Shown: positions 1 through 49,467 of the stretch, piece by piece
Position numbering within the stretch: the first letter of the stretch is position 1
Layout: each line of letters begins with the position of its first letter
DNA from: Lactobacillus equicursoris DSM 19284 = JCM 14600 = CIP 110162
GTDB lineage: Bacteria; Bacillota; Bacilli; Lactobacillales; Lactobacillaceae
Direction of reading: 5' to 3'
Length of the DNA stretch: 49,467 nt
NCBI RefSeq assembly: GCF_001434815.1
Contig: NZ_AZDU01000009.1
Location: 1-49,467, forward strand
Translations under genes and position numbers: made by a program
The notes under the pieces: model-generated
The model's input: the letters and a program-made list of their open reading frames with translations, nothing else
The model's database searches: none
What the model was told of the DNA's origin: nothing

Positions 1-55
1 TTTCGGGACATTATCCCAAGTTATTGACAGTTTTACCTATTTATTCTTTTATTTG

Positions 56-937
56 TCAAGCATTCAAAGCCTGGTTTAAGGCGATATAGTCGCTGATCGC
101 TAGCTGCTCTGGCCGCACCCGCGGGTCTAACTTAAGATTAGTCAGCAAACTTTCTCGCTCTGCCTTGTCCGGCACCAGGGTCTTCAGGTTGTTAGAAAGA
201 GTCTTGCGGCGCTGAGCAAAGCAGAGCTTAACCAGGCGGTTAAACTTTTCCGGGTCTCCCACGTCAACTGGCGTCTTGAGCGGCGTTAAAACCACCACTG
301 CTGAATCAACCTTTGGCTGGGGCATGAAGGAGGCATGGCCGACATTAAGGGCCAAATCAACCGCCATCCGGGTTTGAACGGCGATGGTCAAAGGACCATA
401 GTCCTTGTTGCCAGGGCCAGCCGCCAAGCGGTCTGCAACTTCTTTTTGCATCATCAAGGTCAAGCTGGTGAAGTTTAAACCTGATTCCAGCAGGCTGAAA
501 ATGATCGGCGTTGTGATGTAGTATGGCAGGTTAGCCACAACTTTAACGGGCTTGGTCAGGTCGAAAAAGCCAGCTAAGTCTTCTGCAAAGTTAGCCTTCA
601 ATACGTCTTTTAGCACTAACTTGAAGCGGCTAGAAAGTGGCTCACCGTCGATTCTTTGCGGCAATTCCGTTTCTAGGATTTCTGGCAAAGAGTCATCGAC
701 TTCGTAAGCAAAAACCTTGCCCCCATATAAAAGGAGCTGCTCGGTCAAAGACCCAATCCCTGGCCCAATTTCAATCACCTGGTCGCCTTCTTGAATGCCG
801 GCGGCTTCAGCGATGCCTTGGACGGCATTTAAATCAACCAAGAAGTTCTGCCCTAAGTTCTTCTTGGCTCTCACAAAGTAACGGTTGACAATCGCCTGGG
901 TCCGAACCGGACTAGCGATGGGAATCTGCTTGACCAT
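56..937 (-). CDS. ksgA: 16S rRNA dimethyladenosine transferase KsgA/RsmA
   Basis: This enzyme dimethylates two adjacent adenines in the 3'-terminal hairpin of 16S rRNA, using S-adenosylmethionine, during 30S maturation. The 293-residue length is normal for the family. Visible motifs are the N-terminal NLGQNFLVD stretch (about 27-35), the SAM-binding GPGIG loop (58-62) in a Rossmann methyltransferase fold, and the catalytic NLPY motif (136-139). The C-terminal helical domain carries [12 protein letters not shown]. It is the last gene of metG-tatD-rnmV-ksgA, and its start overlaps rnmV by 26 bases, which suggests translational coupling. The ATG has a GAGG-type ribosome site inside rnmV. No clear terminator is seen in the 55 bases left beyond its stop. 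Confidence 0.97.
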
Positions 938-1481
938 TTTCTGCCTCCTTAACTGCTTTTTCTAATTCTTCTAAACTAATGCCAAAAGTCCGTAGGCGCT
1001 CATAAAAGCGCTTGGAGTTGGCATAGCCGATCCCTAACTTAATTCCAACTGCTTCGCGCAGCTTCCGAGAATGGCCGCCAAGGGCCAGCCCTAAGTCCAG
1101 GTAGTCATCGTAGTCGATGCCTGGCTTAGGAGCCACTTCATGCAAGTCGCTCAAGGCCCGCTCAAGAGCCGCCTTTGACGCATGCTCGACGCCTAAGCTG
1201 CCGGCTTTTTCCGGACGGCCTTCATCCCTAGTGATAAAGGCCTGTTTGGCGCTAGGCACGGCTTTTGTAACCAGCCGCCTGATCCGCTCGCCGTTAACGT
1301 CAGGATCGGTTAACACGATGATTTCTCTATTTTGGGCCAGCTTTTTCAGCTTGGCTAAAACGGCATCAGAAACGGCCGAGCCATTCGTCTCGACCGTTTC
1401 AATTCCTGGAAAAAACTGCTTTAAGCGAATCGTATCGTCCTTGCCCTCGACAACGACGACAGCATTAAAATTCTTCTGCAT
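912..1481 (-). CDS. rnmV: Ribonuclease M5
   Basis: RNase M5 performs the final maturation of 5S rRNA in low-GC Gram-positive bacteria, cutting both sides of a precursor helix with help from ribosomal protein L18. The N-terminal half is a TOPRIM domain: the conserved glutamate motif VEGKDD lies at 11-16 and the metal-binding TDPDVNG motif at 58-64. The protein is 189 residues, a typical length. The C-terminal half carries the family's [14 protein letters not shown] helix region. Its start overlaps the end of tatD by 17 bases and its end overlaps ksgA. This tatD-rnmV-ksgA order is conserved in Bacillus and lactobacilli. Confidence 0.96.
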
Positions 1482-2244
1482 TTAATCCATATACCCTCAT
1501 TGCATTGGCAAAGGTGGCGTCCGCGATCACTTCTAAGTCCACGCCTCTTAACTTGGCGATGGCCTCAGCCACGTAGCGGACGTACCCTGGCTCATTCTGC
1601 CGGCCCCGGTAAGGAACTGGCGTTAAAAATGGCGCATCGGTTTCCACCATGAAGCGGTCAAGGGGCAGCATCTTGGCTGATTCCTGCACCTCGAGCGCTT
1701 TTTTAAAGGAAACGACCCCTGAGAAGGAAAAAGTCACGTTTAAGTCCGCAAACTTTTCCGTCCATTCTGGCCCGCCGTTGTAGCTGTGCAAGACTGCCCC
1801 ATATTCCAAGTTAGCCTCTTTCAGGATCTGGTAGCAGTCCGCAAAGGCATCCCGGGTGTGGACGTTGACTGGCAATTTCAGATCATGCGCAACTTCAATC
1901 TGCCGGCGAAAAACGTCCTGCTGGACGTCTCTTGGCGATTCGTCCCAGTAATAGTCCAGGCCGATTTCGCCGATCGCCACTACTTGGTCATTTTGGCATT
2001 GCTCAACCAGCAAGTCTTCAGCTTTTTGGTCGTAGTCCTTGGCCACATCTGGGCAGTAGCCGATGATGGCCTTGACATTGGCAAACTCGCTTGCCAGTTT
2101 CAAGGCATCCAGGTTCATCTGCGGGTCTTGCCCAGCGCAGTTCATCCCCACCACGTCTAAGTCCGCGGCTCTTTTCACGTATTCAGCTTCCTTGCCCTTA
2201 AAAGGCGCGTCATTTAAGTGGGTATGATTGTCAAAAATCTTCAT
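1465..2244 (-). CDS. tatD: TatD family metal-dependent deoxyribonuclease
   Basis: A TIM-barrel metallohydrolase of the TatD/YcfH group, which act as 3'-5' exonucleases in DNA repair or turnover. Metal-ligand positions can be placed: the HTH pair H7/H9, E93 in GEIGLD, H129 in VHTRDA, H153 in LHSYNG and D203 in ETDAPF. All expected ligands are present and the length (259 residues) is standard. The gene sits between metG (one-base overlap) and rnmV (17-base overlap), the usual metG-tatD-rnmV-ksgA context. The exact biological substrate of the Gram-positive members remains uncertain. Confidence 0.94.
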   Translation of the reverse strand: MKIFDNHTHLNDAPFKGKEAEYVKRAADLDVVGMNCAGQDPQMNLDALKLASEFANVKAIIGYCPDVAKDYDQKAEDLLVEQCQNDQVVAIGEIGLDYYWDESPRDVQQDVFRRQIEVAHDLKLPVNVHTRDAFADCYQILKEANLEYGAVLHSYNGGPEWTEKFADLNVTFSFSGVVSFKKALEVQESAKMLPLDRFMVETDAPFLTPVPYRGRQNEPGYVRYVAEAIAKLRGVDLEVIADATFANAMRVYGLNAEEF

Positions 2245-4226
2245 TAGCCCAGTTCTGCCCCTACTGGCTGGTCATCGCCAACAATGGCCAGCTTGACTTC
2301 GCCATCTTTTTCGCTAGACAAGAGCATGCCTTGGCTTTCGTGGCCCAGCATCTTGCGCGGCTTAAGGTTAGTGACTGCCAAAACCTTCTTGCCAAGCAGA
2401 ATGCTTTCGTCTGGGTAGAACTTGCGGATCCCGCTCAGGATTTGGCGTTCGTTTCCTTGACCAAAGTCCAGCTTGAACATCAAGAGCTTGCTTGACCCTT
2501 GCACTGGTTCAACTGACAAGATCTTGCCGACTTGGATCTTGACCTTGTCAAAGTCGTCGATGGTGATCAGCTTTTCGTCTTGCTTTTGTTCTCTTCTAGA
2601 TTGCTTCTTTGGCTTAGCCTTCTTCATTTCTTCCTTGATGTAGGCCACTTCTTCGTCTTGCTTAAGACGTGGGAAGATTGGGGTTGGCTTGGCAATCACG
2701 TGCAGGTTCCAGCCAAAGGCGCCAAATTCAGCCGTCTTTTGATCTTCGTTATTCCAGTCAAGGCCAAGTTGAGTAAACATCTTAGCTGGGGTTTCGGTCA
2801 TCACTGGCGCAATCAGCAAGGCAACCAAACGCAGGCTTTCAGCCAGGTTGCTCATGACGCGGGACAATTCTTCAGTCTTGCCTTCCTTGTTCAAAACCCA
2901 TGGCGTGGTTTCGTCGATGTACTTGTTGGAACGGGAAATTAGTTGCCAGACATTTTCCAAGGCGTTGGAGAAGTGCATGTGGTCCATGTTTTCGTAGTAG
3001 TCTTGAACCGTCTTAGCGGCAACGGCTGCCAGGTCCTTGCCGTACTTGTCTTGTTCCTTGGCAACTGGAGCTACCAAGCCGTCTTGGTACTGGTTGATCA
3101 TGGAAACGGTCCGGTTGAGCAGGTTGCCCAGGTCGTTAGCCAAGTCAAAGTTGGTCTTTTCCACAAAGTCTTCTGGGGTAAAGGAACCATCAGCACCAAA
3201 TGGAATGGCCCGCATCAAATAGTAGCGGACTGGGTCCAGGCCGTAGCGGGAAATCAAGGATTCTGGGTAAACGGCGTTGCCCTTTGACTTAGACATCTTG
3301 TCCTTGTAGATCAAAACCCAGCCGTGGCCAAAGACTTGCTTAGGCAGCGGCAAGTCCAGTGCCATCAGCATGATTGGCCAGTAAATGGTGTGGAAGCGCA
3401 CAATTTCCTTACCAACCAGGTGAACGTCAGCTGGCCAGTACTTCTTAAAGAGGGAATCATCGTCTGAGCCGTAGCCCAAAGCCGTGATATAGTTGGCCAA
3501 GGCATCGATCCACACGTAAACGACATGCTTAGGATCACTTGGCACTGGAATCCCCCAGTCAACCGTGGTTCTGGTCACAGACAAGTCTTCCAAGCCTGGC
3601 TTGATGAAGTTGTTCACCATTTCCTTTTCCCGGGAATTTGGCTGGATGAATTCTGGGTGGTCCTTGTAGTATTGCAAAAGGCGGTCTGCATACTTGCTCA
3701 TTCTGAAGAAGTAAGAAGGTTCCTTAACCAGCTGCACTTCGTGGCCAGATGGAGCAATCCCGCCAGTCACGTTGCCTTGGTCATCGCGGAAGACTTCCTT
3801 TAATTGGCTTTCAGTGAAGTATTCTTCGTCTTCCACTGAGTACCAGCCAGTATATTCGCCCAGGTAGATATCGCCTGAGGCCTTTAATTTTTCAAAAATC
3901 TTCTGAACAGCCTTAACGTGTTCTTCGTCGGTGGTCCGAATGAACTTGTCGTAGTTGATGTCCAGCTTTTTCCACAAGGCCTTGATGTCCTTGACCATGC
4001 CGTCAAGGTATTCCTTAGGCTTCATGCCCAGTTGTTCAGCCTTTTGCTCAATCTTCAAGCCGTGTTCATCAGTCCCAGTCAAGAAGAAGGTGTCGTAGCC
4101 GCGCGCCTTCTTGTAGCGGGTCATGGTGTCGGCAGCAATCGTCGTGTAAGCATTGCCGATCGTCAAGCGGCCGGATGGGTAGTAAATTGGCGTAGTGATA
4201 TAAAAAGTTTTCTTGTTTTCTGCCAT
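2244..4226 (-). CDS. metG: Methionyl-tRNA synthetase
   Basis: This synthetase charges tRNA-Met for initiation and elongation. The 660 residues comprise the class I catalytic core, an anticodon-binding helical domain, a lysine-rich linker (about 530-550) and a C-terminal EMAP/Arc1-like tRNA-binding OB fold from about 555, so this is the long dimeric form. The KMSKS loop is intact at 310-314. The HIGH-equivalent motif reads TIGN (22-25) after YYPSGR, a deviation from the classical signature. The ATG is preceded by TAGGAG. It is the first gene of the operon ending in ksgA. No T-box leader is visible in the short upstream region. Confidence 0.97.
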   Translation of the reverse strand: MAENKKTFYITTPIYYPSGRLTIGNAYTTIAADTMTRYKKARGYDTFFLTGTDEHGLKIEQKAEQLGMKPKEYLDGMVKDIKALWKKLDINYDKFIRTTDEEHVKAVQKIFEKLKASGDIYLGEYTGWYSVEDEEYFTESQLKEVFRDDQGNVTGGIAPSGHEVQLVKEPSYFFRMSKYADRLLQYYKDHPEFIQPNSREKEMVNNFIKPGLEDLSVTRTTVDWGIPVPSDPKHVVYVWIDALANYITALGYGSDDDSLFKKYWPADVHLVGKEIVRFHTIYWPIMLMALDLPLPKQVFGHGWVLIYKDKMSKSKGNAVYPESLISRYGLDPVRYYLMRAIPFGADGSFTPEDFVEKTNFDLANDLGNLLNRTVSMINQYQDGLVAPVAKEQDKYGKDLAAVAAKTVQDYYENMDHMHFSNALENVWQLISRSNKYIDETTPWVLNKEGKTEELSRVMSNLAESLRLVALLIAPVMTETPAKMFTQLGLDWNNEDQKTAEFGAFGWNLHVIAKPTPIFPRLKQDEEVAYIKEEMKKAKPKKQSRREQKQDEKLITIDDFDKVKIQVGKILSVEPVQGSSKLLMFKLDFGQGNERQILSGIRKFYPDESILLGKKVLAVTNLKPRKMLGHESQGMLLSSEKDGEVKLAIVGDDQPVGAELG

Positions 4227-4312
4227 CGTCGTCGTCTCCTAAAAAATCTTTACTCTCTATCATACAACAAAAAAGCCTGGTAAATAAAGCCGTCCACAAC
4301 ATTTCCCCAGCA

Positions 4313-4338
4313 AAAAAAGGCTCAAAAGAGCCTTTTTT
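4313..4338 (-). terminator. Intrinsic terminator of mgtA
   Basis: A hairpin with arms AGGCTC and GAGCCT and an AAAA loop, flanked by A and T runs on both sides, lies five bases beyond the mgtA stop codon. It ends mgtA transcription and separates it from metG. Confidence 0.9.
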
Positions 4339-4342
4339 AAAA

Positions 4343-7033
4343 TTAAATCAAGAATTTTTCCTTCTTCATGTAGAAGTGCTTAACGATCGTGGTCAAGACC
4401 AGGTAGCAAAGCAACAAAGCGGCCACGATCCATAGGAATTCTCCGTTTAACGGGCCAAACTTCATGGCGTTAGCAACGCTGGAGAATGGCAGGAAGGTCC
4501 CGAAGATAGCCGCGCCAAAGGTGGCAACCATGACTGGCAAGGAAGCTCTTTGCTGGATAAAGGGCAGGCGTTCGTCCCGCAGGGCGTGGATGACCATTTC
4601 CTGGGTCCACAGGGATTCCACAAACCAGCCAGTGTGGAAGATGGTCATGAAGAGCATTTTTCCACCGGCATCTAAACTAGCGTAAGAGCCACCCGTTAAG
4701 GCTGGACATACTAAGAAGAACAAAACTGCAAAGGTGATGACGTCAAAGATAGATGAAGCTGGTCCAAAGTAGAACATGAATTTTGGCATGTTCTTGGTTG
4801 ACCATTCTCTTGGCACCTGTAAGTAGTCTTCTGAAACCTTGTCAAATGGCAAAGCCAGGCAGCTGGTCCCATAGAGCAGGTCCAGGATCAAGAGCTGCAG
4901 TGGCAGCATTGGCAGGAAGGGCAAGAAGATTGAGGCCACCATGATGGACAAGATGTTCCCAAAGTTGGATGATAAGGTAATCTTGATATACTTCATGGTA
5001 TTGGTCAGGGTCTTGCGACCGATCCGAACCGCATGTTCCAAAACGCCGAGGTCTTTTTGGAGCAGGATAATGTCGGCTGATTCCTTAGCCACGTCAACGG
5101 CGGAGTCAACGGAGATCGACACGTCTGCTTGTTTCATGGCTGGGGCATCGTTGATCCCGTCGCCCATGTAGCCGACCGTGTGGCCGTTCTTTTGCAGGGT
5201 GGCAATGATCTTGGTCTTCCATTCTGGTGACAGCTTGACAAAGATGTCACATTTTTCCACCATGTCGGCCAGCTCTTCATCGCTCTTGCCAACTAAGTCT
5301 TTTTCACTGAAGACCATATCAATGTTGAGGCCCACCTTCAAGGCCACGTTCCGGGTAACGGCTTCGTTGTCCCCGGTCAGGATCTTGACGGTAATGCCGT
5401 CTCGGTGCAGGCTGTCCAAAGCGTGCTTGGCGCTCTCCTTTGGTGGATCCAGGAAGGTCAAGAAGCCAATCACGATCAGGTCGTTTTCATCGTTGACGGT
5501 GAATTCGCCAACTGGGGATGGGTCCACCTTGTAGGCCAAGACGATAACCCGCATCCCGTCGTCGTTTAAGTCTTCGATATCTTTAAAAATCTGCTTTTTC
5601 CGTTCCTCAGTTAAAGGAAGGGTTTCACCATTAATTTCAACCCGGGAAGAAACGGCCAGCATTTCTTCGGCTGCCCCCTTGGTGACCAGGAGGTGCTCGC
5701 CGTGCTTTTTATCAGAGTTTGCCACAACGACGCTCATCCGTCTTCTTTGGAAGTCAAAAGGAATTTCGTCGATCTTGTGGTAGTCACGCTGGATTTCGCT
5801 AGTATCTAATTCATCGTCAGCCACGTCGATCACGGCCCGGTCGATCAGGTCCTTCATCCCCGTTTGGTAGTAAGAGTTGAGGTAGGCCATCTTCAAGACC
5901 CGGTCAGTTTCCCTCATCTCCAGGTTGTAGTGCTTTTCCAAGATGACCTGCCCTTGGGTCAAGGTCCCGGTCTTGTCAGTGCAAAGGATGTCAGCTGAAC
6001 CAAAGTTTTGGATGGAGTTCATCTTCTTAACGATGGTTTGGTGCTTGCCCATTTCCACGCTGCCCCGAACCAGGTTGGTGGTCACGATAACTGGCAGCAT
6101 TTCTGGGGTCAAGCCAACTGCCGTGGCAATAGCAAAGATCAAGGCGTCGCTCCAGTTGCCCTTGGTCAAGCCGTTGATGATGAAGACTAAAGGAGCGATA
6201 ATGGCCGTCATGGTCAAGAGGAGCTTGGAAATGTCCTTGATCCCGGTGTCAAAAGCGGTCTCCTTCATCTGGGTATTGGCAATTTCAGCAGCCATCTTAC
6301 CAAACATGGTGTGGCTGCCAGTGGCAAAGACCACGCCTCTGCCAGACCCAGAAACGATCGTGGTCCCTTCAAACAAGATGTTCGGGTAGTCCAGGTAGTT
6401 GTCCATCTTGTCTGGAGTTGGGACAAAGTTGGCGTTCTTTTCTACTGGCGTTGATTCCCCGTTCAAAGAACTGGATGAGCAGAAAAGGTCGGTGCTGGAC
6501 AAGAGCTTCATATCGGCTGGCACCATGTCGCCGGCGGAAATATTGATGATGTCGCCGACAACCACGTCCTTGGTTGGGATTTCTTGGTCCTTGCCGTCCC
6601 GGCGCACGTTGGTGGTTACGGAAACCATCTTTAAAAGGGACTGCACCGCATTAGAGGTCCGGACGTTTTGGACAAAAGAGGTAATCCCGGAAACCAGAAC
6701 CATGACCACCATGATGATCACGGTACTGAGATCTTTTTGGTCATCGGGCACCAGGATGTAGTTGGTAAACAGGGACATCGTGGCTAAAATCAGCAAGACC
6801 AGGGTAAAAGGCGTTAAAAAGGCTTCTGCTAAAAACTTTAGCTTGCTATCCTTGTTGCTGCTCGCAATTTCGTTAGCACCAGTCTTTTCTCTAACAGCTT
6901 CCGCTTCTTCCGTGCTTAAGCCATTGCTGTTGGTGTGGAGCTGGGCCAGAGTAACGCTTCTCTTTTCCAAAGCGATTCTTGGTACCCGCTTTGCATCTTT
7001 GCTAGCTATTTTGTTCATTGACTTGTTGAGCAT
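4343..7033 (-). CDS. mgtA: Magnesium-importing P-type ATPase MgtA
   Basis: A P3B-type ATPase that takes up Mg2+ across the membrane. Of 896 residues, the actuator region carries the NGES segment (about 191-194). The membrane motif GLTPEMLPVIV spans about 307-317 and the phosphorylated aspartate is D353 in CTDKTGTLT. The hinge MGDGINDAP follows in the P domain, and the C-terminal third contains further membrane helices. The start ATG has an AAGGAGG ribosome site. The gene is monocistronic: an M-box riboswitch with its own terminator and promoter lies upstream, and an intrinsic terminator downstream. Expression is therefore expected to rise when intracellular Mg2+ falls. Confidence 0.96.
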   Translation of the reverse strand: MLNKSMNKIASKDAKRVPRIALEKRSVTLAQLHTNSNGLSTEEAEAVREKTGANEIASSNKDSKLKFLAEAFLTPFTLVLLILATMSLFTNYILVPDDQKDLSTVIIMVVMVLVSGITSFVQNVRTSNAVQSLLKMVSVTTNVRRDGKDQEIPTKDVVVGDIINISAGDMVPADMKLLSSTDLFCSSSSLNGESTPVEKNANFVPTPDKMDNYLDYPNILFEGTTIVSGSGRGVVFATGSHTMFGKMAAEIANTQMKETAFDTGIKDISKLLLTMTAIIAPLVFIINGLTKGNWSDALIFAIATAVGLTPEMLPVIVTTNLVRGSVEMGKHQTIVKKMNSIQNFGSADILCTDKTGTLTQGQVILEKHYNLEMRETDRVLKMAYLNSYYQTGMKDLIDRAVIDVADDELDTSEIQRDYHKIDEIPFDFQRRRMSVVVANSDKKHGEHLLVTKGAAEEMLAVSSRVEINGETLPLTEERKKQIFKDIEDLNDDGMRVIVLAYKVDPSPVGEFTVNDENDLIVIGFLTFLDPPKESAKHALDSLHRDGITVKILTGDNEAVTRNVALKVGLNIDMVFSEKDLVGKSDEELADMVEKCDIFVKLSPEWKTKIIATLQKNGHTVGYMGDGINDAPAMKQADVSISVDSAVDVAKESADIILLQKDLGVLEHAVRIGRKTLTNTMKYIKITLSSNFGNILSIMVASIFLPFLPMLPLQLLILDLLYGTSCLALPFDKVSEDYLQVPREWSTKNMPKFMFYFGPASSIFDVITFAVLFFLVCPALTGGSYASLDAGGKMLFMTIFHTGWFVESLWTQEMVIHALRDERLPFIQQRASLPVMVATFGAAIFGTFLPFSSVANAMKFGPLNGEFLWIVAALLLCYLVLTTIVKHFYMKKEKFLI

Positions 7034-7068
7034 GGTTTTTCCTCCTTATGACAACACTGCAAACGAAC

Positions 7069-7102
7069 AAAAAAGCCCCCTTTACGAATCGTATGGGAGG
7101 CT
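7069..7102 (-). terminator. Expression-platform terminator of the M-box riboswitch
   Basis: On the minus strand a hairpin with arms GCCTCCC and GGGGGC is followed by six T residues. It lies between the aptamer and mgtA and is the off-state terminator formed at high Mg2+. Confidence 0.88.
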
Positions 7103-7104
7103 TG

Positions 7105-7277
7105 CCAAACAAGGCCACTTTATTGACTAATCGCTCAGCTTTAACACTACGTGACGTAAGCACATGCTAGCTACCTGGAAAGTGCCTTATTTCGACAATT
7201 TCTATTTAACCCGTTGGCATCTCTGGATGTTTCTGGGCGATAGCGTGTGTTCACGTAGGAGTCTCACCTAACAGTTC
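7105..7277 (-). promoter_or_regulatory. M-box (ykoK leader) Mg2+-sensing riboswitch
   Basis: The minus strand of the mgtA leader carries the conserved M-box elements in order. They are GTTAGGTGAG and CTCCTACGTGAACAC at the 5' side, CGCCCAGAAA, a small ATCCAGAGAT-type hairpin, ATGCCAACGGGT, GTCGAAATAAGGCACTT, GTAGCTAG, and AGTCAATAAAGTGGCC at the 3' side. These match the known M-box consensus by eye. The riboswitch compacts on Mg2+ and favours the downstream terminator, switching mgtA off. Confidence 0.95.
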
Positions 7278-7307
7278 ATTTGCTCTTATTTATTTTTACC
7301 AAAGAAA

Positions 7308-7336
7308 ACTATACTCGCTCTTGGCCGACTTGTAAA
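7308..7336 (-). promoter_or_regulatory. mgtA promoter
   Basis: TTTACA (7336-7331) and TATAGT (7313-7308) are separated by exactly 17 bases on the minus strand, about 35 bases before the first conserved M-box bases. Confidence 0.85.
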
Positions 7337-7369
7337 CCACTTTTTGCAAAAAAAGTGAAGATTTAGTGA

Positions 7370-7981
7370 TTACCGGCCCTGTTGCTTGGCGATGTGACGC
7401 AAAAAGATGATCAGGGCCAACACCACTACGCCCAAGGCAACCATGATCGGAATCCGCAAGTCGGCAGGCTTGATGATGTGGTTCAATTCTTCATTGGTCA
7501 GATCTTGTGAGTCTTTTTTCAGGTCAAGGCCTTGGTCGACCAGGGTCGTGCAGATCTGAAAGAGGTCTTGGACACCCTGGTTGAAGGCCAAACTGTCATC
7601 TGAGCTGATGTTGCCGGCCGTGTAGCTCAAGATGTTCCGTCTTACCTGCGCAGTAAACTGGCTGTGCAGGTCCCGGCTAGAATAGAGATAAGCCCGTTTA
7701 TTGCCGTCTTTGCCGATGTTGATGACGATGTAGACCGTTCTGGTCGCCTTGTTTAAGCCATCTGGCTGGATCTTTTTGGCATGCTTTAAGGTCTCAACGA
7801 TGATAATGGGGTGTGCCGTCGTCTTTTGGTACTTGGCGTTTTTCTTTTCAACGATTTGCTTGGTGTCCGTGTTGATCAGGTGGGCATTGTCTTGGACAAA
7901 AAAGCTGCTGGCCCCGGTCAAGGTGAAAAATGCCAATAGCAAAGCCAGGCTTGCTAAAAGCCTATTCGCTATCGTCTTCAA
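7370..7981 (-). CDS. TPM-domain membrane-anchored protein, putative
   Basis: A secreted or membrane-anchored protein of the TPM (YgcG/psb32-like) type, function unproven. It shows an N-terminal hydrophobic signal segment (LLASLALLLAFFTLTG) and the opening VQDNAHLINTDTKQIVEKKN that is typical of TPM domains. A C-terminal transmembrane helix (IPIMVALGVVVLALIIFL) and a short basic tail follow. I chose the TTG at 7981 because it gives a normal signal peptide of the form L/M-KTIANRLL with a GAGGAG site upstream, and only a 20-base overlap with comEB. ATGs at 8050 and 8032 are in frame but would overlap comEB by up to 89 bases and add a non-signal-like extension. Last gene of trpS-comEB-TPM. A weak hairpin at 7338-7357 lacks a good T run. 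Confidence 0.75.
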   Translation of the reverse strand: MKTIANRLLASLALLLAFFTLTGASSFFVQDNAHLINTDTKQIVEKKNAKYQKTTAHPIIIVETLKHAKKIQPDGLNKATRTVYIVINIGKDGNKRAYLYSSRDLHSQFTAQVRRNILSYTAGNISSDDSLAFNQGVQDLFQICTTLVDQGLDLKKDSQDLTNEELNHIIKPADLRIPIMVALGVVVLALIIFLRHIAKQQGR

Positions 7982-8444
7982 GTTTGTGTGCCAACTCCTC
8001 GACGAATTGGCGGTCAAGCTTAATCTGTTCATAAGGTACTCCACTATCACGCAGCAATTCGATCGCTAAAGGACTGTCATGATAATCATAGTAATAGTTG
8101 ATCTTCTTGATGCCCGCTTGCACCAGGTGCTTGGTGCAGTTGTAGCAAGGAAAATGGGTAACGTAGATTTCGGTACCGTCAGTTGAAACCCCATTTTTGG
8201 CACAGGAAATCAAGCTGTTCATTTCCGAGTGAATGGTTCTGACGCAATGGCCGTCAACCAGCTGGTGGCCCACGTCATCGCAGTGGGGCTGGCCGGACAC
8301 GGAGCCGTTATAGCCGGTGCTGAGGATGCGCTTGTCTTTGACCAAGACGCTGCCGACCAGGGCCCGGTCGCAGGTCGACCGCTGGGCGATAACCAGGGCC
8401 TGCATCATAAAGTATTGCTTCCAAGGGATACGTTTCCGGGTCAT
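7962..8444 (-). CDS. comEB: ComE operon protein 2 / dCMP deaminase family
   Basis: A zinc-dependent deoxycytidylate deaminase-family enzyme, converting dCMP to dUMP for dTTP synthesis. In Bacillus the homologue lies in the late competence operon, although it is not needed for DNA uptake. The zinc site is complete: H72 and E74 in IHSEMNS, then C100 and C103 in FPCYNC. The 160-residue length fits. It starts three bases after trpS, so it is in the same operon, and its end overlaps the TPM gene. No competence gene is adjacent here. Confidence 0.93.
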   Translation of the reverse strand: MTRKRIPWKQYFMMQALVIAQRSTCDRALVGSVLVKDKRILSTGYNGSVSGQPHCDDVGHQLVDGHCVRTIHSEMNSLISCAKNGVSTDGTEIYVTHFPCYNCTKHLVQAGIKKINYYYDYHDSPLAIELLRDSGVPYEQIKLDRQFVEELAHKLEDDSE

Positions 8445-8447
8445 CTT

Positions 8448-9473
8448 TTAGCCCCGGTTCTTAAAGTAGTTAAAGCCGATAGCGTCGCGGACTTCGTCGA
8501 GAGTCTGGTTGGCAACTTCGTTAGCCTTCTTGGACCCAGCGATCAGCATGTCGTAAACGGCATCGATGTTTTGGGCGTACTTTTCCCGGCGTTCTCTGAT
8601 TGGAGCCAGTTCTGCTTCCAAAACCTTGTTCAAGTAGCGCTTGATCTTAACGTCGCCAAGGCCACCCTTTTGGTAGTCTTCCTTAAGCTGAGCAACGGTT
8701 TCCTTGTCTGGATCAAAGACGTCCAGGTAAGTGAAGACCACGTTGCCTTCGATTTGGCCTGGGTCTTCCACATGGATGTGGTTAGGGTCAGTGTACATGG
8801 ACATGACCTTCTTTTTAACTGTTTCAGCATCATCTGACAAGTAGATGCAGTTGCCCAGGGACTTGGACATCTTAGCATTGCCGTCAAGGCCCGGCAGGCG
8901 GCCTTGGCCCTTAGGCGGGAAGTAGCCCTTTGGCTCAACCAAGACGTCAACGCCATAAGTCCGGTTAAAGGTTCTAACGATTTCCCGGGTTTGTTCCAGC
9001 ATTGGTTCTTGGTCATCGCCAACTGGCACCAAGTTAGCCTTAAAGGCAGTAATGTCTGCTGCTTGGGAAATTGGGTAGGTCAAGAAGCCAACTGGAATGG
9101 AGTCGCCAAAGCCCTTTTGCTTGATTTCGGCCTTAACGGTTGGGTTTCTTTCCAGACGCGCCAAGGTTACCAGGTCGGCGTAGTCAGAAGTCAGTTCAAA
9201 CAGGGCCGGAATTTGGGACTGAACAAAGATGGTTGACTTTTCAGGGTCAAGGCCCACTGCCAGGTAGTCCAGGGCAACTTCGATCAAGGAGTTGCGAATT
9301 TTTTCCGGGTTGCGGGCATTGTCGGTCAAGGCTTGCGTGTCCGCGATCATAATATATGGGTCATACTTGCCGGTGTTTTGCAATACAACCCGGTTTTTCA
9401 AAGAGCCAACGTAGTGGCCAATGTGCAAGTTACCGGTTGGCCGGTCCCCAGTTAAAATAATATCTTTAGCCAT
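8448..9473 (-). CDS. trpS: Tryptophanyl-tRNA synthetase
   Basis: A class I synthetase charging tRNA-Trp. It has HIGH at 17-20 ([12 protein letters not shown]) and KMSKS at 201-205, and 341 residues is the usual size for the Gram-positive enzyme. Homology to conserved blocks runs throughout, including [21 protein letters not shown] and the C-terminal ALLAP-like region. It heads the operon with comEB. A GAAAAGGAC ribosome site precedes the ATG. The short leader contains no T-box features, so tryptophan-responsive antitermination is not indicated. Confidence 0.97.
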
Positions 9474-9532
9474 AATTTTTTGTCCTTTTCACTTTTTCAC
9501 TTAGCTGCCCGAAAGCAGGTACTATTATCACT

Positions 9533-9560
9533 ATTATCACTATTTTAACAAAAATAACAA
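9533..9560 (-). promoter_or_regulatory. Putative trpS promoter with 9-bp direct repeat
   Basis: On the minus strand TTGTTA and GATAAT are 16 bases apart. The -10 lies in a short tandem repeat of ATAGTGATA (two copies plus part of a third, 9521-9545). Confidence 0.6.
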
Positions 9561-9616
9561 ATAGATTAAACCACCGCGAAAAAAGGAGTGATTTTCAACT
9601 TTTTTAAAAAACGGGC

Positions 9617-9645
9617 TTGGCGAAATCAAATTTACATGATACAAT
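9617..9645 (+). promoter_or_regulatory. tRNA-Gly promoter
   Basis: TTGGCG (9617-9622), a 17-base spacer and TACAAT (9640-9645) end 11 bases before the tRNA. Confidence 0.8.
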
Positions 9646-9656
9646 AAAAACATCTT

Positions 9657-9727
9657 GCGGGTATAGTTTAATGGTAGAACGCTAGCTTCCCAAGCTGGAG
9701 ATGAGGGTTCGATTCACTCTATCCGCT
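9657..9727 (+). tRNA. tRNA-Gly (anticodon CCC)
   Basis: A 71-base cloverleaf. The acceptor stem pairs GCGGGTA with TATCCGC and has a U discriminator. The anticodon stem pairs CTAGC with GCTGG around the loop TTCCCAA, giving anticodon CCC. The T arm carries GGTTCGATTC. No CCA is encoded. It has its own promoter and terminator and reads GGG codons. Confidence 0.96.
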
Positions 9728-9753
9728 TTATTATCAAAAATTCAATAGCTAAG

Positions 9754-9783
9754 AAAAGCTGATCCTACGGGATCAGCTTTTTT
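9754..9783 (+). terminator. tRNA-Gly terminator
   Basis: Arms AAGCTGATCC and GGATCAGCTT flank a TACG loop and are followed by a T run. Confidence 0.9.
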
Positions 9784-9881
9784 GTGTAGTTTTTTGTAAT
9801 GTTTTCTGAAAAGCCTTTATTTTTTTACTTTTAGCGCTACAATTACGGTTGAAAAACAAGAGTAATATTTGGAGGCATATC

Positions 9882-10169
9882 ATGTTTTTCAATAAATCAA
9901 TGTCTAAAGAAAATGAACAATTTAAAGAGAAGCTGGAAGAATTAATCAGCGATCCTGCAGTCAAGAGCAATTCTGCTTTGAGCGAATTGCTTTCAGGCGC
10001 GGTCAAGAAGTGCGAAAAAAACGAATCTATTCGTTCCATCGCTTCTAGCCTGGACTTACAAATCAGAAGTCACTTTGCCGAAAATGAATTGCCAAAGAGC
10101 GTTAAGGCTTTGCAACTTGACTTAGCCAAGTACACTGCTTTTGGCGCAAATGGCGTTGTTTTGAAGTAA
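9882..10169 (+). CDS. Small helical protein, bacteriocin-immunity-like
   Basis: A 95-residue soluble, charged, all-helical protein with no signal or membrane segment. Size, helix pattern and the closing stretch DLAKYTAFGANGVVL resemble enterocin A-type immunity proteins (EntA_Immun family), which bind the mannose-PTS receptor complex to protect the cell from class IIa bacteriocins. This is a resemblance by eye, not a proven assignment. The start at 9882 is chosen for its ATTTGGAGG ribosome site; an in-frame ATG at 9849 lacks one. No bacteriocin gene is adjacent, so if correct it is an orphan immunity gene. A TACAAT box at 9838-9843 may be its -10, and a shared terminator follows. Confidence 0.6.
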   Translation: MFFNKSMSKENEQFKEKLEELISDPAVKSNSALSELLSGAVKKCEKNESIRSIASSLDLQIRSHFAENELPKSVKALQLDLAKYTAFGANGVVLK

Positions 10170-10186
10170 AAAATATTTTCCCAAGC

Positions 10187-10222
10187 AAAAAGGAGTCGAA
10201 TCACAGATTCGGCTCCTTTTTT
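10187..10222. terminator. Bidirectional terminator between convergent genes
   Basis: Arms AGGAGTCGAATC and GATTCGGCTCCT around ACA, with A and T runs on both sides, close both the immunity-like gene and the CPBP gene. Confidence 0.92.
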
Positions 10223-10226
10223 ACAT

Positions 10227-10895
10227 CTAAATTGTAATGGTAATCACGGTTAAAACGCCGTTTAATACCACCAGGTAAAGCGGCAGCCACAAGGTTTGGG
10301 TGCTCAGGTAGCTCCAGGCAAAAATCATCCCCAGCAGCAGGTTAGCCGTAAAGATGATCGGCACAAACTGGAAGGTCAAAACCGCGTACAAAAGGCCTGA
10401 GCAGAGAATTCCAAAGTAAGCGACAGCCTTTTTCTCATTTCTAAACCAATAGTTGAACAAAAAGCCGCTGCACAGGTACTCTTCTAAAACCGGCAAGACG
10501 ATCCCGTTAGCCAGCATCACAAACCAGTAAAGGAGGTTTGACGAGTGCTGCATGTAGGCCATCTGCAGGCCCGATGCCGGTGCTCCTTGGTAGAGCTGCA
10601 AATAGGAAACCCCGATCCGGATCAAGGCCACCGCGACGCTTAAGATCAGGGTCTGCTTGTAGCAGCTGGTCCAGGCTAAATTATAGCTTAAGTCAAAGAA
10701 GCGCTGCTCTCTTTTAAAACGGTAAACGTAGAAAAGGCTGCACATGGCAGCCACAATGAGGAACAAGATGACATGCCAGATGCTGATGGCACTGCTCCTC
10801 AAAGCCAGGTTATCGGTCAAGGCCACCATGATAAAAAAGATCAAATAGACCAGATAGCGAATCATGTTCCCTTCTCTAGATCTCGGCGTATTCAT
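10227..10895 (-). CDS. CPBP-family intramembrane protein with degenerate active site
   Basis: A 222-residue polytopic membrane protein of about six or seven helices, related to CAAX/CPBP intramembrane glutamic endopeptidases. Some of these act as bacteriocin self-immunity proteins. The first motif is present as EEYLCSG (138-144), but the arginine of the canonical EExxxRG is a serine. At the second motif (YAVLT, about 170-174) the usual histidine is threonine. The third motif keeps N212 (VLNG) without the preceding histidine. The fold is probably kept while protease activity looks doubtful. The start has a GTAGGAGGGTAGGAG ribosome region, and an extended -10 (TGGTATAAT) lies at 10932-10940 on the minus strand. 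Confidence 0.75.
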   Translation of the reverse strand: MNTPRSREGNMIRYLVYLIFFIMVALTDNLALRSSAISIWHVILFLIVAAMCSLFYVYRFKREQRFFDLSYNLAWTSCYKQTLILSVAVALIRIGVSYLQLYQGAPASGLQMAYMQHSSNLLYWFVMLANGIVLPVLEEYLCSGFLFNYWFRNEKKAVAYFGILCSGLLYAVLTFQFVPIIFTANLLLGMIFAWSYLSTQTLWLPLYLVVLNGVLTVITITI

Positions 10896-10931
10896 ACTCC
10901 TACCCTCCTACGTAATGCTTATGAATAATTA

Positions 10932-10940
10932 ATTATACCA
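10932..10940 (-). promoter_or_regulatory. Extended -10 promoter of the CPBP gene
   Basis: TGGTATAAT on the minus strand, 37 bases before the start codon. No good -35 box is seen, as is common for extended -10 promoters. Confidence 0.6.
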
Positions 10941-11084
10941 AAGATTAGGCCTAGTTTTATGTCTTTCTTTTGACAAAAAAGCTACAGGCAGTGCAATGTT
11001 TTTAAGAAATACGTTCCTTTTCTCGTTTTTCTCTTTTCATACTTTTTGCCAAAAAGGCTTGGTCAAATAAAATCCAAACTAATT

Positions 11085-11093
11085 TGCTATAAT
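11085..11093 (+). promoter_or_regulatory. Extended -10 promoter of nrtR
   Basis: TGCTATAAT 43 bases before the nrtR start, with no convincing -35 box. Confidence 0.6.
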
Positions 11094-11135
11094 GTAGAAA
11101 TAGAAAAAAGCACTATTGGAAAGTGACGTGATACC

Positions 11136-11900
11136 ATGGCTGATTTAGAGAAGATTGTGGCCCGGCCCTTAATTACCATTACCAACTTAATCTGGAGCTT
11201 CAACAAAGAAACCAGCAAGGTCCAGCTCCTGCTTATCCGCCGCAAGGACGAACCCTTCGCTGGTCAGTGGGCCCTGCCCGAAACCCTGCTCCGGGAAAAA
11301 GAAAGTGCCGACCAAGCGGCTGTCCGCTTGATCAAGGACAAGATCGGGTTGGACCTGCCTGAATCGTCCACTGAGCAACTGGCCACCTTCACTTCCCCTG
11401 ACCGGGCTCCAGGCGAGCGGGCGCTAGCCCTGACCTACATGACCTACCTGCCCGCCATGCCGGCCCTGCGGCCTGGCTACGGAGCCAGCGCCGTTGACTG
11501 GTTTAGCTTTGAAAATTTTGGCCACAAGTATGAGCTGACTTCTGGCAATGAAGGCTTGACCTTTATCCTGGCCCAAGATTCGCGCGCCCTAGCCTTTGAC
11601 CACGACGAAATCGTGGCCGTGGCCATCCAGCGGATCCGCAACAAGTTAGACTACCAGCCAACTATCTTGCAAATCCTGGGGCCCAGCTTCACCCTGCGCC
11701 AGGCCCGGGAAGTCTACGCTCCCTTCTTCCAAACCAGCGTAGACAAGATCGACAATTCCAACTTCCGCAAGACCCATGGATTCCTCTTTACGGAACTCGG
11801 CGTGCAGAAGAATTTTCATAAAAGTGGCCGGCCACCCAAACTATATTGTCTGAAAAACTTGCAAAATAACATTTTATGGAGTAAAGTTGACGTCAAGTAA
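11136..11900 (+). CDS. nrtR: NrtR, Nudix-related repressor of NAD salvage
   Basis: The protein has an N-terminal Nudix-like domain (about 10-150) fused to a C-terminal winged helix (about 165-250), the architecture of NrtR. NrtR represses NAD biosynthesis genes and is released by ADP-ribose. The Nudix box is eroded: where hydrolases have RELxEE this protein reads RLIKDK, so catalytic glutamates are missing and a sensor role is favoured over hydrolysis. The winged helix ends with SGRPPKLYCLKN. It directly precedes pncA and pncB, the classic target genes. A perfect 21-bp palindrome overlaps its stop codon. Confidence 0.88.
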   Translation: MADLEKIVARPLITITNLIWSFNKETSKVQLLLIRRKDEPFAGQWALPETLLREKESADQAAVRLIKDKIGLDLPESSTEQLATFTSPDRAPGERALALTYMTYLPAMPALRPGYGASAVDWFSFENFGHKYELTSGNEGLTFILAQDSRALAFDHDEIVAVAIQRIRNKLDYQPTILQILGPSFTLRQAREVYAPFFQTSVDKIDNSNFRKTHGFLFTELGVQKNFHKSGRPPKLYCLKNLQNNILWSKVDVK

Positions 11901-11919
11901 GTAAAAGTTTATTTTACTT
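11899..11919. promoter_or_regulatory. Candidate NrtR operator, perfect 21-bp palindrome
   Basis: AAGTAAAA (11899-11906) and TTTTACTT (11912-11919) are perfect 8-base inverted arms around a 5-base centre. The size matches the 21-bp operators known for NrtR. It lies just upstream of the pncA promoter region, whose likely -10 is TATACT (11946-11951). Confidence 0.75.
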
Positions 11920-11972
11920 TTATTTTTACTGGTTTTTAGGTAAATTATACTTTTAACAAAGGATTAGGAATA

Positions 11973-12527
11973 ATGGAAGACGAAGCTCTATTAATTATTG
12001 ACTACACCAACGACTTTGTTGACGACAAGGGGGCCTTGACCTGCGGCAAGCCTGCCCAAGTCCTGGCTGACCAAATCGTGAAGTTAGCTGATCAATTTTT
12101 AACAAGTGGCAAGTGGGTTATCTTGCCAACCGACAAGCACTATAAGGGGAATCCTTATCACCCAGAAACCAAGCTCTTCCCGCCTCACAACCTGCCAAAT
12201 ACTTGGGGCAGAGAGTTTTATGGTCCCTTGCAAACTTGGTATAATGAACACAAAGACAATGACCGCGTAGTGGTCTTGGATAAGTCACGCTACTCCGCTT
12301 TCTGCGGGACGGAGCTGGACCTCTTTTTAAGAGAAAGAAAGGTCTCACGCGTCCACTTAACCGGCGTTTGCACCGACATCTGCGTTTTGCACACGGCGAT
12401 GGATGCCTACAATCACGGCTATGACATCACCGTTCACGAAAAGGCGGTTGCCGCTTTGAACGACGCTGGGCAAAACTGGGCCTTGAACCACTTCAAGTCC
12501 TGCCTGGGCGCGGAAGTTGTCGATTAA
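11973..12527 (+). CDS. pncA: Nicotinamidase PncA
   Basis: A cysteine hydrolase of the isochorismatase fold that deamidates nicotinamide to nicotinate, the first step of the PncA-PncB salvage route to NAD. The catalytic triad is visible as D10 (LLIIDYTNDF), K104 (VLDKSRYSAF) and C137 (TDICVLH). The length, 184 residues, is standard. It is the first gene behind the palindrome downstream of nrtR, and pncB follows after 44 bases. Starts with ATG after AAAGGATTAGG. Confidence 0.95.
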   Translation: MEDEALLIIDYTNDFVDDKGALTCGKPAQVLADQIVKLADQFLTSGKWVILPTDKHYKGNPYHPETKLFPPHNLPNTWGREFYGPLQTWYNEHKDNDRVVVLDKSRYSAFCGTELDLFLRERKVSRVHLTGVCTDICVLHTAMDAYNHGYDITVHEKAVAALNDAGQNWALNHFKSCLGAEVVD

Positions 12528-12571
12528 TTTTATTTTGTAGTTATATATTGAGAAAGTAGATTTTTATTACT

Positions 12572-14014
12572 ATGTCTTTATCACACGCATTAATTACTGA
12601 CCTGTATGAATTCTCCATGGCCAATGGCTACTTTGAAACCCTGCCAAGAGATACTGAAGCCGTTTTTGACGTCTTCTACCGGACCGTTCCAGACAACGGC
12701 TCCTTCGTTATCTCAGCGGGTTTGGAACAAGTCGTTGAACAACTGAGAGGCTTCCACTACACCAAGGAAGACATCGACTACTTAAAGTCCCTCAAGCTGT
12801 TTAGCGATGAATTCATCTCCTACTTGGAAACGATGACCTTCGACTGCGTGGTTTACGCTATTCCAGAAGGTACCCCAGTCTTTCCAAGAGTCCCAATCTT
12901 AACGGTTAAGGGGCCTTTAATTCAATGCCAATTGCTCGAAACCTTTGTTTTGAACTTAATCAACCACCAATCCCTGATCGCCACTAAGTCCCGCCGGATC
13001 AACCTGGCTGCCGCTGGCCGCCCAGTCATGGAATTCGGTGCTCGCCGGGCCCAAGGCCCAGACGCTTCTGTTTTGGGCGCTAGAGCTGCTGTGATCGGCG
13101 GCTGCGGGTCAACCAGCAACGTCTTGTCTGCTGCCAAGTACAACATTCCAGTTGCCGGTACCATGGCTCACGCCTGGGTCCAAAGCTTCCCAACTGAACT
13201 GGATGCCTTTGAAAAGTGGGCACAAGTTTACCCAGACAATGCCCTGCTCTTGGTTGACACCTACGACGTTTTGAACTCTGGTGTGCCAAACGCCATCAAG
13301 GTCTTCAAGGAACTCCGCGAAAAAGGCTACAAAAAGTTCGGGATCCGGATCGACTCCGGCGACATCGCCAAGTTGTCACGCAAGGCCCGGAAGCTGATGG
13401 ACGACGCCGGCTTCCCAGAAGCAACCATCACTGCTTCAAACGCCTTGAACGAAAACGTGATTCACTCCCTCTTGCAAGAAGGGGCTCCACTTGACAGCTT
13501 TGGCGTTGGTGAACAACTCATCACTAGCTCTAGCTCTCCAGTTTTGAGCGGGGTCTTCAAGCTGGCAGCCTTGAAGGTTGACGGCGGCGACTGGGAACCA
13601 AAGATCAAGCTGTCCAACTCCAAGGAAAAGATCACCCTGCCAGGGGAAAAGAAGGCTTACCGTCTCTACCACAAGGGCACGAGAAACGCCTTTGCGGACG
13701 TAATCGCCCTGGCCGACGAAGAATTGCCTGAAGAATTTGTTGGGATCAACATGGACCCAATGATGACTGAAACCGAAGCTGACTTAAAGGACTTCGATGC
13801 TGAATTGCTGACGCAAGTCGTAGTTGGGCCAAGAGCTCAGTCAATTGAAACTGACACCTTTAAGATTCAAAAGCACATGTACGAAAAGCTGGCTGAACTT
13901 CCTGAAGAAACGCAAAGATTGCTTAACCCAGACCGTTACCCAGTTTACCTGACTCCAGCCTTGGCTGATCTGCAACAAAAGATGATCAAGGATCACAAGG
14001 AAAAGAAGTATTAA
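12572..14014 (+). CDS. pncB: Nicotinate phosphoribosyltransferase PncB
   Basis: This enzyme joins nicotinate and PRPP to form nicotinate mononucleotide, coupled to ATP hydrolysis. The 480 residues show the family N-terminus (ALITDLYEFSMANGYF), the MEFGARRAQGPDA segment, GTMAHAWVQSFPTE with the expected active-site histidine, and the phosphate-binding GIRIDSGDI. It is co-directional with nrtR and pncA and is followed by a strong terminator, so pncA-pncB probably form one NrtR-controlled transcript. Codon use is strongly biased, consistent with high expression. Confidence 0.96.
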   Translation: MSLSHALITDLYEFSMANGYFETLPRDTEAVFDVFYRTVPDNGSFVISAGLEQVVEQLRGFHYTKEDIDYLKSLKLFSDEFISYLETMTFDCVVYAIPEGTPVFPRVPILTVKGPLIQCQLLETFVLNLINHQSLIATKSRRINLAAAGRPVMEFGARRAQGPDASVLGARAAVIGGCGSTSNVLSAAKYNIPVAGTMAHAWVQSFPTELDAFEKWAQVYPDNALLLVDTYDVLNSGVPNAIKVFKELREKGYKKFGIRIDSGDIAKLSRKARKLMDDAGFPEATITASNALNENVIHSLLQEGAPLDSFGVGEQLITSSSSPVLSGVFKLAALKVDGGDWEPKIKLSNSKEKITLPGEKKAYRLYHKGTRNAFADVIALADEELPEEFVGINMDPMMTETEADLKDFDAELLTQVVVGPRAQSIETDTFKIQKHMYEKLAELPEETQRLLNPDRYPVYLTPALADLQQKMIKDHKEKKY

Positions 14015-14031
14015 AATAAATACTGAATTAC

Positions 14032-14070
14032 AAAAAGGCTTAACCCTAATATCGAGGTTAAGCCTTTTTT
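14032..14070 (+). terminator. pncB terminator
   Basis: AAGGCTTAACC pairs with GGTTAAGCCTT and is followed by six T residues. Confidence 0.92.
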
Positions 14071-14080
14071 GCTGGGCAAT

Positions 14081-14109
14081 TTGACAAGTTCAAACGGAAG
14101 CGATATAAC
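14081..14109 (+). promoter_or_regulatory. Promoter of the frameshifted secreted-peptide gene
   Basis: A consensus TTGACA (14081-14086), 17-base spacer and TATAAC (14104-14109), 22 bases before the start codon. Confidence 0.85.
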
Positions 14110-14131
14110 AAAAATGGTAAAGGAGTAAAAT

Positions 14132-14748
14132 ATGAAGTCTAAAAAATAATAATCTCTTTTATTGCAGCAGTACTTTTTGTATCATCAAGCAACCTATTCA
14201 TTTCTTTTGCCAAAGCAGACAATGCTGTTTCTCCTAATCAAATTGAGCAAGTTTTAGATGACACTAATACTACATCTGGTTCACTCAAGTTAGATTCTGA
14301 GCAAATAAACAATATCGATTCTCAAATTCAAGAAAAGGTTAGTGTAGTGTCTAGTGATAACGAATCCACAGCTACACTAACCGATGATGATCTGATCGAT
14401 ATTTTAAGTAACATTCTAACACCCCAGCAACTTGATCAAGTACAAGCAGCTAAACATCATCAAGGAGTTACTAAGATTATTTGGCATGGTAAAGCTCGAT
14501 ACGGCAATGTAGATATCTATCTCAGCAAAAGAATGTTAAATGCGCTTAGAGGCGTATCTATTACAGCTGGTTACACTATCATGTATACATTATTGTCTAA
14601 AGTCTGGCCCTATGAAGCTTCGATTGAAGAAAAACAGATGGCGAAATTTATTATCACCAACTATATCAAACACACAGAAAAAGGATTTTCTTATGGAAGA
14701 AAGTTCATTTTCAGATCATGGAAATTTAAAGGGTGGAGATATCAATAA
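14132..14748 (+). pseudogene. Secreted peptide precursor, frameshifted in an A6 tract
   Basis: The ATG at 14132 has an ideal AAAGGAG ribosome site and a consensus promoter, but the frame is ATG AAG TCT AAA AAA TAA and stops after five codons. One extra A in the A6 tract (14141-14146) would restore a 200-plus-residue open frame to 14748. That frame starts MKSKK and has a classical signal peptide (IIISFIAAVLFVSSSNLFISF, cleaved near AKA). A polar region and a C-terminal stretch with a hydrophobic core (GVSITAGYTIMYTLL) and a basic tail (SYGRKFIFRSWKFKGWRYQ) follow. I do not recognise the family; it looks like an exported antimicrobial or effector. The DNA is much more AT-rich than the neighbours. 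Alternatives are decay, slippage-based phase switching or a sequencing error. Confidence 0.7.
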
Positions 14749-15014
14749 TGAACAGATACTTTCCAACAAAAAAATCGATTTGTCTATTTTGGTTTTCGAT
14801 CCTTGCTAGCATCCTCACTGCCGTTAGTCTCTTATGGATCTCAGGATCCTCGGTCTTCTTCATCGACTGGCTCGGCGCAGCAATCTTCTATGCCTATTTA
14901 GACAGCCTGTCTTTCTTATCTGATCGTAAGACATTAAAATGTACTTTTACCGTTATTTTCTATGTAATTTCGGTTATTCTTGATATTTTGGTATTTTTCA
15001 TTTCTGGCAAGTAA
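14748..15014 (+). CDS. Small membrane protein, possible immunity partner
   Basis: An 88-residue protein with three hydrophobic helices (about 13-30, 36-57 and 66-85) and a short lysine end. The ATG at 14748 overlaps the stop codon of the preceding secreted-peptide frame (TAATG), with GGGTGGAG upstream, so it is translationally coupled to that gene. Such a secreted-peptide and small-membrane-protein couple is the usual layout of bacteriocin plus immunity. The function is inferred from layout only; I recognise no family. If the upstream frame is broken, this gene may still be expressed as an orphan protector. Confidence 0.65.
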   Translation: MNRYFPTKKSICLFWFSILASILTAVSLLWISGSSVFFIDWLGAAIFYAYLDSLSFLSDRKTLKCTFTVIFYVISVILDILVFFISGK

Positions 15015-15042
15015 AAAGCTTAGTCATTGACTAAGCTTTTTT
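15013..15042. terminator. Bidirectional terminator
   Basis: AAAAAGCTTAGTC pairs with GACTAAGCTTTTTT around a short ATT loop. It serves both the small membrane protein gene and the convergent fic gene. Confidence 0.92.
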
Positions 15043-15043
15043 A

Positions 15044-16102
15044 TTATTCACCATCATTTCTCAGATAGTAGGTTCCCCGTCCGGCACCCTTTTTAACTAA
15101 GTAACCTTCTTCGGTTAACTTACGCAAAGCGGTCGCAATTGAGGACCGACTGAGACTTGGACAGTGGATCAAGGCATCTCTGCTTGTGAATTTGCCCAGT
15201 TGTTCAGCCGCATATACTTTGACAATTTCGTATGCATTGCTTGGCGCATCTTCACTCATCAGTCCGACCCGGTCTTCAAAGTCGGTGTAGCAGGCCAAAA
15301 TTACCTGTAGTAAGTACTTGATAAACGGAACTGGATCATTTTTGCCTTCATACCAGCCTAGATCGATTCTCTGCAAGACCTCATAATAGACATCCTTGGT
15401 TTCTTCAATCTTCTTTTCAATACTGATATACTTCCCAACATTATAGCCGTTTTGATAGAGCAAAAGCAAGGTCAAAAGCCGGCTCATCCGACCATTGCCA
15501 TCATTAAAGGGGTGGATGCAGAGAAAGTCACAGATGAATACGGGGATTAAGATTAAGGGATCAACTTTTTCCTGTGCCAGGGCCTGTTCATAAGCCTGGC
15601 ACAGATTATCGATGGCTTGCGGCGTATCATATGGCGGAATCGGCGTAAATAGCGTTACATTTTCGCCATTCGGCAGAGTTTCATTGATGTAATTTTGAAC
15701 GCTCTTAAAGTGACCACCATAAGATACCCCGGATCTGCGGAAAAGATTTTTGTGCAGCTGCAGGATGTAGGCTGGAGTAATTTTAATGTAGTCGTAGCTC
15801 TCATGAATCGTATTCAACACATCCCGGTAACCCATGATTTCATCTTCATCGCGGTTTCTCGGAGTAGTCTTATCGTCCATTAGTTGCCTCATCCGGGTAC
15901 TAGTTGTGACAATCCCTTCGATTTTGTTAGAAGACTCAGTACTTTGAATTTTGGCAATCTCAACCAGCCGAGTCAGTTCCACTGGCTTTTGCCGAATAAA
16001 GAGGTCTTGTCGCCCTTTATATTCATGAATCTTGGCCACCAAATTGACAATTTCCATCGGCCAGGATTGGTTAGCAAGTTTAGTGTAGTCAAAAGTTTTC
16101 AT
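15044..16102 (-). CDS. Fic/DOC family AMP-transferase-like protein, autoinhibited class II
   Basis: A 352-residue Fic protein expected to transfer AMP from ATP to hydroxyl groups on target proteins. The catalytic loop HPFNDGNGR (197-205) is intact. The inhibitory helix motif S-x-x-x-E-G is present at 58-63 (SNKIEG), before the Fic core as in class II Fic proteins. The protein is therefore self-inhibited, with E62 predicted to block the ATP site. The C-terminal 70 residues form a winged-helix DNA-binding domain (SRDALIHCPSLSRSSIATALRKL), so it may bind its own promoter. No SD sequence is evident before the ATG. It lies in an AT-rich patch with five repeated motifs upstream and is likely horizontally acquired. 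Confidence 0.9.
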   Translation of the reverse strand: MKTFDYTKLANQSWPMEIVNLVAKIHEYKGRQDLFIRQKPVELTRLVEIAKIQSTESSNKIEGIVTTSTRMRQLMDDKTTPRNRDEDEIMGYRDVLNTIHESYDYIKITPAYILQLHKNLFRRSGVSYGGHFKSVQNYINETLPNGENVTLFTPIPPYDTPQAIDNLCQAYEQALAQEKVDPLILIPVFICDFLCIHPFNDGNGRMSRLLTLLLLYQNGYNVGKYISIEKKIEETKDVYYEVLQRIDLGWYEGKNDPVPFIKYLLQVILACYTDFEDRVGLMSEDAPSNAYEIVKVYAAEQLGKFTSRDALIHCPSLSRSSIATALRKLTEEGYLVKKGAGRGTYYLRNDGE

Positions 16103-16105
16103 TGT

Positions 16106-16186
16106 TTATCGTCCAATTATCGTCCAATTTATCATTTATCGTCCAATTTTAAGCGATTTTGGACGATAATTCAATTAATTGGACGC
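16106..16186. repeat. Five-copy TTATCGTCCAA operator-like cluster upstream of fic
   Basis: TTATCGTCCAATT occurs in direct orientation at 16106-16118, 16117-16129 and 16136-16148. The inverted form TTGGACGATAA occurs at 16159-16169 and a partial AATTGGACG at 16177-16185. The copies cover the fic promoter and leader, as expected of a regulator binding site. Confidence 0.85.
16146..16174 (-). promoter_or_regulatory. fic promoter embedded in the repeat cluster
   Basis: TTGAAT and TAAAAT on the minus strand with a 17-base spacer. Both boxes touch or overlap copies of the TTATCGTCCAA motif, so a bound protein would block RNA polymerase. Confidence 0.7.
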
Positions 16187-16201
16187 AAAATAGTAGATAT
16201 G

Positions 16202-16239
16202 AAAATAGCTCTAGTCCCTTTTGGGCTAGAGCTATTTTT
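16202..16239 (-). terminator. mscL terminator
   Basis: AAAATAGCTCTAGCCC pairs with GGGACTAGAGCTATTTT on the minus strand, directly after the mscL stop. Confidence 0.88.
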
Positions 16240-16240
16240 C

Positions 16241-16705
16241 TTACTTAGCCAATTCTGACGTGCACATTGGGCAACGAGTGGCTTCGATGTTGATCTCGCT
16301 CTTGCAGAAAGGACAGGTCTTAGTTTCAGCTGCCTCTTCTTCTGCTTCGTCTTTTTTCACAATGGAGCTAGCCTTGTTAAAAGCCTTCACGATCAAGAAC
16401 AAGACGAAGGCCATCAGCAAGAAGTTGATCGTCGCCGTCAAAAATTTCCCGTAAGCCAGCTTGATCCCAGCGAATTTCAAGGAGAACTGATCAAAGTTCA
16501 TCCCGCCGATCAAACCCAAGAGCGGGCTGATGATGTCCTTGACCAAGGACTGAACGATGCTGGTGAAGGCACCACCAATGATGATACCAACGGCCATGTC
16601 CATCACGTTGCCCTTGGAAATGAAGGCCTTGAATTCACCGAAGAAGCCCTTGGTGGATTCGATCGCCTTGTTGTCCGTCAAATTTACTTTACCTTTACTT
16701 GCCAT
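16241..16705 (-). CDS. mscL: Large-conductance mechanosensitive channel MscL with C-terminal zinc ribbon
   Basis: A homopentameric osmotic safety valve that opens under membrane tension on hypo-osmotic shock. The N-terminal amphipathic helix (GFFGEFKAFISKGNVMDMAVG), TM1 with the GIIIGGAFTSIV pore segment, the periplasmic loop and TM2 (about 90-108) are all recognisable. Unusually the C-terminus continues through an acidic linker (EAEEEAAE) into a CPFC-x10-CPMC motif (C131, C134, C145, C148), a rubredoxin-like zinc ribbon. Total length is 154 residues against about 120-140 for ordinary MscL. It lies 48 bases behind ansA and is probably the last gene of marR-ansA-mscL. A TATAAT in the gap might also give it its own promoter. 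Confidence 0.95.
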   Translation of the reverse strand: MASKGKVNLTDNKAIESTKGFFGEFKAFISKGNVMDMAVGIIIGGAFTSIVQSLVKDIISPLLGLIGGMNFDQFSLKFAGIKLAYGKFLTATINFLLMAFVLFLIVKAFNKASSIVKKDEAEEEAAETKTCPFCKSEINIEATRCPMCTSELAK

Positions 16706-16753
16706 CTTTTTCCTCTTCCTCCAGATAGATTATAGGTTACTTTTTTAAAAAAA

Positions 16754-17761
16754 TTACTTGCTGATCGTGACCTCGCCGGCGATATCCTTGTTGAAAAAGG
16801 CCTTAACTTCGTCTAAGTCCATCCCCTGGCCCAGGGCCCACATGAGCTTGGTCACGGCACTTTCACTGGTCATGTCCCGGCCGCTGATGGCCCCTTCCAG
16901 CATGGCGGCCCGGCCGACCTCGTACTTGGTCAAGTCCGTCCGCTCGTAAAGGCACTGAGAGCAGGCAACAACCGGCACGCCGCGCTTAACTAGCTCGCCG
17001 ATCGCCTTGACCATGTTCCGCCGCATGTAGTTGATCCCGCCAAGGCCATAAGCCTCAATCACGATCCCCTTCACGCCGCTGTCGACCATGGCCTTCAAGA
17101 TGGCTGGGTCAAAGCCTGGGAAAAGCTTGACCATGGCCACATGGCTTTCCACCTTGGTATTTAAGACGCAGATGCCGTGCTCACTTGGCACGTATTCAAA
17201 ATCCTTGTGCTTGATGTCGATCCCGTCGCTGGTTACCATGGCAACCGGATCTACGTTGATGCTCTTGAAAGCGTCAAAGCCGGTCGTTCTGATCTTGACG
17301 CAGCGGCATCCCCGCATGATCTGCCGGTTAAAGGCAATGTAGATCCCAGGCTTGCAAGTCGCTGCCGCCGCAAAGGCCACCCGCAGGTTGTCTGGAGCAT
17401 CGCTCAAGATGGCCTGTATGGGCACCTGGCTCCCGGTCAAGACCACCGGCAGATCGATCCCCTGCAACATGAAGGTCAGCATGGACGCCGTATAAGCCAT
17501 GGTGTCGGTCCCGTGGGAAACGACGATGCCGTCAAAGCCTTTTCTCAGTTCGTAGATTTTTTCCGCAATAAAGGCCCACTCTTCTGGCTGGATGTTGGTT
17601 GAATCCAGGGCCAAAATATCCTTAGCTGTCACATCGTAAGGCAAACCGCCCAGGGTGTGGAGCAATTCAGCCCCTGACTGGCCCGGAATGAGGCCCTCTT
17701 CAGAAGCGACAGAAGCAATCGTGCCCCCAGTTGATAGCAGCAAAATTTTCTTGTTAGTCAT
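16754..17761 (-). CDS. ansA: L-asparaginase, type I (cytosolic)
   Basis: Hydrolyses L-asparagine to aspartate and ammonia. Both threonine catalytic motifs are intact: TGGTIAS at 11-17 and HGTDT at 83-87. There is no signal peptide, so it belongs to the cytoplasmic type I group; 335 residues is normal. Its ATG overlaps the marR stop by one base (TAATG-type junction), implying co-translation with the regulator. Aspartate production may matter here because a D-aspartate ligase for the cell wall is encoded 3.7 kb away, but that link is inference. Confidence 0.94.
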   Translation of the reverse strand: MTNKKILLLSTGGTIASVASEEGLIPGQSGAELLHTLGGLPYDVTAKDILALDSTNIQPEEWAFIAEKIYELRKGFDGIVVSHGTDTMAYTASMLTFMLQGIDLPVVLTGSQVPIQAILSDAPDNLRVAFAAAATCKPGIYIAFNRQIMRGCRCVKIRTTGFDAFKSINVDPVAMVTSDGIDIKHKDFEYVPSEHGICVLNTKVESHVAMVKLFPGFDPAILKAMVDSGVKGIVIEAYGLGGINYMRRNMVKAIGELVKRGVPVVACSQCLYERTDLTKYEVGRAAMLEGAISGRDMTSESAVTKLMWALGQGMDLDEVKAFFNKDIAGEVTISK

Positions 17762-18225
17762 TATTCGTCCTCATTCTTGCCAGCCGAATCTTGGTCCTCC
17801 AGCAGCTCTTGGTACAGGCGGTCCAGATAGTCATTAAATTGGTTCAGCTCTTCTGGCGTGTACAATCCTTCTAGCCGGTGGTGGAAGCGGTGCAGGCCCA
17901 CTTTCGCCTTTTCGCAAAAAGTCTTGCCTTCCGGCGTCAAGGCCGCCACCTTGACCCTTTTATCATTTTTAGCCAGGCGCCCTTTAACGTAGCCCTTGCA
18001 TTCCAAACGGCTAATAATTCCAGCCATGGTCGCCTGGGCCACCTTGAAGTGGGCTTCCAGCTGCTTGAGCGTGGCTTCGCCATTTTCGCAATGCTCTAGG
18101 TAGACCAAGGCGTGGAACTGGGAAAAAGTCAGATCGATTTTCTTCAGCTCTTGGTTGCCAAACTTGTACATCAAGTCGTTGATCTTCTTGATTTTTAGCC
18201 CTAAGTCCATCCTCATCCGCATCAT
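17761..18225 (-). CDS. MarR-family transcriptional regulator
   Basis: A 154-residue winged-helix dimer of the MarR type. The helix-turn-helix covers about 52-78 (ATLKQLEAHFKVAQATMAGIISRL), followed by the wing (KGRLAKNDKRVKVAALTPEG) with the typical D-K-R residues. It is the first gene of an operon with ansA and mscL, so it may autoregulate the operon; the ligand is unknown. The first of several N-terminal methionines is preferred because AAAGGAAG precedes it. The acidic C-terminus (EDQDSAGKNEDE) is probably disordered. Confidence 0.92.
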   Translation of the reverse strand: MMRMRMDLGLKIKKINDLMYKFGNQELKKIDLTFSQFHALVYLEHCENGEATLKQLEAHFKVAQATMAGIISRLECKGYVKGRLAKNDKRVKVAALTPEGKTFCEKAKVGLHRFHHRLEGLYTPEELNQFNDYLDRLYQELLEDQDSAGKNEDE

Positions 18226-18327
18226 GCTTCCTTTTACTAATTTGTTTGCGCCTAACGCTTAATTTTAACATTTTTTGCCGGAGAAAAGTTGGCAAAACCA
18301 TCTTCGAGAAAAATCTTGCCTTAGGGC

Positions 18328-18356
18328 TTTACGAAAGAAAATGAAAGTATTATCAT
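18328..18356 (+). promoter_or_regulatory. Promoter of candidate small RNA
   Basis: TTTACG (18328-18333), 17 bases, TATCAT (18351-18356), reading away from the divergent marR gene with no plus-strand gene for more than 1.5 kb. Confidence 0.5.
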
Positions 18357-18361
18357 AGATA

Positions 18362-18487
18362 TGAGAAAATTACGATTAGGTTGAGGGTCACACCAAACCT
18401 TCGACTTTATCTTCAGTAAATTGTTATTGTTGTTAAGTGTAATTTTTCACATCACAGAGAATGCGAACCGGCCGGTTCGCATTTTTT
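18362..18487 (+). ncRNA. Candidate structured small RNA (orphan, unassigned)
   Basis: About 126 bases bounded by a promoter and a strong terminator (AATGCGAACC with GGTTCGCATT, then T6, 18460-18487). There is no open frame and no plus-strand gene behind it, so it is not a leader. Two further helices can be drawn. GAGAAAATTAC (18363-18373) pairs with GTAATTTTTC (18439-18448). GTTGAGGG (18380-18387) pairs fully, with two G-U pairs, with CCTTCGAC (18398-18405), exposing the loop TCACACCAAA. I cannot match it to a known family. Confidence 0.5.
18460..18487 (+). terminator. Terminator of candidate small RNA
   Basis: A 10-base perfect palindrome pair AATGCGAACC / GGTTCGCATT with six T residues on the plus strand. 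The minus strand lacks a T run, so it does not serve the ybaK gene. Confidence 0.85.
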
Positions 18488-18510
18488 GTTTCTCTGAGAT
18501 TATTTTTCAC

Positions 18511-18975
18511 TTATTCTGCCGTCTTGGTCACGTCCACCCAAGCCTCGTAGCCAGAGTACTTTTCCAGCTGCGGAATGGTCAATTTGACCGCACTGTTTTC
18601 GCTGCCGGCGGCTGGGAAGACCGTTTCATGCCGCTTCAAGGATTGGTCCAGGTAAACTTTAACATTGTCTTTCACGGCAAAAGGACACACACCGCCTGGA
18701 GCGTGGCCGATATAGTCTTCTACCTGGTCAAAGGGAATCATCTTGGCCTTCTTGTGGAAGGTGTCCTTATACTTGCGGTTGTCGGTCCGGGCTTCCCCGG
18801 CCATCACGATCAAGATTGGCTGGTCGTTAACCAAATATGACAAAGTCTTGGCAATCTGGTCAGGTTCAGTCTTTAAGGCTTGAGCCGCCAAAGCTACCGT
18901 TGCCGATGATTCAGGAATTTCAATTACGTCGACATCCGTATCTTGAAAAAAATCTTTTACTAAGTCTACTGCCAT
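18511..18975 (-). CDS. YbaK/EbsC-family aminoacyl-tRNA deacylase
   Basis: A 154-residue free-standing editing domain of the YbaK/ProX superfamily, which hydrolyse mischarged aminoacyl-tRNA such as Cys-tRNA-Pro or Ala-tRNA-Pro. The family hallmark PGGVCPFAV (about 93-101) and the KTLSYLVNDQPILIVMAGEARTD core with its conserved lysine are present. It begins 23 bases after mmuM on the same strand, so the two are probably co-transcribed. Substrate specificity cannot be told from the sequence alone. Confidence 0.88.
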   Translation of the reverse strand: MAVDLVKDFFQDTDVDVIEIPESSATVALAAQALKTEPDQIAKTLSYLVNDQPILIVMAGEARTDNRKYKDTFHKKAKMIPFDQVEDYIGHAPGGVCPFAVKDNVKVYLDQSLKRHETVFPAAGSENSAVKLTIPQLEKYSGYEAWVDVTKTAE

Positions 18976-18998
18976 CTTCTGCTTCTTTCTATTTGTTA

Positions 18999-19937
18999 CT
19001 AGTTGTTCTCTTCTTGATTAGTTTCTTTTTTAACAGCTTCAGCCAGCTTTTGAATGTCAGCTGGCATGACCGTGCAGCAGCCCCCAACAATGGTGGCGCC
19101 GGCCTTGACCCAGTCAGGACCTGCCTGGCCAAAGTCAGGCGCATCTGGTGGGTAGACCCACTTTTTCACCTGGGGGTCGTATTCAGCGCCAGAATTGGGG
19201 TAAACAATGATTGAATCCGTCACTCCCTTTAAGCTCTTGATGGCATCAACCGTCCACTTCAGCTTCATGCAGTTAACCCCGGTCGCAAAAACTTGAGGAT
19301 ACTTTTGCACGGCTTGAGCGGCCTCAGTCAGCGATGTCCCCTCGCTGATGGTCTGGGGATCTTTTAAAGAAAAACTGACATAAACGGCTAATGCTGGATA
19401 GGTCTTTTGCACATAGTCCAAAATAGCCAAGACTTCCTCTAGCTTGGGCTGGGTTTCAATGGCCAAGCAGTCGGCACCGCCCTGCACCAGCTCGTCAATC
19501 CGCGGTGCATGGAAGTTCACGTATTCTTCAGGAGTCAAGTGGTAGTTGCCCCGGTATTCATTCCCATCGGCCAAATAAGCCCCGTAAGGGCCAACTGACC
19601 CCGCCACATAGTTGTGGACCCCGGTTGCTTGTTCATAGTCATCTCGGGCCTGAATGGCGATTTCAGCCGACTTTTTAATCAAGTCACGGGCTTCATCTTC
19701 GCTATAGCCATACTTTGCAAAAGCGGGCAAGTTGGCCTGGTAGCTGTTGGTGATGGTGATCCGGGCACCAGCTTTAAAGTAGTCGTAGTGGACCTGGTAG
19801 ACCCGGTCCGGGTGGTCAACCAAAGCCTTGGCGGTCCACAAGTCGGAACTGGTTTCTTCCCCCATGGCCTCTAGAGGCGTTGACATGGATCCATCCAAAA
19901 TCACGGGTTTAGTTAGTTTATCAAGCAAGTTTGTCAT
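18999..19937 (-). CDS. mmuM: Homocysteine S-methyltransferase
   Basis: Transfers a methyl group from S-methylmethionine (or SAM) to homocysteine, giving methionine. It is a cobalamin-independent zinc enzyme, with ligands GVNC (about 218-221) and the GGCC pair near 282-285 present. The N-terminus LDGSMSTPLEAMG is typical of the fold. Length is 312 residues. It is divergent from a permease that closely resembles MmuP, recreating the S-methylmethionine salvage module, and a YbaK-type gene follows in the same direction. Confidence 0.94.
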   Translation of the reverse strand: MTNLLDKLTKPVILDGSMSTPLEAMGEETSSDLWTAKALVDHPDRVYQVHYDYFKAGARITITNSYQANLPAFAKYGYSEDEARDLIKKSAEIAIQARDDYEQATGVHNYVAGSVGPYGAYLADGNEYRGNYHLTPEEYVNFHAPRIDELVQGGADCLAIETQPKLEEVLAILDYVQKTYPALAVYVSFSLKDPQTISEGTSLTEAAQAVQKYPQVFATGVNCMKLKWTVDAIKSLKGVTDSIIVYPNSGAEYDPQVKKWVYPPDAPDFGQAGPDWVKAGATIVGGCCTVMPADIQKLAEAVKKETNQEENN

Positions 19938-20016
19938 AGTTTTTACCTCTAGTTTGTGCTATTCTGTAATAGTCCTTATTTTAATCAAAAACTAATCAAA
20001 TTTAAAGAGGTATTTC

Positions 20017-21402
20017 ATGGCTAACAAAGAAAAAATAGAACACCTCGAGCGGAAGATGGAGGCCCGCCACATCCAGATGATCTCCTTAGGGGGCGTGATC
20101 GGGACGGGGCTGTTCCTTAGCTCAGGCTACACCATCAAGCAAGCCGGCCCTATTGGCACCATTATTGCCTACTTCTTCGGGGCTATCCTGGTCTACGCGG
20201 TCATGCTCTGTCTTGGCGAATTGTCCGTGGCGATGCCTTACACGGGCTCTTTTCACGTTTATGCTAAAAACCTGCTCAGTCCCGCCACCGGCTTTACCGT
20301 GGCCATCCTTTACTGGCTGACCTGGACCATTGCCCTGGGCAGTGAATTTACGGCTTCCGGGATCATCATGCAAAAGTGGTTCCCGGGCATCCCGGTCTGG
20401 GTCTGGAGCCTGGTCTTCATGACCTTGATCTTTTTATCCAACTACTTCTCAGTCAAGGTCTTCGCAGAAAGCGAGTTCTGGTTTGCGGCCATTAAGGTAG
20501 CAGCCATCGTGGCCTTTATCATCCTGGGATCTCTAGCCATTATCGGTCTGATCCCCATGAAGGGCTACCAGCAGGCGCCCGGCCTGGCCAATTTGACCAA
20601 GAATGGCTGGTTCCCGACCGGCTTTGGCGGCGTCTTCACCACTATGCTCACGGTCAACTTTGCCTTTTCCGGGACGGAATTAATCGGGATCACGGCCGGA
20701 GAAGCCAAGAATCCAGAAAAGACCCTGCCCAAGGCCATCCACACCACCTTGTGGCGCTTGATCATCTTCTTCATCGGCTCCATATTCGTTATGGCCTGCC
20801 TGATTCCTTACAAGCAAGCCGGCGTGAGCGAGAGTCCTTTTGTCCACATCTTCAAGCAAATGGGCATCCCCTACGCCAGCGACATCATGAACTTCGTCGT
20901 CTTGACAGCCATCATCTCTGCTGGCAATTCCGGCCTGTACGCTTCAACCAGAATGCTCTGGTCCCTGGGCAATGAAGGCACCATCCCGGTTACCTTCGCC
21001 AAGACCAACAGGCGGGGGATCCCAGCCATCTCCCTCGTTGTCAGCATGCTGGGCGGGATCTTCTCACTTTTAACCAGCGTCTACGCTGCCGACACCATCT
21101 ACTTAGTCCTGGTTTCCATTTCCGGCCTGGCCGTTGTCTTTGTCTGGATGGCGATTGCTCTTTGCCAGATCAGCTTTAGAAAAAAGTGGCTGGCTGAGGG
21201 CCACAGCGTCAGCGAGTTGAAGTTCAAGACTCCTTGGTACCCCTTCACCCCGTGGTTCGCCTTTATCGCCAGCTTGGCCTCCTGCCTCCTCATCTGGTTT
21301 GACCCCTCACAGCGGGTGGCCCTGTACGCCACAGTTCCGTTCGTGGGTCTGTGCTATCTTGCCCACTACTTTTATGCCAAAAAGAAACAGGCAAAAGCCT
21401 AA
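20017..21402 (+). CDS. mmuP: S-methylmethionine permease (amino acid-polyamine-organocation family)
   Basis: A 461-residue amino acid permease with 12 predicted helices. The first-helix motif [16 protein letters not shown] and the [21 protein letters not shown] segment identify the AAT subfamily. Across the whole length it aligns by eye with MmuP of E. coli, including [19 protein letters not shown] and APWYP-like [10 protein letters not shown], more closely than with other permeases I can recall. It is divergent from mmuM over an 80-base gap with AAAGAGG as ribosome site, which supports the substrate assignment. Confidence 0.85.
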
Positions 21403-21408
21403 AAAATC

Positions 21409-21464
21409 GTCCTTCCCTTATAGCATTTGTTTTTAAAGGTGCTATTATAGGAAAGGACTTTTTT
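21409..21464 (+). terminator. mmuP terminator
   Basis: A long imperfect stem from GTCCTTCCCTTATAGC to GCTATTATAGGAAAGGAC with six T residues. Confidence 0.75.
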
Positions 21465-21498
21465 AGATTCAAATTTAAGATAGAAACCTGGCAAAACA

Positions 21499-22758
21499 AT
21501 GCAAAAATTTACCCCAATCCTGTTAGGCAGCGACATCAACGTGTATGGGATGGCGCGCTCTTTTAACGAAGCTTACGGCATCAAGGTAACAGCCCTGGCC
21601 GCCAGTACCCTGGCTCCCACCCGCTACTCCAAGATCGTCAATATTGAGCAGCACCCCGGCTTTAGCGAAGACCCAGAATTCATCAAGGTCATGCGGGAAA
21701 AGATCAAGGAATACAAGAACCACGAAGAACCGGTAATCCTGATCTCCTGCGGGGACGGCTATTCCGAGCTTTTGGCCAAGCACAAAGAAGAATTGGAAGA
21801 GGCCTTTATCGTGCCTTATATCGACTACAGCCTTTTGAAAAAGCTGATCTCTAAAGAGGGCTTTTACGAAGTCTGCGAAGAATACGGCTTGCCATACCCG
21901 AAGACCAAGATCATCACCATGGCCGACTACCAAGATGGGTCTTACGCAGATGTACCTTTCGCCTTCCCAGTTGCTTTAAAGCCAGAAGACCCAGTTTCCT
22001 GGCTGGACGTTCAATTTGAAGGACGGAAGAAGGCTTTTGTCATCAAAGACTTAGCTGAATTCAAGGACATCGTGGGTAAGATCTACACTAATGGCTATAA
22101 AGAAGACCTGATCCTGCAGGACTTTATCCCAGGCGACGACTCTAACATGCGGGTTTTGAACGCCTATGTGGATAAGCATCACCGGGTCAAGATGATGTGC
22201 CTGGGGCATCCGCTTTTGGAAGACCCAGACCCAATTGCCATCGGCAACTACATGGTGATTACGCCGGACTATGACCAACGGCTCTACGACACGGTTAAGG
22301 CTTTTTTGGAAAAAATTAACTACACTGGCATGGCCAACTTTGACATCAAGTACGATAGCCGTGATGGCCAGTACAAGTTCTTTGAGATCAACCTCCGCCA
22401 AGGCCGGTCCTCCTTCTACGTCACCTTGAACGGCTACAACCTGGCCAAGTGGTACATCGATGACTACGTAGAGGACTCCTTAAAGGACAAGGAAACCGTC
22501 TATGGCAACAAGAATCCGCAAACCCATCGCCTCTGGCTGGGGGTTCCGCCTAAGATTTTTGAAAAGTACGCTGTTGACTCAGATGCCAAGATGGCAGCCA
22601 TGGCCCTCTTAAAGGCCAAGCGCTACGGGACGACCGTCTTTTATAAGAAGGACTTCAGTCCCAAGAGATGGCTGCTGATGAAGCACATGTACCACAACTA
22701 CTACAAGGACTACGAACGCTACTTCAAGGTCAACAAAGCAGCTTACTTTGACAAGTAA
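21499..22758 (+). CDS. asl: D-aspartate ligase (ATP-grasp), peptidoglycan cross-bridge
   Basis: This ATP-grasp enzyme activates the beta-carboxyl of D-aspartate and attaches it to the lysine side chain of the UDP-MurNAc-pentapeptide, building the D-Asp cross-bridge. Sequence blocks match my recollection of Asl of Enterococcus faecium throughout: FTPILLGSDINVYGMARSF, LAPTRYSKIVN, CGDGY, FEVCEEYGLPYPKT-like, LQDFIPGDDSNMRVLNAYV, FEINLRQGRSSFYVTLNG and the C-terminal KRWLLMKHMYHNY. The 419 residues fit. The ATG matches the enterococcal start, yet no SD sequence is seen before it. L. delbrueckii is known to have D-Asp/D-Asn cross-bridges. Confidence 0.9.
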   Translation: MQKFTPILLGSDINVYGMARSFNEAYGIKVTALAASTLAPTRYSKIVNIEQHPGFSEDPEFIKVMREKIKEYKNHEEPVILISCGDGYSELLAKHKEELEEAFIVPYIDYSLLKKLISKEGFYEVCEEYGLPYPKTKIITMADYQDGSYADVPFAFPVALKPEDPVSWLDVQFEGRKKAFVIKDLAEFKDIVGKIYTNGYKEDLILQDFIPGDDSNMRVLNAYVDKHHRVKMMCLGHPLLEDPDPIAIGNYMVITPDYDQRLYDTVKAFLEKINYTGMANFDIKYDSRDGQYKFFEINLRQGRSSFYVTLNGYNLAKWYIDDYVEDSLKDKETVYGNKNPQTHRLWLGVPPKIFEKYAVDSDAKMAAMALLKAKRYGTTVFYKKDFSPKRWLLMKHMYHNYYKDYERYFKVNKAAYFDK

Positions 22759-22766
22759 AAAGACAA

Positions 22767-22796
22767 AAATGGCACTTCCTGTTGGAAGTGCCATTT
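22767..22796. terminator. Bidirectional terminator
   Basis: AAATGGCACTTCC and GGAAGTGCCATTT around TGTT, shared by the D-Asp ligase gene and the convergent broken CAP gene. Confidence 0.88.
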
Positions 22797-22805
22797 ATTT
22801 TTATC

Positions 22806-23688
22806 TTAGTTGTGGAATTCGATAACGATGCAGACCATTGCGTTAACGCCAGTGCCGTAGTGGCCAACGCCGATGTAGGCTTGGTGGTTGCCACCATCAA
22901 CCATCATGGTGTAGTGTTCGTAAGTCCCGCTGATGTTGGTGATGTTCTTTCTGGTCTTCTTAACAACGATGGCTTGGTAGTCATTCTTTTCGTCTTGCAT
23001 GTTTTCGGTGAAAGTGCTCTTGATTGCGGATGCCATTGCGCTAGTGGCGTTGCCAGTATTAGCGTCGTAGTAGCAAGCGTGAAGAGTTTCACCGCCGTGG
23101 TAGTAAACCTTGCCTTTAACGATTGGGTAAGTGTTCAGGTAAGTTGGGAGGCTTTCGTAGCCAGAGTGGTCGTAAGTCCCAGTAGTTACGTATTGCTTTG
23201 CCTTAGCAGTAGCACGCTTGTCCAAAACGGCGTTGTACTTGGAGTTAAGACGTACGGCCTTAACGCCTGCCTTAGCACGGAAGCTGTTAACAACGCTCAA
23301 AGCTGCTTGACGCAGTTGCAGTTGGTTGTCAGTTGAAGTTGCCTTAACAGCGGCCTTCTTAGTTTTCTTAACAGCCTTGTAGGTGATCTTAACCGTCTTG
23401 TTCTTGGTCTTAGAAGTTACCTTAGCAGCCTTAACAGTTGAAGTGCTTGCCCTTGTAGCCGGATTGAGTAGGAGCCTTGTAAGCCTTCCAAGTAGCCTTG
23501 CTCCACTTCTTGCCTCTCTTCTTTAAAACAGCGACTTGCTTAACAGTTGTGTAGTGGCTAGGACGGTAAACCTTGATTTTCCGGGTTACAGTCTTAGTAG
23601 TTGAGGCCTTTGCTGAAACAGGAGCTGGCGTTGCTGCTAAGCCAAGGAAAGCTGCAAATGCTGCCAGCGTTAAAATTGTCTTTTTTAT
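22806..23688 (-). pseudogene. Secreted CAP/SCP-domain surface protein, doubly broken
   Basis: Read through one frameshift, this would be a roughly 290-residue exported protein. It has a signal peptide (KKTILTLAAFAAFLGLAATPAPVSA), a very basic linker with KVYRPSHYTT and K/T-rich segments suited to wall binding, and a C-terminal CAP (SCP/PR-1) domain (SVVNSFRAKAG, DHSGYESLPTY, GETLHACYYD, MMVDGGNHQAYIGVG). The upstream part (stop at 23431) and downstream part (from 23300) are in different frames; removing one G of the GGG at 23450-23452 joins them. The codon at the expected start, 23688-23686, reads ATA behind a good AGAGGTG site, suggesting ATG to ATA. The two lesions together make loss of function likely. 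Confidence 0.85.
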
Positions 23689-23749
23689 AATAGCACCTCT
23701 ATATCTACACAACGATACGTATTACTTGCTTCTTATCTTTGCACTTATG

Positions 23750-23778
23750 ATTATAGACGCTTTATTGCTGTTTGTCGA
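23750..23778 (-). promoter_or_regulatory. Promoter of the CAP gene
   Basis: TCGACA, 17 bases and a perfect TATAAT on the minus strand. Confidence 0.7.
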
Positions 23779-24192
23779 TAGATTTCCTCTGAATTCTATT
23801 ACTTTTTACTTATAAAAAGCGTGAATCAGCAAATAGCGTTGTCGTAGTGCTGTTCTAGACTATATAGATAATCATCTATAAATTACGACTACACTTTTCA
23901 ATCCTATCACCTTTTTGCCTTTGCAAAAGCTTGTTATATAGCCGTTCTTTGGCTAATATTTGACAATTTTGAATGCTTTTTAAATTGTTGAAATAGAATA
24001 ACTTATAAGTAACTATTCAGCTGCAATCCCAAATATCAGCCTGTAAAATATTATTAATTGCTTAATAGTTGACTATAACAAATAGTGAAGATTATTTCTA
24101 CTTAAATATAATCAGTGTACAATGATATAGCAGAGTCAGATTATAAGAATGATTACATTTAACTTATCAGCATAGTGTTTTTCTTTCTTAAG
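23779..24192. other. AT-rich intergenic stretch without recognisable features
   Basis: Over 400 bases of strongly AT-rich DNA with no open frame carrying a ribosome site, no tRNA, no clear repeat and no strong hairpin. It may be the remains of degraded genes. Confidence 0.6.
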
Positions 24193-24193
24193 C

Positions 24194-24227
24194 AAAAAAG
24201 ACTTCTAGCATTTTGCTAAAAGTCTTT
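24194..24227 (-). terminator. Minus-strand terminator left behind by a degraded gene
   Basis: AAAGACTTTTAGC and GCTAGAAGTCTTT around a short loop, followed by T6 on the minus strand. No intact minus-strand gene precedes it, only the protein tail at 24280-24375. Confidence 0.7.
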
Positions 24228-24279
24228 CTTTGTTCTGTTTGTTACTATTTATTTTTGAGTCACAAAGGTCGGCAATCAG

Positions 24280-24375
24280 TCACATCCAAACCATGTCATA
24301 CCAGCGGCCAAACTTGTTGAAGCGGCCCACCTGCTGATAGAGTCGTCAGGTACTCGTCCGCCTCCTGCGTCAAAA
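24280..24375 (-). pseudogene. Protein-tail remnant in two frames
   Basis: The minus strand encodes TQEADEYLTTLSA in one frame. In another frame it encodes VGRFNKFGRWYDMVWM ending at a TGA (24282-24280), followed 53 bases later by an intrinsic terminator. This looks like the C-terminus of a former gene carrying an indel. I cannot name the protein. Confidence 0.4.
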
Positions 24376-24380
24376 AAGCT

Positions 24381-24580
24381 TTGGCTAACAAGGGTTGGGG
24401 GAATTGGGCGACCAAAATCGGCTTGGCTAACAAGGGTTGGGGGAATTGGGCGACCAAAATCGGCTTGGCTAACAAAGGTTGGGGGAATTTGGCGACCAAA
24501 ATCGCTTTGGCTAACAAAGGTTGGGGGAATTTGGCGACCAAAAATCCCCATGGCTAGCAACGGTTGAGGGAATCTCCCCC
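24381..24580. repeat. 42-bp tandem repeat, about five copies
   Basis: Units begin with TTGGCTAACAA at 24381, 24423, 24465 and 24507, with a diverged copy at 24549, an exact 42-base period. Each unit contains GGGTTGGGGGAATT and GGCGACCAAAATCG. The period is a multiple of three and stays open in two minus-strand frames, giving 14-residue repeats such as SQADFGRPIPPTLV, but no start with a ribosome site is present. Copies 1-4 differ by only a few bases, so expansion is recent. Confidence 0.93.
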
Positions 24581-24587
24581 GCCCAAG

Positions 24588-24619
24588 CAAAAAAGAACTC
24601 GCTAAAGCGAGTTCTTTTA
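24588..24619 (-). terminator. guaBA terminator
   Basis: AAAAGAACTCGC and GCGAGTTCTTTTTT on the minus strand, three bases past the guaA stop. Confidence 0.93.
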
Positions 24620-24622
24620 GAT

Positions 24623-26175
24623 TTATTCGTATTCGATCGTTGCAGGTGGCTTACTCGTCACATCGTAGAGTACGCGGTTAACCTGCTTGACTTCGTTGAC
24701 GATCCGAACTGAGATCTTTTGCAAAACATCCCATGGAATCTGAGCAAAGTCAGCGGTCATCCCGTCGATGGACGTCACTGCCCGGATGCAGACTGCGTAG
24801 TCGTAGGTCCGGCCGTCGCCCATAACCCCAACGCTGCGCATCCCTGGCAAGGCAACGAAGTATTGCCAGATGCTTTCTTGCAGACCAGCGTTCTTGATTT
24901 CTTCACGCAAGATTGCGTCAGCATCGCGCACGATCCGCAACTTTTCTTCAGTGATTTCACCGATCACCCGGATAGCCAAACCTGGGCCCGGAAATGGCTG
25001 ACGCCATACCAAGTCGTGTGGCAAGCCCAGCTTTTCGCCTAAGACGCGGACTTCGTCCTTGAACAATTGACGGAGTGGTTCGATCAGCTTAAATTGCAGG
25101 TCTTCTGGCAAGCCCCCAACATTATGGTGGCTCTTGATGGTGTGGGCCGTGTCGGTACCTGATTCGATAACGTCAGTGTACAAGGTCCCTTGAGCCAAGA
25201 ACTTAGCGTTCTTGATCTTCTTAGCTTCATCGTTGAAGACTTGTACGAATTCGTTACCGATGATCTTCCGCTTCTTTTCTGGGTCAGTAACACCGGCCAG
25301 CTTCTTCATGAAGCGGTCCTTAGCATCAACTCTAACGATGTTGACGCCCAAGCCTTCCTTCAAAGCAGCCATAACTTCTTCGCTTTCGTTCTTTCGAAGT
25401 AGACCGTGATCAACGAAGATCGCCGTCAATTGGCTGCCGATAGCCTTGTGCAAAAGCGTTGCAGTAACGCTGGAGTCAACCCCGCCGGAGATCCCCAAGA
25501 TAACGTTGCTGTCGCCTACTTCTTCGCGGATGCTTTCTACTGACAAGTCAATAAAGTCATCCATGGTCCAGTTGGCTTCAGCCCCGCAAACGTCAAAGGC
25601 AAAGCGGCGCAGGATGTCCAAGCCGTATTCAGAGTTGCGCACTTCAGCGTGGAACTGAATAGCGTAGAACTTGCGGCTTGGGTCTGCCATAGAAGCGATT
25701 GGACAGTTGTGGCTGGAGGCCAAAACCTTGAAGCCTGCTGGTACTTTAGTTACCAAGTCGCCGTGACTCATCCAAACCACTTGCTTTGCTGGCAAGCCCT
25801 TGTAGATCAAGGCTTCTGGGTCCTTAATTTCGATTTCAGCACTGCCGTACTCAGCGTCTTCTGCCTTTTCGACCTTACCGCCCAGTTCCTTGGTCATCAG
25901 CTGCATCCCGTAGCAGATGCCCAAGATTGGAATCCCTAGTTCAAAAATTTCTGGGTCCACATCCAAGGCGTTTTCGTCGTAAACGGAGTTTGGACCACCA
26001 GAGAAGATGATCCCCTTAGGAGCGATCTGCTTCACTTCGTCAGCCGTGATAGTATGTGGCAAAAGTTCTGAGTAGATGCCAAAGTCACGAATCCGGCGGG
26101 TGATCAATTGGTTGTATTGGCTGCCGAAGTCCAATACGATAATTTTGTCAAAGTTGCTTAAGTCAATCTTGGCCA

Positions 26176-26176
<1 letters not shown>
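24623..26176 (-). CDS. guaA: GMP synthase (glutamine-hydrolysing)
   Basis: Converts XMP to GMP. The 517 residues contain the class I glutamine amidotransferase domain with the nucleophile C88 in GICYGMQ and the histidine-glutamate pair in IQFHAEV. The ATP-pyrophosphatase domain with PP-loop SGGVDSS follows (about 229-235), and then the dimerisation domain ending in KPPATIEYE. It overlaps the end of guaB by one base, forming a guaB-guaA operon for IMP to GMP, closed by an intrinsic terminator. Confidence 0.98.
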
Positions 26177-27345
<1,169 letters not shown>

Positions 27346-27375
27346 TCAAAAAACTCTGATACTTTTAATTAGACA

Positions 27376-27404
27376 ACTTTACACGTTTTTTAGCCTTAGG
27401 TCAA
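27376..27404 (-). promoter_or_regulatory. guaBA promoter
   Basis: TTGACC and TAAAGT on the minus strand with a 17-base spacer, about 40 bases before the guaB start. Confidence 0.85.
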
Positions 27405-27483
27405 CAAAAAGCGAATCATTGGCTTATTTTTTTAATCAATTGCTTATTTACAGCCCAAATTCGCAATTTTTCCACAAATATAT

Positions 27484-27512
27484 TTGATTTAATTCGGTTT
27501 TTGCTGTAATAT
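27484..27512 (+). promoter_or_regulatory. xpt-pbuX promoter
   Basis: TTGATT (27484-27489), 17 bases, TAATAT (27507-27512), placing the transcript start about 20 bases before the purine aptamer. Confidence 0.7.
27489..27501 (-). promoter_or_regulatory. PurBox-like PurR site
   Basis: AAAACCGAATTAA on the minus strand, close to the lactococcal PurBox consensus AWWWCCGAACWWT. It occupies the spacer of the xpt promoter and lies about 90 bases upstream of the guaB promoter. Confidence 0.5.
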
Positions 27513-27540
27513 TTAGCAATAACTTAACAAATTATCTTAT

Positions 27541-27603
27541 CTATATATCGCTGTAATATGGTCAGCAGTCTCTACCCGGGGCCGTAAATCCCGGACTATA
27601 GGT
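27541..27603 (+). promoter_or_regulatory. Guanine riboswitch (purine aptamer) upstream of xpt
   Basis: The aptamer shows the TAATATGG joining region, loop and core TCTCTACC, CCGTAAAT, and the 3' core GACTATAGG. P1 pairs CTATA with TATAG. The specificity base is C in GACTAT, so it is the guanine (xpt) class, not adenine. After P1 an antiterminator can form: AGGTACTAGAAG (27600-27611) pairs with CTTCTTTTACCT (27642-27653), in competition with the terminator. Confidence 0.96.
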
Positions 27604-27640
27604 ACTAGAAGTCTGTTCGACAATATTTGATATTGCCCTA

Positions 27641-27687
27641 GCTTCTTTTACCTGCTTTTTCGTAGTTTTGGTAAAAGAGGCTTTTTG
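27641..27687 (+). terminator. Riboswitch-controlled terminator of xpt-pbuX
   Basis: GCTTCTTTTACC pairs with GGTAAAAGAGGC (one G-U) followed by T5. It forms when guanine or hypoxanthine stabilises the aptamer. Confidence 0.92.
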
Positions 27688-27719
27688 CTTTTATCGTTTA
27701 TTTGTTCATAAGGAGTAAC

Positions 27720-28289
27720 ATGAAGCTTTTAGAAGAACGTATTGAAAAAGATGGCGTTGTTTTGCCTGGGGATGTCTTAAAAGTTAATTCCTTCCTCAAC
27801 CACCAAATCGATCCCCAATTAATGATGACTCTGGGCGAAGAATTTGCCCGCCTCTTTAAAGACGCCGGCGTCACCCGCGTCTTGACGGCAGAAGCCAGCG
27901 GGATCGCTCCCGGGATCATGGCTGCCTACTGCTTGGGCGTACCGATGGTCTTTGCCAGAAAAAAGAAGCCATCTACGGTAACCGACAACGTCTACACCGC
28001 TGAAGTCTTCTCTTATACCAAGCACGTAACCAACACCATCTCTGTTGAAGCCAAGTTCTTGGACAAAGACGACAAGATCTTGGTGATCGACGACTTCTTG
28101 GCTAACGGCGAAGCAGCCAAAGGCTTGATCTCTTTGGCTGAACAAGCCGGCGCTGAAGTCGTTGGCGTGGGCGTTGTCGTTGAAAAAGCCTTCCAAGGCG
28201 GCCATGACTGGCTGCTTGACCACGGCTACCGCTTGGAAGCTTTGGCCAGCATCAAGGAATTCAAAGACGGCAAGGTTATCTTTAACTAA
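27720..28289 (+). CDS. xpt: Xanthine phosphoribosyltransferase
   Basis: Salvages xanthine with PRPP to XMP. The PRPP-binding loop ILVIDDFLANGEA (about 119-131) is intact and the 189-residue length equals that of other Gram-positive Xpt proteins. The start at 27720 is chosen because AAGGAG lies directly upstream; an in-frame codon at 27702 would place the ribosome site inside the gene. It forms an operon with pbuX 27 bases downstream, under guanine riboswitch control. Confidence 0.96.
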   Translation: MKLLEERIEKDGVVLPGDVLKVNSFLNHQIDPQLMMTLGEEFARLFKDAGVTRVLTAEASGIAPGIMAAYCLGVPMVFARKKKPSTVTDNVYTAEVFSYTKHVTNTISVEAKFLDKDDKILVIDDFLANGEAAKGLISLAEQAGAEVVGVGVVVEKAFQGGHDWLLDHGYRLEALASIKEFKDGKVIFN

Positions 28290-28316
28290 GATTTACGTGG
28301 GAGTAAAAACTAAAAA

Positions 28317-29606
28317 ATGGATCAAACTCAAGAACCATCACAAGGACGTTCTTTTGTACTGGGCCTGCAGCACCTGTTAGCCATGTATTCTGGCGCAGTT
28401 GCAGTTCCAATCTTGATTGGGAACGCCCTGCACTTTAACTCAGAACAATTGACTTACCTGGTTTCCATCGACATCTTCATGTGCGGGCTGGCTACTCTGC
28501 TCCAATTGATGCGGAACCGCTACTTTGGGATTGGCTTACCAGTCGTTTTAGGCTGCGCCATCCAAGCCGTTGCCCCACTTGAAATGATCGGGCAAAAGTA
28601 CTCAGTCGGCACCATGTACGGGTCCATCATCGTGGCCGGGATCTTCGTCTTCTTGATCGCTGGGGTCTTCTCCAAGATCAAAAAGCTCTTCCCGCCAGTC
28701 GTTACCGGGACTTTGATCACCACGATCGGTTTAACCCTGATCCCAGTCGGTATCCAAAACCTGGGCGGAGGCACGGCGACAGCAAAGGACTTTGGCAGTC
28801 CCAAGAACTTGATCGTTAGCTTTGTGACCATCTTGGTCATCGTGGCCTTACAAGCCTTTGCTAAGGGCTTCTTGTCCTCCATCTCTGTTTTGGTTGGCCT
28901 GATTGTCGGCACCCTCTTAGCAGCCTGCCTGGGCATGGTTAGCCTGACTCCAGTTAGTCAAGCAGCCTGGTTCCACTTCCCACAATTCTTCTACTTCGGG
29001 ATGCCAAAATTTGAATGGTCATCCAGCTTAACCATGATGATTATCGCCCTGGTTTCCATGGTGGAATCAACTGGCGTCTTCTTCGCCTTGGGCGACTTGC
29101 TGGGCAAGGAAATTACGGAAGATGACTTAAAGCGTGGCTACCGGGCTGAAGGCTTGGCCCAAATCTTCGGCGGCCTCTTCAACACCTTCCCATACACGAC
29201 CTTCTCCCAAAACGTAGGTCTGCTCCAATTGTCCGGTATTCGGTCCAAGCGGCCAATCTACTGGGCAGCTGGCCTTTTGATGGCCATGGGGCTCTTGCCA
29301 AAGGTCGGTGCCCTGGTAACCATCATGCCAACTGCCGTTTTGGGCGGGGCCATGGTGGTCATGTTCTCCTCCATCGCCGTGCAAGGGATCAAGATGCTCT
29401 TAAAGGTTGACTTTAACGACAACCACAACCTCTTGATCGTAGCCATCTCCTTGGGGCTGGGCCTGGGCGTATCAGTTTACCCAAGTATCTTCCAATTCCT
29501 GCCTGCATCCCTCCAGCTTTTCCTGGAAAACGGGATCGTTATTGCCTCCATCTCTTCAGTTCTCTTGAACCTGATCTTTAAGGGCAAAAAGGGATTGGAC
29601 GAATAA
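28317..29606 (+). CDS. pbuX: Xanthine/uracil-type purine permease (NCS2 family)
   Basis: A 429-residue proton-coupled nucleobase symporter with about 14 helices. Features of the NAT/NCS2 family include the QHLLAMYSGAVAVPILIG opening, GCAIQAVAP, the central ESTGVFFALGDLLGK region and the conserved NTFPYTTFSQNVGLLQLSGI stretch. Co-transcription with xpt behind a guanine riboswitch points to xanthine as substrate. GGGAG precedes the start. Confidence 0.94.
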   Translation: MDQTQEPSQGRSFVLGLQHLLAMYSGAVAVPILIGNALHFNSEQLTYLVSIDIFMCGLATLLQLMRNRYFGIGLPVVLGCAIQAVAPLEMIGQKYSVGTMYGSIIVAGIFVFLIAGVFSKIKKLFPPVVTGTLITTIGLTLIPVGIQNLGGGTATAKDFGSPKNLIVSFVTILVIVALQAFAKGFLSSISVLVGLIVGTLLAACLGMVSLTPVSQAAWFHFPQFFYFGMPKFEWSSSLTMMIIALVSMVESTGVFFALGDLLGKEITEDDLKRGYRAEGLAQIFGGLFNTFPYTTFSQNVGLLQLSGIRSKRPIYWAAGLLMAMGLLPKVGALVTIMPTAVLGGAMVVMFSSIAVQGIKMLLKVDFNDNHNLLIVAISLGLGLGVSVYPSIFQFLPASLQLFLENGIVIASISSVLLNLIFKGKKGLDE

Positions 29607-29641
29607 GTCAAATCTATACATTCATTGATTAGCGAAAATCG

Positions 29642-29666
29642 AAGCTGCCACTTGGCAGCTTTTTTC
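29642..29666 (+). terminator. pbuX terminator
   Basis: AAGCTGCC and GGCAGCTT around ACTT with six T residues. Confidence 0.9.
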
Positions 29667-29672
29667 TTTTGC

Positions 29673-30026
29673 CTACAGCACGATCACCTGCACGATCTCG
29701 TCTAAATCCAGCTTTTGCTGACCAATCAAGATTCCGCCTTCCTGGTCAGTCGAAACCGGCCCCGTTACCGTCTTAAAGTGGCCCTCGCTGTCGACTTGGC
29801 TGAGAACGACCTTGACCTGCTTTTCGCTAAAGCAGGCTAGGTAAAGGGCATTAGCTGCCTCTTCTTGACTCATCATTTCCGGCTTAAAAGCGGGCGCTGC
29901 ATTAGTTTTGCGGGCCTTAGCCAATTGCTCGCGGTGGTCGCTTAGGAAAAAGCCTTCCCACTTCAGCATCCCCCGGTCTTGGTAGTGGGCAAAAAAGTCC
30001 TCTACCCGCTTGTCAAAGGCACTCAT
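29673..30026 (-). CDS. YolD-like protein
   Basis: A 117-residue protein of the YolD family, small proteins that accompany Y-family polymerases in Gram-positive bacteria. The family core DRGMLKWEGFFLSDH (about 17-31) is clear; the remainder fits a small beta-rich fold. Its ATG overlaps the stop of the polymerase gene by four bases (ATGA), so the two are translationally coupled. Its function is not established; an accessory role to the polymerase is inferred. Confidence 0.85.
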   Translation of the reverse strand: MSAFDKRVEDFFAHYQDRGMLKWEGFFLSDHREQLAKARKTNAAPAFKPEMMSQEEAANALYLACFSEKQVKVVLSQVDSEGHFKTVTGPVSTDQEGGILIGQQKLDLDEIVQVIVL

Positions 30027-31303
30027 GCCTGGTGGCCACCAATCAGGCGGCTGCGGCGAATAGCCGTTGCGCCCGGCAAGAGGCTGGCGGCCCGGACCAG
30101 GCTGACAAAGCCGTATTTGTTCCGGATTTGGTCCACAATCTGGTCAAAGCGCCGCTTCTTTTCGGCTGCTTCCGGGGAAATAAACAAGTCCAGCTGTATG
30201 GCCGCTGCCGGAGTCAGGTAGCCGCAAGATACCCCCAACTGCCGGACGGCTTGCCCCTGCCAATTTTGGCGAAAAATTCTCCACAGATAATCCACCAGAT
30301 CTTTGGACACATCGGTGGGCGTGATCTTGACCTGCTTGGTAAAGCCGCGCTCTTCTTCTAAATAGGAGTAGCCGACTTCTAGGCGGACCTGACCGGCTAA
30401 AAGTCCCTTAGCCCGGATCCGGCTGGCTACTTGGTCAGCTAATTCCTCGATCACGATCTCGATCTGCCGCTGGTCCAAGTAGTCCCGGTCTAAGATCTGT
30501 GAGTTTCCGCAGCTTTTCCCATGGGGCCGGCGCTCTTTGATGATACTCCGGTCCACCCCCCAGCTGATGGCAAAAAGCTGGTCGCCCAAAATACCAAATT
30601 CCTTGTGAAGTACAGCGGGATCGCTGTGGGCCAGCTGGTACATGTTATGGATACCCAGTCTTTCCAGCCTCCGCGCCGTCCGGGTATTGATGCTCCACAC
30701 GTCTTCCAGCTGCTTGACCTGCCAGATGGTATCAGGAACGTCGATATAGTGCCAGTAGGCAATCATCGACTTGCGGTGCTTGGCTGACAGGTCCATGGCC
30801 AGTTTGGCCAGCAAAGGATTTTCCCCAATCCCGCAGGTGGTATAAAGGCCTAGTTCATCATGGATGTCCTTTTGAATCTTTCGGGCCACCAAGTATGGAT
30901 CGTCGCCAAACAGCTTCCAAGAAGCAGTCATGTCGATCATGGCTTCATCAATCGAGTAGACATAAATATCCTCATCAGCAGCATATTTTCTAAAAATCTC
31001 CCGCACTGCCATGCTCTTTTCAATATATAACGACATGTGCGGCTGGACGATCATTAAATCTGGTGCTTCTTGCCGGCTGGGCAGGTCTTTGGCCCGCATA
31101 ACGTTCTTTAAGCCGTACTTGCTCTTGGCCACAGGAGAAGCCGCCATGACCAAGGCACTCTTTCCGGCTTCTGGCCGAGACAAGACGACGAGCGGTACCA
31201 TCATCGGGTTCAGCCCCAGTCGCAGGGCCTCACACGAGGCAAAAAAGGACTTGTTGTCAATCATGAAAATAACCCGGTGCGGCTCATAGCGGTAATCATA
31301 CAT
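30023..31303 (-). CDS. Y-family DNA polymerase (UmuC/UvrX-like)
   Basis: An error-prone translesion polymerase of 426 residues. The palm begins FMIDNKSFFASCEAL with the first metal aspartate. The catalytic YSIDEAMIDMT holds the D-E pair, and ENPLLAKLAMDLSAKH is the finger-thumb region. A little-finger domain and a basic C-terminus follow. The first methionine of the long frame (31345) is a GTG inside a LexA box; I chose the ATG at 31303 because GAGGGGG lies eight bases before it and homologous sequence starts there. Two DinR/LexA boxes upstream make this an SOS gene. The downstream yolD gene overlaps by four bases. Confidence 0.92.
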   Translation of the reverse strand: MYDYRYEPHRVIFMIDNKSFFASCEALRLGLNPMMVPLVVLSRPEAGKSALVMAASPVAKSKYGLKNVMRAKDLPSRQEAPDLMIVQPHMSLYIEKSMAVREIFRKYAADEDIYVYSIDEAMIDMTASWKLFGDDPYLVARKIQKDIHDELGLYTTCGIGENPLLAKLAMDLSAKHRKSMIAYWHYIDVPDTIWQVKQLEDVWSINTRTARRLERLGIHNMYQLAHSDPAVLHKEFGILGDQLFAISWGVDRSIIKERRPHGKSCGNSQILDRDYLDQRQIEIVIEELADQVASRIRAKGLLAGQVRLEVGYSYLEEERGFTKQVKITPTDVSKDLVDYLWRIFRQNWQGQAVRQLGVSCGYLTPAAAIQLDLFISPEAAEKKRRFDQIVDQIRNKYGFVSLVRAASLLPGATAIRRSRLIGGHQA

Positions 31304-31339
31304 CGTCTTTGCCCCCTCACTTGACATTTTCGTAATTTT

Positions 31340-31351
31340 GAACACTTGTTC
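31340..31351. promoter_or_regulatory. LexA/DinR (SOS) box 1
   Basis: GAACACTTGTTC, a perfect match to GAAC-N4-GTTC, just downstream of the predicted transcript start. Confidence 0.9.
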
Positions 31352-31367
31352 GAAACTTGATAACTCT

Positions 31368-31395
31368 ATTTTAGAACGTTAGTTCGAAATTACAA
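31368..31395 (-). promoter_or_regulatory. Promoter of the SOS polymerase operon
   Basis: TTGTAA and TAAAAT on the minus strand with a 16-base spacer that holds LexA box 2. Confidence 0.75.
31374..31385. promoter_or_regulatory. LexA/DinR (SOS) box 2
   Basis: GAACGTTAGTTC fills the spacer between the -35 and -10 boxes, an ideal repression position. Confidence 0.9.
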
Positions 31396-31404
31396 GCGAA
31401 CGCA

Positions 31405-31440
31405 GAAAAAAATTGCTTCAAAATTTTTGAAGCAATTTTC
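31405..31440 (-). terminator. guaC terminator
   Basis: AAAATTGCTTCAAAA and TTTTGAAGCAATTTTTTT on the minus strand. Confidence 0.88.
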
Positions 31441-31477
31441 GTTTTATTCAGTTTTACCTTTTTCATTGTTATTCGGC

Positions 31478-32470
31478 TTAATAGTCGCCGTTCATGATCG
31501 TGTTCTTGACGATCACGTAGTCAACCCGCTTGATTGATTCTAGGTCCTTGCCGCCGGCGTAAGAAATTGAAGACTGCAAGTCTTCCTTCATCTCTTCCAA
31601 AGTGTCGGCGATGTGGCCCCGGTATGGCACCAGCATCTGCTCGCCTTCAACGTTGCGGTAAGCACCCTTTTGCACTTCACTGGCTGAGCCCCAATATTGC
31701 TTATAGGTCTTGCCGTCAATCTTGATGATGTTGCCAGGAGATTCTTCATGACCAGCTAGCATGGAGCCGATCATGACCATGCTGGCGCCGAAGCGGACCG
31801 ACTTGGCGATGTCACCGTTGTGGCGGATGCCGCCGTCAGCGATCAATGGCTTTCTGGCTACCTTGCTGCACATTCTTAAAGCTGCTAACTGCCAGCCGCC
31901 CGTACCAAAACCGGTCTTGAGCTTGGTGATGCAGGCCTTGCCTGGGCCAACGCCCACCTTGGTAGCGTCAGCACCGGCATTTTCCAGTTCCCGGACAGCT
32001 TCTGGGGTAGCCACGTTGCCGACCGTCAAAAAGGTATCTGGCATCTTTTCCTTGATGTACTTAATCATCTTGATCACGTAAACGGAATGACCGTGGGCCA
32101 CATCGATAGTGGTGTATTCTGGGATCAAGTTTTCCTTAACCAGACTGTCGATAAAGTTGTATTCGTCATCCTTGATGCCAACGGAAATTGAGGCAAAAAG
32201 GCCCTTTTCGTGCATCATCTTGATAAAACCAGCCCGCTTTTCTGGGGCAAAGCGGTGCATCACATAGTAGTAGCCATTTTCTGCCAGCCAAACAGCTAAG
32301 TTTTCATCGATTACGCTGGCCATGTTGGCTGGAACGACTGGAATCTTAAAAGTTCGGTTTCCAAACTTAACGCTAGTATCGCATTCCTTACGGGATTTTA
32401 CAATTGCTTTGTTGGGAACCAGTTGAATATCATCATAGTCAAAGGCTTCCATACTGAAATAATTACTCAC
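31478..32470 (-). CDS. guaC: GMP reductase
   Basis: Reductively deaminates GMP to IMP, letting salvaged guanine feed adenine nucleotides. It shares the TIM-barrel of IMP dehydrogenase. The catalytic cysteine is C180 in [15 protein letters not shown], and the short 330-residue form without CBS domains identifies GMP reductase, not IMPDH. Start is GTG with AAGGAG eight bases upstream. It is monocistronic and divergent from purA, with which it completes GMP to AMP conversion. Confidence 0.96.
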
Positions 32471-32502
32471 TTTTCCAGCTCCTTTTCTAAATTACCTTTG
32501 AT

Positions 32503-32531
32503 ACTTTACTTACATTTTTATAAAAAGTCAA
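32503..32531 (-). promoter_or_regulatory. guaC promoter
   Basis: TTGACT and TAAAGT on the minus strand, 17-base spacer. A CCGAATAAG element lies a few bases upstream of the -35. Confidence 0.8.
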
Positions 32532-32535
32532 GACT

Positions 32536-32579
32536 TATTCGGACAATTCACGAACGTTTAAAAAATATTATTCGGATTT
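32536..32579. promoter_or_regulatory. PurBox-like elements between guaC and purA
   Basis: TTATTCGG occurs at 32535-32542 and 32568-32575, with a CGAACG at 32551-32556 between. The second copy in context, read on the minus strand, is AAATCCGAATAAT (32579-32567), one mismatch from AWWWCCGAACWWT. Each copy sits just upstream of the -35 of one of the divergent promoters. Confidence 0.5.
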
Positions 32580-32582
32580 TTA

Positions 32583-32611
32583 TTGACTAATTGGCTCGTA
32601 AATGCTAATCT
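32583..32611 (+). promoter_or_regulatory. purA promoter
   Basis: TTGACT (32583-32588), 17 bases, TAATCT (32606-32611). Confidence 0.8.
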
Positions 32612-32643
32612 TTCATACGTAAGTTTAACGAAATATTTTTTGA

Positions 32644-33942
<1,299 letters not shown>

Positions 33943-33959
33943 AAAAATTGATACCTACT

Positions 33960-33987
33960 AAGAACCTCGTCTTTGACGGGGTTCTTT
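33960..33987 (+). terminator. purA terminator
   Basis: AAGAACCTCGTC and GACGGGGTTCTT around TTT, then a short T run. Confidence 0.85.
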
Positions 33988-34010
33988 ATTTTGGCAAAAA
34001 ATGTTTTATC

Positions 34011-34038
34011 TTGTTTTACTTGAAGAAAGTGCTACCAT
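34011..34038 (+). promoter_or_regulatory. Promoter of the duplicated membrane protein gene
   Basis: TTGTTT, 16 bases and TACCAT, about 40 bases before the start codon. Confidence 0.5.
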
Positions 34039-34078
34039 AGAGGCGTAAATAATATTATTTGGAGGAGATGTTTTTATC

Positions 34079-34549
34079 ATGAAAAGCAAAAATCTTTTTC
34101 AATCCGTAAAGGATGTACTAAATGGTAAAATCGCTCTAAGTATCTTTACCTTTTCTACTACCTTCATAGCTGGTTTTGCGGCAGCGACTGTTGCCTTAGG
34201 GCTCAAGGGCGGTTATCATAACAGCCCCATAGCCGAAGCTATTATCTGCGGACTTATCCTCTTGTTCTATGGTATCTATGGCACATACAAGCTCTACAAG
34301 TTAAACAAGGTAAAAGTCAAGTTGACTACTAATAAATTTAGAGAGAGATTGTGGAATATTTTAACTGGAAAGGGAAGTTTGAGCATTATTGCGTTTTCTG
34401 ATTCTTTATTTGCTGGCTTTGCAGTTGGGGCTATCGCCTTTTGGAATAGAAGCACAGGCAATTATGATCCAACCATTGAATTGGCCATAATCGCCATTTT
34501 CTCTTTTGGCTTTTCAATTGAAGAATTCTACAAGCTCAACAAAAAATAA
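34079..34549 (+). CDS. Four-helix membrane protein with internal duplication, unknown
   Basis: A 156-residue protein made of two similar halves, each with an amphipathic start, two membrane helices and a basic or YKL end. Half one (about 9-77) runs DVLNGKIALSIFTFSTTFIAGFAAATVAL to YKLYKLNK. Half two (about 91-156) runs NILTGKGSLSIIAFSDSLFAGFAVGAIAF to EEFYKLNKK. The matching G-K-x-x-LSI and F-AGFA positions show an ancient tandem duplication. I do not recognise the family. GGAGGAG lies upstream of the ATG, slightly far. It has its own promoter and terminator and is more AT-rich than purA. Confidence 0.8.
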   Translation: MKSKNLFQSVKDVLNGKIALSIFTFSTTFIAGFAAATVALGLKGGYHNSPIAEAIICGLILLFYGIYGTYKLYKLNKVKVKLTTNKFRERLWNILTGKGSLSIIAFSDSLFAGFAVGAIAFWNRSTGNYDPTIELAIIAIFSFGFSIEEFYKLNKK

Positions 34550-34555
34550 CACGCA

Positions 34556-34587
34556 AAAACCGTCTAGCTTAGAGCTAGACGGTTTTC
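34556..34587. terminator. Bidirectional terminator
   Basis: AAAACCGTCTAGC and GCTAGACGGTTTT around TTAGA, shared with convergent greA. Confidence 0.9.
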
Positions 34588-34591
34588 CACT

Positions 34592-35056
34592 TTAATTATC
34601 CACACTGAGGATGGTGACTTGGTAGTCTCCCATCGGCGCTTCAACCGTTACCACATCCCCGACCTTGTGGTGCATCAGGGCGTGGCCCAAAGGACTGTCA
34701 AAGGGCAGCTTGCCATCGCCTACAGCCTCTTCCATCCGGCCCACGATCTTGTAGCTTTCCTCTTCCCCATCGTCTTCATAGCGGATGGTAACATTTTTTC
34801 CCAGGTTGACCTTGCCGTCATTCTTGATCTCAATAATTTCTGCATACTTGAGCTGCTTGTTGAGATAGCGTACCCGGCTGTCCAAGTGCCGCAATTCCCT
34901 TTTGGCCGTTGAATATTCTGTATTTTCCGACAAGTCGCCCAGGGCCCTGGCCTCCTTTAAGTTCTGCACCCGTCTTGGCCGATCGGCCTTTAGCGCAGCG
35001 ATCTCGTCTTCAATCTGCTTGTAGCCTTCCTTGGTCATTTTTTGAAAGTATACCAT
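34592..35056 (-). CDS. greA: Transcription elongation factor GreA
   Basis: Inserts a coiled coil into the RNA polymerase secondary channel and stimulates cleavage of backtracked transcripts. The N-terminal coiled coil (about 1-75) has the acidic tip LGDLSENTEYSTAK. The C-terminal FKBP-like domain ends in VEAPMGDYQVTILSVDN with the LPFDSPLGHALMHHKVGD block. Length 154 residues is normal. The MVYFQKMT start is preceded by an AGGGGATC-type site. Confidence 0.96.
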   Translation of the reverse strand: MVYFQKMTKEGYKQIEDEIAALKADRPRRVQNLKEARALGDLSENTEYSTAKRELRHLDSRVRYLNKQLKYAEIIEIKNDGKVNLGKNVTIRYEDDGEEESYKIVGRMEEAVGDGKLPFDSPLGHALMHHKVGDVVTVEAPMGDYQVTILSVDN

Positions 35057-35133
35057 CTTGATCCCCTTTGCTTCTTCCAGTGAAATTCAATGCCTATAGT
35101 ATAGCTTGTTAAGCTGTTTTTGTAAAAAGTTTG

Positions 35134-35160
35134 TTAGCAGTCGAAAAAGTCGAGTGCTAA
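35134..35160. promoter_or_regulatory. CIRCE operator (HrcA site), one mismatch
   Basis: TTAGCAGTC-N9-GAGTGCTAA at 35134-35160 matches CIRCE (TTAGCACTC-N9-GAGTGCTAA) in 17 of 18 arm positions with the exact 9-base spacer. Confidence 0.88.
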
Positions 35161-35191
35161 TTGCACACTTTTTTAAAAAAGGGACTATAAT
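35161..35191 (+). promoter_or_regulatory. hsp20 promoter
   Basis: TATAAT at 35186-35191. The -35 is either TTGCAC (spacer 19) or the overlapping GCACAC (spacer 17), directly next to CIRCE. Confidence 0.7.
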
Positions 35192-35296
35192 ATTAGGTGT
35201 AGAGAAAGGAAAGCGATAACAAAGCAGCAATCCTTTCTCCCCTCTCTGTTTGTAAAAAAAGCAATTGAATAATTTGTTGAAGGGAAGTTTTAAATT

Positions 35297-35722
35297 ATGG
35301 CTAATGATTTGATGAACCGTTACAACGACTTGTTCGACCACATGGGGGGCTGGCTTGACAACTCCAAGGACTTCTTGGACAGCCACGCCTTTAGGAACAT
35401 TTTGCAATCAGACGTTGTTGAAGATGACAAAGAATACACTGTAAAGGTTGACGTACCAGGGATGAACAAGGATGACATCCACCTGGCATACAGCGATGGC
35501 ATTTTGACCATTTCTGGCCACCGCAGCACCTTCAAAGACGACAGTGACAAGAAGAAGAACTTGGTTCGCCAAGAACGCAGCGAAGGCTCCGTATCAAGAA
35601 GCTTTAGCTTGCCAAACGTAGATAAGAAGAACATCTCCGCTAAATTGGACAATGGCGTTTTGACCATCACCTTGCCAAAGGCTAGTCCAGTTGAAGACGA
35701 AGACAGCATCACGATCGAGTAA
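35297..35722 (+). CDS. Small heat shock protein Hsp20
   Basis: A 141-residue ATP-independent holdase. The alpha-crystallin domain covers about 43-135, with the VKVDVPGMNKDDI opening, the conserved FSLPNVDKKNISAKLDNGVLTITLPK core (read in pieces FSLPNVDK and NGVLTITLPK) and a C-terminal I-x-I-like SITIE tail. GAAGGGAAG precedes the ATG. It is monocistronic behind a CIRCE operator, so it should be repressed by HrcA and induced by heat; lactobacilli do regulate some small Hsp genes in this way. Confidence 0.95.
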   Translation: MANDLMNRYNDLFDHMGGWLDNSKDFLDSHAFRNILQSDVVEDDKEYTVKVDVPGMNKDDIHLAYSDGILTISGHRSTFKDDSDKKKNLVRQERSEGSVSRSFSLPNVDKKNISAKLDNGVLTITLPKASPVEDEDSITIE

Positions 35723-35745
35723 TTTTGCTAGGTCCGTAGAGTCAG

Positions 35746-35771
35746 AGAAGCCCTCATGGGCTTCTTTTTTT
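35746..35771 (+). terminator. hsp20 terminator
   Basis: AGAAGCCC and GGGCTTCT around TCAT with seven T residues. Confidence 0.92.
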
Positions 35772-35849
35772 GCCAAAAATTTCAGTATAAAACTTGTGAA
35801 ATTGTGAAAAGATGCCATTTAAGCATCAAAATTGACCGCTTAGGCAAAT

Positions 35850-35880
35850 TTGGTTTCTTCTCAATTAATCGCATTATAAT
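35850..35880 (+). promoter_or_regulatory. Promoter entering the peptide/quorum-sensing island
   Basis: A perfect TATAAT at 35875-35880. The best -35 (TTGGTT) is 19 bases away and poor, consistent with an activator-dependent promoter, but the activator site is not identifiable by eye. Confidence 0.5.
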
Positions 35881-35936
35881 AACGATTGTGATCAGAAGAT
35901 CATCCAAATTCAATTTGTGACCGGGAGGGTTTAACT

Positions 35937-36087
35937 ATGGAAAAGTTACTGGTCTACCTTAAAATTCGCTTTAATAAAATTACTAATTAACATTGGCGAG
36001 TATTCTAGCGCCAAAAATCTTGTTGAAAATATTGATAATCCAGAGTATAAAGAGTTACTAGATAGTGAAATAGATTTTCTATTGTAA
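35937..36087 (+). pseudogene. Small peptide gene, frameshifted next to its start codon
   Basis: The ATG at 35937 has a strong GGGAGGG site seven bases upstream, but its frame gives only 17 residues (MEKLLVYLKIRFNKITN). The plus-one frame is open from 35935 to 36087. Dropping the single G after ATG would give a 49-residue product starting MKSYWSTLKFALIKLL and ending DSEIDFLL. It would be a small protein with an amphipathic N-terminus, of unknown family. It is directly followed, 16 bases later, by the 73-residue membrane protein. Either the short 17-residue peptide is real or the gene is broken. Confidence 0.55.
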
Positions 36088-36103
36088 ATAGGAGAACACG
36101 GTT

Positions 36104-36325
36104 ATGGAATATGTAATTTTGTTAGTAGTTGGCTTGCTACTTATTGTAGGTGGTGCCTTTGCTTTTAAACAAACTAAGAAGTATCTTGAGTTAAAAACAA
36201 ATAGTGGCAATTATTCTAATGATCAATGGTGGGGATTTGCTCTATGGGGTGGATATATTGGAGCAGGCATCTTGTCACTAGTTGGTGCTATTTTAATTAT
36301 TGTTTCTGTAATTTCAATGCTATAA
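36104..36325 (+). CDS. Small two-helix membrane protein, unknown
   Basis: A 73-residue protein with a strongly hydrophobic N-terminal helix (YVILLVVGLLLIVGGAFAF), a polar loop with lysines and NDQWW, and a second helix (GAGILSLVGAILIIVSVIS). TAGGAGAAC precedes the ATG. Size and topology resemble bacteriocin immunity or accessory membrane proteins, but I recognise no family. It lies between the frameshifted peptide gene and the GG-leader peptide and is closed by a strong hairpin. Confidence 0.75.
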   Translation: MEYVILLVVGLLLIVGGAFAFKQTKKYLELKTNSGNYSNDQWWGFALWGGYIGAGILSLVGAILIIVSVISML

Positions 36326-36335
36326 ATTAATCATT

Positions 36336-36377
36336 AATAGTATTATTTAGGTAACTACCTAGGTAACGCTATTTTTT
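36336..36377 (+). terminator. Long terminator-like hairpin before the GG peptide (possible attenuator)
   Basis: AATAGTATTATT pairs (one mismatch, several G-U) with GGTAACGCTATT, and the inner TAGGTA pairs with TACCTA. T6 follows at 36372-36377. It ends only 22 bases before the next start codon, leaving no room for a separate promoter downstream. Confidence 0.75.
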
Positions 36378-36398
36378 ATTAGAGTCAGGAATCTTTTT

Positions 36399-36593
36399 AT
36401 GAAAAATTTAGATAAAACAGAGCTTCTAAAAATTAAAGGCGGTACTACACAATCTCAGCTTTCTGCTTATATTACCACCAACTTTATTAACATATGGGGC
36501 TTTAATACTGATAAGAAAAGCAGTCAATTATACAAGAATTTAGTTAAAGCTTTTAGAAAGCAACGAGTAAATATCAATGAGCAATACATTTGA
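36399..36593 (+). CDS. Double-glycine-leader peptide (bacteriocin or induction factor precursor)
   Basis: A 64-residue precursor. MKNLDKTELLKIKGG is a textbook double-glycine leader (hydrophobic residues at -4, -7, -12 spacing), normally cleaved and exported by a PCAT ABC transporter. The mature part would be 49 residues, starting TTQSQLSAYITTNF and rich in lysine and asparagine. It overlaps the start of the kinase by 17 bases, the order found in three-component systems such as plantaricin or ComCDE loci. That makes an inducing-peptide role plausible, although the mature part is long for a pheromone and could be a bacteriocin. The SD sequence is weak (CAGGAA). No transporter is in the window. 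Confidence 0.75.
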   Translation: MKNLDKTELLKIKGGTTQSQLSAYITTNFINIWGFNTDKKSSQLYKNLVKAFRKQRVNINEQYI

Positions 36594-37928
36594 ATTATTT
36601 AGCATACTTGCCAATATTATACTAAGTTTGATTGTAGACTTATCTATTTTTACAAAAACATCTATGGTCAAGTTTACGTCATCCCAGAAAATTCTTGTCA
36701 CTGCTTTTTATATTTTTTGCTTTATAGCCTCCGTATTAATCCCGTCTAATGTAGTCGTCAATATTTCGATTACAATTGTAGAAATTCTTTTCTTCACACT
36801 ACTTGGTTTAAGAAACACAAAAGATAAATTTCTAATTCTAGGTGCTGCGCTTCTCCTAGGAATTTTTGACTCCATTACTATCATCCTTTCTAACTTAATT
36901 CTTTTCTCTTTCCCATTTTGGACTCTAGTAATTTAGATTTCTTTACTAATATTGCGATTATTATTATTAGTTACCTACTACTCCTTAAAATTATTCCCAA
37001 AATCATTACTAATCTAACTAGCACCAATAAAAAAGTTTTTATTGGTGTTTTGGCGTATATATATATTAGTTCGACGGTTCTTAACGCGTATGTTTTAAGC
37101 GATACCAAACCAACCGAGGTCATCATTGTATCTTTAGCTTTATTGTTTTTGCAATCGATTTTTATTTTGATCATGTATATTTCTTTAGTCGAAATACAAA
37201 AGAAGTTGCTTTCCCATACTCAACAAAAAGAACTGCTCCAGGAAAAGCAGGAACTAGAAGAATACTCATCTTATCTAGATCAAAACGAGGATGATCTTCG
37301 CAGGTTTAAGCATGATTATCAAAACATTCTTAATAGCTTAAAAATTGACGCTCAAGAAGGCAATGTCAAAGGCGTTATTGACAAATTAAGTGAATATACA
37401 AATAGTCATTTTAACGAAGAAGCATTACGAAAGTACAAAGACTTAAATCATATTCATATAAAGGAACTTAAAAGTATAGTATTTAGCAAACTGACACAAA
37501 TGTACAATTTAGGAATTTTATATAGCTTTGGATGTGAATCCGAAATTTATGAAATTCCCCAAAATATCGATTTACTTGATTTGGTGAGAGTGATTGGTAT
37601 TACTTTTGACAACGCAATTGAGGCAGAAACGGATTATTTTAACTCCAATTTCCTTCAGAAACAAGACTTACGAATTGAAGCCATGTATTATCAAGATCAT
37701 GACGACTTTGAGTTTATGATCAGAAATCGAATTCCTAATTCTGATATTACTTTGAGTCAGTTAACTGAAAAAGGATATACGACTAAAAAGCAACATCCTG
37801 GCCTCGGATTAGCAAACGTTAAGCAATTTTCTCAAAAATACGACAATGTCATAATTGACTATCATATCAAGGATACTTGGTTTATTTTCAATCTAACCAT
37901 CCTGCCAATAGATGAGGTAACAGACTAG
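36577..37928 (+). pseudogene. AgrC/ComD-type sensor histidine kinase split by a frameshift
   Basis: The first frame (36577-36936, 119 residues) holds about four membrane helices. The second (36918-37928) holds two or three more, a coiled coil (LLQEKQELEEYSSYLDQNEDD), the H box FKHDYQNIL (H132 of that frame), the N box FDNAIEA and the G box PGLGLANVKQF. Joined, they give about 450 residues, the normal size of an HPK10 kinase for peptide pheromones. Only one extra base between 36894 and 36934, for instance in CCC at 36912-36914, is needed to join them. The second frame's only nearby start is a TTG without an SD sequence. The kinase is therefore probably broken here, or produced as two parts. 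Confidence 0.82.
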
Positions 37929-37930
37929 CT

Positions 37931-38692
37931 ATGAAGTATCAAGTATTTATTTGTGATGACAATCAAGATACAATTGTTCAGCTTAAGCACATGCTATTAA
38001 TCGCTGCTTTTCGATTATCTGATAACGATTCGGTAACTTTTAACGTATTTGGGCAAGCGACAACATACAAAAGTGCTATCAATATTTTACAGAAGACAAT
38101 ACCTACCGGTGGAATCTATTTCCTAGATGTTGAGCTTGGTAAAAATATTGGTAAAGATAACGGATTTGACTTAGCAGAATACATTAAGCAAAACGATCCA
38201 AAAGCTCAGATTATTTTCGTTACAAGTCATGCTGACCTTTCTATCATCACTTATCAAAGACGATTGGGGCCTATCGATTATATAGTAAAAAGCTCTAATG
38301 TAGCAGAGTTAACTACGCGTATTTCAGACACCTTAAAATCAGCCATTAATTATTTGGAAAACTCAAGCTCAGAATCTGCAAACTTCTTTACTTATAAAGC
38401 TGGATATGAAGTAAAGAAAATTGCTGCAGATAATATTTACTATATTTCAACTACCGGCAACTCCCATAAATTAGAACTTGTTCATACCAACGGAATTAGT
38501 CAGTTTATCGGTAGTATCAGCAAAATTGCAGAAACGGCACCTTATCTCTTGCAAATCAGTCAATCATGCTTAATTAATCCCAAAAAAGCTGAAATTGATT
38601 ATCAGTCGCACAAAATCACCTTCCCTAACGGTGATATTCAATACTATTCACGAAAAAACAGTCATATGCTTAGAAAATATTTTTCAAAATGA
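37931..38692 (+). CDS. LytTR-family response regulator (AgrA/ComE type)
   Basis: A 253-residue regulator that begins two bases after the kinase stop. The receiver domain has the acidic pocket D9/D10 and the phosphorylation site D66 in YFLDVELG, plus a conserved lysine region (YIVKSS, about 117-122). The C-terminal LytTR DNA-binding domain covers about 148-250 (KKIAADNIYYISTTGN, HKITFPNGDIQYYSRK). These regulators bind paired direct repeats and activate bacteriocin or competence genes. This gene is intact although its kinase is split. A terminator follows. Confidence 0.92.
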   Translation: MKYQVFICDDNQDTIVQLKHMLLIAAFRLSDNDSVTFNVFGQATTYKSAINILQKTIPTGGIYFLDVELGKNIGKDNGFDLAEYIKQNDPKAQIIFVTSHADLSIITYQRRLGPIDYIVKSSNVAELTTRISDTLKSAINYLENSSSESANFFTYKAGYEVKKIAADNIYYISTTGNSHKLELVHTNGISQFIGSISKIAETAPYLLQISQSCLINPKKAEIDYQSHKITFPNGDIQYYSRKNSHMLRKYFSK

Positions 38693-38723
38693 TCAGTCTA
38701 TTTAATTCTATTAAGTATAAATG

Positions 38724-38753
38724 AACGCACTCCAAGTCTTGAAGTGCGTTTTT
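38724..38753 (+). terminator. Terminator of the peptide-kinase-regulator operon
   Basis: AACGCACT..CAAG and TTG..AGTGCGTT form a long imperfect stem with a T run. Confidence 0.85.
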
Positions 38754-38769
38754 ACTATTTTAGCAATCA

Positions 38770-38798
38770 TTGAAAATACACAATATTTCCCGTAAGAT
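38770..38798 (+). promoter_or_regulatory. pepW promoter
   Basis: TTGAAA, 17 bases, TAAGAT, 36 bases before the start. Confidence 0.75.
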
Positions 38799-38834
38799 TG
38801 AAGAAGATTGACTAAGAAATAGAAAGGAAAATAT

Positions 38835-40145
38835 ATGACTAAGCACGAATTAAATTCCGAATTGCTGGACCAATTTAGCCGGCAATTTAACGCCGACCCC
38901 AAAAACCAGGTCATCAGCCGGGCAGTTAGCCGGTCGGGCCTCCAAGAAGCGGCCTACAACTCTGCCGCTGAGCACAACCACACCTTTTCTTTAGAGCTGG
39001 ACACTGACAATGTCACCAACCAGAAGCAGTCCGGCCGCTGCTGGCTCTTTTCAACCTTAAATGTTGTCCGCCACAACTTTGGCAAGAAGAACAAGGCTAA
39101 GAACTTCACTTTTTCCCAAAGCTACAACTTCTTCTGGGATAAGATTGAACGGGCCAACTACTTCTACGACCGGATCATCAAGACCGCTGACCGCCCCTTA
39201 GACGACCGGACAGTGCGCGGCTACTTTGACTGGTGCCAAACCGACGGTGGCCAGTGGCACATGGCCGCCTCCCTGATTAAAAAGTACGGCGTCGTCCCAA
39301 CTTACGCCATGCCGGAAAGCTTCAACAGCGAACACTCCGCCGTCTTAGACCAAATCCTGGCTGACAAGGAACGTAAAGATGCCCTAGCCTTGCGCGAATT
39401 AGCCCAAAAAGACGACCAGGAGGCCCTAGAAGCTGCCCGGGTGCGTTTCCTTGGCGATATCTACCAAATCATGGCTACGGCCCTGGGAGAGCCTCCTAAG
39501 ACCTTTGACCTGGAATTTCGGGACGATGACCAAAATTACCACCTAGACAAGGACCTCACTCCCCTTGCCTTTTACCAAAAATACTGTGACACCGACTTAG
39601 ATGACTACGTTGTCTTGGCCAACGCCCCTGACCACCCGCTAAACCGGGTCCTCCACCTGGGCTTTGAAGACAACATCCAAGGCGGCTACCCGAACCTCTT
39701 CATCAATGTGCCGATGGAATACCTGGAACGGGCCACGGTTGAGCAGTTAAAGGGCGGCGAAGCAGTCTGGTTTGGCAATGACGTCCTCCGGCAAATGGAC
39801 CGGAAGACCGGGATGATGGACCTAAAGCTTTACCAATACGACGCTTTGCTTGGCATTGACACCCACTTGTCCAAGGCTGACCGCCTGCGGACCGGGATCG
39901 GCGAATCTTCTCACGACATGGCCATTGTCGGCGCCGACATTGATGGCGGTCACATCCGCAAGTGGAAGGTAGAAAACTCCTGGGGTGACAAGTCCGGCAA
40001 CAAGGGCTACTTCACCATGAGCGCTGACTGGTTCAGAGAATACACCTACGAAGTCGCTGTCCAAAAGCAGTACGTGCCAAAGGATATCTTGGCCCTGCTG
40101 GATACCGCCCCAATCGAACTGGACCCATGGGACTCCTTGATCTAG
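38835..40145 (+). CDS. pepW: Cysteine aminopeptidase of the C1B (PepC/bleomycin hydrolase) family, PepW-like
   Basis: A cytosolic papain-like aminopeptidase trimming peptides imported by Opp. The catalytic residues are visible: Q-x5-C in QKQSGRCWLFS (C69), H360 in SSHDMAIVG and N381 in KVENSWGD. The 436 residues are full length, and there is no signal peptide. It is a tandem paralogue of the next gene, with long identical blocks such as TDNVTNQKQSGRCWLFSTLN (within 58-77). The symbol rests on memory of the pepG/pepW pair of L. delbrueckii, and the two names could be exchanged. Own promoter; GAAAGGAAAA precedes the ATG. Confidence 0.9.
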   Translation: MTKHELNSELLDQFSRQFNADPKNQVISRAVSRSGLQEAAYNSAAEHNHTFSLELDTDNVTNQKQSGRCWLFSTLNVVRHNFGKKNKAKNFTFSQSYNFFWDKIERANYFYDRIIKTADRPLDDRTVRGYFDWCQTDGGQWHMAASLIKKYGVVPTYAMPESFNSEHSAVLDQILADKERKDALALRELAQKDDQEALEAARVRFLGDIYQIMATALGEPPKTFDLEFRDDDQNYHLDKDLTPLAFYQKYCDTDLDDYVVLANAPDHPLNRVLHLGFEDNIQGGYPNLFINVPMEYLERATVEQLKGGEAVWFGNDVLRQMDRKTGMMDLKLYQYDALLGIDTHLSKADRLRTGIGESSHDMAIVGADIDGGHIRKWKVENSWGDKSGNKGYFTMSADWFREYTYEVAVQKQYVPKDILALLDTAPIELDPWDSLI

Positions 40146-40150
40146 TTAGA

Positions 40151-40178
40151 TTGACTTTTTCGAAGATTCAGCTAAGAT
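40151..40178 (+). promoter_or_regulatory. pepG promoter
   Basis: TTGACT, 16 bases, TAAGAT, in the 65-base gap behind pepW; no terminator separates the two genes. Confidence 0.7.
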
Positions 40179-40210
40179 AGGCTTATCTTTTAAAAGAAGG
40201 AGAAAAATTA

Positions 40211-41524
40211 ATGAGTCATGAATTAACTCTGCAAGAACTGGCTGAGTTCAGCCAAGATTTTAATGCCAACCCCAAGAACCAAGTGATCGCCAGAGCTGCT
40301 GGCCGCAGCGGCGTTTTAGAAGCTTCTTATAACGAAGGCGTTGCCCGCCGCTTGACCCGGGTCTTCTCAACCGAGCTGGACACCGACAATGTTACCAACC
40401 AAAAGCAGTCTGGCCGCTGCTGGCTCTTCTCAACCTTGAACGTCTTGCGCCACAACTTTGGCCAAAAGAACAAGGCTAAGAACTTCACCCTGTCCCAAAG
40501 CTACAACTTCTTCTGGGACAAGCTGGAAAGAGCCAACCTCTTTTACGAAAAGGTCATCGAAACGGCTGACAAGCCACTTGATGACCGGGAAGTCCGCAGC
40601 TACTTTGACTTTGCTGGTCATGACGGTGGCCAGTGGCACATGGCTATTTCCTTGGTGAAAAAGTACGGCGTGGTCCCAAGCTACGCTATGCCTGAAAGCT
40701 TCAACACCTCTGCCACTGCCGGCTTTGCCCAGGCCCTGGCCGACAAAGAAAGAAAAGATGCTTTAGTGCTCAGAAAGCTGGCCCAAGCTGGCGACACTGA
40801 AGGCCTAGAAAAGGCCCGTAAGCAGTTCTTAAACGAAGTCTACCGGATGACCGCCATCGCTGTTGGCGAGCCGCCTAAGACCTTTGATTTGGAATTTAGA
40901 GACGATGACAAGGGCTACCACCTGGACAAGGACTTAACCCCAGTTGCCTTCTTCAACAAGTACTTTGACGTGGACTTAGACGACTACGTGGTCTTGACCA
41001 ACGCCCCTGACCATGAATATGGCAAGCTCTATCACCTGGGCGCTGAAGACAACGTGGAAGGCGGTTCCCCAATCCTCTTCTTGAACGTGCCGATGGAATA
41101 CCTGGAACGGGCTGCTGTCAGCCAGTTAAAGGATGGCGAAGCCGTATGGTTTGGCAACGACGTTCTCCGGCAAATGGACCGGAAGACCGGCTACCTGGAC
41201 ACGGACCTGTACAAGCTGGACGAGCTCTTTGACGTCGATACCAGCCTAACCAAGGCTGAACGGCTGGCTACGGGCGTGGGCGAAGTTTCCCACGCTATGA
41301 CCTTAGTCGGGGTGGACGAAGACCAAGGTGAAATCCGCCAATGGAAAGTAGAAAATTCCTGGGGCGACAAGTCCGGATCAAAGGGCTACTACGTCATGAG
41401 CCAAGACTGGTTCAAGGAATACGTCTACGAAGTCGTGGTCCACAAGCAGTACTTGACCAAGGACCAACAATCATTGTTAGCCTCAACGCCAGTTGAACTC
41501 GAGCCATGGGACTCCTTAGCCTAA
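40211..41524 (+). CDS. pepG: Cysteine aminopeptidase G (C1B family)
   Basis: A second papain-like aminopeptidase with C70 in QSGRCWLFS, H361 in SHAMTLVG and N382 in KVENSWGD, all in the same context as in the preceding paralogue. The N-terminus MSHELTLQELAEFS and the 437-residue length match my memory of PepG of L. delbrueckii. The C-terminus EPWDSLA, like DPWDSLI of the paralogue, is the conserved tail that reaches into the active site in this family and dictates aminopeptidase activity. AGAAGGAGAAAA is the ribosome site. Its stop overlaps the start of a 25-codon frame. Confidence 0.92.
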   Translation: MSHELTLQELAEFSQDFNANPKNQVIARAAGRSGVLEASYNEGVARRLTRVFSTELDTDNVTNQKQSGRCWLFSTLNVLRHNFGQKNKAKNFTLSQSYNFFWDKLERANLFYEKVIETADKPLDDREVRSYFDFAGHDGGQWHMAISLVKKYGVVPSYAMPESFNTSATAGFAQALADKERKDALVLRKLAQAGDTEGLEKARKQFLNEVYRMTAIAVGEPPKTFDLEFRDDDKGYHLDKDLTPVAFFNKYFDVDLDDYVVLTNAPDHEYGKLYHLGAEDNVEGGSPILFLNVPMEYLERAAVSQLKDGEAVWFGNDVLRQMDRKTGYLDTDLYKLDELFDVDTSLTKAERLATGVGEVSHAMTLVGVDEDQGEIRQWKVENSWGDKSGSKGYYVMSQDWFKEYVYEVVVHKQYLTKDQQSLLASTPVELEPWDSLA

Positions 41525-41601
41525 TGTTTACTTTAATTTTTGCCGGAATCATTTCCCTGGCCCTGCTGGGTTTATTAGTCTACGTCTTGCACCAAGACTA
41601 G
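41524..41601 (+). CDS. Candidate 25-residue single-helix membrane peptide
   Basis: The ATG overlaps the pepG stop codon (TAATG). The frame reads MFTLIFAGIISLALLGLLVYVLHQD, best described as one hydrophobic helix (3-22) with a short polar end; I give positions because it is a whole gene. It resembles tiny membrane subunits such as KdpF in size and shape, but no kdp genes are near. Coupling to pepG and the following terminator suggest it may be translated. No clear SD sequence is seen apart from reinitiation at the overlap. Confidence 0.5.
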   Translation: MFTLIFAGIISLALLGLLVYVLHQD

Positions 41602-41633
41602 ACTTCACCCCGTAAAGACAATAAAGCATAATA

Positions 41634-41659
41634 AAAAACGCCTCAATGAGGCGTTTTTC
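41634..41659. terminator. Bidirectional terminator between pepG and opp
   Basis: AAAAACGCCTC and GAGGCGTTTTT around AAT; serves pepG on plus and oppF on minus. Confidence 0.93.
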
Positions 41660-41669
41660 TTTTGCTATT

Positions 41670-42623
41670 TTACTTTTCGTAGCTTTGAGCGACCTTTTCG
41701 TAGTACTCAACTTCGTCATCAGTACACTTAACAAAGTGACCTGGGCGAATTTCGTGCATTGACCGTTGGTCGTCCTTGCCGTCGCCTTCGAACTTGCCAT
41801 ATTCGTAGTCGATCCGGTGACGGTTGCGTTCGATTTCTGGGTCCGGTTGTGGCACCGCAGAAATCAAACTCTTGGTGTAGTCGTGAAGTGGGTGGTCGTA
41901 AACTTCGTCAGCTGCCCCAACTTCAAGCAGCTTACCGTAGTGCATAACCCCGATCCGGTCAGAGATAAACTTAACCATGGACAAGTCGTGGGCGATGAAG
42001 AGGTAAGTCAAGTTTCTTTCCTTCTTCAAGTCGATCATCAAGTTAACGACCTGGGCTTGAATGGAAACGTCCAAAGCGGAAATTGGTTCGTCGGCAACGA
42101 TGAACTTTGGTTCAACGGCCAAGGCCCGGGCAATCCCGATACGCTGACGCTGACCACCAGAGAATTCGTGTGGGAACCGTGAAGCGTGGTTTCTGTTCAA
42201 ACCAACAGTTTCCAAAAGGTCTTCAACCCGCTTGCGGCGTTCTTCCTTGGTCTTAACCAAGCCGTGGATGTCCAAGCCTTCAGCAATGATGTCTTCAACA
42301 GTCATTCTAGGGTTCAAGGAAGCGTAAGGGTCCTGGAAGATCATTTGGGCGTCCCGGCGGAAAGCCAAGTTTTCTTCCCGGCCATGAAGCTTAGTAACGT
42401 CCTTGCCTTCAAAGAGGACTTCGCCCGCAGTTGGCTTGTAAAGCTGCAAGATTGACCGGCCCGTGGTCGTCTTACCTGAACCAGATTCACCAACCAAGCC
42501 GAAGACTTCACCTTCGTAGATGTCGAAGCTGACGTCGTCAACACCCTTGGTGATGTTACGGCCATTCTTGAAGTATTGCTTCAGGTGCTTGACCTCTAAA
42601 ATCTTTTTTCTTTCTTCTGCCAT
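41670..42623 (-). CDS. oppF: Oligopeptide ABC transporter ATP-binding protein OppF
   Basis: One of two ATPase subunits of the Opp importer. The 317 residues contain Walker A GESGSGKTT (45-53), the signature FSGGQRQRIGIARAL, Walker B (FIVADEP) and the C-terminal Opp/Dpp extension beginning near HDYTKSLISAVPQPDP. It is the last gene of oppB-C-D-F, 14 bases behind oppD, with a terminator directly after. The short acidic tail (CTDDEVEYYEKVAQ) follows the usual zinc/iron-sulfur-type region of this family. Confidence 0.96.
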   Translation of the reverse strand: MAEERKKILEVKHLKQYFKNGRNITKGVDDVSFDIYEGEVFGLVGESGSGKTTTGRSILQLYKPTAGEVLFEGKDVTKLHGREENLAFRRDAQMIFQDPYASLNPRMTVEDIIAEGLDIHGLVKTKEERRKRVEDLLETVGLNRNHASRFPHEFSGGQRQRIGIARALAVEPKFIVADEPISALDVSIQAQVVNLMIDLKKERNLTYLFIAHDLSMVKFISDRIGVMHYGKLLEVGAADEVYDHPLHDYTKSLISAVPQPDPEIERNRHRIDYEYGKFEGDGKDDQRSMHEIRPGHFVKCTDDEVEYYEKVAQSYEK

Positions 42624-42637
42624 ATTCTGCGTCTCCT

Positions 42638-43681
42638 TTAATCCTTGTCAGCTGCTTGCAATTCTTTGTAGTGTTCCCAGCGACGAACGATTTCTGCAGG
42701 TGGCGTAACCTTTGGTGCGTCTGGGTGCAAAAGCCAAGTAGCAGCCTCGTGAGTTTCTGAAACCTTGAAGAATGGTGGCTTCATTTGGGTGTCGATCTTC
42801 ATTGCGTACTTGTTTCTTGGCGCAAATGGGTCACCCTTTGGTGGGTCCAAGAGGTCTGGAGGCGTACCTGGAATTGATTCAAGCTTTTCACTGGTCAAGG
42901 TTGGCATGGAGTTGATCAAGCCCCAAGTGTATGGGTGTTGTGGGTTGTAGAAGATGTCGTCAACCGTACCCTTTTCCAAGAATTCACCAGCGTACATAAC
43001 GTTAACCCGGTCAGCCATGCCGGCCACAACGCCCAAGTCGTGAGTGATGAAGATGATTGAAGTCTTAACCCGCTTTTGGAGGTCCTTCATGAGGTCCAAG
43101 ATTTCGGCTTGAACAGTAACGTCCAAGGCAGTAGTTGGTTCGTCGGCCAAAAGGATTTCTGGTTCACAGATCAAGGCAATGGCGATAACGATCCGCTGCC
43201 GCATCCCACCAGAGAATTGGTGTGGGTATTCGTTGATTCTTTCTTCAGCGTTTGGAATCCCAACGGCCTTCATCATATCCAAGGCCTTAGCCCAGGCTTC
43301 CTTCTTAGAAGCGCCCTTGTGCTTGATCAATGGTTCAGCGATTTGCTGACCGATCTTCATGGTTGGGTCAAGGGAAGTCATTGGGTCCTGGAAGATCATG
43401 GCGATTTGGTTACCACGAATTTGTTGCCATTCCTTTTCAGAAATCTTCAGCAAGTCCTTGCCGTGGAAAAGGATTTGGCCGCCCATGATTTGGGAGTTCT
43501 TAGCCAAAAGACCGATGATGCTTCTAGTAGTAACTGACTTACCTGAACCAGATTCACCAACGATGGCTAAGGTTTCACCTTCATCCAGGTGGAAGGACAC
43601 ATCACGAATGGCCTTAACTTCACCAGCGTAAGTGTGGAAGTCAATCTTTAAGTTCTTAACGTCTAAAATTCTATTTGCCAT
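42638..43681 (-). CDS. oppD: Oligopeptide ABC transporter ATP-binding protein OppD
   Basis: The partner ATPase of OppF, 347 residues. Walker A GESGSGKS lies at 43-50, the signature is FSGGMRQRIVIAIAL, Walker B is ILLADEPTTALD, and the C-terminal oligopeptide-transporter extension includes PGTPPDLLDPPKGDPFAPRN. It sits 11 bases behind oppC. Heterodimer formation with OppF powers peptide uptake; most nitrogen for this auxotroph is expected to enter by this route. Confidence 0.96.
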   Translation of the reverse strand: MANRILDVKNLKIDFHTYAGEVKAIRDVSFHLDEGETLAIVGESGSGKSVTTRSIIGLLAKNSQIMGGQILFHGKDLLKISEKEWQQIRGNQIAMIFQDPMTSLDPTMKIGQQIAEPLIKHKGASKKEAWAKALDMMKAVGIPNAEERINEYPHQFSGGMRQRIVIAIALICEPEILLADEPTTALDVTVQAEILDLMKDLQKRVKTSIIFITHDLGVVAGMADRVNVMYAGEFLEKGTVDDIFYNPQHPYTWGLINSMPTLTSEKLESIPGTPPDLLDPPKGDPFAPRNKYAMKIDTQMKPPFFKVSETHEAATWLLHPDAPKVTPPAEIVRRWEHYKELQAADKD

Positions 43682-43692
43682 ATGTCTCCCCC

Positions 43693-44724
43693 TTATCTTT
43701 GGCCCTTAGGGTCGAAGGCGTCACGCAGACCGTCACCAAGTAAGTTAAAGGCAATCATCAAGATACACAGAACCGTTGCTGGGTACCACATTTGGTATGG
43801 CAGGAATTGGAAGTTCTTTTGACCTTCGTTCAGCAGAACACCCAATGAAGTTTCTGGTGCAGAAATACCAATACCAATGAAGCTCAGGAAGGCTTCGAAG
43901 AAGATGGCACTTGGGATAGTGTACATAGTTTGAATGATGATGATACTTGAAAGGTTTGGAATCAAGTGCTTCAAGGCAATCTTGAAGGTTGATTCACCTA
44001 ATGACCGTGCAGCCAAAACGTATTCTTCGTTCTTCAAAGACAAGGTCTCGGCACGGATCTGCCGGGCCATAGTCGTCCATGAGGAGATGGCCAGAGCCAA
44101 GATGATTGAAGTAATACCAGGCTTCAAAACAACCAGCATTAAAACCACGATAACCAGGGTTGGAACTGAGGAGATGATTTCGATGATCCGTTGCATGATG
44201 TTGTCGACCATGCCGCCCCTCCAGCCGGAGATGATCCCGTAGGTAACCCCGATGGCCAAGTCGAAGAAGGCAGCCACCACGGCAACGATCAAGGAGATCT
44301 TAGTACCGTAGATAATTCTTTGAGCCAAGGACCGGCCGAGGTAGTCGGTACCAGCTACAAAGTACTTGCCGGCTGGCACTGATGCATAAGCATCAGTCCA
44401 AACGCCGTTTTGCTTGATCTTACCGTTCAAGCCATTGAGCCAGTCAAAGCCCTTCCACTTGGCAGGCAAGTTAGCGTATTGCGGTGCTGACTTAACCAAA
44501 CTGGAGTTGTTGATCCAGAAGGTTGAGCCAAAGGCAATTACGAACATTACAATAACGATAATTGCTGAGATAACCGCAGCCTTGTTTTGCTTAAATCTGA
44601 TCCAAACATTTTGCATGAAAGAAAGTGATGGGCCAGAAATGTGCTCGGCGCTTTGGGTATCACCCTTTTGAACGTGTTCAAAAGATTCAGCAGTGATTTT
44701 TACATTACTTGCGTCTTGATCCAT
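43693..44724 (-). CDS. oppC: Oligopeptide ABC transporter permease OppC
   Basis: An integral membrane subunit of 343 residues. A cytoplasmic N-terminal segment precedes the first helix (about 52-72). A large external loop (73-128) and five further helices follow. The EAA coupling motif that contacts the ATPases is visible as ARSLGESTFKIALKHLIPN. It lies between oppB (23-base gap) and oppD. The ATG is preceded by an AAAGTGAGG-type site. Confidence 0.95.
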   Translation of the reverse strand: MDQDASNVKITAESFEHVQKGDTQSAEHISGPSLSFMQNVWIRFKQNKAAVISAIIVIVMFVIAFGSTFWINNSSLVKSAPQYANLPAKWKGFDWLNGLNGKIKQNGVWTDAYASVPAGKYFVAGTDYLGRSLAQRIIYGTKISLIVAVVAAFFDLAIGVTYGIISGWRGGMVDNIMQRIIEIISSVPTLVIVVLMLVVLKPGITSIILALAISSWTTMARQIRAETLSLKNEEYVLAARSLGESTFKIALKHLIPNLSSIIIIQTMYTIPSAIFFEAFLSFIGIGISAPETSLGVLLNEGQKNFQFLPYQMWYPATVLCILMIAFNLLGDGLRDAFDPKGQR

Positions 44725-44747
44725 TGATTTAAAACCTCACTTTCTGA

Positions 44748-45668
44748 TTAGTCAGTCAATCTGATTCTTGGGTCGATCAAACTGTAAACAAGGTCAGTAA
44801 TCAGCAAAATGGCAACCAAGCCGAAGCTGTAAACCATACTTACCCCCATGATGGTTGGGTAGTCGTTGGTCAAGATTGACTTGGTAAACTGTTCACCGAT
44901 CCCGGGAATGTTGAAGATGTTTTCGATAACCATTGAACCAGTCATCAGGGCAACTGCGTATGGCCCGATCAGGGTAACCAATGGAATCATTGAGTTCCGC
45001 AAGGTGTGCTTTCTGATAACTTCAACCCGGCTGAGCCCCTTGGCTTTACCTAATTCAACGTAGTCAGAACTTAAGGTATCAACCATTTCCGTTCTGACAA
45101 ACCGGGCAGTTTCGGCTAGCGGCCCGACGCAAAGGGCTAAGGTTGGCAAAACAGTTTGTGATGCCTCACCCCAGCCAGCGATTGGGAACCAGCCGAGCTT
45201 CAAACCGATGTAGTATTGAAGCAAAACGGCCAAGACGAAGTTAGGCACTGACTTACCAATGATGGCCAAAACCGTTGAAGTGGAGTCAATCCAAGTCCCT
45301 TGGTTCATGGCCGCAAAGGAGCCTAGGATAATCCCTAAGATAACCCCAACAATCAAGGCTTGCAACCCCAATTGAGCAGATGCGCCAAGACGGGCACCGA
45401 TCAGTGCGGAAACCGGTTGGTTACTGTATTGGAAGGAAATCCCAAAGTCACCGTGAGCTGCCCCAGCCAAGTAAGTCAGGTACTGAACTATATACGGCTT
45501 GTCCAAGCCGTATTGCTTGTTCATGATCGCTTTTTGCGTAGCCGTCATCTTTGCTTCGTTAGCATATGGAGAACCAGGCATCATCTTCATTAAGAAGAAG
45601 GTGATGGTTGCTACTAGGAAAAGCGTCAAAATTCCGTAAAATATACGTTTAAGTATGTATCTTGCCAT
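44748..45668 (-). CDS. oppB: Oligopeptide ABC transporter permease OppB
   Basis: The second membrane subunit, 306 residues and six helices. It starts with the typical MARYILKRIFYGILTLFLVATITFFLM first helix (positions 1-27) and carries the EAA motif GKAKGLSRVEVIRKHTLRNSMIPL (about 206-229, read in parts) and the end DPRIRLTD. GGGAGCG precedes the ATG. It is the first gene of oppBCDF, separated from oppA by a terminator and more than 400 bases, with its own extended -10 promoter. Confidence 0.96.
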   Translation of the reverse strand: MARYILKRIFYGILTLFLVATITFFLMKMMPGSPYANEAKMTATQKAIMNKQYGLDKPYIVQYLTYLAGAAHGDFGISFQYSNQPVSALIGARLGASAQLGLQALIVGVILGIILGSFAAMNQGTWIDSTSTVLAIIGKSVPNFVLAVLLQYYIGLKLGWFPIAGWGEASQTVLPTLALCVGPLAETARFVRTEMVDTLSSDYVELGKAKGLSRVEVIRKHTLRNSMIPLVTLIGPYAVALMTGSMVIENIFNIPGIGEQFTKSILTNDYPTIMGVSMVYSFGLVAILLITDLVYSLIDPRIRLTD

Positions 45669-45727
45669 AAATTTCGCTCCCTTAATCCTTGCTTTTTAAT
45701 CAAGTCTTTGTTTTTAATGTTTTTCTT

Positions 45728-45736
45728 ATTATACCA
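45728..45736 (-). promoter_or_regulatory. Extended -10 promoter of oppBCDF
   Basis: TGGTATAAT on the minus strand, 60 bases before oppB, with no good -35 box. Confidence 0.65.
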
Positions 45737-45739
45737 GAA

Positions 45740-46040
45740 AATCAGGAAATTACCATACGATAATATAAAACTGTACCCTTTTAAGTCAAGTATTTCCAAC
45801 TATTTGAGCCTTTTTTCGCTAATTTTCCACCTAACTTTAATTTGCCTTTTTTCTCTTTTTAGCCTATCCAAAGTTTAAATTATTATTTTTTAAATAAGTT
45901 TTTAGCTAGAAAAACAATTTTTTCAGGGGAAATAGCTTATTTTAGTAATTTTCACTTTAGAATTTTGCCGTTTTTTCTCTGCTCCTTCCTTATCTTTTGA
46001 CTCTAACTTTGTTTTTTCTCTTTCTATTTTTTGGTTAAAC
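45740..46040. other. AT-rich, T-rich intergenic stretch between oppA and oppB
   Basis: About 300 bases of AT-rich sequence with many T4-T6 runs on the plus strand. I see no open frame with a ribosome site and no tRNA; it may be an upstream activating or bent region for the opp promoter. Confidence 0.5.
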
Positions 46041-46086
46041 AAAAAATAGAAAATTGGATGTTATGAAAGCACCTCAATTTTCTATT
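46041..46086 (-). terminator. oppA terminator
   Basis: A perfect 12-base inverted pair AATAGAAAATTG / CAATTTTCTATT around an 18-base loop, followed by T6 on the minus strand. Confidence 0.85.
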
Positions 46087-46102
46087 ATATCACGGTAGAA
46101 TC

Positions 46103-47746
46103 TTAATTTTTAGTTGCATAAGTGGTCTTGAAGTCTGGATATTCACCGTTATAGACTAGGTTCTTGATGGTTGGCCGGATCATCCAAGCTTGCCCCATGT
46201 GGTAGAGCGGACTGATTGCTTCTTGGTCGACAATGATGTTTTCCGCCTTTAAGAGTTCCTTCTTCCGCTTGGCCTTATTCATGGTCAAGGAGGCCTTTAC
46301 CGCCTTGTCATAGGCCTTATTTGACCATTTACCGAAGTTGTAGGTCTGACCTGACTGCATGTAGGCTAAGAAGTGGTATGGATCTGGGAAGTCACTGGTT
46401 AAACCGCCCAGTACCACGTCGTAGTTGCCGGCGATTTGTCTAGAAACTCTAGTCGTCTTTGGCAGGTTGTTGACAGAAACGCTGATCTGGCTGCCAAAGG
46501 CTTCGGTCAAGGCACTTTGGATAAATTCAGTCTGCTTCTTGTAGCTGTCGTCATCATCAGCCATCAAAGTAAAGGAAATCTTCTTCACCTTTAATTCCTT
46601 CAAGGCCTTCTTGAAGTACTTCTTGGCTTCAGACAAGTTGTATTCAACGTACTTGTTGACGGAGCTGTTGTTCTTTTCCGCTTCCTGTACAAAGTTCTGC
46701 CCGTCTAAAACGACATTAGTAGCTGAGAAGGTCTTAGCTTGGGTATTGTAGGTCCCAATCGTGGACAAGAGCTGCTTGCGGTTGATGGCCATGGAAATGG
46801 CCCGGCGCAGGTTGGCATTTCTAAAGATCTTCTTTTTCTTGTAGTTGTATGACAGGTAAGTCGTGTTGCCCAAGGTCAGAACCCGGTAGCCGCGCTTATT
46901 CTTCATGCTCTTAGCAGCTTGGGTATCGAGCAGAGCTGCATCCAGCTTGCCTGTTTGGTAGAGGTTGTAGTCCGTGGATGGGGTCTTTTGCACGCTGTAG
47001 TTGACCGCTGACAGTCTAACTGCCTTCTTGTCCCAGTAGTACTTGTTCTTGACCAATTTCCAGGTCAAGCTGGACCCAGTCCAGCCGCTTGACGTAAACG
47101 GCCCGTTATAAACGGCGTAAGCTGACTTGGTGCCGTATTTCTTGCCATACTTTTCAACAACCTTGCTGTCTAGCGGCTTCAAGCTGATAGCGGTCACAAC
47201 CTTAAAGTATGGAATCTTCTTTTCAAAAGTCACCACTAGCTTGTAATCACCATCGGCCTTAACGCCCAAAGTCTTGACCTTCTTCTTGCCTTCAGAGATG
47301 GCAATGGCGTTCTTGATGCCTTCGTAGTTGTTGACTTGGCTAGAAGCAGTCTTAGGATCCACCTGCCTTCTCCAGGCGTAAACAAAGTCGTTAGCCGTTA
47401 CGGGGTCGCCATTTGACCACTTGGCATTTTTTCTCAAATAAAAAGTCCAAGTCAGGCCATCTTTTGAAGTTTCACTCTTATAGGCAACGCCAGGAACAGT
47501 TTTAGAGTTCTTGCCCAAGCGGTACAAGCCTTCATAGGTGTTGGCAATCTGTTCTTCACTGGCCGTGTCGTCGGCCTTGGCTGGGTCCAAGCTTTCCAGT
47601 TCAGACGTGGTCATCCAGTTGATGGACTTTTCATATTCGCTAGAGGAATTCTCGACAGCCTTCTTGGTTTCTGACTTAGAGCAAGCCACCGTAAACAAGG
47701 CTCCAGCCACAATCGCTGCAGCTGAGATCTTCTTCAAGTTCTTCAT
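46103..47746 (-). CDS. oppA: Oligopeptide-binding lipoprotein OppA, copy 1
   Basis: A family 5 solute-binding lipoprotein that captures peptides outside the membrane. The signal peptide (MKNLKKISAAAIVAGALF) ends in TVAC, so C22 is lipidated. The SBP_bac_5 fold covers about 40-540, with LESLDPAKADD, KNAKWSNGDPVTANDFVYAWRR (split here) and DFPDPYHFL. It is full length at 547 residues. It is a paralogue of the gene upstream, clearly related by eye but with different pocket residues, so a different peptide range is likely. Own promoter and terminator. Confidence 0.95.
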   Translation of the reverse strand: MKNLKKISAAAIVAGALFTVACSKSETKKAVENSSSEYEKSINWMTTSELESLDPAKADDTASEEQIANTYEGLYRLGKNSKTVPGVAYKSETSKDGLTWTFYLRKNAKWSNGDPVTANDFVYAWRRQVDPKTASSQVNNYEGIKNAIAISEGKKKVKTLGVKADGDYKLVVTFEKKIPYFKVVTAISLKPLDSKVVEKYGKKYGTKSAYAVYNGPFTSSGWTGSSLTWKLVKNKYYWDKKAVRLSAVNYSVQKTPSTDYNLYQTGKLDAALLDTQAAKSMKNKRGYRVLTLGNTTYLSYNYKKKKIFRNANLRRAISMAINRKQLLSTIGTYNTQAKTFSATNVVLDGQNFVQEAEKNNSSVNKYVEYNLSEAKKYFKKALKELKVKKISFTLMADDDDSYKKQTEFIQSALTEAFGSQISVSVNNLPKTTRVSRQIAGNYDVVLGGLTSDFPDPYHFLAYMQSGQTYNFGKWSNKAYDKAVKASLTMNKAKRKKELLKAENIIVDQEAISPLYHMGQAWMIRPTIKNLVYNGEYPDFKTTYATKN

Positions 47747-47813
47747 TTTTTCCTACTTTCTTGTTTGTTCAACCCGAAATTCTTACTCAAACAGTGAAAT
47801 TAATTATTTTCTC

Positions 47814-47842
47814 ATTATAGCCCTCCCGGGAGATTTTTTCAA
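47814..47842 (-). promoter_or_regulatory. oppA (copy 1) promoter with central palindrome
   Basis: TTGAAA, 17 bases and TATAAT on the minus strand. The spacer contains the perfect 10-base palindrome CTCCCGGGAG (47823-47832), a possible operator. Confidence 0.75.
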
Positions 47843-47877
47843 ATTAAAGCCCTTCATTCATAATTGCTTTTGTGCAT

Positions 47878-47907
47878 AAAAAAAGCGAAGACTGAATCTT
47901 CGCTTTC
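47878..47907 (-). terminator. Terminator of oppA copy 2
   Basis: AAAGCGAAGATTC and AGTCTTCGCTTTTTTT on the minus strand, 40 bases past the stop. Confidence 0.9.
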
Positions 47908-47946
47908 TTCGTGTATAAAGGAGGTCTGTTAAAAATCTTCAGCAAA

Positions 47947-49467
47947 TTACTTGATGTAAGCTTCCTTGAAGTTGTAAGGAGCACCGGCACCGTTGAAGAC
48001 AACGCCCTTAACCTTAGTCTTAACCAGAGTTGCTTCGTTAGTGTAGTACAGCGGAGTAACGCCTTGGTCTTCAACTAAAGCTTGGTCAGCCTTAACCATA
48101 GCCTTCCAGCGAGCAGCGGTTGAGCCAGTAGTCTTAGACAGGGAAACGTTCTTGTTGTAAGTCGTTGATTCCCACTTACCGTAGTTGTAGGCGTTGCCCT
48201 TTGAAAGCAGGTCAAGGAAGGAGATTGGGTCTGAGAAGTCAGCAGTCCAGCCAGTTGCGACCACGTCGAACTTCAAAGCTGTAACGCGGGACAGACGGGT
48301 CTTGAATGGAACGTTAGTAACTTCAACCTTCATGCCCAGAGTTGATTCCAAAGCACTTTGGATGAATTCAGTTACCTTCTTAGCGTCGTCAGTGTCGTCA
48401 CCAAGCAGCTGGATAGTGATTGACTTCTTGCCAAGTTCCTTCAAAGCCTTCTTGTAGTATTCCTTAGCCTTAGCCTTGTCGTAGCCTTGAACGGCTTGAG
48501 TAGCTGAGGTCTTAACTTCGCTTGAGAAGTCCTTGCCAGTGCTTGAGTCAGTGATGCCGGCTGCGGTGAAGGAAACGGCTGCTTGGTTAGCGGCACCAAC
48601 CGTAGTTGCCAATTGCTTCTTGTTGATGGCAAGAGAGATTGCCTTACGCAGGTTAGCGTTTGCCAAGTTCTTGTCCTTAGCAATGTTGTATTGCAGGTAC
48701 TTGGTTGAAGCAAACTTTCTAACAGTCCAGCCAGTAGTGCCCTTCAATTGCTTGCTTTGTTGAGCATCCAGGTTGGTTTCGTCAAGCTTGCCGCTTTGGT
48801 AGAGGTTGTAGCTAGTTGATTGGGTCTTTTGAACGCTCATTGAGACTTGGTCCAGCTTAACGTTCTTCTTGTCCCAGTAGGTGTTGTTCTTAACCAGCTT
48901 CCAAGTCAAGTTGGAGCCAGTCCAGCCGGTCATCTTGAATGGACCGTTAGACAGAACGTACTTAGCTGCCGTACCGTACTTAGAGCCGCACTTTTCAACA
49001 AACTTTTGGTTTTGTGGGAAGAAGATGTAGAAGCCCATAAGCAACTTGAAGTATGGGATTCTTCTTTCCAAGGTAACCGTCAGCTTGTACTTGCCGTCAG
49101 CCTTAACGCCCAAAGTGTTAACGGCCTTCTTGCCGGCAACGATTTGGTCAGCGTTCTTCACGCCGCTGAAGAGGTAGGCATATTCTGAAGCAGTCTTAGG
49201 GTTAACGGTTCTTCTCCAGGAGTAAACGAAGTCGTTAGCAGTTACCTCGTCGCCGTTTGACCACTTAGCACCCTTACGCAGGTTGAAAGTCCAGGTCTTG
49301 CCGTCCTTGCTTTCCTTCCAGGAAGTTGCCATACCAGGCGTAGCCTTGGCATTGTTGCTCAACCTGATCAAACCTTCCATGACGTTGTTGAATTGGTCAG
49401 CGTCATAACGGTCAGTGGCCTTGGATGGATCCATGGTGGTCAATTCGGCATGGTCAATTCGGCATGG
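47947..49467 (-). CDS. oppA: Oligopeptide-binding protein OppA, copy 2 (5' end outside the window)
   Basis: At least 500 residues of a second family 5 peptide-binding protein; the signal peptide and true start lie beyond the window. Present are ELTTMDPSKATDRYDADQ, NVMEGLIRL, RKGAKWSNGDEVTANDFVYSW and DFSDPISFLDLL, in the same order as copy 1. The usual first conserved strand, S-x-ELTTMDP, begins just inside the window, but the preceding 28 bases are a 14-bp direct duplication that shifts the frame. The upstream coding context is therefore uncertain. Codon use is strongly biased, suggesting high expression. Confidence 0.9.
   Translation of the reverse strand, partial: PCRIDHAELTTMDPSKATDRYDADQFNNVMEGLIRLSNNAKATPGMATSWKESKDGKTWTFNLRKGAKWSNGDEVTANDFVYSWRRTVNPKTASEYAYLFSGVKNADQIVAGKKAVNTLGVKADGKYKLTVTLERRIPYFKLLMGFYIFFPQNQKFVEKCGSKYGTAAKYVLSNGPFKMTGWTGSNLTWKLVKNNTYWDKKNVKLDQVSMSVQKTQSTSYNLYQSGKLDETNLDAQQSKQLKGTTGWTVRKFASTKYLQYNIAKDKNLANANLRKAISLAINKKQLATTVGAANQAAVSFTAAGITDSSTGKDFSSEVKTSATQAVQGYDKAKAKEYYKKALKELGKKSITIQLLGDDTDDAKKVTEFIQSALESTLGMKVEVTNVPFKTRLSRVTALKFDVVATGWTADFSDPISFLDLLSKGNAYNYGKWESTTYNKNVSLSKTTGSTAARWKAMVKADQALVEDQGVTPLYYTNEATLVKTKVKGVVFNGAGAPYNFKEAYIK
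49440..49467. repeat. 14-bp tandem duplication at the window end
   Basis: TCAATTCGGCATGG occurs twice in a row and the second copy ends exactly at the last base. Since 14 is not a multiple of three, one copy puts the upstream oppA sequence out of frame. Confidence 0.85.

Follow-up and report, generated by a model that had tools for sequence, protein, structure and literature searches.

A probable remnant of a class II bacteriocin cluster between hsp20 and a pepC-type gene of Lactobacillus equicursoris

The window analysed here, a stretch of 49,467 nucleotides from Lactobacillus equicursoris DSM 19284 (contig NZ_AZDU01000009.1), contains an AT-rich island at positions ∼35775–38843. This island is probably the decayed remnant, namely the regulatory front end, of a class II bacteriocin cluster that arrived by horizontal transfer and has lost its exporter and effectors. 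All its elements lie on the plus strand, between an hsp20 gene (PF00011, E-value 1.7e-24) and a pepC-type gene (Peptidase_C1_2, 8e-194), and its borders follow from the corresponding locus of genome G068 (L117), which aligns to the window up to position 35774 and again from 38844. The G+C content in 1-kb windows is 0.30–0.36 within the island and 0.40–0.54 in the adjoining windows, and third-position G+C is 0.22–0.31 for the island genes versus 0.65 for hsp20 and 0.70 for the pepC-type gene. The island DNA showed no match to plasmid and phage collections. An earlier note on this DNA had described a peptide-signalling island of sharply different base composition. The foreign composition is borne out, the elements that it named are present, oriented alike and either overlapping or separated by short gaps, and a module of a double-glycine (GG) leader peptide, an AgrC/ComD-type kinase and a LytTR regulator is supported.

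A match to hsp20 was found in 47 of 61 genomes, and 30 loci were returned, including that of L. equicursoris itself. The gap is compact in 20 of the 29 other loci, where the pepC-type gene follows 106–188 nt after hsp20, as measured between tblastn matches. Measured in the same way, the gap is 106 nt in G068, which by hsp20 identity (85%) is the nearest relative. It amounts to 0.65–1.35 kb in six further loci, and in the other three the 1.5 kb fetched contain no pepC. The composition of the island, together with the compact gap in G068, favours a gain in this lineage; ancestral presence with loss is a less favoured alternative. The longer gaps (L118, L124, L126, L127, L128 and L129) hold a transposase-like ORF in L118 (by eye) and related 203-aa ORFs in L126 and L129. 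One of the three loci lacking a nearby pepC, that of L. colini, carries a CAAX-type protease gene, a kinase–regulator pair (both within L047 6008–13457) and greA between hsp20 and pepC. The island and the L. colini pair look like independent arrivals, because the L. colini regulator groups with that of Lactobacillus sp. LL6 (100/99) and not with that of the window. Shared ancestry of the two is unlikely, as the regulator tree speaks against it, with long branches that leave the place of the window sequence unsure. The data point to the hsp20–pepC gap as a recurrent insertion site. Elsewhere in the window, a 156-aa membrane-type ORF with an apparent internal duplication (by eye) lies between purA and greA (34079–34549), where G068 has only ∼0.1 kb.

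The GG-leader peptide precursor (36399–36593) comprises 64 residues, a 15-residue leader MKNLDKTELLKIKGG and a 49-residue remainder. Its ORF runs 17 nt into the start of the kinase gene, which places the peptide at the inducing-peptide position adjoining the kinase gene and suggests that it served as the inducer. The leader resembles those of relatives at the same position, MKKLNEKELSKITGG and MKNLNEKKLVEVKGG. Of 42 kinase ORFs, some of them at contig ends and one broken kinase (L105) counted twice, 17 are preceded within 900 nt by a GG-type peptide; in 13 of these 17 cases the peptide ends no more than 30 nt from the kinase start. Several observations weigh against the proposed origin of the island: 25 of the 42 ORFs, some at contig ends, have no GG-type peptide upstream, the mature part of 49 residues is longer than the inducers seen (21–37 residues; 24 in GaeP), and no sequence homologue of the peptide was found at an E-value of 1e-3 in 59 other genomes. 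The earlier note had set store by homologues and a conserved leader; the leader form, which is like that of the relatives, stands, while the homologues failed to appear. A weak NCBIfam match to EntF-type induction factors (E-value 0.04) is below the cut-off, the PHROGs collection gave a single match (E-value 0.07), and the plasmid search gave none.

The kinase gene is split, as had been noted from the sequence before. Its 5′ part (36577–36936), encoding the membrane domain, corresponds in an alignment to the N-terminal region of ten intact kinases, and its 3′ part (36918–37928), in another frame, contains a HATPase_c_5 domain (Pfam, 2.2e-11). Each of the ten aligned relatives is one continuous ORF across both halves, to which the window kinase aligns only as two out-of-frame pieces that overlap by 19 nt (36918–36936). 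The 3′ part has 336 open codons, retains the FKHDYQN, FDNAIEA and GLGLANV blocks and is 49–53% identical to its three best matches in other genomes. There is thus no continuous kinase with multiple transmembrane segments and a GHKL domain, the break lying between the membrane and catalytic parts. By alignment, this is one gene broken by a frameshift that cuts the membrane domain from the catalytic part. The frameshift could also be an assembly error in this genome of 182 contigs. Six of 53 kinase places listed, the window's own included, were flagged with stops; that of G014 proved open on re-reading, and five others look broken. The two open halves and their 19-nt overlap would agree with a kinase that functions as two separate polypeptides or with programmed frameshifting that rejoins them. 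Inspection by eye revealed neither a ribosome-binding site before the TTG at 36918 nor a canonical slippery heptamer in the overlap, and none of the ten aligned relatives is built in this way, which makes such an arrangement very improbable.

The LytTR response regulator (37931–38692; Response_reg 1.2e-10, LytTR 3.3e-8) is apparently intact, in line with the earlier description. It keeps 41 of the 43 columns that are invariant among 13 relatives (window sequence left out) and departs at residues 14 and 219; in the same test the relatives themselves show 0–9 departures each. Residue D66, which we take to be the phospho-acceptor, is among the columns kept. At an E-value of 1e-20, 24 of 60 other genomes contain a homologue, and the best match by sequence among solved structures is ComE (4cbv, 1.2e-15). 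The branch of the regulator in the tree is long (0.89 versus a median of 0.16). The regulators of L087/L088 and L093/L096, from assemblies named 'uncultured Clostridium' and 'Faecalicatena absiana', are identical (over the stretch compared) or nearly identical to those of Lactobacillus, which suggests that these assemblies are misbinned or contaminated. The regulator gene is followed by a terminator-like hairpin at 38723–38751 on the plus strand (−12.5 kcal/mol, z −3.03) with T-rich sequence after it; the stem was also detected on the opposite strand. The open regulator and kinase 3′ part, with no more departures in the regulator than in intact relatives, count against decay of the island. As a consequence, the decay would have to be recent, or the frameshift an assembly error.

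At the upstream end, the earlier note had listed an unassigned small gene. This was a misreading: the 17-codon ORF at 35937–35990 ends early and is probably not a gene, whereas the neighbouring frame, which is open up to the stop codon at 36085–36087, matches the C-terminus of a glycosyltransferase. The segment 35956–36087 (plus strand) is probably the 3′ stub of a SunS-like GT2 glycosyltransferase gene with TPR repeats. An immunity gene had been considered for the small ORF and was dropped once this match was found. The stub frame is 53% identical over 32 residues to a glycosyltransferase remnant in G007, with 36.6 bits, compared to a best score of 31.6 bits and a mean of 21.0 bits for 100 shuffles of the G007 query. 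With the intact gene of G076 (419 aa), a query that was not shuffled, it shares 34–35% identity over 40–41 residues (31.6 bits). For both queries the stub is the top match across the whole 49-kb window. A weakness of this assignment, and with it of the proposed origin of the island, is that the match is short (32–41 residues) and that the G076 score equals the best shuffle of the G007 query. The intact G076 gene combines Glycos_transf_2 with TPR repeats. Against the SunS model TIGR04195, which has a curated cut-off of 350 bits, G076 scores 73.7 bits and G016 90.4 bits, so that the intact relatives of the stub are classed by these scores as related to SunS and not as SunS or glycocin enzymes. 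At an E-value of 1e-5, relatives are found in three of 75 genus genomes (G076, G016 and G007), each near a GG peptide and a kinase–regulator pair or Peptidase_C39 gene. In G030, a similar remnant (E-value 0.002; about 11400–11760 of L198) comes after an exporter ORF that is shortened. Both this apparent remnant and that of G007 (1553–2083 of L197) lie beside exporter genes, so that decay of this type of glycosyltransferase gene in bacteriocin loci may have happened more than once.

Directly downstream of the stub, positions 36104–36325 encode TM73, a two-helix membrane protein of 73 residues. A G076 protein is 58% identical over 69 residues (E-value 3e-30), and its gene is located directly after the intact glycosyltransferase gene and directly before two GG peptides. 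A profile built from three sequences matches 23 of 75 genomes at an E-value of 0.01 or lower, the own genome included. Six other genomes match below 1e-10, and weaker matches were not counted as relatives. In five of these six (G030, G081, G025, G076 and G014) a homologue of the kinase or of the regulator, a partial one in G014, is located no more than ∼7 kb from a match; none was found near the match in G036. TM73 and its relatives form an unnamed two-helix family that occurs mostly near class II bacteriocin regulator genes, and from position only TM73 possibly has an immunity role. Three of the weaker matches (in G007, G066 and G081) are longer membrane proteins beside dlt-like genes (by eye). 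TM73 has no match among plasmids or PHROGs, and the Pfam matches of TM73 and of the GG peptide are weak and below the cut-off. TM73 itself fits a loose GG pattern, being a helix with glycines, and was not counted as a leader peptide.

The earlier note had placed export and targets elsewhere in the genome. This is not supported, because no Peptidase_C39 (PF03412) exporter, the domain by which a PCAT/ComA-type transporter was searched for genome-wide, was found at an E-value of 0.001 in a genome rated 99.92% complete, and neither was an export accessory protein (TIGR01000). By comparison, 17 of 61 genus genomes are positive for Peptidase_C39. The genome also has no match to Bacteriocin_IIc (PF10439), which is weak evidence, as this model hit one of 14 control genomes and none above the cut-off, and the island holds no second GG-leader gene of normal form. 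The intact appearance of the GG leader and the regulator agrees with the reading of the earlier note, a new three-component system that functions and exports its peptide through a different transporter. The lack of exporter and accessory protein matches and the broken kinase argue against it, and this explanation has very little probability.

Another explanation is that the island has been retained as a listening module. In this case the frameshift would be confined to the strain or stem from misassembly, and the kinase–regulator pair would sense peptides of neighbouring bacteria and turn on immunity-type genes, such as TM73 and an EntA_Immun gene at 9849–10169, and would need no exporter. The intact appearance of the regulator and the two EntA_Immun matches in the genome agree with this, as do kinase–regulator pairs at loci where no exporter was seen in L. 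corticis, in L. kefiranofaciens (kinase with a stop) and in L. colini (same gap). Against it speak the split kinase in the one sequence examined, the adjoining glycosyltransferase stub, which points to decay, and the long regulator branch. In addition, no 9-bp direct repeats (at most one mismatch, 20–23 nt spacing) were found within 220 nt upstream of the small ORF, TM73, the GG peptide or the pepC gene, which is a weak test; among relatives the same scan gave repeats upstream in at least 12 regions, those without repeats not being counted. A retained listening or immunity role is at present unsupported, and we regard the listening module as unlikely. More doubtful still is a receive-only module in which the kinase, intact in other strains, and the regulator would detect the inducing peptides of rivals and switch on TM73 and orphan immunity genes, with no signal or bacteriocin of their own, at an hsp20–pepC site reused across the genus.

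The orphan EntA_Immun gene (PF08951, 1.4e-11; plus strand) lies in another AT-rich patch of the window and adjoins a CAAX-protease-type gene at 10227–10895 on the minus strand (PF02517, 3.1e-11); the second EntA_Immun match is on contig C99. The genome contains four LytTR matches, one with a stop. Besides that of the window, two regulators look intact (on C100 and C97). Each adjoins a kinase-like gene, as identified by search on C100 and by eye on C97, and none of the ORFs in the stretches read around them was flagged as having a GG leader.

Decay of a bacteriocin cluster is the simpler reading, because the kinase is broken in addition to the absence of exporter matches, and accessory and bacteriocin matches are missing as well. 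The absence of an exporter match and the glycosyltransferase stub stand independently of a possible assembly error at the frameshift. That a single genome of the species was available counts against this reading. As judged from relatives and from the part of the gassericin E report consulted (PMC4788914), a Peptidase_C39 ABC transporter of the ancestral system would have carried the GG peptide out of the cell and cleaved it. The membrane kinase would then have sensed the exported peptide and signalled by phosphorylation to D66 of the LytTR regulator, which would have turned on the genes for the peptide, exporter, bacteriocin and immunity. In the present genome this loop should not close and should therefore be silent, since the kinase is cut, only a stub is left of the glycosyltransferase, no exporter was found and no gene was recognised as encoding a bacteriocin. 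What looked like a new signalling island can thus be explained as a decaying bacteriocin locus, a copy of a system whose kind is known, and therefore no search for a hidden exporter is called for. In addition, the analysis connects an unnamed family of two-helix proteins and a SunS-like glycosyltransferase with class II bacteriocin loci of Lactobacillus.

No paper on this locus was found in a search that mostly lacked subscription-journal coverage. What the earlier note took for an undescribed three-component system has the gene order of the three-component systems of class II bacteriocins, namely TM protein, GG peptide, kinase and regulator. Lactobacillus sp. LL6 (L154) has these four in the same order, with a TM protein of 72 residues, and behind the regulator come a PCAT exporter (TIGR01193, 1058 bits), a protein that by eye is of the accessory type, and then GG peptides. 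The window shares this order, including the TM73-type protein and the overlap of the GG peptide with the kinase start; in LL6, unlike in the window, the kinase is intact, and the exporter and bacteriocin-type GG peptides are present. The G076 locus (L150) has the TM73 relative, of 70 residues, and the kind of glycosyltransferase left as a stub in the window, but there the glycosyltransferase is intact, and kinase, regulator and PCAT exporter are in the same cluster. The gaePKRTC genes for gassericin E of L. gasseri EV1461 form a three-component type of system, with a GG-leader inducer, a kinase 2 bp downstream and then the regulator, according to the portion of the report available (PMC4788914). 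The window has the same order of peptide, kinase and regulator. In that portion the mature part of GaeP is 24 residues, compared to 49 in the window, the exporter and accessory genes (gaeTC) follow, a bacteriocin operon and direct repeats are present, and, unlike for the window kinase, no break in the kinase is mentioned (PMC4788914). Bacteriocin operons that lack a dedicated transporter are described for numerous Lactobacillus strains in the sections seen of a further report (PMC6036575); such incomplete operons keep structural and immunity genes, whereas the island of L. equicursoris keeps the regulatory part.
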